A DNA stretch of 64,000 nucleotides from Thermococcus barossii. GTDB lineage: Archaea > Methanobacteriota_B > Thermococci > Thermococcales > Thermococcaceae. Below, one piece after another: positions 1-64,000 of this stretch. Position 1 is the stretch's first letter; each line of letters opens with the position of its first letter. The notes beneath the pieces are model-generated. The model searched no databases. It was not told the origin of the DNA and worked only from the letters and a program-made list of their open reading frames with translations. The stretch is from NCBI RefSeq assembly GCF_002214465.1, contig NZ_CP015101.1:565013-629012 (forward strand). Direction: 5' to 3'. Both the position numbers and the translations under genes were made by a program.

Positions 1-51
1 GAGACCGAGGGTCTTTTCGCTCTTTATATCAACGCCCACCGACACCACCAT
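1..51 (-). CDS. Partial 5' end of an unidentified gene
   Basis: An open frame begins at an ATG (51-49) and runs off the left edge, reading MVVSVGVDIKSEKTLGL. It follows mbxN on the same strand. A T-rich TATA-like stretch (about 70-82) lies upstream, so it may have its own near-leaderless promoter. A GTG about four codons further in has a GGTGGTG ribosome binding site and is an alternative start. Seventeen codons are too few to name a family. Confidence 0.35.
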   Translation of the reverse strand, partial: MVVSVGVDIKSEKTLGL

Positions 52-106
52 GCGTATAAAACCACGAGACCTAAAAAAGTTTACGATTGGAAGATAAAAG
101 AAAAGG

Positions 107-853
107 TCACTCCTTCTTCTCTTCGGACTTGGGCTGAGCCTTTTCCTCGGCTTTCTCTGTAGCCTTCCCGGCAGGCTTCTCTTCCTTCTTTTCGGCAGGT
201 TTCGAGGCCTCTTTCTTCTCCGGGGCTTTGGCAGGCTTTGCCGCTGGCTTGGCCGGAGTGGGCTTCTTGGGTGGCCTCAGTCCGTAGCCGAGTATCTTGA
301 ATTCCAGTGTGTCACCGTCCCTCAGGTGGTACACGTAGGTGCCGTCCTCCTTCTTCTCGATCCTCTCGACAGGGAAGCGATAGTCGTTGAACTTCTCGTT
401 TATTTCCCTGACCTTGTCAGGGTGTATCGGCACCCAGTCGTAGAGCTCCAGGTCCTCCTCAAGTCCGCCAGTGGTGAGGTAGTAGTTCTCGGTGAAGTCG
501 AGCGCTCCGGTCGGGCAGACGTCAACACAGAACTGGCAGAACGTACAGCGGCCGTAGTCCACCTTCGGGTGGGGCCTCTTCTCCATCTTGCCGTCCACTT
601 CTATCCACGTCATCTCTATTGCCCTTGCCGGGCATATCTGGCCGCAGAAGTTACAGCCGACGCAGGTCTTCCAGTTCAGCGTGTGGAATCCCCTGTACTT
701 CGGTGCAGGCTCTATCGTCTCGAAGGGTATCTTAATCGTCACCGGCTTCTTGAAGAGGTACTTGATGCCCATCCACGGCTTGACGAATGATTTCTTGAGC
801 TTGACTTTCTCCTCGCCGACGACCCTAACTTTTGGCTTCTCAACGCTCTCCAT
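107..853 (-). CDS. mbxN: MBX/MBS complex ferredoxin-like subunit MbxN (NuoI-like)
   Basis: Peripheral iron-sulfur subunit that carries electrons from ferredoxin into the membrane-bound sulfane-sulfur reductase. Two 4Fe-4S motifs are visible: CVGCNFCGQICP near residue 65 and CTFCQFCVDVCP near residue 103, as in NuoI/MbhN. The start at 853 follows AGGTGATGAAG and sits just after the mbxL stop; GTG and ATG codons at 862 and 859 lie within the ribosome binding site. The last roughly 55 residues are almost entirely Lys, Ala, Pro and Glu, a low-complexity tail that the iron-sulfur fold does not need. It is the last gene of the mbx operon. Confidence 0.93.
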   Translation of the reverse strand: MESVEKPKVRVVGEEKVKLKKSFVKPWMGIKYLFKKPVTIKIPFETIEPAPKYRGFHTLNWKTCVGCNFCGQICPARAIEMTWIEVDGKMEKRPHPKVDYGRCTFCQFCVDVCPTGALDFTENYYLTTGGLEEDLELYDWVPIHPDKVREINEKFNDYRFPVERIEKKEDGTYVYHLRDGDTLEFKILGYGLRPPKKPTPAKPAAKPAKAPEKKEASKPAEKKEEKPAGKATEKAEEKAQPKSEEKKE

Positions 854-858
854 CTTCA

Positions 859-2043
859 TCACCTGTCTATGTCGGGCGGGCAGTTGTCAAGGGTCTTCAG
901 GATGACCGGAACGTCCGCAAGGCGGGCTCCCTTGAGCAGTTCCTCAAGCACTGTGACTCCGTGGCTCTGACTCGGTCCCCTGACGTGGACGCGGTAGGGC
1001 TTGTGGGTTCCGTCGCTGACGACGTATGCCCCGAAGTCTCCCTTCGTGCTCTCGACGTGGGCGTAGGCATCTCCCTTGGGTGGCTTGAATCTCGGCAGGG
1101 CCTTGAGCCTGGCGTCCTTGACCATGTACGGTCCGCTCGGCGGCCCCATGTCGAGGAGCTGTTCGAGGAGGTAGAGGTCCTGCTCCATCTCATACCTCCT
1201 GACGAGAACCCTGGCCAGGCTGTCGCCCTCCTTGAGCACGGGCACTTCAAACTCCAGCTCTGGATAGAACAGATACGGGTCATCCTTCCTGACGTCGTAG
1301 GGGACACCGGTGGCACGGAGGTTCGGTCCGGTGACTGCGTGCTTGAGGGCGAACTTCTTATCCATGACCCCAACGCCCTCAGTCCTCTCGAAGGTGATGT
1401 AGTTGTCAAAGAGTATCTCATCGAAGTCCTTCATCTTGCCTTTGAGGTACTCGACCGTGTCCCTGAGCTGGCGGAGCCACCTGTCGCCGGGTATGTCCCT
1501 CCTTACTCCACCGGGCACGGTGTAGATGTGGTAAACCCTTCCGCCGGTGAGCTCCTCGAAGAGGCGCATGAACCTCTCACGGTAGGCGGCAGCCCACTGA
1601 CCGGCTGTATAGAGACCTATCTCGTTTCCAAAGCCCATTATCCAGAACATCCACGCGCTCATCCTGGCCATCTCAAGGACTACCGTCCTTATCCACTGGG
1701 CCCTCTCAGGAACCTCCCAGCCGACTATCTCGTCAACTGCCATTGAGTATATATTCTCGGGCACGTCGCTCTCGGGAACGCATATACGGAGGAGCAGGGC
1801 TATGTTGGTGAAGTAGGGCCTCTGCTCGGCGAGCTTCTCGAAACCACGGTGGAGGAATCCGGGGTTGACTATGGCCTTCTCAACCCTGCTTCCGTCCATC
1901 TTCAGGATTATGCTGAAGTTCTCGGTGGCCATGTGCTGCGGACCGAAGAACAGCTCATAGGTATCCTTGTCTATGGGATGGAGATACATATCGTGCGCCT
2001 TTGCCTCTTCCCTAAGTTCCTTCGGGACTTCCAAATTGCTCAT
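859..2043 (-). CDS. mbxL: MBX/MBS complex large subunit MbxL (NuoD/NiFe-hydrogenase large-subunit-like)
   Basis: Homologue of NuoD and MbhL that forms the peripheral arm with MbxJ. In a true NiFe hydrogenase this subunit carries two CxxC pairs for nickel. Here the N-terminal site reads RICVPESD and the C-terminal site LDNCPPDIDR, so each pair keeps one cysteine and NiFe binding is not expected. This matches the known MBX family, which reduces sulfane sulfur or polysulfide rather than protons. The start at 2043 follows GAGGTGATGATC. The stop lies a few bases before mbxN. Confidence 0.94.
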   Translation of the reverse strand: MSNLEVPKELREEAKAHDMYLHPIDKDTYELFFGPQHMATENFSIILKMDGSRVEKAIVNPGFLHRGFEKLAEQRPYFTNIALLLRICVPESDVPENIYSMAVDEIVGWEVPERAQWIRTVVLEMARMSAWMFWIMGFGNEIGLYTAGQWAAAYRERFMRLFEELTGGRVYHIYTVPGGVRRDIPGDRWLRQLRDTVEYLKGKMKDFDEILFDNYITFERTEGVGVMDKKFALKHAVTGPNLRATGVPYDVRKDDPYLFYPELEFEVPVLKEGDSLARVLVRRYEMEQDLYLLEQLLDMGPPSGPYMVKDARLKALPRFKPPKGDAYAHVESTKGDFGAYVVSDGTHKPYRVHVRGPSQSHGVTVLEELLKGARLADVPVILKTLDNCPPDIDR

Positions 2044-2053
2044 GATCATCACC

Positions 2054-2653
2054 TCATATCACGTAATTGGTCTTGCTCTCATCGTATCTGTCAAAGTCCT
2101 CGCCGTATATCGTCTTGACGTAGCCTATCATGTTGAAGTCCTTCCTGAGCGGGTGCTTCTCGTACTCCCTCGGCTCAAGGATGAACGGCCCGAGCCTCGG
2201 GTTGCCCTCGAATACTATGCCGAAGAACTCGTGCGCCTCCCTCTCGTAGGTCTCGGCGACGGGCCAGATGTCCATGATGGTCGGCATTCTCGCGTTCTCC
2301 CTGGGTATTCTCGTCCTCACGAAGGCGTGGACGCTTTCACTGACGCTCCAGAGCTGGTAGACAAGCTCGAATTCGCCCTCCTTGAGCCAGTCAACGACAC
2401 TTATCTGGATGAGCATCTCGAACTTCTCGCTGGCCAGCTCAAGGAATTCGTGTATTCTCTCCGCCGGGACTTTGAACTCAACGCGCCTCTCACGCCTGAC
2501 GTTGCCCTCGGCGTACGGTGCCTTTTCAAGCAGCTCTGCGACCAGCTTCCCCTCCTTAGTGTCAGGGAGCTTTGGAGCCTCCACTTCCGGAACCTCCTGG
2601 GGCTTCTGCTCCTCAACCTTCTCCTCAACCTTGGGCTTCTCGTTCATATCCAT
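2054..2653 (-). CDS. mbxK: MBX/MBS complex subunit MbxK (NuoC-like)
   Basis: NuoC/30-kDa-like peripheral subunit. The conserved 30-kDa signature region is visible around YEREAHEFFGIVFEGNP, followed by RPREYE-type and HPLRKDF motifs. The N-terminal roughly 45 residues are a Lys/Glu/Pro-rich extension. The start at 2653 follows GGAGGTGGCTGGC; a longer in-frame version begins at 2686 but has no binding site. It overlaps the end of mbxJ by 10 bp, which implies translational coupling in the operon. Confidence 0.92.
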   Translation of the reverse strand: MDMNEKPKVEEKVEEQKPQEVPEVEAPKLPDTKEGKLVAELLEKAPYAEGNVRRERRVEFKVPAERIHEFLELASEKFEMLIQISVVDWLKEGEFELVYQLWSVSESVHAFVRTRIPRENARMPTIMDIWPVAETYEREAHEFFGIVFEGNPRLGPFILEPREYEKHPLRKDFNMIGYVKTIYGEDFDRYDESKTNYVI

Positions 2654-3234
2654 GCCAGCCACCTCCTGGCGTCCTTCTCGCGCCATCCTTCCCCGAACAG
2701 TTCATCCTGATTCTTCCGGTAGTACTCGTAGTTCTCCCTATAGCGCTTCCAGCCGTCGGCTGTTCCGTCCTCTATCTTGCGCATTATCTCCATTATCCCG
2801 TCCATGACAGCTTCCGGTCTTGGCATGCAGCCGGCTATGGCAACGTCAACCGGAAGGTACTTGTCGAACTGCTTGACCACGTTGTAGGAGTCCCAGTAGA
2901 CTCCGCCGTTTATCGGGCATGAGCCGTGTATCATGACGTATTTGGGATCCTGCATCATCTCGTAGGTTATGATTATCCTCTTGAGGGTCTTTGGAGTTAC
3001 GTAGCCCGTGATGAGGAAGAGGTCACCCATCCTCGGTGCCGGGTTGGGCATTATCCCGAAGCGCTCGAAGTCGTATCTGGCTGTGGCCAGCGGCGGCATT
3101 TCGATACCGCCGCATCCGGTACAGAAGGCCACTATCCAGAGGCTCTTCTTCCTGGCCCAGTTGAACAGGGGCTCGAAGAGCTTGAACTCCTGGAGCTCGT
3201 AGGTTATGAACTCATCATTCTTTCTCTCGCTCAT
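2644..3234 (-). CDS. mbxJ: MBX/MBS complex small subunit MbxJ (NuoB-like)
   Basis: NuoB-like subunit expected to hold the 4Fe-4S cluster nearest the catalytic site. Cysteines are seen in FCTGCGGIE (the first pair), in HGSCPINGG and in GCMPRPEA, which is the NuoB pattern. The start at 3234 follows GAGGTGATGTGG. It lies between mbxM upstream and mbxK downstream on the same strand. Confidence 0.94.
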   Translation of the reverse strand: MSERKNDEFITYELQEFKLFEPLFNWARKKSLWIVAFCTGCGGIEMPPLATARYDFERFGIMPNPAPRMGDLFLITGYVTPKTLKRIIITYEMMQDPKYVMIHGSCPINGGVYWDSYNVVKQFDKYLPVDVAIAGCMPRPEAVMDGIMEIMRKIEDGTADGWKRYRENYEYYRKNQDELFGEGWREKDARRWLAWI

Positions 3235-3244
3235 CCACATCACC

Positions 3245-4138
3245 TCACATCGTCAGGAGCACGGCTATTATTCCCAGTATGGTCGGCCACTTCCAGAAGA
3301 ACTTGGCCGCCTGGTCTATGGTGAACCTCGGGTAGATGCTGGCCACGAATATCGCTATGAAGAGCACCGCTATCTGCTTTATTAGAAGTTCGAGCAGGTT
3401 ACTGGCTCCTCCGAGGAATATCACGGCGAAGAACGCCGTCTCCGCGAAGAGCTGTACCGCGTGCTGGGTGAAGAGCAGTGCCGCGTGCTTGCCGCCGTAC
3501 TCGACCATCGGACCCATCGAGATTTCCGCGGGGGCGGTGATTATGTCGAAGGGCTCAAGGCCGAGCATCGCCTGGAAGACTATGTCAAAGACTATCATCG
3601 CCAGGAAGAGCGCCGGGACGAGGATGCTCCATCCGTGGGCCTGCTGGAGGGACACCAGCTCGTTCAGCTTGAAGGTTCCCCAGTGCTGGATGATGGCTAT
3701 CAAAGCCAGACCGTAGGGGAGCTGCATGGCCACCATGGTGAGCAGCCCACGCTGGACACCGACCGCTGAATACGGGTTGCCAGAGCTCATGGCACCGAGC
3801 ATTATGCCGAGCATTGGAACCTCCAGGAGATAGGCCACGACGATGAGGTCTGCGTTGGCACTGAAGAGGCGGAAGCCTGCGAGGGGAATGAAGAGCAACG
3901 CTGCTATGCTGGCTCCGAGGGCGAACACAGGGCCGAAGTCGTAGATGAAGCCGTGGGTAACGCTCTCCTTCTTGCCGAGGAGCTTGAGGGTGTCTATTAT
4001 TGGCTGGTATATGGGCGGTCCGACACGGCGCTGAATTCTCGCCATGGCCTTTCTCTCTATACCCATGAATATGAAGCCCATGAAGGTGGCGTATATCAGC
4101 ATTCCAATGACTTCCAGGATGAGCCTCCAGTCAATCAT
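3245..4138 (-). CDS. mbxM: MBX/MBS complex membrane subunit MbxM (NuoH-like)
   Basis: NuoH/MbhM-like integral membrane subunit joining the peripheral arm to the ion-pumping arm. It has about eight hydrophobic segments. The conserved ERKAMARIQRRVGP loop (near residue 28) and the acidic EPFDIITAPAEISMGPMVEYGGKHAAL loop region (near residues 195-220) are NuoH hallmarks. Its ATG overlaps the mbxH' stop, so the two are co-translated. Confidence 0.95.
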   Translation of the reverse strand: MIDWRLILEVIGMLIYATFMGFIFMGIERKAMARIQRRVGPPIYQPIIDTLKLLGKKESVTHGFIYDFGPVFALGASIAALLFIPLAGFRLFSANADLIVVAYLLEVPMLGIMLGAMSSGNPYSAVGVQRGLLTMVAMQLPYGLALIAIIQHWGTFKLNELVSLQQAHGWSILVPALFLAMIVFDIVFQAMLGLEPFDIITAPAEISMGPMVEYGGKHAALLFTQHAVQLFAETAFFAVIFLGGASNLLELLIKQIAVLFIAIFVASIYPRFTIDQAAKFFWKWPTILGIIAVLLTM

Positions 4139-5983
4139 TCACAACACCCCCCACAGCGCTAAGATGAGTAGCACTATCGCCAGGTACCACGAGTAGCTCT
4201 GAACGTTGCCGTTGTACATGGCCTGCCTGAGCGAGTCAGCGAAATCCTCCGCTATGCCTGCCAGGCGCTCGTAGAACCTGTCCCAGCTGTACTTGAGCCA
4301 GAACTCAAGGGCCTCCGCGAGAGGCCTGTAGAAGTTCTTCCTGATGCTGAGGTTGAATTCCTCCGTGACGGGGTTACCTGACTGGTAGGTGTTGGTGATG
4401 CTTATCTTTCTGACCTTGGCTCCGTAGAGGTATACCAATCCAGCTATTGCCAGGCCAATTGTGAGGGCTATCGTCACCAGCAGGGCGTTGTAGGTTCCCG
4501 TTGGGGTAACGAGCTTGTAGTAGTCGCCGCCCACTATCTCGCCGCCGAGCATCTTGTTGAGGTACTCCGTGACGATGCCAGGTGCAACACCGAAGAGGAG
4601 GTTGGGAATCGCCAGTATGGCCATTCCGATGAGGAGCGGTAGCGGGGCCTCTTTGACGTCCTCAAGGTCGCTCGGTCTCTGGCCGAACCAGACCGCGTAG
4701 AGGAACCTGACAACGTAGGCGAACGCTATACCGCTTCCGAGGAATATTGCTCCAGCAACAAGGGGCATGTGGGCGCTTATTGCAGCCTCGTAGATGAGCC
4801 ACTTGCTGGCAAAGCCCGCCATAGGCGGAATTCCCGAAAGGCTCAGCACCGCTATGAGTCCCATCGCGAAGGTGAAGGGCATCTTTTCCGCCAGACCGCC
4901 CATGTCCTTGAACTGGGTCTTTCCGGTCTGGAGGATTATCGCGGCAGTGACGAGCCAGAAGAGGCCCTTGAAGACCGCGTGGCTGAGCACGTGGAAGAGA
5001 CCTCCCGCAAAGCCGAGGCTTGTACCGAGTCCAAAGGCGAGCAGTATGTAGCCAACCTGACTGACCGAGGAGTAGGCGAAGAGCTTCCTGATGTCCTCCT
5101 GAAGAACCGCGAGGAAGCCGGCAACGACTACGGTTATTGCACCGAGCCAGGCCATTATGTAGGCAAAGGTCAGGTGGCCATGGAATGTTCCGAGAGCCGC
5201 GTAGAGCTTGTAGCCCATCAGGATGTAGAGCAGGAGGAATCCATAGGCTCCCGCCTTGCTGAGGGCGCCGCTGAAGAAGGTGGTGTAGCTCTGGTCCGTC
5301 TCGCTGTAAGCACCCGGCGCCCAGACGTGGAGTGGAACGGCACCGGCCTTAACGCCGAACGCCGTCAGGAACAGTCCGAATATGATGGCGGTCTCGGCTG
5401 TGCTTATCGCTCCAATACTGGAGTCGACGTAGAGGGCCTGTCTAATTGTGGCGAAGTCGAGGGCCCCGGTCTTTGCGTAGAGGATGCCTATCGCTATCAG
5501 CATCGCGTAGGCTCCGACAACGCTCAGCACGAAGTACTTGAGGGACTCGTGCCTGTTCCTTCTGACGACCATCATGAAGCTGGCGAAGGTCATCATCTCC
5601 CAGAACAGGAAGAATCCCACAAAGTCCTGGCTGAGGAAAACGCCGAGGACCCCCGTGTAGCTCATGAGTGCGAAGAGCCAGTCGTAGGAACTCTTGGAGG
5701 TTGAGGCCATCCCAAAGGCCATCGCGAGGCCCACCAGGGAGGCCACCGCCGCGAAGTACCAGCTCATGCTGTTGAGCTGGAACTGCAGGGTGAATCCGCT
5801 AACCGTGACGGAGTAGTTCACCGCTTCGTTCAGGACGGTGGAATAAAGCTTAGCCAGGTACGCGAGGGGTATGGCCGCACCTATGAGGCCGATGATTTCC
5901 CTCACACCCTTTATATCGAGCGCCCAAGCTATGACACCGGCTATCAGGGGCGCTAAGAGTATGATGAGAAGTTCGTTGATCAT
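4139..5983 (-). CDS. mbxH': MBX/MBS complex antiporter-like subunit MbxH' (NuoL/MrpD-like, second copy)
   Basis: 614-residue proton/sodium antiporter-like subunit with about 14 membrane segments followed by a hydrophilic stretch and a C-terminal helix. The proton_antipo_M core is recognisable: SYTGVLGVFLSQDFVGFF with MTFASF, AVPLHVWAPGAYSETD and LFAYSSVSQVGYI, with Lys and Glu along the channel. A second NuoL/MrpD paralogue beside mbxH is specific to MBX; the related hydrogenase MBH has only one. It overlaps mbxH by 4 bp. Confidence 0.94.
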   Translation of the reverse strand: MINELLIILLAPLIAGVIAWALDIKGVREIIGLIGAAIPLAYLAKLYSTVLNEAVNYSVTVSGFTLQFQLNSMSWYFAAVASLVGLAMAFGMASTSKSSYDWLFALMSYTGVLGVFLSQDFVGFFLFWEMMTFASFMMVVRRNRHESLKYFVLSVVGAYAMLIAIGILYAKTGALDFATIRQALYVDSSIGAISTAETAIIFGLFLTAFGVKAGAVPLHVWAPGAYSETDQSYTTFFSGALSKAGAYGFLLLYILMGYKLYAALGTFHGHLTFAYIMAWLGAITVVVAGFLAVLQEDIRKLFAYSSVSQVGYILLAFGLGTSLGFAGGLFHVLSHAVFKGLFWLVTAAIILQTGKTQFKDMGGLAEKMPFTFAMGLIAVLSLSGIPPMAGFASKWLIYEAAISAHMPLVAGAIFLGSGIAFAYVVRFLYAVWFGQRPSDLEDVKEAPLPLLIGMAILAIPNLLFGVAPGIVTEYLNKMLGGEIVGGDYYKLVTPTGTYNALLVTIALTIGLAIAGLVYLYGAKVRKISITNTYQSGNPVTEEFNLSIRKNFYRPLAEALEFWLKYSWDRFYERLAGIAEDFADSLRQAMYNGNVQSYSWYLAIVLLILALWGVL

Positions 5984-7467
5984 GCTCCCACCCCCATCAG
6001 CGGAACGTTCTTAACGTACTGGGCAACGTTGAAGATGTCGTTTCCGGCCTTCTGGGCGAGGCTCCATGCATAGTCCGGGTAGATTCCTATCACGACCACG
6101 AGGGCCGCGAGGAAAAGCACCATGAGGCCGATAACGATGTTCTCATTAATTCTCTCCCCGTCTCCCTCGAACCAGATTGTGTGGAGCAGTCTGAAGTAAT
6201 AGACCGCCTCCACGACGCTTGCGGTGAGCACCAGGGCCGCCGCCCACGTGTAGCCCACTTGGAGGGTGGCGAGTATTATCCTGATTTTGCTCCAGAAGAT
6301 GTTGAACAGCGGTATTCCAACTGTGGCTATTGCACCGACTGAGATGGCGAATGCGGTCAGGGGCATTTTCCTTCCAAGTCCCCGGAAGTTCTCGATGTCG
6401 GCCCCTCCAAGGGTCATCGCAACGTAACCGACCGCGAGGAACAGCATGGCCTTGACGATGGCGTGGTTTATCATATGGAAGACCCCTGCATCAACACCGC
6501 TCTGGGTTCCGAGCGCGAGGGCGAGCGCGATGAGGCCTATCTGGGCTATGCTGGAGTACGCTATCATCCTCTTGACGTTCCTCTGCCTGAGTGCGGCAAG
6601 CTCTGCAACTATTACCGTGAGCGTTGCCAGTATAACGAGCAGTCTGAGGACCGAACCCCAGCTCTCCACCGCCTGCATCAGGTAGAGAATCCTGGCCATC
6701 GCGTAGAGTCCGGCCTTGACGACGAAGGCCGAGAACATGACGGTTACCGGGTGCGGTGCGGCCTGGTATGCATCCGGCGCCCATGCGTTGAGCGGGAAGA
6801 GCTCTGCCTCAACGGCCAGACCGAAGATTATAAGCGCCAGCCCCACCTGGGCAACGGTCGGGTCCATTGTTGCCGCCAGCTGCGCTATCTGTGCCATGTT
6901 CAGGGTTCCAAGGGAGCCGTAGATGAGTGCTATGCCAACGAGGAAGAAGCTGGAGCCTATTCCACCGAGGACGATGTATTTCATCGAAGCCTCGGCGGCC
7001 TCACCCGTCTTGTTGTAGGCGGTTAGAGCGTAGGCGCTGATTGCAGTTATCTCCATGAAGACGAAGAGGTTGAATATATCTCCGGTCGCTATCATTCCCG
7101 TGGCTCCGAGCATGAGGAGCAGGAAGAGCATGGCGTACTTGTCTATCGGCTCGACCTCAATGGCTTTCAGGCTGAAGATTGCCATTAGGAAGCTGATTGC
7201 CGCGACGATGAGCACGAAGAGGGCCGCGAAGTGGCCGAAGTACAGGTTGATTCCAACGGGTGGTTTCCAGCCACCGGCGATGACGATTATCGGCTGGTCC
7301 GTGGAATAAACCCACTGGAACACCCACGCGGCTATTCCTGTCTGGAGTGCGGTGACCGCTATCAGGAAATACTTGATCGCGTTTTTACCGGCGCCCTTCA
7401 GCAGGGGCACGAAGAACGCGCTGATGAGGGGTAGTGCTATGAGCAGAGCGGCGTACTGCCCGTTCAT
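5980..7467 (-). CDS. mbxH: MBX/MBS complex antiporter-like subunit MbxH (NuoN/MrpD-like)
   Basis: 495-residue MrpD/NuoN-like polytopic protein of the ion-translocating arm. Visible motifs are LFVFMEITAISAYALTAYNKTG, AELFPLNAWAPDAYQAAPHP and RMIAYSSIAQIGLIA, typical of the proton_antipo_M family. It overlaps both mbxG and mbxH' by 4 bp. With MbxH' it gives two candidate ion channels in one complex. Confidence 0.95.
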   Translation of the reverse strand: MNGQYAALLIALPLISAFFVPLLKGAGKNAIKYFLIAVTALQTGIAAWVFQWVYSTDQPIIVIAGGWKPPVGINLYFGHFAALFVLIVAAISFLMAIFSLKAIEVEPIDKYAMLFLLLMLGATGMIATGDIFNLFVFMEITAISAYALTAYNKTGEAAEASMKYIVLGGIGSSFFLVGIALIYGSLGTLNMAQIAQLAATMDPTVAQVGLALIIFGLAVEAELFPLNAWAPDAYQAAPHPVTVMFSAFVVKAGLYAMARILYLMQAVESWGSVLRLLVILATLTVIVAELAALRQRNVKRMIAYSSIAQIGLIALALALGTQSGVDAGVFHMINHAIVKAMLFLAVGYVAMTLGGADIENFRGLGRKMPLTAFAISVGAIATVGIPLFNIFWSKIRIILATLQVGYTWAAALVLTASVVEAVYYFRLLHTIWFEGDGERINENIVIGLMVLFLAALVVVIGIYPDYAWSLAQKAGNDIFNVAQYVKNVPLMGVGA

Positions 7468-7808
7468 CCTCTCAACCTCCTTATCTCCTCGATGTTAAGG
7501 GTTCCGTACTTCTCGTAGATCAGCATGGCAACGCTAAGGGCCATGGCGGTGGTGGCGACGCCTATAACTATCGCGGTGAGAACGAGCGCCTGCGGGATTG
7601 GGTCAACCGCCTGGTTCGGGCCGATGCCCTCGCTCAGTATCGGCGCGCTCCTTCCTGAGACGTAGCCAACGCTGATGAGGAGCAGGTTCACGCCCGTTTC
7701 CATAATGCTGAGTCCGATGAGCACCTTCAGGAGATTCTTCTTGACCAGTATCGCGTAGAGCCCTACGAGGATGAGTGAGATGGCGCCGAAGTAGTAGACG
7801 CTGATCAT
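7464..7808 (-). CDS. mbxG: MBX/MBS complex subunit MbxG (NuoK/MrpC-like)
   Basis: 114-residue protein with three hydrophobic segments. The NuoK/MrpC pattern is visible in LIGLSIMETGVNLLLISVGY, with the conserved membrane Glu, and in DPIPQALVLTAIVIGVATTA. The start at 7808 follows GGAGGAGGTGAGCGA; a longer in-frame reading to 7955 overlaps mbxF and is not needed. It lies within the Mrp-like module of the operon. Confidence 0.95.
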   Translation of the reverse strand: MISVYYFGAISLILVGLYAILVKKNLLKVLIGLSIMETGVNLLLISVGYVSGRSAPILSEGIGPNQAVDPIPQALVLTAIVIGVATTAMALSVAMLIYEKYGTLNIEEIRRLRG

Positions 7809-8512
7809 TCGCTCACCTCCTCCTTGAGCATATTGTCGATGATGCCGCTGAGCTCGGTGCCGACCTTCAGGCCGATGATGGTGTAGATTATTGGTATGAA
7901 GCCACCGCTGAGGAGTCTGCCGATGTTTTCCGTGCCGAAGTTCCAGGTCTGCCATATCCAGTCGAAGAGGAAGTAGCCGCCTATGGCGAGACCTATTAGA
8001 CCGACGAGAACGTAGCCCATTCCGGCGAGCCCCTCCGTCTTCTCGAAGCCCTTATGGGGTATCTCATATGTTATGAACGCCAGGTAGAGCAGCAGGAACG
8101 CGGTGGCGATGGTGGCTCCGCCGGGGAATCCTCCTCCCGGTGTGAGGTGTCCGTGGATGAAGATGTACGCACCGAAGAGCATGACGAAGGGCACCAGAAG
8201 CCTCGTTCCGGTGGTGAGGACTATGGAACCCTCGGTCTTTGCAGTTCTCTTTTTCTTTCTCCTCCAGAGGAGTGCTCCCACTCCGGTCGATGCTATGAAC
8301 AGGACGGTGACCTCACCGAGGGTATCGAACCCACGGTAGTTGACGACCACGGCAGTTACAGCGTTGACGGCTCCGGTCTGTTCCTTAACGTGGTCGAGGT
8401 AGTACTGGCCCACCAGCATTTTGTCCTCGCCGAACGGGACTCCAGCGAGGCCCTGGGCGAGCCAGTAGCCGATTATGAGCAGGGAAATTATCGCGAGTGC
8501 GCGCTTGAGCAT
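7805..8512 (-). CDS. mbxF: MBX/MBS complex subunit MbxF (fused MbhE/MrpB-like)
   Basis: 235-residue membrane protein. Residues 1-90 resemble the C-terminal part of MrpA (MbhE-like; NYRGFDTLGEVTVLFIAS). The rest resembles MrpB (GTRLLVPFVMLFGAYIFIHGHLTPGGGFPGG). In MBH these are two genes, so this is the fused arrangement expected for MBX. The start at 8512 follows GAGGTGGTAAAA. It overlaps mbxG by 4 bp. Confidence 0.92.
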   Translation of the reverse strand: MLKRALAIISLLIIGYWLAQGLAGVPFGEDKMLVGQYYLDHVKEQTGAVNAVTAVVVNYRGFDTLGEVTVLFIASTGVGALLWRRKKKRTAKTEGSIVLTTGTRLLVPFVMLFGAYIFIHGHLTPGGGFPGGATIATAFLLLYLAFITYEIPHKGFEKTEGLAGMGYVLVGLIGLAIGGYFLFDWIWQTWNFGTENIGRLLSGGFIPIIYTIIGLKVGTELSGIIDNMLKEEVSE

Positions 8513-8514
8513 TT

Positions 8515-8799
8515 TTACCACCTCACCCACCAGCCGGGCTTCTCCTCCTCTTCGGTCTCAAAGCGCTGGGTTCTCTTGATGGCAAAGATGAATATCGCAC
8601 CGCTGAGTGCTGCGCCTATGGCCGCCTCCGTCATCGCAACATCCGGTGCCTGCAGCATGAAGAACAGCAGTGAGGCGAACAGGCTTACCGCGGCCATTCC
8701 AACGGCAGCCGCCAGGAGGTCCCTCCACTCCACCGCGAGAACCGCGGATATTATCATGATGCCCACTATGATGTACTCAATGCAGGTTATGCAGTTCAT
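8515..8799 (-). CDS. mbxD: MBX/MBS complex subunit MbxD (DUF4040, MrpA C-terminal-like)
   Basis: 94-residue protein with three membrane segments, similar to MbhD and to part of MrpA (DUF4040): AVEWRDLLAAAVGMAAVSLFASLLFFMLQAPDVAMTEAAIGA holds the conserved acidic residues (shown here in two motifs, LQAPDVAMTEAAIG and AVEWRDLLAAA). The start at 8799 follows GGTGGTGAGGA and overlaps mbxC by 4 bp. Confidence 0.92.
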   Translation of the reverse strand: MNCITCIEYIIVGIMIISAVLAVEWRDLLAAAVGMAAVSLFASLLFFMLQAPDVAMTEAAIGAALSGAIFIFAIKRTQRFETEEEEKPGWWVRW

Positions 8800-9215
8800 T
8801 CCTCACCACCCTCCTCGGTGGGTGTTTCTTCGGCTCCCTCGGGAGCCTCAACTTTCTCCTTCTCCTTGGCCTCCAAGTGCTCCCTGTACCTGTCAACAAC
8901 GCTGCCCTCCCAGAGGGGTATGCCGCTCTTATAGGCCGCCCTTATGAGCGCGTGGGCGCTTATCGGGTTGGTGAGCAGCAGAAAGACTGCTATGACCACC
9001 GTCTTCGTGAGCCAGGGAATGCTTCCGAAGTCCGTGCCGAGGGCCCAGATTCCTACGCCCACCAGGACACCGAGTGAACCGAGCGTGGCGCTCTTGGTCG
9101 ATGTCTGCATCCTGTTGTAGACGTCGGGCATTCTTATGAGGCCCAGTGCCGACAGGAAGTAGAAGAAAGTTCCCAGCAGTACGAGGATTTCCCCGATGGC
9201 TGCGAGCGCGTTCAT
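8796..9215 (-). CDS. mbxC: MBX/MBS complex subunit MbxC (MrpG-like)
   Basis: 139-residue MrpG/MnhG-family subunit with three membrane segments. The family motif LGLIRMPDVYNRMQTSTKSATLG (core RMPDVYNRM) is clear. The C-terminal roughly 40 residues are charged and rich in Glu, Lys and Pro, again a hydrophilic tail beyond the family fold. It overlaps mbxB and mbxD by 4 bp each. Confidence 0.93.
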   Translation of the reverse strand: MNALAAIGEILVLLGTFFYFLSALGLIRMPDVYNRMQTSTKSATLGSLGVLVGVGIWALGTDFGSIPWLTKTVVIAVFLLLTNPISAHALIRAAYKSGIPLWEGSVVDRYREHLEAKEKEKVEAPEGAEETPTEEGGEE

Positions 9216-9466
9216 AGGCCTCCCTCCAGGTAGCGCGCGAATGCTATGACTCCACCGAAGGCTAGTATGGCGTAAACCAGCGCAACGTCGAGGAATATCA
9301 TCCTCTGGTAGTAGAGCGCGAAGAGAACCATGAGTCCCGTGGTTATCGTGGTCATGATGTCGACGGCAACGAGCCTGTCAACGGTGGTCGGTCCTCTGAA
9401 TACCCTGTACATGCTGAGCAGCGTTGCTATGGCTATAAGAGCGAGATAAATGTTTATCCCTATCAT
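9212..9466 (-). CDS. mbxB: MBX/MBS complex subunit MbxB (MrpF-like)
   Basis: 84-residue MrpF/MnhF-like protein with three membrane helices. The motif YRVFRGPTTVDRLVAVDIM with the conserved Asp is visible near residues 20-38. It overlaps both flanking genes by 4 bp. Together with MbxA and MbxC it forms the Mrp-type sodium/proton antiporter module. Confidence 0.93.
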   Translation of the reverse strand: MIGINIYLALIAIATLLSMYRVFRGPTTVDRLVAVDIMTTITTGLMVLFALYYQRMIFLDVALVYAILAFGGVIAFARYLEGGL

Positions 9467-9969
9467 CCGAAGATCACCTTCAGGAACTTTTCAAAGGGCT
9501 GGGTTATGTTCTTGGAGGCGCCTTCGACAGAATCATCCTTGACATCTATCCAGTGGATGAAGTACTTGTCCCCATCCACGTCGAGGGTTATGGTTCCCGG
9601 AGTTAGGGTGATGGAGTTAGCCAGGCTGAGCTTCCCAACGTCACTTTCGAGAACGGTCTTGCACTCAACTATTCCCGGGTTTATGGGTCTCTTGGGATGC
9701 AGAACCCTGTATGCGACGTCGAGGTTTGCCATTATCATCGCCCACAGGAAGTAGGGGATGTACGCTATGGCATATGCTATCCTCTTTGGACTGAGGTTTG
9801 CGAGGCCGTTCGTTGTGAATATCTCGTAGGTGAAGGCACCGACGATGAGTGACAGTAGCAGGCCGATTTCCAGTTCCTGTGGGTCCAAACTGGCCGTTAG
9901 AAACAGCCATATCAGGAACAGTACGATAACCGTGTACAGGTAGCGGCTTATCCTGCTTGCTTCTCCCAT
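9463..9969 (-). CDS. mbxA: MBX/MBS complex subunit MbxA (MrpE-like), first gene of operon
   Basis: 168-residue MrpE/MnhE-like protein. Two or three N-terminal membrane segments are followed by a soluble domain with the family motif LANSITLTPGTITLDVDGDKYFIHWID (core NSITLTPGT). The start at 9969 follows GGAGGGTTGTCG. It heads 13 minus-strand genes, mostly overlapping by 4 bp, consistent with one transcript from the promoter at about 10020-10091. Confidence 0.93.
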   Translation of the reverse strand: MGEASRISRYLYTVIVLFLIWLFLTASLDPQELEIGLLLSLIVGAFTYEIFTTNGLANLSPKRIAYAIAYIPYFLWAMIMANLDVAYRVLHPKRPINPGIVECKTVLESDVGKLSLANSITLTPGTITLDVDGDKYFIHWIDVKDDSVEGASKNITQPFEKFLKVIFG

Positions 9970-10021
9970 TCGACAACCCTCCGCAGGTTGATGGAAGTGC
10001 TCCCAATAGAGTTAAGCGAAG

Positions 10022-10091
10022 CTAATTTTTGGTTTTAAACAATGACTTATAAACCTTACCTGCGAAGAACAAAGGTTTAAAACGTTTGGTT
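10022..10091 (-). promoter_or_regulatory. mbx operon promoter with two SurR-type motifs
   Basis: On the minus strand a TATA box (TTTATAAG, 10053-10046) predicts transcription from about 10022-10025, a leader of roughly 55 nt. Two perfect GTTn3AAC motifs flank it: GTTTTAAAC at 10032-10040, between TATA and start, and GTTTAAAAC at 10075-10083. The second extends to the full GTTn3AACn5GTT form (GTTTAAAACgtttgGTT, 10075-10091). GTTn3AAC is the published recognition element of SurR, the sulfur-responsive regulator of Thermococcales. The position over the core promoter suits repression without sulfur. Binding here is inferred. A 7-bp inverted repeat (CATCAGA/TCTGATG, 10102-10122) lies further upstream. 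Confidence 0.72.
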
Positions 10092-10234
10092 AAAATAGGG
10101 GCATCAGACTTGTTCTCTGATGTTAGAAAGGGTTCCTCATGGCGCATAACTTGAGAGGAGTCACGAAGTTCCCAAATCTGTTCCCGGAATTCATGGAAAA
10201 ATTGACAAAAATTTCAGTCAAATTGGAGAATCCG

Positions 10235-10735
10235 TTAGTAGATGGATATCCTCTTGACACCCTCGAGCTTCGAAAGCTCGTTGATGAGGTCGCCCGGGAT
10301 AGGCTTTTCGGTGATTATCGTGAGCGTTGCCTCGGGGTAGAGTTCGGGGTCTTCGGCAACGACTTGGATGATGTTTATATCCCTCTCGGCTATCTTCTGG
10401 GCGATCTTGGCGAGGATCCCTATAGCCCGGGGTTCTGGCTCGATCTCTATGACGCCGTAGCCGACGTGCCTGCCGACGTACTTCATGTGAACGGTTGGCT
10501 CGAGGTTTGTGTATATCTCCTTCAGCTCGGGTATCTTGAGTATCATCCCGACTGTTTCCTTCACAACGCGCCGATCAACGTCAAGGGCCTTCGCAATCTT
10601 GGTGTACGGAACCTCTATGTCGCCAGCCTTAATCTTCATGTCATCTGAGACCCTGAGACCGTACTTGAGAAGCGTCTTGGCTATCTGCTTCCTAACGGGA
10701 TACTCGTCAAAGTAATGCTCAATCTTTCCCCACAT
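10235..10735 (-). CDS. ACT-domain regulator of amino acid metabolism (COG2150-like)
   Basis: 166-residue protein with an N-terminal helix-turn-helix-like region (residues 10-75; VPYTKIAKALDVDRRVVKETV) and a C-terminal ACT domain (residues 90-166; GYGVIEIEPEPRAIGILAKIA, ending GVKRISIY). Such proteins are predicted amino-acid-sensing regulators. The start at 10735 follows GGGTGATAGGGA. It is upstream of and co-oriented with the mbx operon, but a 265-bp spacer with a separate promoter separates them. Its ligand is unknown. Confidence 0.78.
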   Translation of the reverse strand: MWGKIEHYFDEYPVRKQIAKTLLKYGLRVSDDMKIKAGDIEVPYTKIAKALDVDRRVVKETVGMILKIPELKEIYTNLEPTVHMKYVGRHVGYGVIEIEPEPRAIGILAKIAQKIAERDINIIQVVAEDPELYPEATLTIITEKPIPGDLINELSKLEGVKRISIY

Positions 10736-10853
10736 TCCCTATCACCCACACTAGTCCATCATTAGACTGTTTAATTCAATAATATTAAAATGTTTCCATG
10801 TTCGCATGATGGCAAAAGGCCTCTCCTTAAAAACCTTTGGGCCTAATGCCGGG

Positions 10854-10904
10854 AATCCGCCACCAAGGAGCGGATGTTTTATCCATCGGCGGATTTTTAA
10901 AACC
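10854..10904 (+). promoter_or_regulatory. Nested GCGGAT inverted repeats at the radical SAM gene promoter
   Basis: An outer dyad AATCCGCC (10854-10861)/GGCGGATT (10888-10895) encloses another GCGGAT copy (10870-10875) and a GGAT-n5-ATCC dyad (10872-10884). The right arm abuts the TATA-like ATTTTTAAAA at about 10893-10902, which predicts an almost leaderless transcript for the gene at 10923. Multiple half-sites of alternating orientation suggest cooperative regulator binding. The regulator is unknown. Confidence 0.45.
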
Positions 10905-10922
10905 TCCACGAAACCCGCAAAT

Positions 10923-12182
10923 ATGATCGAGGTAAGGCTCCCCCACACCCGTTTTGAGGACATCGGTGAGAGAGTAAGGCTGGTGTGGCGCGAGACGCTC
11001 TACGCTGACTTTGAGAAGGATGAGCTCGTGAGGGTTATTAAAAGGAAATACCGCGTGAGACCCGAGATAACCGCGAAGAACGGAGCCTTGGTCATAGACA
11101 CGGACTATCCAGATGTTGAGAAGTACGTTGCAATCTACGTCCAGAACAATCTCGGTGCCCTTTTAAGGAACCGCTACACCGGGAGGAAGGTCCTCTACAT
11201 CCACGAGGGTATGGGAATTCCCCTTCTCGGCTACAACGCCTTCGGGCTGATTGACAGGGGCACTAACCTCATTCAAGTTCGTGGTGTAAGCGGGTGCAAC
11301 CTCAGCTGCGTCTTCTGCTCCGTTGACGAAGGGCCCTACTCGAGGACGAGGAAGCTCGACTATGTGGTTGACATAGACTACCTTATGAAGTGGTTCGACG
11401 AGGTGGCCAGGATAAAGGGCAAAGGACTCGAAGCTCACCTCGATGGCCAGGGTGAACCTTTAATCTACCCCTTCCGCGTTGAGCTGGTTCAAGCCCTCCG
11501 AGAGCACCCAAACGTTTCGGTAATTTCGATGCAGAGCAACGGAACGTTGCTGACCGACAGGCTGGTGGAGGAGCTGGCCGAGGCCGGCCTCGACAGGGTG
11601 AACCTTTCGATACATTCCCTCGACCCCGACAAAGCGAAGATGCTCATGGGCATGAAGAGCTACGACCTTGAGCATGTCCTTGAGATGGCGGAGGCTTTAG
11701 TCAACGCTGGGATAGACGTTCTCATCGCTCCGGTCATAATCTTCGGGATAAACGACGACGAGGCCGAGGCATTCATAGAGTTCGCGAGGAGGATAGGTGC
11801 CGGAAAGCGCTGGCCCGCCCTCGGTTTCCAGAACTACATCCCCTACAAGTTCGGCAGGAACCCGACGATAGCAAAGCTCGTCCCCTTCAAGGAATTCTAC
11901 GCCTGGCTCAGGAAGCTGGAGGAAAAAACGGGGATGAAGCCCCTCGTCCTGAGGCCGAAGCACTTCGGCATGGAGAAGCGAGAGTTCATTCCGCTCGCCT
12001 TCCGGGCGGGTGAGGTAGTCAAGGCAGAAGTCGTCCTCCCCGGGAGGATAAAGGGTGAAATGCTGGCGAAAGCCAGGAACAGGCTCATCGAGGTCATAAA
12101 TACGGACGCCGAGATAGGAGACAGAATCCGGGTGAGGATAGTCAGGACGAGGCACGGTATTTACATCGGCACGCCTGTATGA
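10923..12182 (+). CDS. Radical SAM protein with C-terminal TRAM-like domain (COG2100-like)
   Basis: 419-residue radical SAM enzyme. The cluster motif CNLSCVFC lies near residue 125, followed by the SAM-binding region (DGQGEPLIYP) and a (beta/alpha) barrel. The last roughly 65 residues (VKAEVVLPGRIKGEMLAKARN...RIRVRIVRTRHGIYIGTPV) resemble a TRAM RNA-binding domain, so an RNA-modifying role is plausible. It resembles the uncharacterised archaeal COG2100 group; no substrate is known to me. The ATG at 10923 is chosen because the in-frame codons back to 10806 run through the promoter dyads. Confidence 0.8.
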   Translation: MIEVRLPHTRFEDIGERVRLVWRETLYADFEKDELVRVIKRKYRVRPEITAKNGALVIDTDYPDVEKYVAIYVQNNLGALLRNRYTGRKVLYIHEGMGIPLLGYNAFGLIDRGTNLIQVRGVSGCNLSCVFCSVDEGPYSRTRKLDYVVDIDYLMKWFDEVARIKGKGLEAHLDGQGEPLIYPFRVELVQALREHPNVSVISMQSNGTLLTDRLVEELAEAGLDRVNLSIHSLDPDKAKMLMGMKSYDLEHVLEMAEALVNAGIDVLIAPVIIFGINDDEAEAFIEFARRIGAGKRWPALGFQNYIPYKFGRNPTIAKLVPFKEFYAWLRKLEEKTGMKPLVLRPKHFGMEKREFIPLAFRAGEVVKAEVVLPGRIKGEMLAKARNRLIEVINTDAEIGDRIRVRIVRTRHGIYIGTPV

Positions 12183-12267
12183 TAGCTTGCCTTTATCATA
12201 TGAATCATGCGAGAACCGGGCCGCTGTCTCCACCTCATGACCACTTCAATGTCGAATTCACTAATTT

Positions 12268-12308
12268 TTTGAACATCGTTCAAATTTAACTCCAAAAAGT
12301 TTAAATTC
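12268..12308 (+). promoter_or_regulatory. Promoter with TTTGAAC-n3-GTTCAAA operator
   Basis: A perfect 7-bp dyad with a 3-bp spacer (TTTGAAC 12268-12274, GTTCAAA 12278-12284) lies just upstream of a TATA-like box (AAAGTTTAAATT, about 12296-12307) that serves the gene at 12339. Its size and symmetry suit an Lrp/AsnC- or MarR-type dimer. The regulator is not identifiable. Confidence 0.45.
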
Positions 12309-12338
12309 CGGTATGGTGTTATGTTACTGGGGGAAGGA

Positions 12339-12932
12339 ATGAGAAGAGTGCACCTTGTTGGTATAGTCGTGATAATCCTGGTCCTTGCGTTCTACTTCGG
12401 CGACTTTGCTCTGGCAAAGTCCGAAACACATTCAACCGCACGGGTTGGAGCATTGAAGAACGCCAACGCGACCTTCTATACTGGCTTCTGCGTTTATCCG
12501 AACTCTCCATTTGGAAAACTCGTGACCGGTGAGCTGATGTCCAAGGGATACAGGGTTCTTCTCCTCTCGGCCCCCGTTGAGTGCGACGGTCAATTCTTAG
12601 CCGTGTGGGTTGAGTGGTCCAACGTCAGCTATTCTCCCGTATTTGCGCGGGGCGAGGTAAGGGTCGTCGCGATATACTCAAGCGCTGGCGATCCCTCTCA
12701 CTACCTCAGGTACAGGAACGCCACCGATAAGAAAAGGGCGCTGATAGAGTTCTTGAACACCACGGGACCACAGGTTCAGGCGTACATTCTGGCTGACATC
12801 TCCGACGAATCGGTGGGAATTATAAGCGTCAGGGGTTATCACAACTACCTCCTGAAACAAGCGGCCGAAGTTATAGCCGACCGGGTTCAAGACCTCGAAC
12901 TGGAGGGGAAGAGGGAGAAAAGCTCTGATTAA
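12339..12932 (+). CDS. Hypothetical membrane-anchored or secreted protein
   Basis: 197-residue protein with one N-terminal hydrophobic segment (VHLVGIVVIILVLAFYFGDFA, about residues 4-24) after two arginines: a signal peptide or anchor. The rest is soluble with two cysteines (GFCVYP, PVECDG). I recognise no family. Start choice is weak: 12339 gives the expected charged N-terminus, 12321 is possible, and a GTG at 12348 has the best-spaced purine tract. Its stop overlaps the end of wecB by 4 bp (convergent). Confidence 0.6.
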   Translation: MRRVHLVGIVVIILVLAFYFGDFALAKSETHSTARVGALKNANATFYTGFCVYPNSPFGKLVTGELMSKGYRVLLLSAPVECDGQFLAVWVEWSNVSYSPVFARGEVRVVAIYSSAGDPSHYLRYRNATDKKRALIEFLNTTGPQVQAYILADISDESVGIISVRGYHNYLLKQAAEVIADRVQDLELEGKREKSSD

Positions 12933-14062
12933 ATGAACCTTGAGCTCTTCACCTTTAGTTTTCCCTCTTTGTAAAGTCCCAGCAGTATGTCGGCTATCCT
13001 CTCCCCAGATTTTCCATCGCCGAATGGGTTCGGCGCGCTCGCCATTCTCCTGTAGAACTCCTTATCACCCATGAGCCTTCTCAAATAGCCTATAGCCCTC
13101 TCCTTTTCGAGACCAACCAGGACATTGCCGCCGGCCTCAATCGTTTCCGGCCTTTCCGTGTTGTAGCGGAGGGTTAAGCAGGGCACGTTGAGGATTATCG
13201 CCTCCTCCTGTATTCCACCGGAGTCCGTCATTATCGCAAAGGCGTTCTTCTCCAGCCTGAGGAAGTCGAGGTAGCCGAGGGGTTTGGTTACAATCAGGTT
13301 TTCGGCCGAGCTTACCCTCTCCCACAGGCCGAACTCCTTCAGCCTGTTCCTCGTGCGAGGGTGCATGGGGTAGATTCCGGTCATCGGCAGGCTCTCGAAG
13401 ATTTTCACCAGCTTAGCCAGGTTCTCCCTGCTGTCTGTGTTCTCGGCCCTGTGGGCTGTTATCAGAACGTACTCCCTTGGCCTCAGGCCGAACCTTTCCA
13501 GGACGTCGCTCTTGCTCTCGGCCAGCTCAGCGTTCTGAAGAACCGCATCAACGACGGTGTTGCCGACGACGTAGACGTTCTCCGCTATGCCCTCGCGTTC
13601 AAGGTTCTTTCTGGCCTCCTCGGTCGGCGCGAAGAGAACCTCGCTCGCGTGATCCGCTAAAACCCTGTTTATCTCCTCCGGCATCGTCCTGTCAAAGCTC
13701 CTCAGGCCCGCTTCAACGTGAGCAACCGGTATCTTCAGCTTGACGCTTGCCAGGGCTCCGGCCAGAACCGTGTTGGTGTCTCCCTGGACAATGGTTACAT
13801 CTGGCCTTTCTTCCATCAGGACCCGTTCGATCTTTATCATCGCCGTCCCGGTCTGCTCCGCCTGTGTTCCGGAGCCGACCTCCAGGTGGTGGTCTATCTC
13901 GGGAAGCCCGAGCTCCTCAAGGAAGACCCTGCTCATCTCGTAGTCGTAGTGCTGGCCCGTGTGCACGAGAAGCGGTTTAACCTCTCTCTCCTCAAACGCC
14001 CTTATGACGGGGGCGAGCTTTATTATCTCCGGCCGCGTTCCGAAGACGAAGGCGGGCTTCAA
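12929..14062 (-). CDS. wecB: UDP-N-acetylglucosamine 2-epimerase
   Basis: Converts UDP-GlcNAc to UDP-ManNAc in the cytoplasm, a precursor step for cell-surface or N-linked glycans. 377 residues, normal for the family. The N-terminal GTRPEIIKLAPVIRAF, the HTGQHYDYEM motif, VQGDTNTVLAG, HVEAGLRS, MHPRTRN and TDSGGIQEEA are all WecB hallmarks. The ATG overlaps the wecC stop by 4 bp, so the two enzymes are co-translated. Confidence 0.95.
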   Translation of the reverse strand: MKPAFVFGTRPEIIKLAPVIRAFEEREVKPLLVHTGQHYDYEMSRVFLEELGLPEIDHHLEVGSGTQAEQTGTAMIKIERVLMEERPDVTIVQGDTNTVLAGALASVKLKIPVAHVEAGLRSFDRTMPEEINRVLADHASEVLFAPTEEARKNLEREGIAENVYVVGNTVVDAVLQNAELAESKSDVLERFGLRPREYVLITAHRAENTDSRENLAKLVKIFESLPMTGIYPMHPRTRNRLKEFGLWERVSSAENLIVTKPLGYLDFLRLEKNAFAIMTDSGGIQEEAIILNVPCLTLRYNTERPETIEAGGNVLVGLEKERAIGYLRRLMGDKEFYRRMASAPNPFGDGKSGERIADILLGLYKEGKLKVKSSRFI

Positions 14063-15345
14063 TACTCCCCCCTCCCGACGCCCCTGAAGAGGAAACTCTT
14101 CGGGGGCTCCTCGACTACGTGCCTGCCGTCTATCAAAATTCTTGTCCTCATGAGCCTGCCGAGTTTCTTCCAGTCGAGGGACTTAAAGACCGTGTGGTCA
14201 GTTGCTATGACGACCGCGTCGGCACCTTCCACCGCCTCCTCAACGCTTCCCGCGCTCCCCCCAACGAAGGGGTCGTGGGTTCTCACCTCCGCGACGTCAC
14301 CTTCGATGGCCCCTATGAAGGCCAGGGCGGGGGAATTCCTTGTGTCATCGCTGTCGCCCTTGTAGGCCAGACCGAGAACCGCCACTACAGCGTCCTCCGG
14401 TGGAACGTTGAGTTCCCTGAGGGCCGAGAAGAGCAGATCCTTGGTGAAAAGGGGCATCGAGTCGTTTATTTCCCTTGCCAGCCTTATCAGCCCGAAGTCC
14501 CTCTCGGCGGGCCAGACGAGAAGGTGGGGATCCTTTGGAAGGCAGTGGCCGCCGACGCCTATGCCGGGTGAGTGTATCCTGACCCTCGGGTGGGTGTTGG
14601 CCAGCTCAATAGCCTCAAAGACGTCTATCTCATACTGGTGGGCGAGGAAGGCGAATTCGTTCGCCAAGGCTATGTTGACGTCGCGGAAGGTGTTCTCCAT
14701 TAGCTTGACGACTTCACTAACGGTGGAGCTGGTTTTGAAGGTCTGCCCCTTGACGAAGGTACGGTAGAGGCTTTCGGCAAGCTCGGCACTTTCGGGGGTT
14801 ATCCCGCCGAAGATGCGCGAGTTGTAGACGAGCTCCTTAAATATCCTCCCCGGCATCACCCTCTCCGGGGCGTGAACCATGTGGAAGTCCCTTCCAGCCT
14901 TGAAGCCCGTTAGCTCCTCTATGAGCGTTGCCATCTTAACTGTGGTGAGCGGTGGAACGGTGCTTTCGATTATTATGAGGGAGCCTTTTTTCATCGTGTT
15001 GGCAACCGTCTTGACGGCGTTCTCAAGGTATGAGAGGTCAGGCGTCTTGTCGTCCTTTAAAGGCGTCTGCACGCAGATTATATACACATCCTTGCCCCTG
15101 ATGTCTTCCGGGTCAGATGTTGCTCTCAGGTTGCCGTTTTCAATGGCCCTTTTAAGGAGGCTGTCTATCTCCGGTTCCACGATGTGAGCCTTCCCGGAGT
15201 TTATCTTTTCAACGACCTCCTTTCTAATCTCGTATCCGGTGACTCTAAAACCTGCGTTGGCGAACATTATCGCAGTTGGAAGACCTATGTAACCCAGACC
15301 TATCACGGCTATCTCTGCACTTCTGTTTTCTATCCTGTCCAGCAT
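14059..15345 (-). CDS. wecC: UDP-N-acetyl-D-mannosamine dehydrogenase
   Basis: NAD-dependent oxidation of UDP-ManNAc to UDP-ManNAc uronate, using the product of wecB. An N-terminal Rossmann motif (VIGLGYIGLPTAIMFANAG), the catalytic GVGGHCLPKDP motif (Cys near residue 260) and the C-terminal YKGDSDDTRNSPA motif are present. ATG at 15345 is chosen over the GTG at 15354 because GGGTGG ends five bases before it. A TATA-like TTTTATTC near 15380 could drive this two-gene operon. Confidence 0.94.
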   Translation of the reverse strand: MLDRIENRSAEIAVIGLGYIGLPTAIMFANAGFRVTGYEIRKEVVEKINSGKAHIVEPEIDSLLKRAIENGNLRATSDPEDIRGKDVYIICVQTPLKDDKTPDLSYLENAVKTVANTMKKGSLIIIESTVPPLTTVKMATLIEELTGFKAGRDFHMVHAPERVMPGRIFKELVYNSRIFGGITPESAELAESLYRTFVKGQTFKTSSTVSEVVKLMENTFRDVNIALANEFAFLAHQYEIDVFEAIELANTHPRVRIHSPGIGVGGHCLPKDPHLLVWPAERDFGLIRLAREINDSMPLFTKDLLFSALRELNVPPEDAVVAVLGLAYKGDSDDTRNSPALAFIGAIEGDVAEVRTHDPFVGGSAGSVEEAVEGADAVVIATDHTVFKSLDWKKLGRLMRTRILIDGRHVVEEPPKSFLFRGVGRGEY

Positions 15346-15629
15346 GCTTTCCACCCACTACCCGTAACTCCGTCCCTGAATAAAAGCCTTTTCCAAAAAA
15401 CGATTTCCGGCCGGATTTCCCTCATCTACCTGACTTTGGCCTCTCTCGGCCCCTCCAACGTTTTTCTTCCCGCAGGATATCGTGTGCTTTTCTCAATTTC
15501 ACCGAAAGAAAGCGTTTTAAACGTTCCTTGGCCTTAAAACGGCATGACAAAACTTTGAAAAGAACGCTTCACAATCGTTTTTGGGAAAGCCTTATATTGA
15601 ACAGAGTTGTCCAGTAGTTGGGTGGTAAA
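15346..15629. other. 284-bp divergent spacer between wecC and the DUF354 gene
   Basis: The longest gene-free stretch. A TATA-like CCTTATATTG (15590-15599) gives a short leader for the gene at 15630, and a minus-strand TATA-like element near 15380 serves wecC. A GTTTTAAAC (15514-15522) matches the short SurR motif but lacks the extension and is far from both start sites. No small gene or guide RNA was recognised. Confidence 0.5.
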
Positions 15630-16763
15630 ATGAAAGTATGGATTGACATCACGAACGCCCCTCACGTTCACTTCTTCAAAGGTGTAATAAGGGAGCTGGA
15701 GAAGGCTGGACATGAGGTTCTGGTCACGACCCGTGAGTTCGACGGGCTCACCGGAATCCTCGACATGTTGGGATTTGATTACTATGTGGTGGGAAAGCAC
15801 GGCGGTGCCACCCTTGAAGGCAAGCTCCTGGCGGGTACCGAGAGGATGTACAAGCTGTCCAAGCTCATAATTGAGGAAAAACCCGACCTGGCCCTTTACA
15901 AACACTCTGCTGAAGCTCCGAGGGTTGCCTTCGGCCTCCAGATACCCTCGGTAGGTTTTGTTGACAACGAAACGGCCGTTGCCCAGAACAAGCTGATACT
16001 CCCCTACACCACACTCCTTCTCTACCCAACAGCCATTGACGCCTACGAACTCCTCAGAAGCGGCGCCGACCCAAACGGAATGCGCCCAGTTAAGGGCTTT
16101 TCAGAGCTGGCCCATCTCTACGGCTTCATTCCAGATAAGAAGGTTTTGAAGGAGCTGGGTCTGAGGCGCGGGGAGTACATAGTCATGCGCACTGAGCCGA
16201 TAAAGGCCAACTACTTCAACGGGCCTCCGAGGAGCGTTCTTGAGGACGTTATTCCGCTCCTCCCGGATGTCCCTATAGTACTTTTCCCAAGAACAGAGGA
16301 GCAGAGGAGACGTTTTGAACACTTTGAAAATGTGCTGATGCCTGAAAAGCCGGTTGACAGTCTCAGCCTGCTATACTACGCTAAACTCATGATAGGTGCC
16401 GGTGGAACAATGAATAGGGAAGCCATAGCCCTCGGAACCCCCACAATCTCCACCTACCCCGGAAGATTGCTGGCGGTCACCAAGTGGCTCGTGGAGAAGG
16501 GTGTGAAGTTCCACTCAACCGACCCGGTGAAGGTCGCCATGATGGCGGAGCGCATGATGGAGATGAACGGTAGCTACCGGACCTATATACGGAGCGTCGT
16601 GAGCGGTTTCGAGAATCCAATGGATGTAATCCTGCGCGAGATAGAGACCTACGAGGAGTTCGGAACGTTCATGACGACGAAGGTGGAGGAGACTTTAGAC
16701 CCCGGCAACGCGCGGGGTTATGTAGGCCTCAATGAAGGCCGCAACAAGGAGGAGCAGAACTGA
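15630..16763 (+). CDS. DUF354 family glycosyltransferase-like protein
   Basis: 377-residue protein resembling COG1817/DUF354, which has a GT-B-like fold related to UDP-GlcNAc 2-epimerases. It opens MKVWIDITNAPHVHFF and carries GAGGTMNREAIALGTPTIS (core GGTMNREA), typical of the family. Function is not established; its position next to wecBC suggests surface polysaccharide work. The ATG at 15630 follows GGTGG. The last 23 codons run antiparallel into the next gene, and this tail (GLNEGRNKEEQN) looks non-conserved. Confidence 0.82.
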   Translation: MKVWIDITNAPHVHFFKGVIRELEKAGHEVLVTTREFDGLTGILDMLGFDYYVVGKHGGATLEGKLLAGTERMYKLSKLIIEEKPDLALYKHSAEAPRVAFGLQIPSVGFVDNETAVAQNKLILPYTTLLLYPTAIDAYELLRSGADPNGMRPVKGFSELAHLYGFIPDKKVLKELGLRRGEYIVMRTEPIKANYFNGPPRSVLEDVIPLLPDVPIVLFPRTEEQRRRFEHFENVLMPEKPVDSLSLLYYAKLMIGAGGTMNREAIALGTPTISTYPGRLLAVTKWLVEKGVKFHSTDPVKVAMMAERMMEMNGSYRTYIRSVVSGFENPMDVILREIETYEEFGTFMTTKVEETLDPGNARGYVGLNEGRNKEEQN

Positions 16764-17264
16764 GACCACAAATAGTTTCAGGGCTTTTTCCGCCCCTTTC
16801 CTGAACCTTTCTCCAGTTTCACCTTCTCCCCTAACTATCTCACGGTACCAGACTATCCCGGAGACTCCCGCGAGTGCTATCGCAGGTATCTCAATAACCC
16901 CGTGGGGTATCAGACCGAGGATTATCTGAGAAAACGAGAGTTCGCCGTTTTCTTGAACCGCTCTGACAACGAGACCGACCATGAAGCCGTTGAAGGCCAT
17001 TATTAGCCAGGGGCCTATGCCAAAGAAAAGGCCTGAGAGTAACATGAAGAGTGCCACCATGGAGTTGTTGGTGAATATCTTAACGAAGTTCTCAAAGCTG
17101 GAGTCGGAGATCGGCCCTATCTGTTCGGCGAGTCTCTTAAGGGCCTCCATCGCGGCGCTGGGATTTCCAACCGCGAAGGCATACCCGATAAAAGATGCCG
17201 CGAGGAAAATCATAATGAGATATCCGAAGGTTTTTCCGGGAACCTCCACATCAACTTTGAGCAA
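16695..17264 (-). CDS. SpoIIM/DUF95 family integral membrane protein
   Basis: About 189 residues with five hydrophobic segments. LLSGLFFGIGPWLIMAFNGFMVGLV and LIPHGVIEIPAIALAG (the PHGxxExPA motif) are characteristic of the stage II sporulation protein M family, common in archaea with unknown function. GAGGTGG precedes a TTG (17264) at good spacing, so I place the start there; the GTG at 17279 sits inside that ribosome binding site. The 3' end overlaps the DUF354 gene by 69 bp. Confidence 0.82.
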   Translation of the reverse strand: MLKVDVEVPGKTFGYLIMIFLAASFIGYAFAVGNPSAAMEALKRLAEQIGPISDSSFENFVKIFTNNSMVALFMLLSGLFFGIGPWLIMAFNGFMVGLVVRAVQENGELSFSQIILGLIPHGVIEIPAIALAGVSGIVWYREIVRGEGETGERFRKGAEKALKLFVVSVLLLLVAAFIEAYITPRVAGV

Positions 17265-17275
17265 TGGGGCCCACC

Positions 17276-17560
17276 TCACTCTCTGAGGGCATTCTTTAGG
17301 GCTATCTTGAAGTCCTCAACGTTGACGTAGGGCATCTCCACGTCCATCCTCACCGCAAAGAACTCATCCATCACCCTCTCCAGTTCGTCGAGTCTGTGTC
17401 CTTCGAGCTCTCTTTCGAGTTCCTGGACGGTCTCTTCGGGGTGTATGAAGAAGTCTCCGGTAATCTTAACGTGCTCGGCTATTCCATCCCTCTCATCGAA
17501 TTCTATCCTTATCAGACCCTTCCTGGCCTTGTGCTCCCCAACGTGGTGCTTCATACCCAT
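17276..17560 (-). CDS. Lipoate-protein ligase C-terminal-domain-like protein (LplB-like)
   Basis: About 94 residues: KARKGLIRIEFDERDGIAEHVKITGDFFIHPEE followed by a helical segment resembles the accessory C-terminal domain of lipoate-protein ligase A (core GLIRIEFDE, ITGDFFIHP), which some archaea encode separately. It would help adenylate and transfer lipoate with a catalytic LplA partner not present here. Starts at 17560 and 17554 are both possible; a TATA box at 17583-17596 makes the transcript nearly leaderless and favours the first ATG. In-frame codons upstream to 18013 are shadow of argS. Confidence 0.62.
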   Translation of the reverse strand: MGMKHHVGEHKARKGLIRIEFDERDGIAEHVKITGDFFIHPEETVQELERELEGHRLDELERVMDEFFAVRMDVEMPYVNVEDFKIALKNALRE

Positions 17561-17582
17561 CCCCAAAGTAAATCCGTCGGAG

Positions 17583-17596
17583 AACTTTTTAAAGGT
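17583..17596. promoter_or_regulatory. Shared TATA region between argS and the LplB-like gene
   Basis: GAACTTTTTAAAGG reads as a TATA box in both directions. Its centre is about 30 bp from the first ATG of the minus-strand gene and about 34 bp from argS, fitting near-leaderless transcripts both ways from one symmetric element. Confidence 0.5.
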
Positions 17597-17605
17597 TGGG
17601 TATAA

Positions 17606-19552
<1,947 letters not shown>

Positions 19553-19558
19553 TTCAGC

Positions 19559-19580
19559 GTTTCTAATTTTATTTTGTATC
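19559..19580 (+). terminator. T-rich terminator after argS
   Basis: GTTTCTAATTTTATTTTGTA directly after the argS stop is a T-run of the kind that terminates archaeal transcription without a hairpin. Confidence 0.4.
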
Positions 19581-19584
19581 TCCC

Positions 19585-19601
19585 CCGATACCAGGTATCG
19601 G
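19585..19601. promoter_or_regulatory. 17-bp perfect palindrome upstream of DHDPS-family gene
   Basis: CCGATACC-a-GGTATCGG has perfect 8-bp arms around one base, too tight for a hairpin and therefore operator-like. It lies about 30 bp upstream of a TATA-like CCCTAAAATACC (19629-19640) for the gene at 19668. The regulator is unknown. Confidence 0.45.
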
Positions 19602-19667
19602 TGCCGGTACTTAGAAACTTCCCGGAACCCTAAAATACCTTCTGCCCCAAACATTTCCGGTGGTCTC

Positions 19668-20549
19668 ATGCGCGGTGTTATAGTACCCCTGGTGACGCCC
19701 TTCAACGGGGACTACTCCATCGACGTTTCAGCTCTTGAGGAGCACCTTGAGTTCCTCCAGAAGGTCGGTGTTCACGGGATATTCATCAACGCGACAACCG
19801 GTGAGTTCACGAGCCTCAGCATCGAGGAGAGAAAGTTCCTGGCCGAGAGGGGCAGGGAGCTCGTCAACGCTTCCTTCTACCTCGTGGGCACGGCATCTTC
19901 CAGCACCTCAGAGGTCGTGGAGCTCACAAGGCACGCCCAGGATATTGGAGCTGACTACGCCATCATAGCGCCCCCTTACTACTGCCCGCTGAATGATGAC
20001 GCTCTCTTTGCACACTACTCGACGGTGGCCGAGAAAACGGACATCCCGATCATCCTCTACAACATCCCGTCCTGTGCCAACCCCCTGAGCGTTCCCCTGA
20101 TCAAACGCCTGGCTCTGGAATATTCGAACATCGCAGGGGTCAAGGAGACGATTGACAGCGTTAACCACGTCCGGGACGTAATCCTTGATGTGAAGGGCGA
20201 AAGGGAGGACTTCAGGGTATTCACCGGTCTTGACCAGCACTTTCTCAACACGCTCGTTCTGGGCGGGGACGGGGGGATAATGGCCTGTGCCAACTTCGCT
20301 CCGGAGGTTCACCTTGCCCTCTGGAAGGCCTTCCAGGAAAAGCGCTTTGAGGAGGCTTTCCAGCACGCGAGAAAGCTTGCGAGGCTTTCGAGGGTTTACG
20401 ACATTGCCTCATCCTTCGGTTCCGCGATAAAGCTCGCCATGTCGCTCAGGGGATTCTCGATAAAACCCGTCCTCAGGCCTCCGTACGTGATGGACGGCGA
20501 GGACGTGAAGGAGGAAATAAGGAAACTCCTCACCGGGGTGCTGGGCTGA
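19668..20549 (+). CDS. DHDPS/NAL superfamily aldolase
   Basis: 293-residue class I aldolase of the dihydrodipicolinate synthase/N-acetylneuraminate lyase superfamily. GEFTSLSIEER, the catalytic-Tyr motif YNIPS (near residue 133) and the Schiff-base Lys motif GVKET (near residue 161) are visible. Thermococcales do not normally make lysine by the diaminopimelate route, so a 2-keto-3-deoxy-sugar-acid aldolase or another pyruvate aldolase is more likely; the substrate cannot be read from sequence. The ATG follows GGTGGTCTC. It overlaps the next gene tail to tail by 20 bp. Confidence 0.8.
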   Translation: MRGVIVPLVTPFNGDYSIDVSALEEHLEFLQKVGVHGIFINATTGEFTSLSIEERKFLAERGRELVNASFYLVGTASSSTSEVVELTRHAQDIGADYAIIAPPYYCPLNDDALFAHYSTVAEKTDIPIILYNIPSCANPLSVPLIKRLALEYSNIAGVKETIDSVNHVRDVILDVKGEREDFRVFTGLDQHFLNTLVLGGDGGIMACANFAPEVHLALWKAFQEKRFEEAFQHARKLARLSRVYDIASSFGSAIKLAMSLRGFSIKPVLRPPYVMDGEDVKEEIRKLLTGVLG

Positions 20550-21879
20550 TTCCGTCTCCCTCTACGAGAGTCCTGAGATCCTCTAGGTCGAGCATCCCGT
20601 CGGTCTTATCCTCTATTTTCCTTGCCACCAGGAGAAACCTTTTTTCTCCATCGAACCTGTCCGCCTTTCTTCTGAGGCCCTCCAGTATCCTCCTGGCTTC
20701 CTTTCCGCTCAGCTTTTTCCACTTGACCTCCACGAACAGAAGCCCCCCATCCAGCTCGGCTATGGCATCTATCTCCTCACCCTTGTGCCACCACCGGTGA
20801 ACGCTCCTCTGGCCGAAATCGATGATTCTGAGGGACAGCATCTCCCTAACGAGCCTCTCAAACATCATCCCGTAGTAGGCGTTGATGTCCCGCTCAATCC
20901 TCTCCCACACCTCCTCGACGTGTCCCAGCTCAAGGTCTGAGAGGTTGGGATAGACGTAGCGGAACCAGAAGGCGAAGAAGTTGTCCCTTATGAAGTACCT
21001 CCCCCGCTTCCTCCTGCCATAGGGCAGTTCATAACCAACGATGTCAAGTCTCTGGAGGATATCCAGATATCTGGACAGGTGACTCCTTTCCAATCCCGTG
21101 TAGCCTGAGAGCTCACCGAGGGTCTCGTACCCGAGGGCGAGGCCCTTGAGGACGAGCTTGTATGTTCTCGGCTCCCTGAACTCCTCTCGCAGGAGGAACT
21201 CCGGCTCCTCGTAGAGAATCTCCCCTTTGCGGAGAACGAGCTCTCTTATGGCCTCCTCCGTCGTCTTTGTCCCCACGAACTCCAGGTAGAACGGAACGCC
21301 CCCGAAGACCAAGTACGTCTTCACAAGGTCCTCAAAGTCCTTCCCCGGAAGCATCCTGGCCGCGGCTCTGATGTCAAAGGGGGAGACCTTCCACTGTCCA
21401 GTTCTTCTGCCGTAGAGTGGACTTTTGTACTCCAGAATTCTCTCCATCATCCCCACCGAGGAGCCACAGAGGATTACGAAAATTCCAGTGTCCTTCAACC
21501 CCTCATCCCATGCCTTTTGCATCTTGCTCAAGACGCCGCTTTCAAGCATCGTGAGGTACTGGAACTCATCAATGACGAGGGCCACCCTTTTCCTTCCAAC
21601 CTCCCTGCCGAAGTTGAGGAGGAGCCTCGTGAACTCGCGGATGTCCGTGAAGTAGTCCCTGCCTGTGAAACGCGCGAGGGCCCTGCCGAGATCCCTGATG
21701 TTTTCGGCCATCGAGTCCGCCGTGGCGAGATGGTACACGCCCGGCTTCCCTTCGAGGAACCGTTTAATCAGGGCCGTTTTCCCCACGCGCCTTCTTCCGT
21801 AAAGGATTATGAGCTGGGCCCCAGGCTCGTTCCATTTTCTTTCCAGGAACTCCAGCTCGCGCTCCCTGTCAACGAACAA
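20530..21879 (-). CDS. Archaeal AAA-type ATPase with DUF234 nuclease-like domain
   Basis: About 449-residue member of the archaeal ATPase/DUF234 family (COG1672). Walker A is LYGRRRVGKTALI (near residue 30) and Walker B VALVIDEFQYL (near residue 120). A winged helix (LGELSGYTGLERSHLSRYLD) follows, then a PD-(D/E)XK-like domain (EIDAIAELDGGLLFVEVKW). The family is widespread and of uncertain role. GGTGG lies five bases before a TTG (21879) giving the usual MFVDRERELEFL start; the GTG at 21906 would place the start upstream of that site. Confidence 0.85.
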   Translation of the reverse strand: MFVDRERELEFLERKWNEPGAQLIILYGRRRVGKTALIKRFLEGKPGVYHLATADSMAENIRDLGRALARFTGRDYFTDIREFTRLLLNFGREVGRKRVALVIDEFQYLTMLESGVLSKMQKAWDEGLKDTGIFVILCGSSVGMMERILEYKSPLYGRRTGQWKVSPFDIRAAARMLPGKDFEDLVKTYLVFGGVPFYLEFVGTKTTEEAIRELVLRKGEILYEEPEFLLREEFREPRTYKLVLKGLALGYETLGELSGYTGLERSHLSRYLDILQRLDIVGYELPYGRRKRGRYFIRDNFFAFWFRYVYPNLSDLELGHVEEVWERIERDINAYYGMMFERLVREMLSLRIIDFGQRSVHRWWHKGEEIDAIAELDGGLLFVEVKWKKLSGKEARRILEGLRRKADRFDGEKRFLLVARKIEDKTDGMLDLEDLRTLVEGDGISPAPR

Positions 21880-21891
21880 TGAACCCACCAA

Positions 21892-21924
21892 CACAAAATT
21901 GTGCACACAGATTATAATAATTTC
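21892..21924. promoter_or_regulatory. AT-rich promoter and CACAAAATTGTG dyad between ATPase gene and small ORF
   Basis: GATTATAATAATTTC (21910-21924) can act as a TATA element in both directions. On the minus strand the predicted start falls near the dyad CACAA-aa-TTGTG (21892-21903), just before the TTG start of the ATPase gene: an operator position for repression. Confidence 0.4.
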
Positions 21925-21964
21925 GGTGTATCATTGTCAAGTCCCGTTCGGAGGAGAGGATACA

Positions 21965-22036
21965 ATGGAGAATGTGAGCGGTTGGAAGCCGGCGTGGAAT
22001 GGAGTATCTGACCTCCGAGCCTGTAACGTAGAATAA
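21965..22036 (+). CDS. Candidate 23-residue small ORF
   Basis: ATG at 21965 opens MENVSGWKPAWNGVSDLRA and stops at 22036. A strong ribosome binding site (GGAGGAGAGG) precedes it and a TATA-like element lies at 21910-21924, so signals for an independent transcript are in order. The peptide matches nothing I know. It may be a functional small protein, a leader, or the remnant of a degraded gene. Confidence 0.3.
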   Translation: MENVSGWKPAWNGVSDLRACNVE

Positions 22037-22053
22037 GAAACGGGAAGGGGATT

Positions 22054-23301
22054 TCAGTGAATCTTGTACCTCAGGAACGCCCCAAGGCCGCCAAAGGCCT
22101 TGTAGAACTGCTGGCCCTCATCCGTGTCGAGGGAAATGATTTCCACGTTCGAGCCGGCCTCCTCGGCCATCTTTATGAACTCCTCCGCGACGTCCCACTT
22201 CTCAAAGGTTATGTTCTGGCTGCCGCACTTGGGGCAATGGGTGAGCTTCTTCCTGTAGACGTGGAACTCCTGCTCGCTCATCGTCTTCTCCTCGCTCCAG
22301 CCGCAGTTGTTGCACTTGGCCCTAACGCGAACCTTGTCGTAGCCCTCGCTGATGAGGAGCGTGTCCACGGCGCCGAGTTCGAGCGCCTGCCTGACCTCCT
22401 TTTCACCGTAGGTTATCATCCCCGTGTCCTTGACGAGGTGCCTGAAGAAGTTCTGTATGAGGTGCCTCTCCTTCACCGCCTCGTGGTCCTTGAGTATGTC
22501 GCTGGCCTTCTCGACGAGCTCCCTCAAGCCGTACTCGCCGTGGTAGCTGATGTCAACGACGCCTATTACCTTCTTTCTGAGCTCGTGGTGGAGGTAGTCG
22601 CCCTCGACGAACTCTTCCTTGGTCGGCCCCGGGCCGCCGATGATTATTCCCCTCAGCTCGCCCTTCTCAAGGAGCGGGAGGAAGGCCTTGTTGGCGTGTT
22701 CGCCTATCCTCTTCATGAACTCGTGGGTCTCCTGCTCGCGGATCCTCTCGTAACGCCTCGCCGACTGACCACCAGCCCTCGTCTTTCCGGGGACGTTTGA
22801 AGTCAGCTCGTCTATGACCTCAATGCGCTTTCCGCGGAGTAGTCCGATGGTCGCCTCGTTTTTCTCCACCGTTATCAGGCCGTAGGCGTCTTTAACACGG
22901 AGCATCTCCTCAAGTGGCTCGGTTATAAAAGTCTGGTCACATCGATAGAGCCTGACCTTCAGCGGCTCAGGGGGAACTATCGCCCAGAGCCTGATGTCGC
23001 TTACACCTTCCTGCTCGCTGACGTTCCCGACGAAGAGAGCGAGACCGTTCTCGGGCGTCTTCCGGTAGAGCTTGAGGTGCTGCATGGCCCTTTCGAGGGC
23101 TCCGAGGACGTTCTTTCGGGTCGATTTGCTCTTGATGTTCTGAGCCGTCCCGTACTCTTCTCTAAGCTGCTGCATGACCTTGTTTATGTCGTAACCCGCG
23201 GGGATGTACAGGCTGACCAGCTCGGTAGCTCGACCTCGATAACTCTTCAGCTCCTCGACCTTCTTTTTGAGCTCGTACATTTCAGCGGACTTGTGAGACA
23301 T
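22054..23301 (-). CDS. prf1: Peptide chain release factor aRF1
   Basis: Recognises stop codons and triggers peptidyl-tRNA hydrolysis. 415 residues, the usual archaeal length. The stop-codon motif NIKS is near residue 58 and the catalytic GGQ near residue 180 ([11 protein letters not shown]). The minidomain carries a zinc site: CNNCGWSE and CPKCGSQ. The ATG at 23301 is chosen from GTGAT-n4 spacing; ATG 23307 and GTG 23310 lie in the binding site. Confidence 0.96.
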
Positions 23302-23376
23302 GAGCATCACTCTCCGAGAATTCTCTCCCGCACGAAGAAAAACGTGGGGAATTTATAAAAGTTTAGGAAGAAACGG

Positions 23377-23613
23377 CTAGAACCAGTAGGCTATTATGAG
23401 TGCTATGACGCCGAGTATTCCGCCTATGGCGACCACCAGGATGTTCAGTGCCGTCAGTGGCACGTCGGATATCCCTATCCAGTTTGTGAACCACAGTATT
23501 ATCAGACCGATTATTGCATTGGCCACTAGGTACTTGATTATGCCAAAGCCGACCTTGACCACCAGCATGATGGCCAGGAAGAGGAAAAACAGCAGCAGCA
23601 ACTCTTCAAGCAT
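23377..23613 (-). CDS. BofA-like (pro-sigmaK processing inhibitor family) small membrane protein
   Basis: 78-residue protein with two or three hydrophobic helices; NAIIGLIILWFTNWIGISDVPL and GGILGVIALIIAYWF resemble the BofA Pfam family, which in archaea has no known sporulation role. The ATG at 23613 follows AGGTGATACC. Confidence 0.65.
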   Translation of the reverse strand: MLEELLLLFFLFLAIMLVVKVGFGIIKYLVANAIIGLIILWFTNWIGISDVPLTALNILVVAIGGILGVIALIIAYWF

Positions 23614-23705
23614 GGTATCACCTGGAGTAGTTAATACTGAACCATCCTTATTAACCTTTCGCAGAAACTGAAACGAAAGCAAAAACAAATCAATAGAATT
23701 TCAAC

Positions 23706-24269
23706 TCATGAAAGTTTTTCGAGGGTCTCCTTTGCTATTTCCCCCAGTGGGATCCACTTTTTGCCTTCGAAGGGAAGTATAACTTTATCCTGCACGTTGA
23801 CGAGCTCTTCGACCTCTTGCCTCAGCTCAGAGAGGCCCAGCTCTCCCACCACCATCAGCAGGAAGCCCTTCTGATCCTTGGTGCCCTCGGTCAGACCCCT
23901 TCGTATGACTTCTACCATCCAGCCCCTATGCTTTGAGGTTATCTCCGGAAACCCGGTCACTATCTTGTAGGATAGCATCATAGCGTTTTCGCGCACATAC
24001 GGGTTCTTTCGCTCCATCAGATTCACCAGTTTTCTGAAAAGCTCCTCTGAAAGGTATGGTTTCACCGCTGATGGATCAGTCTCCAGAATGTTGGTGAGTA
24101 TCAGCAACGTATCTCCAACTATCCCAGGATTAGGGTCGTCGAGGAGTTCAAGGAGACTGCTGAAGGCCTTCTTGTCCTTTATTGTAGTCCGTATGACTTC
24201 GTCAAAACGCTCCTCTTCTATGAGCTTTTTTATTTTGCTCTTCTTTGAACCGAAGGAGAGGAATCCCAT
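23706..24269 (-). CDS. HEAT-repeat-like protein
   Basis: 187-residue alpha-helical protein. Repeats of the pattern LLELLDDPNPGIVGDTLLILTNI and LVNLMERKNPYVRENAMMLSYKI are HEAT-like, so a protein-protein scaffold is likely. No catalytic motif is seen. The start at 24269 follows AGGTGATGGAC. It lies beside two pilin-like genes on the same strand; involvement in that system is only a guess. Confidence 0.65.
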   Translation of the reverse strand: MGFLSFGSKKSKIKKLIEEERFDEVIRTTIKDKKAFSSLLELLDDPNPGIVGDTLLILTNILETDPSAVKPYLSEELFRKLVNLMERKNPYVRENAMMLSYKIVTGFPEITSKHRGWMVEVIRRGLTEGTKDQKGFLLMVVGELGLSELRQEVEELVNVQDKVILPFEGKKWIPLGEIAKETLEKLS

Positions 24270-24321
24270 GTCCATCACCTGGAATAAAGCTGGAAATGAC
24301 ATCCTAAAAAGGTTTACCTTG

Positions 24322-24510
24322 TCACCTAGTTGTGTTACTAAGATTCTGGAGACTCTCGGATATTTCCTCGCCAGTGCTGTTCATCTGTGATCCTGCCCAA
24401 ATTGCGAGTCCCTTGACACCGATCAGCTTGTAGATTATTATGGCTGCTATCAACATTCCCACTGCGAACATTAGCATGTACTCCAGTGATGCCTGAGCTC
24501 TCCTACCCAC
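24322..24510 (-). CDS. Class III signal peptide (archaeal type IV pilin-like) protein 1
   Basis: About 62 residues. The N-terminus GRRAQASLEYMLMFAVG is a class III signal: basic residues, cleavage before Gln, then a hydrophobic helix with the conserved LEY. These are processed by an EppA-type peptidase and assemble as pilins. GGGGTGG lies six bases before a GTG (24510), which gives the short leader typical of the class; the ATG at 24525 overlaps that ribosome binding site. The tail is Asn/Ser/Thr-rich. Confidence 0.75.
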   Translation of the reverse strand: MGRRAQASLEYMLMFAVGMLIAAIIIYKLIGVKGLAIWAGSQMNSTGEEISESLQNLSNTTR

Positions 24511-24579
24511 AACTAGCCACCCCATTTATGCTTGAGCAACACCAGTAGAATGGACAGAAAAAGAAAATTAAAGCCTGGA

Positions 24580-24756
24580 TCAGCCACTCTGGTTTAGGTT
24601 CTGAAGGCTCTCGTTGAGTTCGTTTCCAGCACTCTCTATGGTCTCGGTAGCACTGCTAGTTCTACCCTGGAGCTGCCTGACCACAATCAGGATTATTATC
24701 AGGGCGGCAGCAATCATAAACAGGTACTCGATGGCACCTTGGGCTTTCCTCTTCAT
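24580..24756 (-). CDS. Class III signal peptide (archaeal type IV pilin-like) protein 2
   Basis: 58 residues starting MKRKAQGAIEYLFMIAAAL: a class III signal with cleavage expected before Gln and the conserved IEY. A short polar C-terminus (ESAGNELNESLQNLNQSG) resembles that of the neighbouring pilin (SLQNL shared), so the two are paralogues. The start at 24756 follows a strong GGAGGTGG. It is the first gene after a divergent promoter shared with the HTH gene. Confidence 0.78.
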   Translation of the reverse strand: MKRKAQGAIEYLFMIAAALIIILIVVRQLQGRTSSATETIESAGNELNESLQNLNQSG

Positions 24757-24796
24757 GTTATCCACCTCCGAAGGATTACTTCATGTATTAATGCAC

Positions 24797-24813
24797 TGAA
24801 AAAGCTTATATAG
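24797..24813. promoter_or_regulatory. Palindromic TATA element between pilin and HTH genes
   Basis: AAAGCT-tatat-AGCTTT is a dyad centred on a TATATA core between two divergent transcripts. It can serve as TATA box for the pilin gene (minus) and for the gene at 24874 (plus). Confidence 0.5.
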
Positions 24814-24873
24814 CTTTCTCCTCAAATTTAAGTTAAATCTCCCCAATACTGCAGAAAGCCCAGAGGTGGTCGT

Positions 24874-25440
24874 GTGGAATTAGTGGCAGTACAATCGGAG
24901 TCCGTCAATATTGAGGATTGTGTGAAGGATGTTGTAGCAAAGTCAAAGAATCTGCTATCTAATCGTGGAGGTATTATATATTCCTCAAAAATCCACCTTA
25001 CCTTCGGAGCTTTCATGAATCTTACGGTAACCCTTCTGCTCGATCCCCAGGGTAACGCACGGAAGGGGGTTCTGGCCGATTATTCTCCTGGAAAGCACAA
25101 AGAGGATGCCATTCAAAAAGCGCTGGAGAAGCTCAACCGGGCCCTTCCAAGAGACGCTAAAATCGTCGATTTCGAGGTTGGAACTTATACAACACCCGTC
25201 ACCAGGCGAACATATGCGGTTGCGGTTCTTGTTTACAACGCACCCCTTGAACCCAAAGCCTTTGATGAGTACACCATAAAGGAGCGGAGGGAGCTACTTG
25301 CCAAGGTTCTCAGGGACTTCAACTACAACCCCAAGGTTCTCAACATATCGGAGATAGCCAGGATGTTCGGCGTTTCGAGGGACTCCATATACTACGACAT
25401 CGAACAGATACTCAAGGAGAGAAAGGGAATCAACCGCTGA
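24874..25440 (+). CDS. Hypothetical protein with C-terminal HTH
   Basis: 188 residues. Residues 1-125 are an alpha/beta region without a family I can name. The C-terminus (NISEIARMFGVSRDSIYYDIEQIL) is a helix-turn-helix. It starts at GTG after GAGGTGGT and is divergent from the pilin genes across a shared TATA dyad, so it is a candidate local regulator of them. It overlaps the M50 protease gene tail to tail by 11 bp. Confidence 0.6.
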   Translation: MELVAVQSESVNIEDCVKDVVAKSKNLLSNRGGIIYSSKIHLTFGAFMNLTVTLLLDPQGNARKGVLADYSPGKHKEDAIQKALEKLNRALPRDAKIVDFEVGTYTTPVTRRTYAVAVLVYNAPLEPKAFDEYTIKERRELLAKVLRDFNYNPKVLNISEIARMFGVSRDSIYYDIEQILKERKGINR

Positions 25441-26680
25441 CCCACATCGGTCTCGGCGTTGCGGAGATTATGAATATTATCACCGCAATGACGGCCAGGA
25501 GAAGCCTCTTTCTTGACACTGGGGAGACCTCGTCAAGTGCCCCAGGATTCCCAACGGAGCCCATCAGGAGAACCAGCATTCCCCAGATGAGCCAACCAAC
25601 CCAGAGGAAGCTCATGCCTATGAGAACTAGACCAACGACCATCGTGAGGTACCTGTGGGCCTTCTCCCCGAGGAATGAGCGGGCTATATGTCCCCCGTCG
25701 AGCTGGGCCGCCGGGATGAGGTTGAGGAATGTCACCAGAATTCCAACCCATCCCGCGATGGCGACTGGATGAAGGAACACGACGCTGTCTTCGGGGAACG
25801 TAACCACGTATTTCTCTATTAACATGAAGAACAGGTTCTCGCCGAAGACGATTCCCCCCTCGGTGGGCGGAACCAGGTTCTGGGGTATCGGCACCGAGAG
25901 CTTCAGCCCTATTATGCTCACTGGTATCGCTACCAGAAAACCGGCTATAGGGCCGCTGACGCCGAGGTCTATGGCGGCATTTCTCGTCGGCAACGGTGAT
26001 TTGACCCTTATAACCGCTCCGAGGGTTCCCAGCATGCTGGGGAAGGGGATGAAGTAGGGCATCGTTGCCCTGACGCCGTGATAGGCCGCGGCGATCTTGT
26101 GACCCAGCTCATGGGTTCCGAGTATGGCCATCACACTTATGGAAAAAGCCACCGCGTTGACGTAGGGATTCCTTATCCCAGGGAGATTGTAGTAATCGAG
26201 GAGCTGGATGTAGAGGGATGAAAGGTAGTAGCCCGCGAATAGGGTTGTGAATATCGTGGCCACCAGAAAAATCCACGGGAGCCACCTGTTGTCCTCTTTT
26301 ATTCTTTCGGCAGGAAAGACAAACAGCAGAATGTCCCCCCCGCGTTTTTTGAGAGCCGCCCAGTAGCCGAGCTCCTCCAGTTCGTTCAGAACCCTCTCAA
26401 AGTTCTTCTCCCTGATTGCATGAACCCTGAACACAAAAACTCTCCCATCTATTCTCTCAAGTTCCGCATCGTAGAATTCCATAACTTTTCTCTCAACTGC
26501 CTCCGGGAGGAAGGTAACATCCTGATTAATCGGGAGCGTTAATTCCTCCGGTTCGGTCTGGAATTCCACCAGAACCATGTCCCCACCGCACTCGGGGCAG
26601 GCCCTCTCGATTAGGGGTTCCGTGGAGTCAACGACCTCCCTGTGTCCGCAGTTGATGCACTCGTAGACTCCCTTCGGCAT
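25430..26680 (-). CDS. Site-2 protease family (M50) membrane zinc metalloprotease
   Basis: 416 residues. An N-terminal zinc ribbon (YECINCGH...CPECGGDM) precedes a soluble domain (residues 60-125). About six membrane helices follow with the active-site motif GTHELGHKIAA (near residue 200) and the third ligand in NLIPAAQLDGGHIARS (near residue 320). S2P enzymes cut substrates within the membrane; the substrate here is unknown. Confidence 0.88.
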   Translation of the reverse strand: MPKGVYECINCGHREVVDSTEPLIERACPECGGDMVLVEFQTEPEELTLPINQDVTFLPEAVERKVMEFYDAELERIDGRVFVFRVHAIREKNFERVLNELEELGYWAALKKRGGDILLFVFPAERIKEDNRWLPWIFLVATIFTTLFAGYYLSSLYIQLLDYYNLPGIRNPYVNAVAFSISVMAILGTHELGHKIAAAYHGVRATMPYFIPFPSMLGTLGAVIRVKSPLPTRNAAIDLGVSGPIAGFLVAIPVSIIGLKLSVPIPQNLVPPTEGGIVFGENLFFMLIEKYVVTFPEDSVVFLHPVAIAGWVGILVTFLNLIPAAQLDGGHIARSFLGEKAHRYLTMVVGLVLIGMSFLWVGWLIWGMLVLLMGSVGNPGALDEVSPVSRKRLLLAVIAVIIFIISATPRPMWVSG

Positions 26681-26721
26681 TTTGGCTCCCTTGAAAGGAA
26701 TTGATGGGGAGCTTAAAAAGG

Positions 26722-27114
26722 CTATTCCTCAATTTCGACCAGTCCCTCATCGGCGTTAACGGTGGCCCTCTTTCCGCTCCTGAGCTTTGAGACGTCTATC
26801 CCGTCCACCATTGGAATTCCGGCTATTATTGCCCCGGTCGCGACTATCGTCTCCGCTTCCCCGACCAGAATTGCCTTCGGCGCCTTGCCGTTCTTTTTAA
26901 GAGCGTAGATGACGTAGGAACCAACTGTGGAGCCCTTCCCCCGTGGAAACGCCAGTATCTTGCCCGCGATACTCTGCCCCCTGATGTCGCTCTCGGCGTC
27001 CGTCACTATCCCGGTTTCGGGGTCAACACCGCCGAGGAACGATAGGGGCTTTCTGGAGACTATCAGCTCGCCCTCTGCCTTTCCTCCGACTACCTTCCTT
27101 CCCCTGAGCTTCAT
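26722..27114 (-). CDS. Aconitase X swivel domain, phosphomevalonate dehydratase small subunit
   Basis: 130-residue DUF126 protein (GRKVVGGKAEGELIVS, SIAGKILAFPRGKGSTVGSYVIYAL). With the large subunit next to it, it forms aconitase X, shown in another archaeon to dehydrate 5-phosphomevalonate to trans-anhydromevalonate 5-phosphate in the archaeal isoprenoid pathway. The role is transferred by family. It follows the large-subunit gene with a 9-bp gap, an operon. Confidence 0.87.
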   Translation of the reverse strand: MKLRGRKVVGGKAEGELIVSRKPLSFLGGVDPETGIVTDAESDIRGQSIAGKILAFPRGKGSTVGSYVIYALKKNGKAPKAILVGEAETIVATGAIIAGIPMVDGIDVSKLRSGKRATVNADEGLVEIEE

Positions 27115-27123
27115 GGTCTCACC

Positions 27124-28284
27124 TCACGGGGCCTCCTTGAGGAGGTTGTCCACGTCGTCGAGCCTCACCTTAAAGCCGAAGGAGCGGAAGTAGAAGGCGC
27201 TCTTACCGCTGTTTGTGGCCACACCCCCGTACCATCCCTTGATTGGCGACACGACGAAGCAAACGTCCGGGATAATGCGACCGTTGTAGCGCTCTATCGT
27301 TTCGGTGTATCCGAGTGCGTCGGCCAGAGCCTTAACGGCCCTGCTCGCGGTGATGAAGAGCGGTATCTTCAGGGGCCTTCCCCGCATCCTCAGCAGCTCG
27401 GCAATCTCCTTTATCTCGGCCAGGGAGGCGTGTGGACAGCCGATGAGGAGCATGTCAATCTCGCTCCAGTCGTCGGAAAAAGCCTCCCTCACCGCCCGTA
27501 CGTCACTCTCTTCTACGGTTATCGTTTCAAGCCTGTCGTCAATGGCCCGGTGGTACTCGGGCGTTTCCCCTTCAACGTGGTAGAGGGCTATCGAGCCGCT
27601 CGCGGCCATCGCGGCGCCGAGCTCCTTGAGGTACTCCACGTTAGAGGGTTTGAGCCCTCTGAGATAGGGGACGTCGTTGCCGAGGGCCTTACCGAGGTGA
27701 TAGCCGAGCGCCGAGTAGTCCACGAAGGTCTCCACCTTTGCATCAACCTCGACGACCACCGTTGCTTTCCTGTTCTCGTCGAGATGGAGGCCGTAGTTGG
27801 GGGTTTTGCCCACTATCGCGGCGGCCAGGCTTGAGGGGCCGCCCTCGCGGTTGGTTCTCGCTCCGAGTATGGAATTCGCGAAGCTTACAGCTGAACTCTC
27901 GCTCCAGGCAAGGTGATCACCGAACTTCGGAAGGTTCGCGCCGTAATAGGGGGTGCAGGTTGACGTGGTTTCAATTCCCATTCTCCGGTAGAGTTCAAGA
28001 ACTTGCATCTGTTTCTCCATGAACTCGTCGTCCCCTATCCCCGCCGGGTTGAGCGTCGTGTAAACGGAGACCTTCGCGCCAGCATCGGCGAAGTCCCTCA
28101 AGAACTCGATTCCAGCATCGCCGATGTTCTTGTAGGAGACACCGGCAATCTGGGCGCTTTTAATGGGGATGAGCCTGTCCGCACCGTAGATTTCACCGAG
28201 GGCGACCAGTATCTCCATGGCCTTCTGGAGTGCGTAGCCGTACTCCCCTGCGAGTATGAGCTCCTCCTCCTTCGTCAGGTACAT
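27124..28284 (-). CDS. Aconitase X catalytic domain, phosphomevalonate dehydratase large subunit
   Basis: 386-residue DUF521/AcnX protein. It starts MYLTKEEELILAGEYG and has Fe-S candidate cysteines in TSTCTPYYGANLP, LLIGCPHASLAEI and PDVCFVVSP. Partner of the DUF126 subunit downstream; together they act in the modified archaeal mevalonate pathway that feeds lipid synthesis. The ATG at 28284 follows TAGGTGGTACG; in-frame codons to 28305 are upstream of it. Confidence 0.88.
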   Translation of the reverse strand: MYLTKEEELILAGEYGYALQKAMEILVALGEIYGADRLIPIKSAQIAGVSYKNIGDAGIEFLRDFADAGAKVSVYTTLNPAGIGDDEFMEKQMQVLELYRRMGIETTSTCTPYYGANLPKFGDHLAWSESSAVSFANSILGARTNREGGPSSLAAAIVGKTPNYGLHLDENRKATVVVEVDAKVETFVDYSALGYHLGKALGNDVPYLRGLKPSNVEYLKELGAAMAASGSIALYHVEGETPEYHRAIDDRLETITVEESDVRAVREAFSDDWSEIDMLLIGCPHASLAEIKEIAELLRMRGRPLKIPLFITASRAVKALADALGYTETIERYNGRIIPDVCFVVSPIKGWYGGVATNSGKSAFYFRSFGFKVRLDDVDNLLKEAP

Positions 28285-28372
28285 CGTACCACCTATTCGG
28301 TTCAACGCTTAGCTGCTTATAAGGCCTTTCTTCTACCGATGAAAGTTATAGTAATAGCAGACATGTTCAGAA

Positions 28373-28384
28373 ATTTTTATAGTA
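28373..28384 (+). promoter_or_regulatory. TATA box for the secreted protein pair
   Basis: AATTTTTATAGT about 50 bp upstream of the ATG at 28429. Predicted transcription starts near 28406, giving a leader with a GGGAGGTG ribosome binding site. Confidence 0.45.
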
Positions 28385-28428
28385 TCTAAAGACAATAAGT
28401 AATGCCCAACTACCGGGAGGTGCCCAGG

Positions 28429-28872
28429 ATGAGATTTAGTGTTAGAAAATTGGTAATTGTTTTATTTTTGGTTCTCTGTAGCGTGCTGGCAACTCCAGCG
28501 GCGGCCTCCGACACCTACGACGTCGTGCTCTCGGACACCGGACCAACCTTCTACGCTACCAAAGGAGTAGGGGTGTGGCCCTTCATCCACACATTCAAAA
28601 TGCAGGGCGAAGTGATATCGTACTCGACCTCTTGGTACTATGGCTCTGGATATTCACAGATATCTTTCCCCTTCCTGGGACTTTACTCCCTGGACTACGC
28701 CTACGTCCGCCTCACCAACAGCGCCGGCTTTTACAGGTCATGGACATACCACCAGGCCAGTTTTACCTGCAACTTCTACTATCCGTACCTCAGCGACGCC
28801 GATGGTGGACCAAGCTCCAGACTTACCATGAAGTGGCACTATGAATTCGTAGGAGATTTGGGCTCCTACTGA
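28429..28872 (+). CDS. Secreted hypothetical protein 1
   Basis: 147 residues with a signal peptide (basic RFSVRK, hydrophobic LVIVLFLVLCSVLA, then TPAAAS). The mature part is rich in Tyr, Ser and Phe, predicted beta-rich, with no known domain. The start at 28429 is set by GGGAGGTG. The first third is A+T-richer than neighbouring housekeeping genes. It is followed after 13 bp by a second secreted protein, evidently in one operon. Confidence 0.6.
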   Translation: MRFSVRKLVIVLFLVLCSVLATPAAASDTYDVVLSDTGPTFYATKGVGVWPFIHTFKMQGEVISYSTSWYYGSGYSQISFPFLGLYSLDYAYVRLTNSAGFYRSWTYHQASFTCNFYYPYLSDADGGPSSRLTMKWHYEFVGDLGSY

Positions 28873-28885
28873 GGAGGTGATGAGA

Positions 28886-29593
28886 GTGAGGAGGTACCTC
28901 ATCCCGATCTTTGTGCTGGTCCTTCTCGGGGGAATGCTTGGAGCAGCCTATGCCTTTTCACAGCCGCCTTCTCAGGATGCACTTGCATCGGCAATAGGGA
29001 AGATGAACAGGTATCACTTCGTTCGTGAGATAGAGTTCAACCAGTACAGGGTCTACGTGGTTGGTAACGGGAATTCAAGGATTGTCAAGAAGGACTTTGC
29101 ATACCATGGCAAAATTGTGACTACTGGTGCCGTTGACATGACCCAGGGCATTGTTACAGAGTCCGAGGAGTACTACATCAACGGTTCGTTGGTGATGCAC
29201 GGCCAGATAACCGTCAACCTGATAACGGGAGAAGTTTCTGGCACCGTAACCCTCGCAGATGGAACCACAATGGACGTAAAGGAGCTCTGGAAAAAGTACT
29301 ATGGGGTAGACAGCGAAACGGCTGTGAACATGATACAGGGAACCCTTCCAACACTGGCATTCAGGAATGCCGTTCTTAACTCCCGAGACCTCAAGAAGGT
29401 TAAGAGCTCAGTTTCCCTGTCCGACAGAATAATGATGGGACTGGGGCTCAAGGAGAAGCTCTTCGAGTACGAGTTTACCACAAAATCTGGCAAGACATGG
29501 CACGTATTCGTTGACTCCAATGGCGTTCCACGCAGATTTGAGTTCAAAACGGAGGATTCAGAGATAGTAGTTCGCATAACCCCCGAGGGATAA
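28886..29593 (+). CDS. Secreted hypothetical protein 2
   Basis: 235 residues with an N-terminal signal or anchor (RRYLIPIFVLVLLGGMLGAAYA). The mature region looks like a beta-sheet-rich lipoprotein-like carrier fold (repeated strands such as IVTTGAVDMTQGIVTE, HVFVDSNGVPRRFEFKT) but I cannot assign a family. GTG at 28886 is chosen because GAGGAGGTGAT ends four bases before it; GTG 28877 and ATG 28880 fall inside the site. Partner of the preceding secreted protein. Confidence 0.6.
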   Translation: MRRYLIPIFVLVLLGGMLGAAYAFSQPPSQDALASAIGKMNRYHFVREIEFNQYRVYVVGNGNSRIVKKDFAYHGKIVTTGAVDMTQGIVTESEEYYINGSLVMHGQITVNLITGEVSGTVTLADGTTMDVKELWKKYYGVDSETAVNMIQGTLPTLAFRNAVLNSRDLKKVKSSVSLSDRIMMGLGLKEKLFEYEFTTKSGKTWHVFVDSNGVPRRFEFKTEDSEIVVRITPEG

Positions 29594-29605
29594 TATCTAC
29601 AGGGT

Positions 29606-29632
29606 TACTTTTCCATTTATATTTTTGTTCTC
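29606..29632 (+). terminator. T-rich terminator before the initiator tRNA
   Basis: Repeated T-runs (TTACTTTTCC, TATATTTTTGTTC) follow the stop of the secreted-protein operon and precede the tRNA promoter. Confidence 0.4.
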
Positions 29633-29660
29633 TGGCTTCTTGCAGTTTTTAAGTCCCGCA

Positions 29661-29673
29661 AAATTTATAAACC
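29661..29673 (+). promoter_or_regulatory. TATA box of the initiator tRNA gene
   Basis: AAATTTATAAACC lies about 36 bp upstream of the mature tRNA 5' end. A second T/A-rich element (GTTTTTAAG) lies near 29645. Confidence 0.55.
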
Positions 29674-29702
29674 CTGCACGGTTCACTAACTACGGGTCGT
29701 GC

Positions 29703-29780
29703 AGCGGGGTGGGGCAGCTAGGAGTGCCCGCCGGGCTCATAACCCGGAGGTCGGAGGTTCAAATCCTCCCCCCGCTACCA
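29703..29780 (+). tRNA. Initiator tRNA-Met (CAT), CCA encoded
   Basis: A complete 78-nt cloverleaf. The acceptor is AGCGGGG/CCCCGCT, the anticodon CAT at 29738-29740, the T arm GGAGGTTCAAATCCTCC, and the genomic CCA at 29778-29780. Two initiator hallmarks are present: the A1:U72 acceptor pair and the GGG/CCC run in the anticodon stem (CCGGGctcataaCCCGG). No intron. Confidence 0.96.
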
Positions 29781-29789
29781 TGTTCATTT

Positions 29790-29817
29790 CTGTACATTGG
29801 TGTCTTTGTTTGTACAG
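29790..29817. repeat. 7-bp inverted repeat just downstream of the tRNA
   Basis: CTGTACA (29790-29796) and TGTACAG (29811-29817) are perfect arms around 14 bp, starting ten bases after the tRNA CCA end. It may be a protein site or a processing signal, or mark the edge of the inserted endonuclease gene. Confidence 0.35.
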
Positions 29818-29888
29818 TAGTGACTGTGTGTATGCTCGGCAATGGGGTAAACTTTTTATTGTTGCGCGTGTTACGTTAATCGATAGTC

Positions 29889-30902
29889 ATGAGAAAAATT
29901 AAAGATCTGGATGTAAATGAACTTCACGAGGTTGTTGAGAGGGTAAAGCTCCTGCGTTCTCTGGGATGTTCCTATGGCAAAATCGTCGATATCATAGCCG
30001 ATGAGTACCGGCTCAGACTTTCAAAGGCAACAGTGATCCGCTGGTGCAAGGGCACACACGACCCGTTCAACCGGATTAAACGCATCGTGACAAAACCTTC
30101 ACCGGAACTTTCCTATGTAATCGGAGTTTATCTGGGCGATGGGAGTATTCACAGGAAATCCAATGGAAAGTATCTCATCAAGCTTAAGGTCATTGATGAA
30201 GAGTTCGCTAAGGCGTTTGCTGAGTCACTTCAACGGTTGGGAGTCAAAACAACTGTGGGTCTTGAAAGTGATTCGACCAGGGTGGATAGGTTCTATGTTG
30301 AAGGGAGCAACAAAACATTGTTTCAGCTTTTAAGCAGCTCAAAGGAGACCCTGTTCTCCCTGTCGGAGAGGTATCCGGTGCAGTTCCTCAGGGGGTTCTT
30401 TGATAGTGAGGGATTTCCAACTGTGAATGCCGGGAAAACGTTCGATGTTAAAGTCGGGGTCGTCAACTCAGACGTTCAGGTTCTGAAATTTGCCAAGAAA
30501 CTCCTTAAAGAACTGGGGATTCGTTCACGGATGGTAAAGTTATACTCTAAAGGTCACGAATTCACGATTCGAGGAGAGGTGTACACCTCAAACGTTGATA
30601 TGTTCGTCCTGTGGATTTCACGCTTTGGGGATGTGGTATCTTTTTATGAAAACGTTGGTTTTACGGCAACGAGGAAATCAGAAAAACTTCGGAGAGCTAT
30701 AGAGCTGAAGGAAAGTTATCCTCCAGCAGAGGCTATCAGAATGTGGCTAATCGAATACGAGAAGCATGGACGGGGATACGTCAAGAGGGCAAACCTTTTT
30801 AAACCTCCCATCAATTCCCAACGCGAAGGGGCGGCTGGCGGGAGCTGGCCGTCACCGGGAGGTGTATGGTATGGCAAGGATACACGCGAGAAAGAGGGGT
30901 AA
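29889..30902 (+). CDS. Free-standing LAGLIDADG homing endonuclease
   Basis: 337 residues. A helix-turn-helix-like N-terminus (residues 20-55; [25 protein letters not shown]) precedes a two-motif LAGLIDADG domain: [12 protein letters not shown] (Asp84) and [10 protein letters not shown] (Asp172). Both catalytic acids are intact. It is not inside an intein or intron: it stands between tRNA-iMet and rps15 with its own TATA (29852-29860) and an almost leaderless ATG. Base composition is A+T-richer than its neighbours, a sign of transfer. The last 35 codons cross the rps15 promoter and 32 bp of its coding region, so the native stop seems to have been lost. Confidence 0.85.
30795..30870 (+). promoter_or_regulatory. 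rps15 promoter and GC-rich leader, embedded in the endonuclease gene
   Basis: TATA-like CTTTTTAAA (30795-30803) predicts transcription from about 30830. The leader is GC-rich and ends in GGGAGGTG before the ATG at 30871. All of it lies inside the 3' end of the endonuclease reading frame. Confidence 0.55.
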
Positions 30903-31326
30903 ATCAGGTTCTAAGAGGCCTCCGAGGACCGCTCCGCCGACCTGGGTCGAGTACACGGCGGAGGAGGTCGAGGGGCTCGTTATCAAGCTCAGGAAGGAAG
31001 GTTACAGCGCGGCGATGATAGGGACGATACTCAGGGACCAGTACGGCATTCCGAGCGTCAAGCTCATCACCGGCAAGAAGATAACCAAGATTCTCGAAGA
31101 GAACGGCCTCGCGCCGCAGATTCCCGAGGACCTCATGGCCCTCATCAGGAAGGCGGTTAAGCTCAGGAAGCACCTTGAGCAGCACCCGAAGGACAAGCAC
31201 TCCAGGAGAGGTCTCCAGCTCACCGAGAGCAAGATCAGGAGGCTCGTCAAGTACTACAGGAGAACCGGCAAGCTGCCGGCGAAGTGGCGCTACGATCCGG
31301 AGCAGGCCAAACTCCTGGTTCGCTGA
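30871..31326 (+). CDS. rps15: 30S ribosomal protein S15 (uS15)
   Basis: 151-residue archaeal/eukaryotic-type S15 starting [19 protein letters not shown], with the S15 core [24 protein letters not shown] at the C-terminal half. Binds the central domain of 16S rRNA. Start 30871 follows GGGAGGTGTATGGT. It heads a probable cluster with GAN, pcc1 and rps3ae. Confidence 0.96.
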
Positions 31327-31354
31327 TTCCCTTTCCTTCTTATAAGGTGGTAAA

Positions 31355-32782
31355 ATGGACAGGGGCGCTTTCTTGGAGAAGGCCCGAGAGGGAGCAGAGC
31401 TAATCAAGATGCACATCGAGCTAGGGCACACTATCCGGATAATCTCGCACAGGGATGCCGATGGAATTACTGCTGGAGCGATTTTGGCGAGGGCCGTTGC
31501 CCGCGAAGGCGGAACGTTCCAGCTAAGCATCGTCAAGCAGCTCAGTGAGGAACTCATCCAGGAGCTTGCCTCTGAGAAGCACAGGATATACGTCTTCAGC
31601 GACCTTGGAAGCGGCTCAATAAGCCTCATCGAGAAACACCTTGAGGGGGCGACCGTTGTCGTTGCGGACCACCATCCCCCCGAGAAGGATGAGTTCTCCA
31701 CGGATTCCCACGTGCTGGTGAACCCCGTTCCCTTCGGTGCCAACAGCGTTCGTGATTTGAGCGGTTCGGGGGTTGCCTACTTCGTCGCCAAGGAGATGAA
31801 CGAGAGGAACATGGACCTGGCCTACATTGCCATCGTTGGAGCCGTTGGCGACATGCAGGAGATAGACGGAACCTTCCACGGGCTCAACAACGACATACTT
31901 GAAGACGGCAAGAGGCTGAATATCCTGGAGGTCAGAAAGGAGCTCCGACTTTTCGGGCGTGAAAGCAGGCCCCTGTACCAGATGCTGGCCTACGCCACCA
32001 ACCCGGAGATTCCAGAGGTCACCGGAGACGAGAGGAAGGCCATAGAGTGGCTCCGGGCCAGGGGCTTCGACCCGGACATGAGGTACTGGCAGCTTCGCGA
32101 GGAGGAGAAGAGGAAGCTCCACGATGCCCTTGTGATACACCTCATCAAGCACGGTGCCCCCAAGGAAGCGATAGACAGGCTCATCGGCGACGTGGTGATA
32201 AGCCCGCTCTACCCCGAGGGCGATCCCAGACACGAGGCAAGGGAGTTCGCGACGCTCCTCAACGCCACCGGGAGGCTGAACGCCGGAACGCTCGGTGTTG
32301 CCATCTGCCTCGGCGATGAAGAAGCCTACAAGCGTGCCAGGAAAATGCTGGAGGACTACAAGAGGGAGCAGATAGAGGCGAGGAAGTTCCTCATCCAGAA
32401 CTGGGGCATGGCCGACGAGGGAGAGCACGCCTACGTCTTCTACGCCGGCAAGAACATCAGGGACACGCTCGTTGGCATAGCGGCCAACATAGCGATAAAT
32501 GCCGGCCTCGCGAACCCGGAGAAACCCGTCGTCGTTCTGGCGGACAGTGACGAGGACGAGAACCTCGTGAAGGGCTCGGCCAGGACAACGGAAAAGGCCC
32601 TGGCGAAGGGCTATCATCTCGGTGAGGCTCTCAGGGAAGTTGCAGAGAAGCTCGGCGGTGAGGGCGGCGGGCACGCAATTGCTGCCGGGATACGCTTCCC
32701 CAAAGGCAGGATAGACGAGTTCATACGGCTGTTCAACGAGGCCTTGGCCAGGCAGGTGGAGGGAAAGGGCGGTGAGGATTGA
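31355..32782 (+). CDS. Single-strand-specific exonuclease of the DHH/RecJ family (GAN-like)
   Basis: 475-residue DHH phosphoesterase matching the archaeal RecJ-like GAN, a 5'-3' exonuclease that binds GINS in the replisome. Metal motifs in order: [13 protein letters not shown] (near residue 30), FSDLGSG, the DHH motif ADHHPPE (near residue 105), GAVGDM, and the DHHA1 motif [12 protein letters not shown] near the C-terminus. A gene order of S15, GAN, Pcc1, S3Ae is typical of Thermococcales. It overlaps pcc1 by 11 bp. Confidence 0.9.
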
Positions 32783-33032
32783 AGCTAGGGCGGAGATAGT
32801 CTGGCACTACGGCGATCCTGGAAGGGCCGAGGCGATAGCCGGGGCACTCGAAGTGGACAACGTGGGCCTTCCTGAGAGCCTAAAGAAAAGTTTAAATGTG
32901 CTAACCCGATGGGAAGATGGGGACGTCATAACAAAGGTTAAATACTCGGGTGAGATTGAGACACTCATCAAAGCGCTGGACGATTTGGTGTTTTCAATCA
33001 AAATCGCCGAAGATGTTACCGAAAAGGTGTGA
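32772..33032 (+). CDS. pcc1: KEOPS complex subunit Pcc1
   Basis: 86-residue alpha/beta protein ([28 protein letters not shown], ending [15 protein letters not shown]) resembling Pcc1, the dimerisation subunit of KEOPS, which makes t6A37 in ANN-decoding tRNAs. It starts at GTG 32772, overlapping the GAN gene by 11 bp with GGGCGGTGAGG as the junction. Confidence 0.85.
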
Positions 33033-33047
33033 ACTGGAGGTGTTGGG

Positions 33048-33650
33048 ATGGCAAAGGGTAACCCAAGGAAGAGGGCTGCTGCTACCAAGGATAAGTGGAA
33101 GATGAAAGAGTGGTACATAGTTTACGCTCCGGACTTCTTCGGGAGCAAGGAGATAGGTCTCACTCCAGCTGACGAGCCCGAGAAGGTCATCGGGAGGGTC
33201 ATCGAAACCACCCTCAAGGACCTCACCGGCGACTTCACCAAGGGCCAGGTCAAGCTCTACTTCCAGATCTACGATGTCAAGGGCCAGAACGCCTATACCA
33301 AGTTCAAGGGGCACACCCTTGCGAGGAGCTACATAAGGAGCCTCGTCAGGAGGAGAACCACTCGCGTTGATGGGATATTCAACGTCACCACCAAGGACGG
33401 CTACAAGCTGCGCGTCATGGGCATGGTGATAGCCTACCGCAGGATACAGACCAGCCAGGAGAGGGCCATCAGGGAGATAATCAGGGACATCATCTACAAG
33501 AAGGCCGAGGAGCTGGACTACAAGGACTTCATCCTCGAAGCCGTCAGCGGCAAGATGGGAGCCGAGATTGCCAAGGAAGCGCGCAAGATATACCCGATCA
33601 AGAGGGCCGAGATAAGGAAGATCAAGGTCCTCGCCGAGCCGGAGGCTTGA
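33048..33650 (+). CDS. rps3ae: 30S ribosomal protein S3Ae (eS1)
   Basis: 200 residues with the eS1 pattern [46 protein letters not shown] and [23 protein letters not shown]. It is part of the small-subunit platform. The ATG follows GGAGGTGTTGGG, 15 bp after pcc1. Confidence 0.96.
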
Positions 33651-33730
33651 TGCCTCCCAATTCTATTCTCTCGCATCTTGCTCGGCAGGCTTTTAAGTGA
33701 GGAACCGCTTTTTCTCCTGGAGGTGAGCTC

Positions 33731-34786
33731 ATGAAGTTCATAATCAAGACCCAGCGGGGAATGGAGAGTGTAGCTGCCAACTACATACGGGAAGCCCTTC
33801 CAGACGCCAGCGTCTGGGCTTCTCCCATGGGCTACTCCGGCCTGGTCATCGTCGAGACCACCGATGAAAACGCCGGTGAGAAGGTGCTGGAAATACCTGA
33901 GGTGGAGAGGATTATCCCGGTCATTGTGGAGGTCCCAGCGGAGCTTGAGAAAATCGTGGAGAGCGCCGAGAGGCTCGCCCCTCTGATAGGAGAGGAGGAA
34001 ACCTTCGCCGTGAAGACAAAGAGGCGCGGGAAGCACGGGTTCACCAGTATGGACGTCAATCGCGAACTCGGTGCAAGAATAAGGGAACTGACCGGCGCCG
34101 ACGTCAACCTCAGCTGGCCTGACAAGGTCGTTCAGGTCGAGATAATAGGGGATAAAGCCTACATCTCGGTTCTACCTGGGGAGGAGTTCAGGAAGTTCAC
34201 GCCTGACAAGATAGACGCCAGGAAGCTCTTCCGCAAGGTCACCCTCGTCCAGATGCCCTACTGGGGCGATTACAAGGCCTGCAGGAGCTTCGGTGAGAAG
34301 ATAGGTCGAGCCGCTCAGGCTTTCGAGGTCAAGGAGCTTATCATAGCTCCAAAGGAAAAGATGGATGCCTTCGAGCTGGCGGAGTTCATAAGGGGCATTA
34401 AGGTCGGCCAGGAGAGCAGGTATCAGATACAGCGCGAGGCCTACCCCTGGAAGGTCGAGAAGGTTCCGGTCTCGGTCTGGGACCTCTACCAGGTCGTCAG
34501 GGACAAGAGGCGGAGCAAGAGGCTGCTCATCATCACCGACCCAAAGGGACCGACGCTGGCGGAGGTGAAGGAGCACATCGCAAGGGATATGTTCTACGCC
34601 AAGGAGATTGTCATCTTTGTCGGCTCCCGCGAGGGCATTCCACGTGGCCTCTTCCGCTTCGCAGACTACGTGGTGGATCTGGCCCCATACATGACATTCG
34701 CAACTGAACACGGTATTCCCGCTGCTCTCGTCTCGCTTTGGGAGGTCTACGAAGAATACGCCCGAAGAAGGGAGGAAAAGGCATAG
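33731..34786 (+). CDS. THUMP-domain SPOUT RNA methyltransferase
   Basis: 351 residues. The N-terminal half has a THUMP-like RNA-binding domain (ETFAVKTKRRGKHGFTSMDVNRELGARI). The C-terminal half is a SPOUT methylase with a trefoil-knot SAM site: VIFVGSREGIPRGLF and LVSLWEVYEEY. It probably methylates tRNA or rRNA; the target is not known to me. The ATG follows GGAGGTGAGCTC. Confidence 0.8.
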   Translation: MKFIIKTQRGMESVAANYIREALPDASVWASPMGYSGLVIVETTDENAGEKVLEIPEVERIIPVIVEVPAELEKIVESAERLAPLIGEEETFAVKTKRRGKHGFTSMDVNRELGARIRELTGADVNLSWPDKVVQVEIIGDKAYISVLPGEEFRKFTPDKIDARKLFRKVTLVQMPYWGDYKACRSFGEKIGRAAQAFEVKELIIAPKEKMDAFELAEFIRGIKVGQESRYQIQREAYPWKVEKVPVSVWDLYQVVRDKRRSKRLLIITDPKGPTLAEVKEHIARDMFYAKEIVIFVGSREGIPRGLFRFADYVVDLAPYMTFATEHGIPAALVSLWEVYEEYARRREEKA

Positions 34787-34810
34787 ACTTTTCTTTTAAT
34801 TCTTAATTAT
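34787..34810 (+). terminator. T-rich terminator after the THUMP-SPOUT gene
   Basis: ACTTTTCTTTTAATTCTTAA immediately follows the stop codon and precedes the converging guide RNA gene. Confidence 0.45.
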
Positions 34811-34821
34811 GTTTCCGGCGA

Positions 34822-34882
34822 GGCGTCAGACCCTAAGGTCCTCCTCACCGCTCGGGAATCCGCCGTACTCATCATCCGCCAG
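34822..34882 (-). ncRNA. C/D box sRNA (2'-O-methylation guide) candidate
   Basis: On the minus strand, in order: C box (G)ATGATGA at 34875-34869, a guide GTACGGCGGATTC, D' box CCGA, C' box GTGAGGA, a 12-nt guide GGACCTTAGGGT, and D box CTGA at 34829-34826. GGCG before C and CGCC after D can pair as a terminal stem. A TATA-like AGCTTTAAAATT (about 34897-34908) lies at the right distance upstream. Predicted targets by the D+5 rule: ACCCUAAGGUCC (methyl on the fifth base, U) and GAAUCCGCCGUAC. D' and C' are one base off consensus, which is common. Confidence 0.72.
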
Positions 34883-34910
34883 CGGGGATTCTCGCGAGAA
34901 TTTTAAAGCT

Positions 34911-35624
34911 TCACGCCAGGAGGTAGAAGAGTCCGGCACCCACGAAACCGCCAAAGAGCGATGCCAGAAAGTTCGTGGAGTTGTTGTTGGTAATCCCCTC
35001 TTTCTCAAGGGTTGCCCCTATTAGACTGTCCAGATTAACGCCGATGAAGCCTCCGAGGGTAACGGCCAGGAGCATTATGGCCTTCTCGGACGTCACTGGG
35101 AGTGCAAAAAGGGCCATTATCAGGGCGCCTGCAAATGCGAACAGCTCTCCTGCCCATGAGACAGCGCCGTTGGTTCCAGGTTTAACTGGTTTAAGTGTTG
35201 TAATGAGCTTCGGGCTTTTCCCAAATATTTTACCCAGTTCACTTGCCAGTGTGTCCCCGTTAGCGGTTGCAATCGCGGCAAAACTGGCGGCCCAGAAAAC
35301 GTCCATGTTGGAGAAGTACTCGAAGGTGAGAAAAATGACCGCGGCAAGTCCGTTGCCAAGGACGTTGCCCCAGCTTCTTATCCCGTTTCTGCTCTGGGCG
35401 GCGCCAAGCTTGGCCTTCTCCTTGAATTTGTACTTGGTGGCCAGAACGCCGAGGACCACGAAGGTTAGAAGTGCTGCAAACGGATACGCTCCACCCAACT
35501 CTATGACGGACAGGCCAAGGAGTGCCGCCGCAAGGGCCCCCTTAGCGTCCAGGGCCTTGAACCTGTAGGAGCCAAAGCCGAGTCCTGCAACCACTACAAT
35601 GTCCACTGCCGCTCTCTCAAGCAT
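34911..35624 (-). CDS. DUF92 (TIGR00297) family membrane protein
   Basis: 237 residues with about six membrane helices. The family pattern is visible: KGALAAALLGLSVIELGG, SRNGIRSWGNVLGNGLAAVIF, ATANGDTLASELGK and GTNGAVSWAGELFAFAGA. DUF92 proteins relate to phytyl-phosphate/lipid-phosphate kinases; the substrate in archaea is not fixed. The ATG at 35624 follows AGGTGGCAGAG; GTG 35633 is inside the binding site. Confidence 0.82.
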   Translation of the reverse strand: MLERAAVDIVVVAGLGFGSYRFKALDAKGALAAALLGLSVIELGGAYPFAALLTFVVLGVLATKYKFKEKAKLGAAQSRNGIRSWGNVLGNGLAAVIFLTFEYFSNMDVFWAASFAAIATANGDTLASELGKIFGKSPKLITTLKPVKPGTNGAVSWAGELFAFAGALIMALFALPVTSEKAIMLLAVTLGGFIGVNLDSLIGATLEKEGITNNNSTNFLASLFGGFVGAGLFYLLA

Positions 35625-35701
35625 CTCTGCCACCTGGGAGAAGTGCAGGAAGAGGCTTTATTATTCTTTCCCTCGGCGGTTGACGAAGGGAATAAAGGGA
35701 A

Positions 35702-36151
35702 TTAAAGAACCTCGAACTTGACGGTCTCGGTCACGAAGGTTATGTCGAGCTTGTCAATGCCCGGTATCTTCTTGGAGACCTCGTTTATTATCTTCTCAAG
35801 CTCCTTCATATCCTTGGGGCCCACTATGTGGACCACGAGGTTGTGGGAACCGAGAGCGCGTTCGACGATCTTGATGTTCTCATCCTCAACGAGGATGGGG
35901 ATTATCTCGTCAATATTGGCCGAGGGTTTGACCGTTATTCCAAGGATTACATGAACGTATCCCAGGGCATCGTAGTTGGGTATCACCGTGTACTTCCGTA
36001 TGATGCCGTTCCTCTCCAAGCGGTCCATCCTGCGGGATATCCTCTGCCTGGTGGTGCCGAGAATCTCGGCAAGCTCCTTGTAGGTAAGGCGGGCGTTCTT
36101 GGCGAGGAGCTTCAAAATCTTTATGTCTATTCCGTTTATTTTATCAGCCAT
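35702..36151 (-). CDS. Lrp/AsnC family transcriptional regulator
   Basis: 149 residues. An N-terminal helix-turn-helix (ARLTYKELAEILGTTRQRISRRMDRLERNGII) and a C-terminal RAM/ACT-like domain (GYVHVILGITVKP...HNLVVHIVGPKD) form the feast/famine architecture; dimers or octamers bind amino-acid-type effectors. The start follows GGGGGAGGTGGAGAC. A symmetric site about 110 bp upstream may be its own operator. Confidence 0.9.
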   Translation of the reverse strand: MADKINGIDIKILKLLAKNARLTYKELAEILGTTRQRISRRMDRLERNGIIRKYTVIPNYDALGYVHVILGITVKPSANIDEIIPILVEDENIKIVERALGSHNLVVHIVGPKDMKELEKIINEVSKKIPGIDKLDITFVTETVKFEVL

Positions 36152-36194
36152 GTCTCCACCTCCCCCGAATTATGGTGGAAATTGAGCGCCCGAT

Positions 36195-36277
36195 TATAAA
36201 AATGTTTCGATAAGTTGGAAGATTTCTAATCACTTGGTAACCTGCATCCCAGTGTTTCCTGTATAACTCAGTTATAC
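36195..36277 (-). promoter_or_regulatory. Lrp gene promoter with GTATAAC-tca-GTTATAC operator
   Basis: The minus-strand TATA (TTTTTATAATC, about 36194-36204) lies 45-50 bp before the ATG. Further upstream a perfect 7-bp dyad with 3-bp spacer (GTATAAC 36261-36267, GTTATAC 36271-36277) is followed by another half-site (ATAACTC). Size and symmetry fit an Lrp-type dimer. Confidence 0.45.
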
Positions 36278-36322
36278 GATAACTCTCTATGTTACAAATC
36301 CTTATCTCAATTGACGTAAATT

Positions 36323-36619
36323 TCATATGTTGCTCCACCTGTCCCTGTCCCGTTCCTGGTATTTTTCTATGGTCTCTCTGAGGGCTTCCGTGAGGTCCAC
36401 ACCGTAGTAATTGGCGATGCAGGAGAGGGCAAAGACAACATCCCCAAGTTCTTCCTTCAGGTGCTCTCTGTCGCCGGAGCCCTTAACGCCCTCCACTTTG
36501 AGGAGTTCATCGGCGAGTTCTCCTATCTCCTCCATCAGAGCTGCGAGCATCTCAAATGGCGTCCAGTACCCTCCAAACTCCCTGACGGTTCTGTCAACTT
36601 CCCTTTGAAGGTCGTTCAT
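36323..36619 (-). CDS. MazG-like nucleotide pyrophosphohydrolase
   Basis: 98-residue all-alpha protein with the MazG metal motif: LAALMEEIGELADELLK (ExxE) and HLKEELGDVVFALSCIA (ExxD). It hydrolyses NTPs or dNTPs to monophosphates, probably for house-cleaning. The ATG follows TGTAGGAGC, four bases after the ArsR stop, an operon. Confidence 0.88.
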   Translation of the reverse strand: MNDLQREVDRTVREFGGYWTPFEMLAALMEEIGELADELLKVEGVKGSGDREHLKEELGDVVFALSCIANYYGVDLTEALRETIEKYQERDRDRWSNI

Positions 36620-36623
36620 GCTC

Positions 36624-37001
36624 CTACACCAGCTCGATGCTGACCATATCCAGGTACCTCTTAAGGGCCTCGGTGTTGGTTCTGTAGAAGTGCATCTTGC
36701 CCTCCTTCCGCTCCTCTATAAGCCCGAGTCCCTTGAGGGTTCTCAGGTGATGGCTTATGAGGGTCTGATCCTGGTCGAGTATCCTTGAGATTAGGCACAC
36801 GCACAGCCAGTTGTCCTTCAGGAGTTTGAGTATCCTGAGACGGAGCGGATTTGAAATCGCCTTCAGGAACTTTATTGTATCGCTTTCCACCTGAAGGTCA
36901 ACTTCCCTGTCCAGGTCAGGTATTCCACAGGTTTCCGCACACTGCAGGACTGTCTTCCTTTGCCTCTCATTTAGCTCGTCCAAAAGGTCCTTGATCTTCA
37001 T
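36624..37001 (-). CDS. ArsR-family winged-helix regulator
   Basis: 125 residues. SNPLRLRILKLLKDNWLCVCLISRILDQDQTLISHHLRTLKGLGLI is the ArsR winged helix; the (L)CVC motif on the third helix is the classical metal-sensing position, and an N-terminal CAETC pair could complete a thiol site. It may sense a metal, metalloid or redox signal. The ATG at 37001 follows AGGTGTTGCCC. Co-transcribed with mazG. Confidence 0.86.
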   Translation of the reverse strand: MKIKDLLDELNERQRKTVLQCAETCGIPDLDREVDLQVESDTIKFLKAISNPLRLRILKLLKDNWLCVCLISRILDQDQTLISHHLRTLKGLGLIEERKEGKMHFYRTNTEALKRYLDMVSIELV

Positions 37002-37057
37002 GGGCAACACCTGTAACTGGATATGGTTGGTTTCCTTTTAAGAATTTTCACATGAGG

Positions 37058-37429
37058 TTATTCTACAACTTCAATCTTCAGTCTGGTCCCGTCACTGCGG
37101 TACGCTCTCACACTGTCTTCTGTGAAGGGATAGGCGATTATCAGGTGAACTCCCCCAAATTTTGAGAAGAAGTTCAAATCCGCCTGGGAAGGCCAGGGAC
37201 TTGGCCCTGGATGGGAATGGACGGTTCCCTTGATGCTCTCATCGTAGGGCAGCATCCATGTGTCAAAGAACGCCGAGCTACTCCCAAAGTGCGGGTTCGG
37301 TGCTATCAGAACCTCCTCGAAGACTCCATCTTTCTCCCGCAGAAAGCCCGCGAACTCGTTCGGATAGAACTCGCGGGCAAGCTCCAGCAGGTACTCCAGA
37401 AGTTCGCGTCTAATTATTACCGCTTCCAT
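37058..37429 (-). CDS. JAMM/MPN+ domain metalloprotease
   Basis: 123 residues. The full JAMM motif is present: Glu in NEFAGFL (near residue 24) and HSHPGPSPWPSQAD (near residues 90-103) supplying two His and one Asp for zinc. Archaeal JAMM proteins remove ubiquitin-like SAMPs or related modifiers. The ATG at 37429 follows GGTGAGCGA; a TATA (TTTTTAAATATTT) lies within 25 bp, so the leader is very short. Confidence 0.88.
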   Translation of the reverse strand: MEAVIIRRELLEYLLELAREFYPNEFAGFLREKDGVFEEVLIAPNPHFGSSSAFFDTWMLPYDESIKGTVHSHPGPSPWPSQADLNFFSKFGGVHLIIAYPFTEDSVRAYRSDGTRLKIEVVE

Positions 37430-37455
37430 TTCGCTCACCGAAAATATTTAAAAAT

Positions 37456-37839
37456 TCAGAGGACTGCTATGGCCTCTATCTCCACATCAACCCCTTTGGG
37501 CAGGTTGGACACCTCAACGACGGCCCTGGCAGGTTTGGACTTCGAAAAGTAGCGGTTGTAGACTTCGTTGAATCTGGCGTAGTTTCCCATGTCCCTGATG
37601 TACACCGTCACCTTCACAACGTTTTCGGCGCTTCCTCCAGCGGCCTCGACAACCGCTAGGAGATTTTTGAGTGCCTGGTCTGCCTGTATCTCTATGTCAC
37701 CGGTCACGAGCTCTCCAGTTTCTGGGTTTATCGGTATCTGCCCAGAGATGAAGAGAAACTTTCCTTCCGCAATGACTCCCTGGCTGTACGGTCCTATCGG
37801 CTTGGGTGCCCTTTCGGTGAGAACGGTCTCCTTCTTCAT
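37456..37839 (-). CDS. ridA: RidA family reactive enamine/imine deaminase
   Basis: 127 residues with the RidA pattern: [25 protein letters not shown] and [22 protein letters not shown], ending VEIEAIAVL, with the substrate-binding Arg in KPARAVVEV. It hydrolyses 2-aminoacrylate-type intermediates. The start at 37839 follows a strong GGAGGTGA. The frame stays open upstream to 37929, but that stretch looks like a guide RNA. Confidence 0.93.
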
Positions 37840-37857
37840 GCTTTCACCTCCGGAATT

Positions 37858-37920
37858 GAAATCAGCGAAGCGAAGACTCCTCATCGGTTCCCCCTCGGGT
37901 GTCCTCGGCCTCATCATGCC
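37858..37920 (-). ncRNA. C/D box sRNA candidate in the ridA upstream spacer
   Basis: Minus strand, in order: C box ATGATGA (37917-37911), 12-nt guide GGCCGAGGACAC, D' box CCGA (37898-37895), a 10-nt spacer, C' box ATGAGGA (37884-37878), 12-nt guide GTCTTCGCTTCG, D box CTGA (37865-37862). Both guides are exactly 12 nt. D' and C' differ from consensus the same way as in the RNA at 34822. Predicted targets: CGAAGCGAAGAC and GUGUCCUCGGCC (methyl on the fifth base). No clear terminal stem, and it sits between co-oriented genes, so confidence is lower. Confidence 0.5.
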
Positions 37921-37925
37921 CCCAT

Positions 37926-38726
37926 TCACTTCTTCTCCAGGTACTTCTCAAGGCTCTTGGCCGGGACGTCCAGGGAGAGCCCTATCTTCTCAAGGGCCTT
38001 CCTCAGGGCATAGACCCTCGCATGCTCCTGAAACGGGTCGGGAGCATGGTTCTCGGCCGGAAAATGCCTGTACTTCTCCACGACTGCCGGGATTTCGGCC
38101 TTCTTAACCTTCTTGAACTCACCGAACCAGGAGTCTATTCCCTTGACATCGATGCCCGCGTAGACTGGGAGCTTGAGCGTGATGCTCTCGTTTATACTCG
38201 CGAGAAGCCGGGCAACGTCTGCCATCGGGGTCTTGTCGTCGATTATGAGCCTTCTCACGGCCCTCCACTGGGTTTTTCCACTCACGTGGAACGCAACAAA
38301 GTTCACGTGGTCCTCGGTGTACGGGAAGACTATCCTGACCTCGCTCAGTGGCTCTTCCGGATACTCAACTGGAACCTTCTTCGAGAGCACTTCCCTCACG
38401 AGTACCGCCTTGGCCACGTCAACCAGGTGCTTTCTGAGCTTTTTGTCCTCTTCAAAGATGAGGGCACCGAGCTTTCTTGCCGTGCCCGGCGACTTGAGGG
38501 CAACAATGGCATCGCTCAGGTCCTTCCTCCCGATTTCCTCGGCGAGGCTCATTATGCCGGCAACGTTCATGACCTCCGTTAGGTACTCTGGTATCTTGGC
38601 ATTGACGGTGTTGGAGATACTGGCAATGAAGTGGGCCACCTTCTCGTCCTCCATGTCTATCAGCCTGTCCGCCACCTTCCAGCTCCCGTGATGAGCCGTG
38701 AACACAATCTGATCTCCAACCTTCAT
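37926..38726 (-). CDS. Hypothetical protein resembling DUF2666
   Basis: 266 residues, soluble, apparently two similar halves ([42 protein letters not shown] and [46 protein letters not shown]). The internal repeat matches what I remember of archaeal DUF2666; no function is known. The ATG at 38726 follows TTTGGTGGAAGCG. It is divergent from lonB. Confidence 0.6.
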
Positions 38727-38843
38727 CGCTTCCACCAAAGGCTATGGATAGCAAGGCCTATTTTAGCTTTTTCTTGACCTTCTCAAAAAAGTTATAAATC
38801 GCCCCGAGCATTCCAGTTTGAGAGAGTGGAAGAGGGAAGCAAA

Positions 38844-40751
38844 ATGGGGGAAGACGAGAAGGTCAATAGGGAAGCCCTGGCCCCCAGGGAATATGGAGAG
38901 AGCCTTGATCTGGGCATGGAGTTCAACACGACCGAGGAGATTAAGGTACCCGAGAAGCTCATCGATCAGGTCATAGGTCAGGAGCATGCGGTTGAGGTTA
39001 TCAGAACCGCTGCAACCCAGAAAAGGCACGTTCTTCTCATAGGTGAGCCGGGAACCGGTAAGTCAATGCTGGGTCAGGCGATGGCGGAGCTGTTGCCCAC
39101 CGAGAATCTTGAGGACATACTCGTCTTTCCAAACCCAGAAGACGAAAACATGCCCAAGATAAAGACCGTCCCGGCCTGTCAGGGACGGAGAATAGTCGAG
39201 AAATACCGCGAAAAGGCCAAGGGGCAGGAGAGCATAAAATCGTACATCCTTTTGTTCGTCATGTTCACGGTCATGCTGGCACTGTTTATAGACTTCAGCG
39301 CGACCACGCTCCTTATGGGGCTTTTCGTGGTTATACTCACCATAATGGCGCTCTCCAACATGCGCCTCAAGGGTTCGGTTCTGGTTCCCAAACTGCTCGT
39401 TGACAACTGCGGCAGGAGCAAGGCACCGTTCATAGATGCAACCGGTGCCCACGCCGGGGCGCTCCTGGGTGACGTGCGCCACGATCCCTTCCAGAGCGGC
39501 GGCCTGGGAACTCCTGCCCACGAGAGGGTTGAGCCGGGGATGATACACCGTGCCCACAGGGGCGTTCTGTTCATAGACGAGGTGGCGACTCTCAGTTTGA
39601 AGATGCAGCAGAGCCTCCTGACGGCTATGCAGGAGAAGAAGTTCCCGATAACCGGCCAGAGCGAGATGTCGAGTGGTGCAATGGTCAGGACGGAGCCAGT
39701 CCCATGTGACTTCGTCCTCGTCGCCGCTGGAAACCTCGACACCGTTGACAAGATGCACCCTGCCCTCCGTTCGCGTATCAGGGGCTACGGTTATGAGGTT
39801 TACATGCGCACCACGATGCCGGACACCATTGAGAACAGGCGCAAGCTCATTCAGTTCGTTGCTCAGGAAGTCAAACGCGATGGCAAGATTCCGCACTTCA
39901 CCCGCGATGCAGTGGAGGAGATAGTTAGGGAGGCCCAGAAGCGCGCCGGCAGGAAGGGGCACCTCACGCTTCGCCTCCGTGACCTTGGCGGTATCGTAAG
40001 GGCAGCTGGTGATATAGCCGTCAAGAAGGGCAAGAAGTACGTGGAGCGTGAGGACGTCCTTGAAGCCATAAGAATGGCCAAGCCGCTGGAGAAGCAGCTT
40101 GCTGACTGGTACATAGAGAGGAAGAAGGAGTACCAGGTAATCAAAACCGAGGGAAGCGAGATTGGACGGGTGAACGGCCTCGCGGTTATCGGCGAGCAGA
40201 GCGGTATAGTGCTTCCGATCGAGGCTGTGGTTGCCCCTGCGGCGAGCAAGGAGGAGGGCAAGATAATCGTCACCGGAAAGCTGGGCGAGATAGCAAAGGA
40301 AGCGGTTCAAAACGTCTCGGCAATAATCAAGCGTTACAAAGGAGAGGACATAAGCCGCTATGATATACACGTCCAGTTCCTCCAGACCTATGAGGGTGTT
40401 GAGGGTGACTCTGCCAGCATAAGCGTTGCCACCGCCGTTATCTCGGCCCTTGAGGAAATACCAATAAGGCAGGACGTCGCTATGACCGGTTCGCTCAGCG
40501 TTCGCGGTGAGGTGCTCCCTATAGGCGGAGCGACGCCAAAGATTGAAGCGGCGATCGAGGCTGGAATAAAGACGGTGATAATACCCAAGAGCAACGAGAA
40601 GGACGTCTTCCTCAGCAAGGACAAGGCCGAGAAGGTGCAGATATTCCCCGTCGAGACCATAGATGAGGTTCTCGAAATAGCCCTTGAGGAAGGAGAGAAG
40701 AAGCGGGAGCTTCTAAGGCGCATAAGAGAGGCTCTCCCGCTTTCCCTTTGA
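38844..40751 (+). CDS. lonB: Archaeal membrane-anchored ATP-dependent Lon protease (LonB)
   Basis: 635 residues. Walker A is IGEPGTGKS (near residue 67) and Walker [12 protein letters not shown]. Between them two membrane helices ([36 protein letters not shown]) anchor it, the archaeal LonB hallmark. The C-terminal protease has the catalytic Ser in [10 protein letters not shown] and the Lys near [14 protein letters not shown]. Some Thermococcales lon genes carry inteins; none interrupts the Walker or protease motifs here. ATG 38844 follows GAGGGA. Confidence 0.95.
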
Positions 40752-40856
40752 GTTCTCTTTTGTCTCCTGTGGGGACATTCCTTTCATAGTCTTCTACACC
40801 TTTGTCCAGAAATGCTTAAAAAACGTCCCAATCACGTTACCCAAGGAGGTGAGCTA

Positions 40857-41603
40857 ATGCTCAAAGTTGAGAACCTTCACGTCTCGGTAGATAACAAGAA
40901 GATCCTCGATGGGGTGAATCTGGAGGTTCTTCCCGGTGAGTTTCACGTGATTATGGGCCCAAACGGCTCCGGGAAGTCCACGCTGGCTCTTACGATCGCC
41001 GGCCACCCGAGGTACTCGGTTGATGAGGGGAGAATAACCTTCAACGGTGAGGACATTACGGAGCTTGGCCCGGACGAGAGGGCGAAGAGGGGGATAATGC
41101 TTGCCTTCCAGCATCCGCATGAGGTGGAGGGAGTTAAGATAATTGAGTTCCTCCAGCAGGTTCTCGCGGAGCTCAAGGGGCTGGACCCCGTTGAAGCCTA
41201 CGACCTGATAGTTGAAAAGGCCAAGGAGCTGTGGTTCAGCGAGGATGACCTGCACCGCTACGTGAATGTGGGCTTCTCCGGAGGAGAAAGGAAGAGGCTT
41301 GAACTTCTCCAGGCGATTCTCATCGAGCCAAAGCTTCTCATCCTGGACGAGCCGGACAGCGGTGTGGACGTTGATTCCCTCAGCGTCATCAGCAGGAAGA
41401 TAGAGGAGCTCCACAGGAAGGGAACGGCTGTGCTCCTGATAACCCATTACGGAAGGATACTCGGACACCTCGATCCCAGCAGGTTCAGGGTTCACGTCAT
41501 GCGCGAGGGGAGGATAGTGCTCGAGAGAGGCGGTGAGTTCGTTAGAGAGATTGAGGAGAAGGGCTTCCAGAAGATATTCGAGGAGTGTGGTTGCGATGAG
41601 TGA
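40857..41603 (+). CDS. sufC: Fe-S cluster assembly ATPase SufC
   Basis: 248-residue ABC ATPase: Walker A MGPNGSGKSTLALTIAG, signature FSGGERKRLELLQA, Walker B LLILDEPDSGVD. The DEPDSG form is typical of SufC rather than transporters. It powers SufB/D in Fe-S cluster assembly, which the neighbouring hydrogenase and MBX demand. The ATG at 40857 follows GGAGGTGAGCTA. It overlaps sufB by 8 bp. Confidence 0.95.
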   Translation: MLKVENLHVSVDNKKILDGVNLEVLPGEFHVIMGPNGSGKSTLALTIAGHPRYSVDEGRITFNGEDITELGPDERAKRGIMLAFQHPHEVEGVKIIEFLQQVLAELKGLDPVEAYDLIVEKAKELWFSEDDLHRYVNVGFSGGERKRLELLQAILIEPKLLILDEPDSGVDVDSLSVISRKIEELHRKGTAVLLITHYGRILGHLDPSRFRVHVMREGRIVLERGGEFVREIEEKGFQKIFEECGCDE

Positions 41604-42933
41604 GATAACTGTTCAGGAGGCCAAGGAGATAATAGCGCAGGAGATAGAGAACCTCGCCAGGAGAAACAAAGAGCCGGAGTGGATGACGCGGATAAGGAAC
41701 AAGGCTCTGGAGGCATTCGAGAGGGCTCCCCACAGGGACCCAATAATCAGCGAGGAGGAGCTGCTTCAGTTCATCGCCAAACCCGAGATAGAGGGTCTTC
41801 CTGATCACATCGAGAGCCTCGACGACCTGCCGCCGGAGATGAAGGCCCTCCTCGACAGACTTGGCATCTCCGAGGTCGAGCAGAAGTACATAGCCGGTCT
41901 GGCCGTTCAGACGGACACGGGCGTCATCTACAACCAGTTCCTCCAAGAATGGGCCAAGAAGGGGTTGATAGTGCTCCCCATGGAAGAGGCCGTCAGGAGG
42001 TACCCGGACGTTGTTAAGAAGCACTTCCTTCAGATGTTCCAGGCGGACGAGAGCAAGCTTACCGCATACCATACTGCCGTCTGGAACGGTGGGATATTCC
42101 TCTACGTCAAGGAAGGGCTGAAGGTTCCCTTCCCGCTCCACCTGTTTTTCCTCATCCAGGAGAGCGCCCTAGCCCAAGCACCTCACATAATCATCATAGC
42201 CGAGCCAAACAGCGAGTTCCACCTCATCGAGGGCTGTACCGCCCCGGTGCTCGTCAAGCACTCACTCCACCTCGACATGACAGAGGCGTACATCGGAGAC
42301 GGCGCCAGGGCCCAGCTGACGGTACTCCAGAACTGGCCTGAGTACGTTCATACGAGACCGATGACCAGGGCGAGAATCGGTAAGGGCGCGCGCTTCATCA
42401 ACACCACCGTCGGCCTCGGAACGGGCAGGAGCAACATAGCCAATCCCAAGTACTGGGTGGACGAGAACGGCTACGTCGAGCTGAACGGCATAATCCTCGG
42501 CCAGAAGGACTGGTACGTTGACCTCGGCGGTGAGATGTACCTCCGGGGCAGGGGCGCCGCCGGAATAAACGCGAGCAAGGCAGTCATAATGGACGAGAGT
42601 ACCGTGATAACGAGGGGCGTCATCAGGGCAGAGGCGCCGAAGACGAAGGGGCACATAAGCTGCGACGCCCTGCTGATGAGCGACAGAGCCGTAATGGAGA
42701 CCTACCCCGGCCTTGTGAGTAGGGTTGACGACGCGGAGCTGAGCCACGAAGCGGCCATAGGCAAGATACGTGAGGAGGAGCTGTTCTACCTGATGTCAAG
42801 GGGACTCAGCGAGGAGAAGGCGACTCAGCTCATCGTCAAGGGCTTCCTTGAACCCATGCTGAAGGACATCCCAATGGAGTTCCTCGTGGAGATAAGGAAG
42901 ATAATAGAGCTGGCTGTCAGCGGTGGCATGTGA
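41596..42933 (+). CDS. sufB: Fe-S cluster scaffold SufB/SufD family protein
   Basis: 445 residues with the right-handed beta-helix core of SufB/D (EGCTAPVLVKHSLHLDMTEAYIGDGARAQLTVLQNWPEYVHT, then RGVIRAEAPKTKGHISCDALLMSD with a candidate cysteine, and LVSRVDDAELSHEAAIGKI). Archaea often have a single SufB/D protein forming a homodimer with SufC. It starts at 41596 inside the sufC 3' end. The earlier frame to 41533 is sufC sequence. Confidence 0.93.
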   Translation: MSEITVQEAKEIIAQEIENLARRNKEPEWMTRIRNKALEAFERAPHRDPIISEEELLQFIAKPEIEGLPDHIESLDDLPPEMKALLDRLGISEVEQKYIAGLAVQTDTGVIYNQFLQEWAKKGLIVLPMEEAVRRYPDVVKKHFLQMFQADESKLTAYHTAVWNGGIFLYVKEGLKVPFPLHLFFLIQESALAQAPHIIIIAEPNSEFHLIEGCTAPVLVKHSLHLDMTEAYIGDGARAQLTVLQNWPEYVHTRPMTRARIGKGARFINTTVGLGTGRSNIANPKYWVDENGYVELNGIILGQKDWYVDLGGEMYLRGRGAAGINASKAVIMDESTVITRGVIRAEAPKTKGHISCDALLMSDRAVMETYPGLVSRVDDAELSHEAAIGKIREEELFYLMSRGLSEEKATQLIVKGFLEPMLKDIPMEFLVEIRKIIELAVSGGM

Positions 42934-42935
42934 TT

Positions 42936-42960
42936 GAAAAATTTTTCTTTTTGTCTTCTG
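42936..42960 (+). terminator. T-rich terminator after sufB
   Basis: Two long T-runs (ATTTTTC and TTTTTGTC) directly follow the sufB stop; further T-runs occur near 42972-42986. Confidence 0.5.
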
Positions 42961-43044
42961 GCGCCCCTAATTTTTCCCGCTTTTTGCCCGGAACTCCTAA
43001 CGAAGTGTTTTAACTCATCCACCATTTTCCCGTAAGGTGATAAC

Positions 43045-43338
43045 ATGGACCCGATGGCAAAGGCTTTTGAAGAGGCCAAAAAGAACCCGGAAATGAGGAA
43101 AAAGCTGAAGGTAAAGGCCGCCTTTTCGATGCTACTCTTCGTGATGTTCCTGGGTGTGGTATTCATAACGGTTGGGACGGCAATTGCCAGTAAAAACGGC
43201 AGCTTTCTGGGAATGACCCAGCTCGACTTCCTCAAGCTCCGCGCCCGCTACGGCATCGTCATGATGCTCCTCATAATAATCCATCTGCTGATGAACAGAA
43301 GCATCATGAAGAAGGAGCTGGAGATGCTGTTTGGTTGA
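43045..43338 (+). CDS. Small hypothetical membrane protein (two helices)
   Basis: 97 residues: a charged N-terminus, helix one (AFSMLLFVMFLGVVFITVGTAI), a short loop and helix two (GIVMMLLIIIHLLMNRS). No family recognised. The ATG follows AAGGTGATAAC. Convergent with the hydrogenase protease gene. Confidence 0.65.
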   Translation: MDPMAKAFEEAKKNPEMRKKLKVKAAFSMLLFVMFLGVVFITVGTAIASKNGSFLGMTQLDFLKLRARYGIVMMLLIIIHLLMNRSIMKKELEMLFG

Positions 43339-43367
43339 TCTCTTCGGTTCTTCAATTCAGTTTTTAT

Positions 43368-43829
43368 TTAATTCCATGATTCAGCTTCTGCAAGTTTTTC
43401 AACGAGTTCGACCACTTTGGGGAGGGCCTTCTCGACTTCCTCGCTCAGCTCCATGCCTAGGTCTACCTCCTTTGCAACGACGCCAATGAAGTGTATATCC
43501 GCTTTGGCAAGGCGCTCATCCAGGGCCATTAGAAGCTTAAGGCCGTCTATCGCTCCCATAAAGTGGGCGCTCCTTATCTCCCCCTTCAGCTTCTCGAAGA
43601 CCTCCTCGCCCCTCAGGTGGATTATCTTTCCGGGCTCAAACTTTTCGCTCAGGATTGCATCAATGATTATCAACCGCTCCTCGCCTTTGTAGTGGGCGGA
43701 GAGCATGAATATGTCCGTGCCGACATCGAGAACGTTGTAGCCTTTTTCCGCGAGTATTCTTCCGGCTTTGAGGCCGACTCCGTCGTCCTTCATAAGCTCG
43801 TTGCCGAGTGCGAGAATCAGTGTCCTCAT
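43368..43829 (-). CDS. NiFe hydrogenase maturation endopeptidase (HycI/HyaD family)
   Basis: 153 residues. The family start ILALGNELMKDDGVG (GNxxxxDDGxG) and the metal-binding HFMGAIDG region are seen. It removes the C-terminal peptide of the hydrogenase large subunit after nickel insertion. It lies directly after hyhL on the same strand with a 45-bp gap, so its substrate is very likely HyhL. Confidence 0.9.
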   Translation of the reverse strand: MRTLILALGNELMKDDGVGLKAGRILAEKGYNVLDVGTDIFMLSAHYKGEERLIIIDAILSEKFEPGKIIHLRGEEVFEKLKGEIRSAHFMGAIDGLKLLMALDERLAKADIHFIGVVAKEVDLGMELSEEVEKALPKVVELVEKLAEAESWN

Positions 43830-43874
43830 TCGCAGACCTCCGGGAAAGAATAGAGTGGGAGAATAAAAAGTTGC

Positions 43875-45164
43875 CTAAAGCCTCGCCACGTGCACTGAAC
43901 AAGAGATGCACGGGTCGTAGGCCCTAACTACCATCTCCGCGAGGTACTTGAGCCTCTCCGGGTCGTCGTTGTAGTGCTTCTCGGCCATCATCCTCACGTG
44001 GACTTCCATCATGGCGAGGTTGAAGGCCGTGGGCGTTATGATATCCGCGTAAGCCACCCTTCCGTCTTTGACCTCAAGGGCATAGACGAGTATTCCGCGC
44101 GGTGCCTCCGTGGTGGAAACGCCGAACCCGTCCCTTATCTCGACCTCGTCCCTCGGCCTTATCGACCACTTCGCCAGGGCCTCGTCTATGAGGTCTATCG
44201 CCCTTTCGGTGAAGTAGACCAGCTCAAGGGCCTGGGCGAGGTTGTTGGCGAAGGGGTTGGTCGACCTGAGTAAGTCCTTGTGGCTCTCGTAGAGCTCCTT
44301 TGCCCTTCCGTAGAGCTTATCTGCATGATTGACGACGCGCGATATGGCTCCCGTCATGAAGGGCTTCTCGTCGTTATAGAAGCTGTGCTTGGCGAAGCTG
44401 TGCTCCACAACCCGCTCAACCATGTGCTTCTTGTAGTCCTCGCTCGGGAACTCAAAGCCATCGCTGACACTTATGGCGTCACCGTAGATTCCATACACGT
44501 CATCCCTCGGCTTTACGGCCATGTGGATTATCGGTCCCTCGACCTCCTCATACTGCTCAAGCTTGGAGAACAGCTCGAAGGTGTACTCGGCCTTCGGGAG
44601 GGCCTCCTGGAGGCGCCTCTTCATCTTCTCAAGGGTAGCCCTGCCGGGCAGCTTGCCGAAGCCTCCGAGAACGACGTTCTCCTGGTGTATTGCCCTCGCA
44701 CCGAGCTCATCCATCATCCAGCTTCCGAGATTCTTGAGATCGAGGGCTATGCCTATCTCCTTCTTGTACTCGTCCACCATCTTGAGCGGGTTGGAGTAGC
44801 CGAGGTAGTCCGGGAGGACGAGGAGGTACAGGTGGAGCGCGTGGCTCTCTATCATGTCACCGATGTAGAGAACCTCCCTGAGCGCTTGGATTTCCTCGCG
44901 CGGTTCAAAGCCAATCGCCTTTTCAGCGGCTTCCACCGCGGTGAGCTTGTGGGCAGCCGAACAGAATGAGCATATCCTCGGGTAGACCGCCAGGGCCTCG
45001 TCGAGCTTCTTACCCACGGTGATGGCCTCGAAGAACCTTGGCCCCTCTATGATGTTGAGCTTGACCTCCTTGACCCCCTCGTCGCCCACTATGATCTCCA
45101 CACCGCCCTTGCCCTCAACGCGCGCTATGTGGTCAACGGTGATCGGAAGGTAGAGGCTCTTCAT
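43875..45164 (-). CDS. hyhL: Cytosolic NiFe hydrogenase (sulfhydrogenase) large/alpha subunit
   Basis: 429-residue catalytic subunit of the group 3b hydrogenase, which couples NADPH with hydrogen and can reduce sulfur. Nickel ligands: the N-terminal pair in [11 protein letters not shown] and the C-terminal pair in [13 protein letters not shown]. The protein ends four residues after the conserved His, so maturation should remove VARL. It overlaps hyhS by 4 bp. Last of the four structural genes, followed by its maturation protease. Confidence 0.95.
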
Positions 45165-45952
45165 TCTTCCACCCCCTGGAATATCTTCTCAACCATCTCT
45201 TCGAGCTTCGGGTTGTGGGCGTTGAACATCTTCATGCGCTCCAGTATCTCCTCCTTGGTGAGTCCCTTCTCCTTGAATGTCTTGGCCAGTGAGTCGAACC
45301 AAGCAACATCGTAGCCTATCGCGCCGCGGCAACCGATGCATGCTACCCCAAATCCAGGGCATCTCGCGTCGCAGCCGGCCCTGGTTATCGGTCCAAGGCA
45401 CGGTTCGCCTTTCTCAATGAGAATGCACGGGTGTCCCTTCAGCCTGCACTCAACGCAGACGGGGTAGTCGATGTCCTCCGGCCAGGAGCCGACGAGGAAG
45501 GTGCCTATCGCGTAGAGGAAGTCCTTCTTCTCCGGCGGGCAGCCGTAGATGCGGTAGTCAACCTTAATGTAGTTCTCGACCGGCTCGGCCATCTTCGGCT
45601 CGAACTTGACCTTTCCGTCGCCGTAGACGGTCTTCCAGAGCTCCTCAAGGCTCTTATCTTTCTCCCAGCTCTGCACACCGCCGTGGACGGCACAGGAGCC
45701 GACGGCGACGACTATCTTCGCGTTCTCGCGTATCTTCTTGACGAGCTCAATCTCTTCCTCGGTGGAGACGCTTCCCTCGATGAAGGCTATGTCCACCGGC
45801 TCGTCCTCGTAGCTGTCCCTCTCGACCATGAACCAGCAGACGATTTCAGCGTGCGGGAGCAGCTGGAGGAGCTCGTCCATCATGGCCAGCTGGAGCTGAC
45901 AGCCGTAGCATGAGGTGAGAGCGTAAAATCCAATCCTGACCTTCTTCTCCAT
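45161..45952 (-). CDS. hyhS: Cytosolic NiFe hydrogenase (sulfhydrogenase) small/delta subunit
   Basis: 263-residue Fe-S subunit. Proximal-cluster cysteines appear in [19 protein letters not shown] and YGCPPEKK, and further cysteines in [11 protein letters not shown] and [14 protein letters not shown] supply additional clusters. It passes electrons between HyhL and HyhG. The ATG at 45952 follows GAGGTGGTGGAG; the earlier GTG codons are in that site. Confidence 0.95.
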
Positions 45953-45962
45953 CTCCACCACC

Positions 45963-46847
45963 TCAGTCCAGTAAGCCAGGCGTTGATACTATGTCGAAGT
46001 ACGTGAAGACCGGGCCATCCTTACAGATGTACTTCCAGCTCGTGCTCGTTCCGACGTTGCAGTGGCCGCACTTCCCTATTCCGCACTTCATCTTCCTCTC
46101 CAGTGTGACGAATATGTTCTCAGGCCTGTAACCGTAGTTGATGAGGGACTCGAAAACGGCCTTGTACATCCTGGGCGGACCGCAGATGGCAACGGCGGTG
46201 TTCTTCGGGTTGGTGTTGGCCTCAACTATGAAGTTCTGCGGCCTTCCGTGCAGTCCCGGCCACTCCGGGTCGCGGGTGACGCTCTGGATTATCTTGACGT
46301 TCTCGGCCTCGGCGAGGTCCTTCATGGCCTCAAGCTCCTTGTAGAACAGGAGGTCCTTTCCATAGCGGGCCGTGTTGATGAATGTTATGTTGCCGTACTT
46401 CCAGCGGTTGTCCATGGCGTAGAGGAAGACGCTCCTGAGCGGGGCGGTGCCAAGGCCGGCCGCTATGAGCAGTAAATCCATCCCCTCCCAGTCGTCAACA
46501 GGAAAGCCGTTTCCATAGGGGCCGCGAACGAGGACGGTGTCTCCGGGCTGGAGCCTGTGGATAACCGTGGTGACCCTTCCGGCTTTCCTGATGCACAGCT
46601 CAAAGAACCCTTTCCTCATGGCGGAGGAGCATATGCTTATAGGAACCTCTCCGACACCGGGTATGGTGAGCTGGACGAACTGACCGGGCCGGAAGGTCCA
46701 TTTCTCCGCCAGTTCTGGGTCTTCGAACCTGAAGAGGAACAGTTTCTCCTTCTCGGTCAGCTGGTAAACCTTGAGCACCTTGGCCTTGTGGAGCGCGTAA
46801 GGGTTCTCATCCGGCATCATAATCTCTCTGGGAACTACCTCGCTCAT
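45963..46847 (-). CDS. hyhG: Cytosolic NiFe hydrogenase (sulfhydrogenase) gamma subunit, NAD(P)H/FAD-binding
   Basis: 294-residue ferredoxin-NADP reductase-like subunit: FAD site [13 protein letters not shown], nucleotide site [16 protein letters not shown] and CGPPRMYK, and a C-terminal 2Fe-2S site ([12 protein letters not shown]...C). It exchanges electrons with NADPH or NADH. It overlaps hyhB by 4 bp. Confidence 0.95.
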
Positions 46848-47950
46848 ATGTCCTCACCCCTTATCTCCGAGGCGTAGGCGAATCCCCTCTTCGGAATCTC
46901 CTCGCTTATTTCGGACGGACAGGTCTTTTCACCCTCGAGACCCATGATCGTGCGCAGGTTCTTCACGAAGCTTATTCCCGCCGGGCAGAAGTAGGTGCAC
47001 CTTCCACAGCCGACGCAGTAACTTATGCCGAGCTTCTCGTTGTAGGAGTTCTTACAGAGGTACCTGTTGCGGAAGCGGTCCTTCTTGGTCGGTCTGAAGT
47101 TGTGCCCCCCTGCAACCAGACCGTGGCTCCTGAGCTGGCAGGAGTCCCAGCGCCTCTCGCGGTAACCGGTGTTCCCGTCGAGGTTGACTATGTCCTGCAC
47201 CTCGTAGCAGCGACAGGTCGGGCAGGTGGTGTTGCAGTTGCCGCAGGCGAGACAAATTTCCGCCTGCTCGTCCCACATCGGATGCTCCATTTCCAGCTCG
47301 AGCAGGTAGCGCAGGTTGCTCCAGTCCTCGTGGTATCTAAACGACCTGGAGCGCCTGTTCTCAAACTCCCTGAAGTTGCAGATGTCCTCGGTGGTGACCT
47401 CCTCGAAGAGCTTGATGTTCTTGTCTACTATGCGGTGCCCGGTTGGGGTTCCAACGCGGACGAGCCAGCCGTCGGGGAGCTCGTGCAGGAACAGGTCAAA
47501 GCCGTCGTCTGCAAAATCGGTCTCGCGGAGGTTGCAGAAGCAGTACTCGTCGGGCATACAGCTGATGCCTATGATGATGCCTTTCTCACGCCTTACCCTG
47601 TAGTACTTGTCCGGGAGTTCGTCGAGGTAAACCGTGTCGAGCACCTTGAGGCCAAAGATGTCGCAGGCGTGGAGACCGAAGAGTATGAACGGTTCGACAT
47701 CCTCTATGACCTCCCTGTACTCCGCTTTTGCAAGGTTGAACTCGAAGAGCTTCTCCCTCGGCAGGAAGAAGAACTTCTTCGGCGGCATTATGGTCCTGTT
47801 GTAGTGGAACTCGACCTTCCTGACGTCGTCTATTTCCCTGAAGTCGTAGAACTTCTCGGATATCTTAACCGGGGCGTAGAGCTTGCCCCATTCCTTCAGC
47901 CTTTCAAGGAACGCATACGTGTTCTCCTTCGGGAGCTTAACGTATCTCAA
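46844..47950 (-). CDS. hyhB: Cytosolic NiFe hydrogenase (sulfhydrogenase) beta subunit
   Basis: 368-residue Fe-S subunit. Two 4Fe-4S motifs: [14 protein letters not shown] (near residue 235) and [14 protein letters not shown] (near residue 320); this subunit is tied to sulfur reductase activity in the family. I place the start at TTG 47950 because GGAGGTGG ends five bases before it and the resulting [15 protein letters not shown] is the usual N-terminus. The TTG at 47965 overlaps the binding site. First gene of the operon. Confidence 0.93.
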
Positions 47951-48209
47951 CCCAACCACCTCCAATGAACATAAACATGCATGTGCTCATCTTTGTCCCC
48001 TCAATTGAGGCTTCTCCGGAGGTTAAAAAAGCGTTTTTAAACCCGAAAATTCTAAACCAAAGGTTGAGAAGAGTTCGTTGAGCCTAACACGCGGTTCTTT
48101 GGATTACATCTTCACCTCGGAGGGACTTTTTCCTAAAGTTCTCCCCACCGTTAGAGCGATGAACCACTAACGATTTAAAACCCAAGGGCGACCCCCAAGG
48201 GGTGGAAAA
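47951..48209. promoter_or_regulatory. Divergent promoter region of hyh operon and beta-propeller gene
   Basis: Minus strand: TATA-like TTTAAAAA (48041-48034), predicting a hyh leader of about 60 nt. Plus strand: TATA-like GATTTAAAA (48172-48180) close to the ATG at 48210. The hyh TATA region contains GTTTAAAAAC, one base longer than the GTTn3AAC SurR motif; no perfect SurR motif was found. No small gene was recognised. Confidence 0.5.
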
Positions 48210-49355
48210 ATGAGGTGGCCGTTACCCTTCATCCTGATTCTCCTCACGTTGACCCTCGTAAGTGCCCAGCCCAACTGGGAGTGGACGTACCACGACGAGT
48301 GCATAGTGTTCTCCATGGCCTTTAACGATAGGGGAGACCTGGCCCTTGGTTTCGGCTACGATGCCATACTCCTCAACCCCAACGGGAGCAGGGAGTTCAA
48401 GGCCCCTGTGAGGGGCTTTGCGTATTCGATTGCCATTAGCGAGAACGGAACCGTCATCGTTGGAACCGACGGCAACTGGGTTCAGTTTTTTGACTCTGGT
48501 GGAAGGCTTTTGAGGGAATACAAGACCGAAAACGTCGTTTACAGTGTGGACATTTCGCGGGATGGAAGGAAGGCTGTGGCTGGAAACGTTGATGGTTTCG
48601 TGTACTTCTTCAAAGACATAAAACCCGTGTGGAAGAGGAGCATAGGCTCTTACCTCTGGAGTGTAGCCCTTGTTGGTGACAGAATACTGGTTGGCGGTGA
48701 TGAGGGTAGATTCGTTGCCTTTGGGGACGATGGAAACCCCATTTTCAACCTTACCCTTCCCGGGGAAGTGAAAAAAGTTGCAGGGGACGGGGAAATGGCC
48801 GTTGCCCTGGTGGTTTCTCCGGATGAGACATGGAGTTCCGTCTACGCCTTCGACTGGAACGGGAAAGAGCTCTGGGAGAAGACTTTCGATGGCCTCATCC
48901 GGGATATGGAGTTCGATGGGAAGGGAATAGCGCTGGGGGGCAGCCTCAATGAGGTCATTCTCCTCGACAGAGAAGGGAACGTGGTGTATTCCGTACCCTT
49001 CTACCTTCTCGTCACCGACGTGGCGACCGCTGAAGGTTACACCCTGGCTACCGGTGGCGACGAGGCGGTTCTCGTTGCTCCAAACGGGACGGTCCTCTGG
49101 GATTACTCCCCCAACGAGACCGTTGAGAAGGTAGCGATATCTCCTGGGGCGAGGTACTTGGCCCTTTCACGCAGGTTCCACGGCAAGGACATCTGTGAGG
49201 CAAACGTTGACTTTATGAGTCTTGGGGAGCATGAATCCAGTACTGCCCCTGAGGTGCCGCCCAGAAGGGAGCTCGGAAGTCCCTTGGTGGCGGCTGGACT
49301 GGGTGCATTCATACTGCTGGTGCTCGCACTCCTGTGGAGGGAGATGAGAGAGTGA
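48210..49355 (+). CDS. Secreted, C-terminally anchored beta-propeller (PQQ/WD-like) protein
   Basis: 381 residues. A signal peptide (residues 1-20, ending VSAQP) is followed by about seven roughly 40-residue repeats of propeller type (for example VYSVDISRDGRKAVAGNVDGFVYFF, YSIAISENGTVIVGTDGNWVQFF). A C-terminal membrane helix (LVAAGLGAFILLVLALLW) anchors it outside the cell. It overlaps the ABC ATPase gene by 4 bp, so it probably belongs functionally to that exporter. The ligand is unknown. Confidence 0.78.
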   Translation: MRWPLPFILILLTLTLVSAQPNWEWTYHDECIVFSMAFNDRGDLALGFGYDAILLNPNGSREFKAPVRGFAYSIAISENGTVIVGTDGNWVQFFDSGGRLLREYKTENVVYSVDISRDGRKAVAGNVDGFVYFFKDIKPVWKRSIGSYLWSVALVGDRILVGGDEGRFVAFGDDGNPIFNLTLPGEVKKVAGDGEMAVALVVSPDETWSSVYAFDWNGKELWEKTFDGLIRDMEFDGKGIALGGSLNEVILLDREGNVVYSVPFYLLVTDVATAEGYTLATGGDEAVLVAPNGTVLWDYSPNETVEKVAISPGARYLALSRRFHGKDICEANVDFMSLGEHESSTAPEVPPRRELGSPLVAAGLGAFILLVLALLWREMRE

Positions 49356-50293
49356 GGCGGGTTATAGAGGCAAAGGGACTTACAAAGAGGTACGGTGACT
49401 TCACTGCCGTCGATGGGATAAGCTTTGAGGTCAAGAAGGGGGAGATATTTGGTTTCTTGGGCCCCAACGGTGCGGGGAAAACAACCACCGTAAGGATGCT
49501 CTCAACGCTGACCCCGATAACGGCGGGCGAAGCCTATGTAAACGGATATGACGTTAAGACCCAGCGGCTGTACGTTAAGCGCAGCATAGGAGTTGTCCCC
49601 GACGTCTCAAACCTGTACGATGAGCTGACGGTTGAGGAGAACCTCCGCTTCCTTGCGAGGCTCTACGATGCCCCGATGGAAAACGTCTCCCGCCTGATAA
49701 GGGACTTCAACCTTCCTTCGAAGAAAAAGTTTGGAAAGCTCAGCTCGGGCTACAGGAGAAGGGCAACCATCGCGGCGGCACTCATCCACGAACCTCCAGT
49801 GCTCTTTATGGATGAACCCACCGTGGCCCTGGATGTTCAATCCGCCAAGCTCGTCAGGGAGATGATACTGGCACTCAACAAAATGGGAAAGACGATTTTC
49901 CTGACGACCCACAACATGGCCGAGGCAGAGAGACTGCCCCACAGGATAGCAATAATCAACCGGGGAAAAATCGTCACCATTGGAAAGAGAAGTGAACTGA
50001 GAAGGCTCGTGGGGGCTGGGGTTAGGATTCGGCTCAAGGTGGAGCCCATCAGCAACAGACTTTTGAAGTTCCTGGAGCCTTACAATCCTGTATTTGACGA
50101 GGATTCTATAGTGGTGACCGTTGATGACCCCGACGGGTTTCTGGAGGACTTCTTGAGGATCAAGGAAGAGGTTGGATTCGCTGTGAGGCATCTCTCCACG
50201 GAGCTCCCGAGCATAGAGGAGGTCTTTCTTGAGCTTACGGATGACAACGAGGAGAGAGTCTGTCCGGCGACCTGCGGAGGGTGTCCGATATGA
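49352..50293 (+). CDS. ABC-2 type transporter ATP-binding protein
   Basis: 313 residues: Walker A LGPNGAGKTTTVRML, a signature region LSSGYRRRATIAAAL, Walker B VLFMDEPTVALD and H-loop LTTHNMAEA, plus an export-type C-terminal domain. GTG 49352 overlaps the propeller stop by 4 bp. The protein ends CPATCGGCPI, a three-cysteine tail unusual for this family that could bind a metal or form a disulfide. Confidence 0.88.
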   Translation: MRRVIEAKGLTKRYGDFTAVDGISFEVKKGEIFGFLGPNGAGKTTTVRMLSTLTPITAGEAYVNGYDVKTQRLYVKRSIGVVPDVSNLYDELTVEENLRFLARLYDAPMENVSRLIRDFNLPSKKKFGKLSSGYRRRATIAAALIHEPPVLFMDEPTVALDVQSAKLVREMILALNKMGKTIFLTTHNMAEAERLPHRIAIINRGKIVTIGKRSELRRLVGAGVRIRLKVEPISNRLLKFLEPYNPVFDEDSIVVTVDDPDGFLEDFLRIKEEVGFAVRHLSTELPSIEEVFLELTDDNEERVCPATCGGCPI

Positions 50294-51003
50294 AAAAGGT
50301 TCTCGTCATAGTTAACAAGGAGCTCAGGGAATACCTCCTGAAGCCGGGCTCAATCAGCTGGGGACTTATATTTCCCCTGGTATTCACCTTGGCTTTCATC
50401 GTCCGCTTCGGAGACGTTGACCACCTTGCCCCTGGCCTGGTCAGCATCTCGTCCCTCTTCGCCACGACCTCATTCGTCTCTTCGTCTCTGATTTTTGAAA
50501 GGCGGCTGAAAACGTTCGAACGCCTCCTCCTTGCGCCCATAAGATACGGGGAAATAGTGGTCGCCAAGGTTCTCGTTGGCTCACTCTTTGGCCTCATGGT
50601 GAGCCTCGTAACCCTTCTCCTTGTGAGGTACTTTATGGTGTATCCCGTGTGGAACTGGCCGCTGACTGCCATCTTTCTAATCCTGGCCAACGTGGCCTTC
50701 TCTTCCTTTGGTGTCTACGTGTCCCTCACCGTTGAGAACCCGATAAACGTTATGACGTGGCTCAACCTGCTCAGACTCCCGATGATATTCACGAGCGGAG
50801 CGCTGGCATCGCTAACACTCTTTCCGAAGTGGTTCGTCGTTGTCGGTCTCTTAACGCCCATGACGTACTCGGTTGAGGGGCTCAGGTATTCGATGCTGTA
50901 CTACTACGACATCGTGGCACCTCTGTACGCCTTTCTGACCCTCCTCCTGACGGCCCTGATTTTTATCACCCTTTCCGTGAGGAGGATAAAGGCCCTCTAC
51001 TGA
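50290..51003 (+). CDS. ABC-2 type transporter permease
   Basis: 237 residues with six membrane helices and the ABC-2 pattern (LIFERRLKTFERLLLAPIRYGEIVVAKVL; FTSGALASLTLFPKWFVVVGLLTPMTYSVEGLRY). The ATG overlaps the ATPase stop (ATGA) and GGAGGGTG precedes it. It is the membrane half of an exporter of unknown substrate. Confidence 0.88.
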   Translation: MKKVLVIVNKELREYLLKPGSISWGLIFPLVFTLAFIVRFGDVDHLAPGLVSISSLFATTSFVSSSLIFERRLKTFERLLLAPIRYGEIVVAKVLVGSLFGLMVSLVTLLLVRYFMVYPVWNWPLTAIFLILANVAFSSFGVYVSLTVENPINVMTWLNLLRLPMIFTSGALASLTLFPKWFVVVGLLTPMTYSVEGLRYSMLYYYDIVAPLYAFLTLLLTALIFITLSVRRIKALY

Positions 51004-51170
51004 CCCGAGGCCCTCCTTCCTATCCGAAGGGCCAAGAACAGGACTATCATGAAGATCGTTATGTAGTAGCTCCACTGAAAGGGTACGAGACCCATTATCC
51101 CGAGAGTGTAGATGACCGTTAGAATGATGACCACGACGAGCAGGATTCGGTAGAACGTCTTCCGCTCCAT
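50997..51170 (-). CDS. 57-residue two-helix membrane protein
   Basis: ATG at 51170 follows GGTGGGGAT and opens MERKTFYRILLVVVIILTVIY; a second helix (YYITIFMIVLFLALRIG) and a basic tail (RRASGQ) follow. Composition and topology are those of a real small membrane protein. It overlaps the permease gene tail to tail by 7 bp. It may be a subunit of the neighbouring exporter, or unrelated. Confidence 0.6.
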   Translation of the reverse strand: MERKTFYRILLVVVIILTVIYTLGIMGLVPFQWSYYITIFMIVLFLALRIGRRASGQ

Positions 51171-51230
51171 ATCCCCACCAGGAAAAATTGGAAAGGGGCT
51201 TTTTAACTATTGCCCGGAAATTGAAAGGTA

Positions 51231-53087
51231 TCAGCCTCCGGCAGAGGCCGTGGCGTTGCACGCGAGGGGCTGGGGTTGGTAGTTGAAGACGTCCGGATGC
51301 AGGTATTCGGCTATCTCCTCAAGGCCGTGGACTATCCTCGGTCCCGGTCTGACCACGAGGTTTTCATCGCTGAGGACGTACACACGCCCGTTCTTGACGG
51401 CATCGACCTCTGACAGTGGGCCTGAGCAGAGATCCTCTGGATTTACCCCTGCATTCGGGGAGATTATAATAACATCCGGGTTCCTGGCGATTATCTGTTC
51501 CTCGCTTGCCGCTCCCCATCCGCTTACATCGCCGAATACGTTCTCACCGCCCGCGAGCTTTATGAGGTCGTCCACAAAGGTGCCCGCACCGGCCGTCCAG
51601 TAGCCGTTGTAGTAGCTGAGGATGAAGAACGTCCTGACCTTTGGCTGCCCGGCGACCATGGAGGAAACGTAGCTCACCTTGGCCTTCATCTCGGCTACTA
51701 CGGACTTGGCCCCCTCCTCACGGTTCGTCACCCTGCCCAGCAGTTCGATGGCACTGTAGATATCTGTGATGTTCTTGGGATCCACTATGATGACGGGTGC
51801 TATCTTCTCCAGGCTGCTGAGGATGTCTTCGGAAAAGCTGTCGGCGAGTATGAGGTCTGGCTGGAGGGAAGCGATTACCTCCAGGTTTGCGTACTTTCCG
51901 TAGCCGCCAACGCTGGTTATGTTCTTCACAGCGGGCGGGAAGTCGTCGTAGTCGGTCACTCCGACGACCTTGCTTCCGGCGCCTATGTAGAACAGGCTCT
52001 CCGTTATGCTGGGCGCGAGTGAGACTATCCTCCGGGGCTCGCTTTGAATGGTGACCTCCCTCCCGGCAAAGTCGGTGACGGTGATGGGATAACTCACCCC
52101 GAATGCATCGGGGTGGAGGAGCTTTGCCACAGTCTCAAGCCCTTTAACAACGCGGGGACTTGGGTGTATCAGGTCGTTCTCGTTCTCAATCATATAAACC
52201 CTGCCATCCCTGGCGGCCTTTGTATTCGCCAAGGGACCGTTGTAAACGTCCTGAACGCTCATACCGCAGTGGGGGGTGAGCAGTATCACATCCGGATCGC
52301 GTTCCAGCACCTGCTCAGGGCTCACCGCCGGCCATCCTTTGGTGTCATTGAAGATGTTTTTACCACCTGCCAGTTCAATGACGTCGCTGATGAAGGTTCC
52401 GCCTCCGGCCGTCATGAGCGGATTGTTCCAGACCACGTAAAAAACACCAACCCTGGGCTCTCCAGACACCATCGAGCTTACTGCTTTTATCCTCTCCTGA
52501 AACTCAGCCGTGGCCTTTTTGGCCTCTCCCTCGGTGTTGAAAACCTCTCCCAGGAGCTCAAGGGCCCTGGGAATGTCGCTTATGCTGTGGGGGTCAACGA
52601 CTATAACTGGGGCTATCTTTTCAAGATCGCCGAGGATTGCCATTGAAAAGCTGTCAACGAGTATGAGGTCTGGCTGGAGGGAAGCGATTATCTCCAGATT
52701 CGCGTACTTTCCGTAGCCCCCAACGCGGGTAACGTTCGCAACTCCCGGCGGAAAGTCGTCGAAGTCGGTGACTCCCACTATTCTGTCAAAGAGACCGAGG
52801 TAGTAAAGGTCCTCGGTTATGCTCGGGGCGATGGTGACGACGCGTTTGGGTTCGGATTCTATCGTGACTGTTCTGTTGGCAAAGTCGGTTATGGTTACGG
52901 GGTAGTGGCTTTTCACGGAGGGCGTCGTTTCAGACTCGGGAGTGCTTGAAGTCGTGGTGGTGGACAGTGAGGTGCTCTCGCCGGAAGTTTCGCTGTTCGT
53001 GGTCGTGGTGGCATTTCCAGCGATACATCCTGCCGCGACGACCGCTCCCAGCATCAGGAGCATGAGCAGGAGGGCGGTCTTTTTCAT
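51231..53087 (-). CDS. Lipoprotein with two tandem BtuF-like substrate-binding domains
   Basis: 618 residues. The lipobox VAAGC (Cys21) is followed by a Ser/Thr-rich linker (to about residue 57), then two consecutive BtuF/TroA-type solute-binding domains of about 271 residues each. Both carry RVVTIAPSITE/RIVSLAPSITE and VGGYGKYANLEIIASLQPDLIL-type motifs. Such domains bind cobalamin, iron chelates or similar ligands at the outer membrane face. No cognate BtuCD permease or ATPase is adjacent; the nearby ABC-2 genes are export-type. The ATG at 53087 follows AGGTGATGTCC, with a TATA at about 53131-53141. Confidence 0.85.
   Translation of the reverse strand: MKKTALLLMLLMLGAVVAAGCIAGNATTTTNSETSGESTSLSTTTTSSTPESETTPSVKSHYPVTITDFANRTVTIESEPKRVVTIAPSITEDLYYLGLFDRIVGVTDFDDFPPGVANVTRVGGYGKYANLEIIASLQPDLILVDSFSMAILGDLEKIAPVIVVDPHSISDIPRALELLGEVFNTEGEAKKATAEFQERIKAVSSMVSGEPRVGVFYVVWNNPLMTAGGGTFISDVIELAGGKNIFNDTKGWPAVSPEQVLERDPDVILLTPHCGMSVQDVYNGPLANTKAARDGRVYMIENENDLIHPSPRVVKGLETVAKLLHPDAFGVSYPITVTDFAGREVTIQSEPRRIVSLAPSITESLFYIGAGSKVVGVTDYDDFPPAVKNITSVGGYGKYANLEVIASLQPDLILADSFSEDILSSLEKIAPVIIVDPKNITDIYSAIELLGRVTNREEGAKSVVAEMKAKVSYVSSMVAGQPKVRTFFILSYYNGYWTAGAGTFVDDLIKLAGGENVFGDVSGWGAASEEQIIARNPDVIIISPNAGVNPEDLCSGPLSEVDAVKNGRVYVLSDENLVVRPGPRIVHGLEEIAEYLHPDVFNYQPQPLACNATASAGG
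51832..51917 (-). repeat. Internal DNA repeat, copy in second BtuF-like domain
   Basis: This segment matches 52645-52730 with only a handful of differences, including 33 identical bases (51845-51877 versus 52658-52690). The offset is 813 bp, exactly 271 codons, so the two domains arose by in-frame duplication. Confidence 0.75.
52645..52730 (-). repeat. Internal DNA repeat, copy in first BtuF-like domain
   Basis: Partner of 51832-51917. Near-identity at DNA level here contrasts with lower similarity elsewhere in the domains, suggesting gene conversion. Confidence 0.75.
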
Positions 53088-53179
53088 GGACATCACCTGG
53101 ATTATTTGTCCATCACTGATTTGGCTGGGGGTATATAAAGTTGTTGGATATTTTTGCCAGGTAGAAAAGAAGAGAATGC

Positions 53180-54391
53180 TCAGGGCCTCTTTATAAGGAG
53201 AAACACCAGGGCCGCTGTCCCTATAAGAAGGACAAAGATAACTCCCATAATCCAGAGGGGTGTCCCTGTAGAGGTTTGGGTTGTTGTTGTGAGGACCTCG
53301 CTGGTTGTGCTTTTCTGGGTAGGGGTCGTTGTGGTAGATACGGTGCTGGAGGTAGTTCTGGTTGTGGTGGTTGTCGTTGTTGTTTTTTGTGTTGTAGTTG
53401 TTGTCGTTGTCTCAACGGCAGGCCTCATTTTGGCGGCTTCCATAAGCGCCCACTGGAGCAGGTTCGTAACGAACTGCTGGCCGTCAAAGAGGTAGCTACC
53501 GTACCTGTTAATCCATATTGGAACCGGACTTCCATATGGGCTTTCGGCGCTGACTATGAGAAGGCTCTCCGCGCCGTTGGGAAGCTTTACAAACTCGGCC
53601 GCAAGGAGCGTGAACAGTCCCTGCTCCCATGCCTTGTATGCCCTTGCCTCGGGAGGGTAGTCGTCCTCTATCACTCCATTGCCGCTGGTGGTGACTATTC
53701 TGTAGACGCCCTCAGGGATCTCTCCAGCCACGAGGGGATGCCATTTGCCCCCATCGTCTATCCACGCTAGGATTCCCGGTTCATGGAACAGGACCTTGCC
53801 AATCTCACCCTGGTACCCTCTGTTGAGGACATTCGCGTTCGGGGTTTCTAGGTCAACCCTCACAAAGCCTGAAACGTAGGCACTCTTTCCCGCGTTGCTG
53901 AAGGTGTCCTTTGCAGTAGCGTAGTCAATTCTGAGCTTTGCTCCCGGTATTGCTGAGAGGAGTTCGTTGGCATTGCGCTGTACGTAGGCGCTCTCCTTTC
54001 TGTCGCAGTCGCCGGAAACCCAGAGAACCTTTCCCCCCTCTGAAAACCACTTTACGATGGCGGCAATTTCTTCCTGTGAGAGACCCTTCCATAGCTGTCC
54101 AATTATCAAGACGTCAACGTTTTCCAGAGCATCGTAAGTGACGGTGCTTCCAAGATGGGTTACCTTTGCTTTCCTCAGCTCTGGGCTGTATCCTATGTAA
54201 CCCCACTCGTACCATGACAGGGTAGGTATAATGCCCTCCGCAACGATTCGACCGGTTGTTGGGTCAACTATGGGCGAGACAAGTGCGACCGTTCCCTCAT
54301 CGTGTGAAACATCTACGGCTATACTTGCGGCGCTGACGTGGTGGGAGAAAAGGATAACTAAAACAATTAATGTGATTGACTCTCTCTTCAT
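53180..54391 (-). CDS. Cell-surface protein with GATase-like domain, Thr-rich stalk and C-terminal anchor
   Basis: 403 residues. A signal peptide (ESITLIVLVILFSHHVSAAS) is followed by a GATase1/ThuA-like alpha/beta domain (NVDVLIIGQLWKGLSQEEIAAIVKWFSEGGKVLWVSGDCD). A stalk of about 60 residues (roughly 320-380) is mostly Thr with Ser, Gln and Lys. A final membrane helix (LWIMGVIFVLLIGTAALVFLLI) ends in KRP. The stalk is a likely O-glycosylated spacer across the cell envelope. No catalytic Cys-His pair is evident, so binding rather than catalysis is likely. Function is unknown. Confidence 0.7.
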   Translation of the reverse strand: MKRESITLIVLVILFSHHVSAASIAVDVSHDEGTVALVSPIVDPTTGRIVAEGIIPTLSWYEWGYIGYSPELRKAKVTHLGSTVTYDALENVDVLIIGQLWKGLSQEEIAAIVKWFSEGGKVLWVSGDCDRKESAYVQRNANELLSAIPGAKLRIDYATAKDTFSNAGKSAYVSGFVRVDLETPNANVLNRGYQGEIGKVLFHEPGILAWIDDGGKWHPLVAGEIPEGVYRIVTTSGNGVIEDDYPPEARAYKAWEQGLFTLLAAEFVKLPNGAESLLIVSAESPYGSPVPIWINRYGSYLFDGQQFVTNLLQWALMEAAKMRPAVETTTTTTTQKTTTTTTTTRTTSSTVSTTTTPTQKSTTSEVLTTTTQTSTGTPLWIMGVIFVLLIGTAALVFLLIKRP

Positions 54392-54441
54392 CGGCTATTC
54401 CCCCGCGTACTTCTACCCCTTAAGAATACTGTGGTGACGTA

Positions 54442-54468
54442 CGATAAAAACGTTTCCAAAATTGGAAA
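54442..54468 (-). promoter_or_regulatory. Promoter of the surface protein with TTTCCAA-aa-TTGGAAA dyad
   Basis: The minus-strand TATA (TTTTTATCG, 54450-54442) is directly preceded by a perfect 7-bp dyad (54453-54459 and 54462-54468). A bound dimer would cover the BRE and block TFB, or recruit it. The regulator is unknown. Confidence 0.45.
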
Positions 54469-54483
54469 ATGGTGGAAAGAACA

Positions 54484-55056
54484 TTACTCCTTTTCCCTTC
54501 CGATTCTGAATATGTCCACCCTTGTTATGATGCCCTTTACCTTTCCCTCTCTATCTTGAACGAGAACCGCCGGATGTTCCTCAAGCAGGTACTTGACAAC
54601 CTCCAAGTCTTCGTCCTCGTTAACTATTGGAAACGGCTCCTCCATGACCTCCATGACCTTTCGGTCGTAGATGTCCTCGTACTCTAAGCTCTGTCTTACA
54701 AGGGTCTTCTCGGTAACCGACCCCACCACCTTGTTGCCAGCTATAACAGGAATCTGGGAGATGTTGTGCTCGTTCATTATCTTGATGACGTTTTCGACAA
54801 TTTCGTAGGGTTTGACCGAAATAACAGGGGATGACATGACGTCTTTTGCCTTGAGCTGTGCCTTCTTGCATTCCAGCAGGGCCTGCAGAATCCGGTTAAA
54901 GGTTGAAAGCCTGGGGTCAACCTTCCCCGCCTCAAGTTTGGCGATGTAGGCCTGTGTCACCCCTGCCTTTTTCGCAAGTTCCTCCTGGGTTATGTCGAGT
55001 TCCTTTCGGATTCGCCTTATATCCTTGGGATCTATGGGGCGGGGAATTATCACCAT
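54484..55056 (-). CDS. HTH-CBS domain transcriptional regulator
   Basis: 190 residues. An XRE-type helix-turn-helix (residues 13-65; ITQEELAKKAGVTQAYIAKLEAGKVDPRLSTFNRI) is followed by two CBS domains (MSSPVISVKPYEIVENVIKIMNEHNISQIPVI; MEEPFPIVNEDEDLEVVKYLLEEHPAVLV). CBS pairs usually sense adenine nucleotides. It starts at 55056 after CCGGTGGTTATGT; TATA GCTTATAAC at about 55089-55098. Confidence 0.88.
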   Translation of the reverse strand: MVIIPRPIDPKDIRRIRKELDITQEELAKKAGVTQAYIAKLEAGKVDPRLSTFNRILQALLECKKAQLKAKDVMSSPVISVKPYEIVENVIKIMNEHNISQIPVIAGNKVVGSVTEKTLVRQSLEYEDIYDRKVMEVMEEPFPIVNEDEDLEVVKYLLEEHPAVLVQDREGKVKGIITRVDIFRIGREKE

Positions 55057-55118
55057 ACATAACCACCGGTTATTTACTTCAGTCCTGGAAGTTATAAGCC
55101 TTCCTCAGAAGGGCGTCG

Positions 55119-55250
55119 AAGTGTGGGCCGGGTACAGAGGCCCGCGTTCATTCGCTCGCGCGGGTGGATGCCCCCGGCCCTGTGGGCTCGGCGTGAGCAC
55201 ACTCCGCTCACGGAACCCGATGCCTCGCGGAGGCGGGTAAACCGAGCCCA
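55119..55250 (-). ncRNA. H/ACA box sRNA with two K-turn hairpins (pseudouridylation guide)
   Basis: Read on the minus strand, hairpin 1 (55249-55184) closes with GGGCTCGG/CCGAGCCC and is followed at once by ACA (55183-55181). Hairpin 2 (55180-55125) closes with GGGCCGGG/CCCGGCCC and is followed at once by ACA (55124-55122). Hairpin 2 has an 8+8 nt pocket (GGCATCCA / CCTCTGTA) below a CCCGCG/CGCGGG stem capped by a GA...TGA K-loop, with 16 nt from upper stem to ACA, the expected geometry. Hairpin 1 can form CTCCGC/GCGGAG with GA...TGA but also an alternative CGTGAGC/GCTCACG fold. A third 10-bp hairpin (55250-55273) lies just 5'. TATA-like elements stand at 55282-55290 and 55302-55309. Targets were not identified. 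Confidence 0.8.
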
Positions 55251-55317
55251 TGAGGAGACTACTGTCCCCTCACTGTCGGCGATTAAATATCCGGGTGAGA
55301 ACTTAAAAACCTGAGCC

Positions 55318-56187
55318 TCATGCCGTCGAGATGAGTATCACCCCAAGGACCGCAAGGACGAGGCCTTTGAGTATCTTCCTGTTGGGCGGTTCCTTGAGGA
55401 TTAATATCGCCAGGGCGGAGGCAATTATTGGGTTCACCGCCGATACCGGGGCGGCTATCTGGGACCCTACCTGGTTTATCGAGTAGACGAAGAGGTACTG
55501 TCCAAGGAGCAGCCCCGTGGCAGCGGCCCCTATCAGGAGGAGCGCCTCCCTTAGTGTTATCCTCCTCAGCTCGCCGGCGTACCTCGGCAGGAAAAGAGAA
55601 ACCGCCAGAGCCGCGAACATCATCCTTATCCCGGCGAGTGTGAGCACGTCGACATAGCTGGTTAGCCAGTCCATGGTGAGTATCGCAAAGCTCCATGAGA
55701 GGGGGGCGAGGAGCGCGAATACAAAACCCTTGGGGTCAATTCTCTCCTCCTCCTCAGCCCGGCGGACAACGACTATCGCCGTGACGACGAGAACCGCTCC
55801 GATTATCACCTGGAGACTTATTCTTCGGCCCAGGAAAAGAAACGCCCACAGTATGGCCCAGAGTGGATACGTGGAGGTTATTGGAACCGTCCGTGAAACG
55901 CCCATAATCTTGAGGGCATTCAGGTAGAAATAATCGCCGATAACGAAGCCAAAGGCTCCGGAGACGAAGGCCACCGCGAGGAGCTTCGGCGACAGCTCGG
56001 CAACCTTCGAAAAGGTGCCGTTGGCAAGGAAGATGGCGATGAACATGACCGAGACTGCGTAGAGCCGGAAGATGTTGGCCGCAACGGGGCTTTTGTGCCT
56101 CATACCAGTTTTTATCAGTATTGTGGATGCCGCCCATGAGAAGGCCGATGCTAAGGCCGCCAGAACTCCGAGGATTAGGCTGCCCAT
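55318..56187 (-). CDS. EamA/DMT family transporter
   Basis: 289 residues with ten predicted membrane helices in two EamA repeats (LAALASAFSWAASTILIKTGM near the start; FALLAPLSWSFAILTMDWL in the second half; ending FKGLVLAVLGVILISTA-like KGLVLAVLGVIL). Drug/metabolite transporter superfamily; the substrate cannot be told. It is separated from the guide RNA by about 45-65 bp. Confidence 0.88.
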   Translation of the reverse strand: MGSLILGVLAALASAFSWAASTILIKTGMRHKSPVAANIFRLYAVSVMFIAIFLANGTFSKVAELSPKLLAVAFVSGAFGFVIGDYFYLNALKIMGVSRTVPITSTYPLWAILWAFLFLGRRISLQVIIGAVLVVTAIVVVRRAEEEERIDPKGFVFALLAPLSWSFAILTMDWLTSYVDVLTLAGIRMMFAALAVSLFLPRYAGELRRITLREALLLIGAAATGLLLGQYLFVYSINQVGSQIAAPVSAVNPIIASALAILILKEPPNRKILKGLVLAVLGVILISTA

Positions 56188-56244
56188 GTAAGAACCGCTG
56201 ACGTTTAGCTTAAAAACTTAGCGTTTCGATGGCGGACGAAGAAC

Positions 56245-57156
56245 TCACATGGCCATGGCCAAAGGAAGGGTGTAGAACCACTCCCCGTCGACCCATACAT
56301 CGAGAATCTTACCGGGACGGTAGTTCCTGCGGGTGAAATACAGAATGTAAATGTAGCCGTTCAGGATTGAAAATGCCAGCACTGGCATGTATTTCCCGAA
56401 GTATCCAAAGCTATGTGCTGTTATAATCCAGGGTATAAACGTTGAGTTCAGCAGGAGCAGAAGGGCTCTGCTTCTCTCCAGCCCCAGCTTCACGGGAATA
56501 GTCTGTATACCATTTATCCTGTCCCCCTCAATGTCCCTGACGTCGAAGAGCATCGTGTTTACCATGCTCTTCATGAAGAAGAAGTAGTAGATGAGGGCGA
56601 CCCTCTGAAGTTCCACCCCACCGGTGACCAGATAGGGAAGAAACGCAGTTCCGTTCGCCCAAGTGATGGCTATTATAAGGTTTTTGACTCCGGTGATGTC
56701 TTTGAGCCTGGGGTAGCCGGGGAGCAGTCTGATACTGTAGAGGGTGCCTGCGACTATGGGAAACAGAACGACCAGAACAGCCAGCGGACTCGTAAGTGCG
56801 CTCAACAAAACGGCCAGAACTAGGGACACAACCACCGAGTATCTAAGCGCTTTGGCGACCCTTTTCACGTAGCCAACCCTTTCCGGGTTGTTGACCTCGT
56901 CCTCCCTGATGTCGGTCAGCTTGTTGATGCCATAGACGCTGAATACCAAGAGAAACGTGGCAACTAGGAGATTCCACTGAGGGGCCACATTATAGAGCAG
57001 GAACGAAAGGTACAGTTTAAACGCGCCGCTCGCGGCTAGGAATACCGACGTGGAGATGAGAAAGTTTAACAGACTCAAAACTAACCCAAATCCTGAGCTA
57101 ACAGCGCTCCCCTGAGAGCATCGGGTATAATCGAAGGAAAGCCTCATACCCTTCAT
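56245..57156 (-). CDS. UbiA family prenyltransferase
   Basis: 303 residues, about eight membrane helices. Both Asp-rich motifs are present: NKLTDIREDEVN (near residue 88) and DVRDIEGDRING (near residue 205). It transfers a prenyl group to an unidentified acceptor; it does not look like the usual archaeal lipid enzyme DGGGP synthase, but that is a judgement by eye. Starts 57156 and 57147 are both possible; a TATA-like GTTTAATC just upstream suggests a leaderless transcript. Confidence 0.82.
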   Translation of the reverse strand: MKGMRLSFDYTRCSQGSAVSSGFGLVLSLLNFLISTSVFLAASGAFKLYLSFLLYNVAPQWNLLVATFLLVFSVYGINKLTDIREDEVNNPERVGYVKRVAKALRYSVVVSLVLAVLLSALTSPLAVLVVLFPIVAGTLYSIRLLPGYPRLKDITGVKNLIIAITWANGTAFLPYLVTGGVELQRVALIYYFFFMKSMVNTMLFDVRDIEGDRINGIQTIPVKLGLERSRALLLLLNSTFIPWIITAHSFGYFGKYMPVLAFSILNGYIYILYFTRRNYRPGKILDVWVDGEWFYTLPLAMAM

Positions 57157-57175
57157 TAATCTGTGATTAAACCGG

Positions 57176-57970
57176 TCAGATAACCCTCTCTGCCCTCCTT
57201 CTATAATACTCGAAGAGCTCTATTCCCCACTTCTTGGCCCGCTCGTTTGTGCTGATCAGGTCGTTCATCATGTCGTAGGTCCCGTTGGGAAGGAAGAGGC
57301 CCAGGGACAGGAAATTGTTGGTTACTGTGAAGGCCACCTTTGGATTCTCGTCTATAACGTACAGCCTGACGTTCGGAAGGTTTCGAACCTTTTCGACGGC
57401 CTCCGGGGCAGATAGCTCTATCAGTTTCTCGTACACAGCTCTGGTCGTTATTATATCAATGTCCACATCCTCTCCAAACGCCAGCTCTAGGAACTCCTCT
57501 GGATAATCGGCGAACAGTATGGGGGAGACGCCCTTAATCCACTTGGACGTTTTTATGAGCTCCATGTAAACCTCGTGGGGCAGTTTCAGATACTCGGGGG
57601 TTGTGGTGTGAAGCTCGGAATCTCTCAGGTCTCCTATCCTTAACAGAAGCTCCTCGGGAATGCCACTCAAATCATGGGAGAGCCAGAACTCCTCGAATCT
57701 TCTGATGCTCTCCAGTGCTCCCATTATGTTTTTTACTTGGAGGGACACGAGGTGCCCAATATTTGTGAGCTGGTACTGTTTGGTCTCGGGGTCTTGGATT
57801 ATGAGCCTCTCCTCCATAAGGTCGCTGAGGGCGTGTGAGATTGTGGATTTGGTCGAACCCACCTGAGAGTGAATCTCACCTAGGGTTTTTGGTCCCTCCG
57901 AGAGAGCAAGCAGCACTTTATGGCGTACACTGGAGGTTATAACCATTTTGAGCACGTTTTCAGGATTCAT
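57176..57970 (-). CDS. Winged-helix transcriptional regulator with DUF1724 domain
   Basis: 264 residues. An ArsR-like winged helix (residues 10-75; RHKVLLALSEGPKTLGEIHSQVGSTKSTISHALSDLMEERLI) is followed by a DUF1724-type effector domain (residues 120-260), the layout of COG4742 regulators common in methanogens and Thermococcales. The ATG at 57970 follows GGAGGAGAAGCC; upstream in-frame codons run through the promoter. It is divergent from the gene at 58105 across a highly symmetric operator. Confidence 0.8.
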   Translation of the reverse strand: MNPENVLKMVITSSVRHKVLLALSEGPKTLGEIHSQVGSTKSTISHALSDLMEERLIIQDPETKQYQLTNIGHLVSLQVKNIMGALESIRRFEEFWLSHDLSGIPEELLLRIGDLRDSELHTTTPEYLKLPHEVYMELIKTSKWIKGVSPILFADYPEEFLELAFGEDVDIDIITTRAVYEKLIELSAPEAVEKVRNLPNVRLYVIDENPKVAFTVTNNFLSLGLFLPNGTYDMMNDLISTNERAKKWGIELFEYYRRRAERVI

Positions 57971-58033
57971 GGCTTCTCCTCCCTTTCTTCTCTTGGTTAT
58001 CCTCCTAATAAACTTTTCTTGAATCCGGAACTT

Positions 58034-58069
58034 TTGTTTAGATAGAACAATTTTGTTATTGAAGAACAA
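58034..58069. promoter_or_regulatory. Duplicated TTGTT-N7-AACAA operator in a divergent promoter
   Basis: TTGTT-n7-AACAA occurs twice in tandem (58034-58050 and 58053-58069), separated by TT; the two inner arms also form AACAA-tt-TTGTT. A TATA-like GTTATATA (58074-58081) for the plus-strand gene lies just downstream; the regulator gene is transcribed the other way. The 19-bp repeat spacing would place two dimers on nearly the same DNA face. Confidence 0.6.
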
Positions 58070-58104
58070 AAACGTTATATATTCTGACATGCAAAAGGTG
58101 TACT

Positions 58105-58854
58105 GTGAAAAAGATGCAGGTGGTAACATCTGGAATAGACTACATAGACACCGCCGTTGGCGGTGGAATCGTGAGGAATTCCAGCCTGCTGGTGATTTAT
58201 GACTCCTTCTCTCTGGGATGGGCGTTGCCCTTTGAGATACTGAGGCACCAGATATCCCGGGGTGTGCTGGGAATCATTATAAACTACAACCTTCCTCTCC
58301 CGAGACTGATTTTGCGTGCCAACTCCGCGGGTCTTGACATCCAGAATGAGGGTGAGAAAGGAAACCTCGTTATAATCGACGTGTTCGGCTCGAGATACGG
58401 CTTTTATCATTCCGAGGAGTACGTTTACAGAATAGAGGGATTCAACCCTGAGACGTACATCCCCAAGCTTGAACAGATATACCGCGGGATGTTCAGAAAA
58501 ACAGACAAGACAGAGGTTGTTGATTTTGTGTTTTCACTCGATGGGATGGCCTTTGAAATCGGTGAAGAGAGGAGCATAAAACTCATCAAGCGTCTCCTTT
58601 CCAATCGCATCATAAACGGCAGGCATCTCTTTTCGTTGTACCTCCTTGGAGCCGACAGAGTTTCCAAAGGGTTCCTCTCGTGGAACATTGAATTCAACGA
58701 TTATGTGCTTGAATTTTTGAGCAGAAAGGGTGAATATGGCATCTCCGAGCAGATGTATGTCCTTAAATCCCCCCTGGCCAAGTTCGAGCCTAGGGCTTAC
58801 AGGTACGATACCAAACACCAGGAGATTATGCCACTTGCCGCACCGAAAGGCTGA
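58105..58854 (+). CDS. RecA/KaiC-like protein lacking a Walker A motif
   Basis: 249 residues. The N-terminus (VTSGIDYIDTAVGGGIVRNSSLLVIYDS) matches the KaiC/RecA-superfamily start, but where a P-loop should read GxxGxGKS it has YDSFSLGWALPFE, without Lys or the Gly pattern. Strands like LVIIDVFGSR recall the rest of the fold. It is therefore a probable non-ATPase paralogue with a structural or regulatory role. GTG 58105 follows GGTGTACT; ATG 58114 is an alternative. Divergent from the DUF1724 regulator. Confidence 0.6.
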   Translation: MKKMQVVTSGIDYIDTAVGGGIVRNSSLLVIYDSFSLGWALPFEILRHQISRGVLGIIINYNLPLPRLILRANSAGLDIQNEGEKGNLVIIDVFGSRYGFYHSEEYVYRIEGFNPETYIPKLEQIYRGMFRKTDKTEVVDFVFSLDGMAFEIGEERSIKLIKRLLSNRIINGRHLFSLYLLGADRVSKGFLSWNIEFNDYVLEFLSRKGEYGISEQMYVLKSPLAKFEPRAYRYDTKHQEIMPLAAPKG

Positions 58855-58861
58855 GGAGGCA

Positions 58862-58874
58862 GGATTATAAATCC
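58862..58874 (+). promoter_or_regulatory. TATA box of the C/D box sRNA
   Basis: GGATTATAAATCC, itself a near palindrome, lies about 25 bp upstream of the predicted 5' end of the RNA at 58891. Confidence 0.6.
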
Positions 58875-58890
58875 TCGGGCACGAAGTCAG

Positions 58891-58950
58891 ATGTGTGATG
58901 ACCTCGGCAGAACTGACGTCAGGATGATGACGATCTTGAGTGCTGATTGA
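58891..58950 (+). ncRNA. C/D box sRNA (2'-O-methylation guide)
   Basis: All four boxes match consensus: C GTGATGA (58895-58901), D' CTGA (58913-58916), C' ATGATGA (58924-58930), D CTGA (58943-58946). The guides are CCTCGGCAGAA (11 nt) and CGATCTTGAGTG (12 nt), with a 7-nt D'-C' spacer. A TATA box sits 25 bp upstream and the RNA lies in a gene-free spacer. By the D+5 rule the predicted targets are UUCUGCCGAGG (fifth base G methylated) and CACUCAAGAUCG (fifth base C). The RNA carrying these targets was not identified. Confidence 0.85.
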
Positions 58951-58960
58951 TAAAAAGAAA

Positions 58961-60721
58961 TCAGCGGATGATAATGTTGAGCCTCCTCAGCTCTATCCTT
59001 ATGCTGTACTCCTTTGAGACTTCCCTCAGGATACGTCTTATGGCGTCTTCGATGTCCTTCTTGATTTTGCTGTCCGAGACCCCCGAGAACGAACCGAAGA
59101 GGCCTCCTGTCTCCTCCCTCAGGAAGCTGGCTTCGATATCGAGCTGGATCGTCGAATCTTTGATCTCATGGTTCATCTTGAGCCACTTGAAGGTGACCCT
59201 CGGAATCAGTTTCATCTCCGCGTGTATCCTAGTCTTTAAGGTCTCAATGGCGGGCTCGATGCGCCCCTTAAGCATAGTCTCCTCGGCTTCTTTTTTCTTC
59301 TCCTCAGTGAACGGGGCGAGTTCCTCTATTCCAGCCTGTTTTAGAAGTTGCTCGACCTCTTTTTCGAGGAGCTCCCTCTTTGCTAGAACCTCCGCAGCCT
59401 TGCTTGATGTCACTACTGCCGTCTCCCTAGTGGTCTTGGACGTGGTCGCAGGGGTGAGGACCTCAACATCAATGTTGTGTACTGTTATGTAACGCTTGAG
59501 TGACCTTCCAAGCTCCCTTGCATGCCTAGTGAGGATGTCCCTAGCTATTCTCTCGACGGCTTCCTTTGTCATCTTGGTCTCTACGACCATTGAGAGGTTT
59601 ATCTCGAACTCCCTTCTTCCCCTCACGTCGAAGTAAGCCTTCTTGACCTTGATTCCTGTGCTTTCAACTTCCGTGATGACCGTTCTGGCGTATGCACTGA
59701 AGTAGGGCCATACATCCTCAAGAACCGCGAGGCTTATTCTCCCGTCTTTTGTAACGTTACCCGTCTTCTTTTTGTCCTTGTCAACGATCTCCTGGGGCTT
59801 CACTTCCTGACCATCTATAACAACACTTACGTCCTTGACTATCGGTTTAACCTCCGCCTCCCTCAGGAGAACCGGAGCGTACTTGCTGACCGCGTGGAGC
59901 ATCCTCTTCTCTGCTATTTCTATATCCCTTGCGCTTCCATCGGAGTTCCCGTAGATGCGGACGTTGAGGTAAGCCACCCCTTCACCGACGTTGGCATCGA
60001 ATTCAATTCTGTTGATTCTCAATCCCCTGATCCTCTTGGCCTCCTTGAGCAGGTCTTCTGCGTAGAGCTGGAAGGCCCTCTCAGGAACACTTCCTCCACT
60101 CAGGTTAACCACAACCTCGGGCTTTCCGGCGGGGGCTGCTTTCTTCTCCTCCACGGGCATCGGAGCTGGTTTTGGCTCCCCAGATACAACCTCTTGTTTT
60201 TTCTCGGCAGCTTCCTCGGCCCTCTCTTCGGCCTTTACCTTTTCGACTACTGGAAGTGTTGCTGGGATTTCACTTTTGGTCACCGTCGCGCTTGCCGTTG
60301 CCTTCATTTCCTCAGTCTTTGCCGGTGGTCCTTCCTCCGCCGTTTCAAAGAACTCTGCGAGTGATGTCTTCGGAGTCTGAACGTAAACATCAACGTTATC
60401 CGCTATGGAGAGTTTGATTTCCAGCTCATCGAGGTCATACACGTCAACGACCATGGGTTTACCAATGAGTGACTTCAACACGCTGATTGCCTCTTCCCCG
60501 CTGAGGTTCTGCTTCTTGTCTACGAGGAGACATTCCGCGGCCAGAATCTTGGACCTGTCGAGGAGTATGGTAAGGTAGTACTTACCGCTCGAGTCCTTGG
60601 CAAATATCTTTAGAAACGCCCCGTTGCCCTTCGAGAGGCCCTTTTCAACGAGGTTCTTCAGCTCCCCCGCCGAGGTCACTACCACGTTCTCCATGAGCGG
60701 CTGCTTGTCCGGCAACTGCAT
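58961..60721 (-). CDS. DUF2226-like archaeal protein
   Basis: 586 residues. An N-terminal domain (1-125; AFLKIFAKDSSGKYYLTILLDRSKILAAECLLV) resembles DUF2226. A roughly 75-residue Ala/Glu/Lys/Pro linker (about 125-200) leads to a long C-terminal alpha/beta and coiled region (VEKELLEKEVEQLLKQAG-type helices). No membrane segments. Function is unknown; it may tether lipid or signalling complexes but nothing here proves it. The ATG at 60721 follows GGTGATGACT, with a TATA-like ATATATAG near 60733-60741. Confidence 0.65.
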   Translation of the reverse strand: MQLPDKQPLMENVVVTSAGELKNLVEKGLSKGNGAFLKIFAKDSSGKYYLTILLDRSKILAAECLLVDKKQNLSGEEAISVLKSLIGKPMVVDVYDLDELEIKLSIADNVDVYVQTPKTSLAEFFETAEEGPPAKTEEMKATASATVTKSEIPATLPVVEKVKAEERAEEAAEKKQEVVSGEPKPAPMPVEEKKAAPAGKPEVVVNLSGGSVPERAFQLYAEDLLKEAKRIRGLRINRIEFDANVGEGVAYLNVRIYGNSDGSARDIEIAEKRMLHAVSKYAPVLLREAEVKPIVKDVSVVIDGQEVKPQEIVDKDKKKTGNVTKDGRISLAVLEDVWPYFSAYARTVITEVESTGIKVKKAYFDVRGRREFEINLSMVVETKMTKEAVERIARDILTRHARELGRSLKRYITVHNIDVEVLTPATTSKTTRETAVVTSSKAAEVLAKRELLEKEVEQLLKQAGIEELAPFTEEKKKEAEETMLKGRIEPAIETLKTRIHAEMKLIPRVTFKWLKMNHEIKDSTIQLDIEASFLREETGGLFGSFSGVSDSKIKKDIEDAIRRILREVSKEYSIRIELRRLNIIIR

Positions 60722-60835
60722 AGTCATCACCATTAGCTATATATATCCCTCCATCAAAGAAATCCCGAAAGGAGTTCACCGTCTTAGTATATTGGCGCTT
60801 GTATTTAAACATTATTGTGCAAAAAGGTGAGAAAC

Positions 60836-62299
60836 ATGCGGGTGCTGATACTTGGAGGTGGCGCAATCGGCCGCTCGATAGCGGAGTCCCTCAAAGGGGA
60901 GTTTGAGGTTATAATCATTGAGAAGGATCAACTCCGTGCAAAGGCCCTTGAGGATAGCGGTTTCCAGGTCGTTCAGGGCGATTTTTCATACACCGCGACA
61001 CTGCTGAAGGCGGGTATAGACAAGGCCGAACTCGTTATAATCACCACAATGAACGTTGACACCATAAAGAAGACCGTTTACGTCATAAGAACCAACAACA
61101 AGGAGGTTCCCATACTAACTGTTCTTCCCGATGAGGTCAACCTCGATGAACTTGTCTCACAGATAAACGAGGAGTTCGAGGCGGAGGTCAAAGTTGACTA
61201 CGCGATTTCCCCAAGGAGTGCCCTCAAAGATGCAATGGTTAAAACAGTTATGATGCTTGGCGAAAAGAAGAACGCAAACCTTCTCGTGAGGAAACTCAAG
61301 GAGCTCAAGTCCAAAAACGATTCAATCCTCATAGTCATGCACGATAACCCTGATCCGGATGCCATAGCCAGCGCGACAGCGCTCAGCGTCATTGCCCAGA
61401 CACTTGGCTTCAAGACCCAAATCGTCTACGGCGGGGAGATAACCCACCACGAGAACAGAGCATTCGTCAACCTTCTGGGTGTTGACATAAGGAAGATTTC
61501 TCGCGGTTCCTACGAACTCAAGCGCTATCCAGTTATAGCACTCGTTGACTGCCAGCCAAACGGCAACCTAACGGTACTGGAGAGTAGCGACTACGAGAAG
61601 ATAAAGATACTCATAGACCACCACCAGATACTCCAGCACCTTCAGGAACTCCTCCCCGATGATGCTTTCCTCGATATTAGACCCGAGGTAAATTCCTCCT
61701 CCGCCATACTGGCCGAATACCTCCGCACCCTCAATATATCGGTCTCACCGGTTCTCGGAACGGCCCTTTTCTACGGCATATACATAGACACCAAGAAGTT
61801 CTCCAAGCTGAGCCACGTTGACCTCAAGGCCATCGAATTTCTCGCGGGTAAGGTTGACTACGAGCTCCTTGACAAAATAGAGCATCCCGACATAAGCACC
61901 GAAACGGCTGAAATACTCGCCAAGGCCATAATGAACCGCCGCATATACAAGAACGTCGTCATCAGCAACGTCGGTTTCATCACCAACCGCGACGCCATAG
62001 CGGAGTCCGCCGACTTCCTCCTCCGTCTGGAGGGTATAACGACGGTTCTGGTGTTTGGAATCGTTGACGACAGAATAGAGATATCTGCGAGAACCCGCGA
62101 TGTACGGGTCAACATCGGAACCGTTCTCAGGGAGGCCTTTGGAGACATAGGTAGCGGCGGAGGACACGCGCAGTCAGGTGGTGCCAGAATCCCGCTTGGA
62201 ATATTCAAGCTCGCAAAGGACAAGAACTCTCTCCTCAGACTGGCGGAAGAGGCCATAACAGAAAAGTTCCTGGACGCGCTAAAAGTTAAAGAGGGCTGA
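60836..62299 (+). CDS. RCK (TrkA-N) - DHH - DHHA1 fusion phosphoesterase
   Basis: 487 residues. Residues 1-125 form a Rossmann RCK domain (LILGGGAIGRSIAESL, NAD-type glycine motif; IIEKD acidic end). Residues 150-330 are a DHH domain (MHDNPDPDAIASA; LIDHHQ), and the C-terminus is DHHA1 (GDIGSGGGHAQSGGARIP). DHH-DHHA1 enzymes of this layout cleave cyclic dinucleotides or nanoRNA; an RCK fusion suggests control by or of nucleotide and potassium signals. A c-di-AMP phosphodiesterase is an inference. The ATG follows AAAAAGGTGAGAAAC. Confidence 0.85.
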   Translation: MRVLILGGGAIGRSIAESLKGEFEVIIIEKDQLRAKALEDSGFQVVQGDFSYTATLLKAGIDKAELVIITTMNVDTIKKTVYVIRTNNKEVPILTVLPDEVNLDELVSQINEEFEAEVKVDYAISPRSALKDAMVKTVMMLGEKKNANLLVRKLKELKSKNDSILIVMHDNPDPDAIASATALSVIAQTLGFKTQIVYGGEITHHENRAFVNLLGVDIRKISRGSYELKRYPVIALVDCQPNGNLTVLESSDYEKIKILIDHHQILQHLQELLPDDAFLDIRPEVNSSSAILAEYLRTLNISVSPVLGTALFYGIYIDTKKFSKLSHVDLKAIEFLAGKVDYELLDKIEHPDISTETAEILAKAIMNRRIYKNVVISNVGFITNRDAIAESADFLLRLEGITTVLVFGIVDDRIEISARTRDVRVNIGTVLREAFGDIGSGGGHAQSGGARIPLGIFKLAKDKNSLLRLAEEAITEKFLDALKVKEG

Positions 62300-62509
62300 T
62301 TACTCCTCTTTTGCCTTTACAAGTATTATGTCCCCAATCGCGGTGACCCTGTCGTAGGGAACGCCCACTTTCTCCCCCGGGAGGCCCAGAGCGAGTATTC
62401 TAGCTTGTCCCCTGTCAATTTCAATCAGTATCTCGTCAACGTACCCAATGTAGTAGCCTTTGGTGTTGTATATCTGCTTCCCGTAGAGCCTTGAGAGGCG
62501 CATCACCAT
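62300..62509 (-). CDS. PRC-barrel domain protein
   Basis: 69 residues: RLSRLYGKQIYNTKGYYIGYVDEILIEIDRGQARILAL then a KVGVPYDRVTAIGDIILVK strand pair, the PRC-barrel fold found in archaeal division and photosynthetic-centre-like adaptors. The ATG at 62509 follows GGTGATT. It converges on the RCK-DHH gene with no gap between the stop codons. Confidence 0.85.
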   Translation of the reverse strand: MVMRLSRLYGKQIYNTKGYYIGYVDEILIEIDRGQARILALGLPGEKVGVPYDRVTAIGDIILVKAKEE

Positions 62510-62550
62510 TTTAATCACCGGATTAGGTTATCGGTGAACGTATTTAAACG

Positions 62551-63069
62551 TTACCTCCGTGGAATGTTTCTGGCCATGTTGAAGGCCCACCTTCCAAAGA
62601 CCGCGAAGAACGCGAGTATGGCTCCCATGACTCCAATCGTAAAAAGACCCACAACGGCTCCTTCGGTCCCCTGGAGTGGCTGATAGCCCTTAAAGACCAG
62701 CATGGCAACGGCAAAGCCTCCGAAGTATGTCACGGGCACGAGGAACATGTCGAAGAAGCCGCTGGCTCCGACGAGCATCATAGCCACAATTACAATGGCA
62801 AGGAACGCGTAAATGTCCCGGGATGCAACGGGCTTCACCATCCACAGACCGGCGAGGAGAGACGTGGCGGCAAAACCCAGCGGAAAGGCGTACGCCGATG
62901 CCCTGCTCTCGATGGGGTACCTCGCTCCAATGAGGGCACCGAGCAACATACCCGCGTATATCAGGTACACGAAGTTTTCGTTCCCCATGGGAGAGTACAT
63001 GGCAACTGCCATTATGAACCCGAGGAAAGAACCAACACCGGCCCATGTTAGTATGGACTTCCAGTTCAT
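62551..63069 (-). CDS. Hypothetical membrane protein (five helices)
   Basis: 172 residues with about five membrane segments ([90 protein letters not shown]). No family recognised. It overlaps ribK by 4 bp, so the two are co-translated; a link to flavin metabolism is possible but unproven. Confidence 0.7.
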
Positions 63070-63704
63070 CCTTTCACGACCCTCACCGTTATCCTGTCAC
63101 CGTCCCTCAGGCTGAGGACATCCCTCAGACAGACTGGGGCAACTATCTCTGCTATCTTGGGTGGATGAACCGTCCGCGACGGTATCACTATCGCCCCCTC
63201 GACGTCCCCTATCTGAACGCGGTAGGCCTTGACGTCACCGAAGGTTCTTCCCTCCTTCACGAATCCTGGAAGGATAACCGGCCTGACACCACAGAGTGCA
63301 TCGAACACGGTCTTTGGAAACAGCACCCTGATGTTGAGAGTTCCGGGATACGGTTCAAATCCCAGGTATTCTCTAATCAGGTGGGCATATTGCCTGACGT
63401 AGTACGCGCCCTCCCCTATTCCGGAGATGACCTCGCCTATTATTATCCCGTTGTAGAGGGCCTCTGAAATGGCTTCACACAGATTTTCAAGGAAAGTCAG
63501 ACCCTCATGGCTGATTTCCACGTACGTTTTTCTTCCCACCACCTCCTTGTCCACGAGCCCCTCTTCCTCCATCTCCTCAAGGAGCCTGAGAACGGACTGG
63601 GGAGAGGTTCCCAGCTCGCTGGCGAGTTCCCTGAGGGTAATTTTTATCTTCTTTCCAATGGCTCCCTTTCTGGCCAGCAGTATGAGCATCTCTATCCTCT
63701 TCAT
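63066..63704 (-). CDS. ribK: CTP-dependent riboflavin kinase with N-terminal HTH
   Basis: 212 residues. An N-terminal winged helix ([31 protein letters not shown]) is fused to a DUF120/RibK domain: [25 protein letters not shown] (the GTLN motif) and the C-terminal [19 protein letters not shown]. It phosphorylates riboflavin to FMN with CTP, and the HTH may make it a repressor too. It overlaps the endonuclease V gene and the membrane protein gene by 4 bp each. Confidence 0.93.
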
Positions 63705-64000
63705 GAGCCTCCCCTCTTCGATAGCCTGTCGGCGAGCCTGAGTGGCTTTGGATAGCCTCTCTCAAGCAGGGGCTCGATGAGCCTCACCGCAGAGTCCAAG
63801 TCGATTAAATGGCCGACGCTTACATAAGCTTTTCCCACCTTCCTGAAGTCTTTTTCCGGGACTCCCCTCAGGGGCCTCTTGGCGACCCCTATCACGGGCC
63901 TTCCGAGGAGCAAACCGATGTGAGAGGCCAGTCCATAGCCCCTGGGATGCGCTTTCCCGTGACCCTCCACGAGCAGGAGGTCGAATTCTTCCCCCCTCAG
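63701..64000 (-). CDS. nfi: Endonuclease V, 3' part (runs off the right edge)
   Basis: The last 99 codons: [22 protein letters not shown] is the endonuclease V active-site region, followed by [12 protein letters not shown] and the C-terminal [15 protein letters not shown]. The enzyme nicks DNA near deaminated bases such as inosine. The frame stays open to base 64000, so the N-terminal half lies outside the window. Overlaps ribK by 4 bp. Confidence 0.92.

Follow-up and report, generated by a model that had tools for sequence, protein, structure and literature searches.

The minus strand of the 64,000-nt stretch of Thermococcus barossii DNA analyzed here (contig NZ_CP015101.1; hereafter the window) encodes, with near certainty, HgcF (Pab35), an already catalogued H/ACA guide RNA of the Thermococcales, and the 5′ end of this RNA likely pairs with 23S rRNA. 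The best reading of the 5′ end, to which we give an even chance, is that of a third, reduced “half guide” that relies on the rRNA to complete its lower stem. A more specific form of this proposal, held with somewhat less than even confidence, is that the first 18 nt and the rRNA form a stem whose ACA directs Cbf5-Gar1 to U2607, making HgcF the archaeal counterpart of yeast snR34. The RNA itself is known, and our claim of novelty is limited to the proposed 5′ half guide. In the literature searched, which did not include the primary P. abyssi paper, nothing was found that proposes a function for the 5′ hairpin or names a guide for Psi2607.

Positions 55111-55280 of the window (minus strand) are a full-length match to Rfam family RF00058 (HgcF/Pab35), with model positions 1-168 complete, a score of 140.1 bits, which is twice the family cut-off of 70 bits, and an E-value of 3.5e-32. 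An initial annotation made from the sequence alone, which described an unannotated double-hairpin H/ACA guide RNA at 55119-55273, was partly confirmed in its observations and partly supported in its interpretation. Its strand and RNA class are borne out by Rfam, by covariation and by rRNA target matches; the feature extends beyond the interval that it gave. “Unannotated” applies to the raw sequence only, as the family is catalogued and its targets have been validated in vitro in P. abyssi (PMC4652768). Weak matches to RF00065 and RF00060 over the same region fall below cut-off and reflect features common to H/ACA RNAs.

Of 94 Thermococcales genomes, 91 carry RF00058, including all 74 of good quality and 36 of the 37 genomes of the genus and covering all six genera; no match was found in the relatives searched outside the order. 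In P. abyssi the match (318231-318398) coincides with the published position of Pab35, for which RNA-seq has defined a transcript at 318227-318410 (PMC4652768); this transcript covers the match, and the 5′ block thus lies within it. In the window, hgcF lies between an EamA-type transporter-like gene and an HTH-CBS gene on the same strand, both named from their translations. Almost all homologues carry a TTTTAA-type box at this distance upstream, with a variable spacer, and the box stands where general archaeal promoter spacing would put it. Another H/ACA RNA, HgcE/Pab105, is encoded at 629962-630082 of the contig (minus strand), about 1 kb past the end of the window and about 9.7 kb from HgcF; in three other genomes, weak second RF00058 matches some 7 kb away from HgcF may correspond to the HgcE/Pab105 gene.

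Table 1. Features of the HgcF locus in the window (RNA nucleotides are numbered from the start of the RF00058 match).
Feature	Window position	Strand	Details
Likely TATA box	55303..55309	-	TTTTTAA; RNA nt 1 lies about 26 nt downstream
Antisense block, RNA nt 1-13	55268..55280	-	GCCGACAGUGAGG; antisense to 23S 2594-2606, ending one base before U2607; 13 bp, one G-U
5′ hairpin, RNA nt 8-31	55250..55273	-	GUGAGGGGAC/GUCUCCUCAU; 10 bp, two G-U
Third ACA box, RNA nt 16-18	55263..55265	-	15 nt from first guide base; invariant in 78/78 sequences
H/ACA motif 1	55181..55249	-	Lower stem GGGCUCGG/CCGAGCCC; K-turn, GA 55226-55225, UGA 55210-55208; ACA 55183-55181
Motif 1 3′ guide	55192..55198	-	GCUCACG; target 23S U2676; 7 bp with CGUGAGC-U, plus GGGU/ACCC on 5′ guide side; ACA 15 nt from guide base adjoining U2676
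H/ACA motif 2	55122..55180	-	Lower stem GGGCCGGG/CCCGGCCC; K-loop, GA 55157-55156, UGA 55150-55148; ACA 55124-55122; supported by covariation and Rfam alignment
Motif 2 3′ guide	55134..55139	-	CUCUGU; target 23S U2553 (ACAGAG-U2553), ACA at 15 nt; possibly also U2701

Two canonical motifs make up most of the RNA. In an alignment of 78 distinct homologues, 13 of 29 base pairs show changes on both sides against 5.3 expected from shuffles (0 of 500 shuffles attained 13), and sliding the pairing partner as a control gave at most five such pairs. Both hairpins covary in their lower as well as their upper stems, and this, together with the RF00058 match, places the two-hairpin RNA far beyond chance. 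Each motif has the archaeal H/ACA layout of a lower stem followed by ACA, an internal pocket and an upper stem with a GA-UGA K-turn or K-loop, and in each the guide base adjoining the target is 14-15 nt away from the ACA, in keeping with the archaeal rule. The two 8-bp basal stems of the initial annotation, each followed directly by ACA, are present as described. The GA/UGA elements that it called K-loops likewise occur in both upper stems, but the first hairpin carries a K-turn and only the second a K-loop. For the pocket-to-ACA distance of hairpin 2, put at 16 nt, the published rule of a 10-layer GA stem gives 15 (or 14) nt instead, and the alternative fold suggested for hairpin 1 does appear in the minimum-energy prediction, but covariation favours the K-turn fold instead.

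By homology, the two motifs would steer Cbf5-Nop10-Gar1-L7Ae to pseudouridines at 23S U2676 and U2553, and possibly U2701. The pairs Pa35.1-L2672 and Pa35.2-L2549 are listed as guide-target pairs validated in vitro in P. abyssi (PMC4652768), and T. kodakarensis 23S numbering runs four ahead of that of P. abyssi (PMC6138745). With this offset U2676 equals L2672 and U2553 equals L2549, so that both validated targets are recovered, and the single-base-pair 3′ duplex published for Pa35.2-L2549 is reproduced in the window copy. The same paper lists “Pab35.3” once, yet also Pa40.3, and its list may be swapped (PMC4652768). The target first proposed for hairpin 2, ACAGAGG-U-GGAUGCC, proved absent from 16S and 23S rRNA when the scan was run; the real matches are ACAGAG-U2553-CG and ACAGG-U2701-CGGAUGC. 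The latter is reached by a one-base shift of the pocket, with a 7-bp 3′ duplex and the ACA at 14 nt, and motif 2 may in this way serve two uridines, the second of which we take to be a pseudouridine in P. abyssi too. The E. coli equivalents of U2553, U2676 and U2701 are 2457, 2580 and 2605, numbered by aligning the rRNA to a 23S copy of 2906 nt whose count runs 2 nt ahead of the standard. HgcG/Pab40 has an ACA at RNA position 23, and its 7-nt guide GCTCATG also fits U2676, which agrees with the published account of L2672 as a site open to two guides.

The hairpin lying 5′ of the two motifs was rightly spotted in the initial annotation, which described it as a perfect 10-bp stem without ACA. 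Its ten pairs include two G-U pairs, and the ACA was missed: RNA nt 16-18 form one. The hairpin is part of the Rfam model, is present throughout the 78 sequences, with a stem that begins one pair later in L179 alone, and is shown to be real by the covariation of two of its pairs, that of nt 9 (C-G/U-A/U-G) and that of nt 15 (G-C/U-A). The 78 distinct sequences are almost invariant over RNA nt 1-18 (GCCGACAGYGRGGGKACA), and conservation falls after the ACA: nt 2-6, 8, 10, 12-14 and 16-18 do not vary, nt 1, 7, 9, 11 and 15 vary little, and nt 19 onward are highly variable. Variation was also compared between the two strands of the hairpin, with no clear-cut asymmetry.

This pattern exceeds that of a mere hairpin, and it bears on the strongest competing account, in which HgcF is an ordinary two-guide RNA, its 5′ hairpin a passive element of 5′-end protection or processing, and the rRNA match described below coincidental. 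The conservation and covariation of the hairpin itself speak for such an element. However, the first seven nucleotides lie outside the stem and are nevertheless nearly invariant across six genera, and the ACA is kept both where A16-C17 is paired (Thermococcus type) and where it lies in the loop (Pyrococcus type). Taken with the evidence of the next two paragraphs, this leaves a passive hairpin rather unlikely.

RNA nt 1-13 are complementary to a strand of the peptidyl transferase centre (23S 2594-2606, CCUCGCUGUCGGC; E. coli 2498-2510). The common form of this block, GCCGACAGCGAGG, pairs without any wobble. Complementarity is retained in 81 of 82 homologues: the substitutions C9 to U, A11 to G and A7 to G each preserve a pair, and the sole loss is a terminal G1 to A change in one homologue (L026). 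The 23S site is unchanged in 66 genomes of the order, and no compensatory changes between rRNA and guide are visible because the rRNA is invariant. The 13-mer pattern occurs at exactly two sites of the 1.92-Mb host genome, one in HgcF and one antisense to the rRNA gene, and the longest such match in three other H/ACA RNAs of the same genome is 11. When HgcF was shuffled, a strict match of at least 13 arose anywhere in the RNA with P = 0.022, a modest value for a 13-nt match that was found by looking and one that counts towards the passive-hairpin account; at the 5′ terminus it arose in 0 of 20,000 shuffles. Nucleotides 14-15 pair poorly with the rRNA. Predicted folding energies, which leave native rRNA structure and proteins out of account, favour the 13-bp complex over the free hairpin both at 37 °C and at 85 °C. 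A search for the antisense-plus-ACA pattern in 21 genomes of the phylum outside the Thermococcales gave no match.

The uridine at which the complementarity stops, U2607 (P. abyssi 2603), is a documented Cbf5-dependent pseudouridine in T. kodakarensis (PMC6138745). In productive guides the ACA lies 14-15 nt from the target-adjacent base (PMC4652768); the 5′ element has 13 bp abutting U2607 with an ACA at 15 nt, and all three HgcF ACA boxes sit 14-15 nt from the guide base abutting the target uridine. Comparison of all ACAs of the window, on both strands, with 668 rRNA uridines gave nine cases of at least 13 bp (wobbles allowed), among which only that of HgcF is at a documented pseudouridine, and the HgcF 5′ ACA is the only one in the 64-kb window with at least 11 bp adjoining such a site. 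A passive hairpin does not account for a match that stops precisely at a known pseudouridine and has its ACA at the correct distance. On its side is the observation that Psi2603/2607 forms in vitro with Cbf5-Gar1 on a 22-nt rRNA fragment without a guide. In vivo the modification also forms without Nop10 (PMC6138745), and a guide is thus not strictly needed.

The 5′ element also has no lower stem of its own, no 5′ guide and no K-turn upper stem in its sequence or folds; it therefore falls outside the canonical H/ACA motif, and a canonical fold was ruled out. Its hairpin contains no GA/UGA element, which separates it from the crenarchaeal H/ACA-like type, recognized by a K-turn upper stem without a lower stem. 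Given the guide-free activity in vitro, the Nop10 independence and these missing parts, we put the guiding of U2607 by the 5′ element at about even or slightly below; the element may be a booster, anchor or chaperone rather than a guide.

The half-guide proposal can be stated as a sequence of steps. In the free RNA, the 5′ end would fold as the small hairpin. On pre-23S rRNA, the unpaired tail GCCGACA would begin pairing, and the hairpin would open into the 13-bp helix with 23S 2594-2606. This helix, with no upper stem or K-turn, would substitute for the 3′-guide duplex and the lower stem together, leaving U2607 at one end and, 15 nt away at the other, the ACA for Cbf5's PUA domain. The element would then offer U2607 to Cbf5-Gar1; at a minimum, it would keep the peptidyl transferase strand open during HgcF-directed modification of neighbouring sites. 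In its geometry the helix is like the stacked acceptor and T stems of tRNA with their terminal CCA, a substrate that Cbf5 can modify with little help, and this likeness would fit the reported Nop10 independence of Psi2607.

Alternatively, the 5′ element might pair with 23S 2594-2606 and serve the peptidyl transferase region as an anchor or folding chaperone instead of guiding a pseudouridine. The sites with which HgcF pairs all fall in a span of about 150 nt in domain V, and H/ACA RNPs have long been suspected of being rRNA chaperones (PMC7991803). We nonetheless consider this role unlikely, since it does not say why an ACA that never varies should stand exactly 15 nt away from a documented pseudouridine. 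Far less probable is a part in the missing guide for the orphan Psi2589. This modification in T. kodakarensis requires an unidentified RNA and all four H/ACA proteins (PMC6138745), and U2589 sits 5 nt upstream of the antisense block; however, the geometry of the 5′ element does not fit U2589 as a target, no HgcF segment pairs properly 5′ of this uridine at the right ACA distance, and the known P. abyssi guides formed no Psi2585 in vitro (PMC6138745).

The plus strand is predicted to fold slightly better than the minus strand, so that folding alone cannot pick the strand, but the plus-strand element lacks the conserved signals, and the minus strand is chosen by homology, by the conserved ACA and GA boxes and by the upstream promoter-like box. 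Chance hairpins or a plus-strand element are already refuted by the RF00058 match, the covariation and the conservation in 91 of 94 genomes.

Compared with known systems, the window RNA agrees with HgcF/Pab35 (RF00058) in its full length, its two H/ACA motifs, its target uridines and the 5′ hairpin of the model; the descriptions of the family that were consulted leave that hairpin without a role, whereas we propose it as a third, rRNA-pairing and ACA-bearing element. With the canonical archaeal motif (10/5/9 and 10/6/9 folds; PMC4652768) the 5′ element shares an abutting 3′ guide and an ACA at 14-15 nt, but not a lower stem of its own, a 5′ guide or a K-turn. The H/ACA-like RNAs of the crenarchaeon Pyrobaculum also have no lower stem (PMC4652768), but they keep the upper K-turn stem that the HgcF element lacks. 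Guide-free action of Cbf5 on U2607 and on tRNA U55 involves the same enzyme, in the former case on the same uridine, and a long stack ending in ACA or CCA; HgcF would in addition supply the opposite strand and the ACA.

In yeast, snR34 guides Psi2826, and a strain without snR34 and two C/D RNAs loses Psi2880 (PMC11121408). By alignment these sites correspond to E. coli 2457 and 2511, and hence to U2553 and U2607. With snR34 serving both equivalents, there is a precedent for one RNA covering the two sites, as proposed for HgcF, although the likeness is one of targets. It consists of two complete hairpins, unlike the HgcF 5′ element, and human U65 is placed alongside it.

If the half-guide proposal is true, one of the standard examples of rRNA modification by Cbf5 without a guide would turn out to involve an RNA partner, and the guide would be of a simpler design in which the substrate provides half, bridging tRNA-type and guide-type recognition and linking archaeal HgcF to yeast snR34. 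The proposal lends itself to a direct test in a genetically tractable archaeon.

The window also contains a second known guide RNA, the C/D box RNA sR45 (RF01274; 37860-37921, minus strand, 67.9 bits), and a tRNA-Met(CAU) gene at 29703-29780 on the plus strand.
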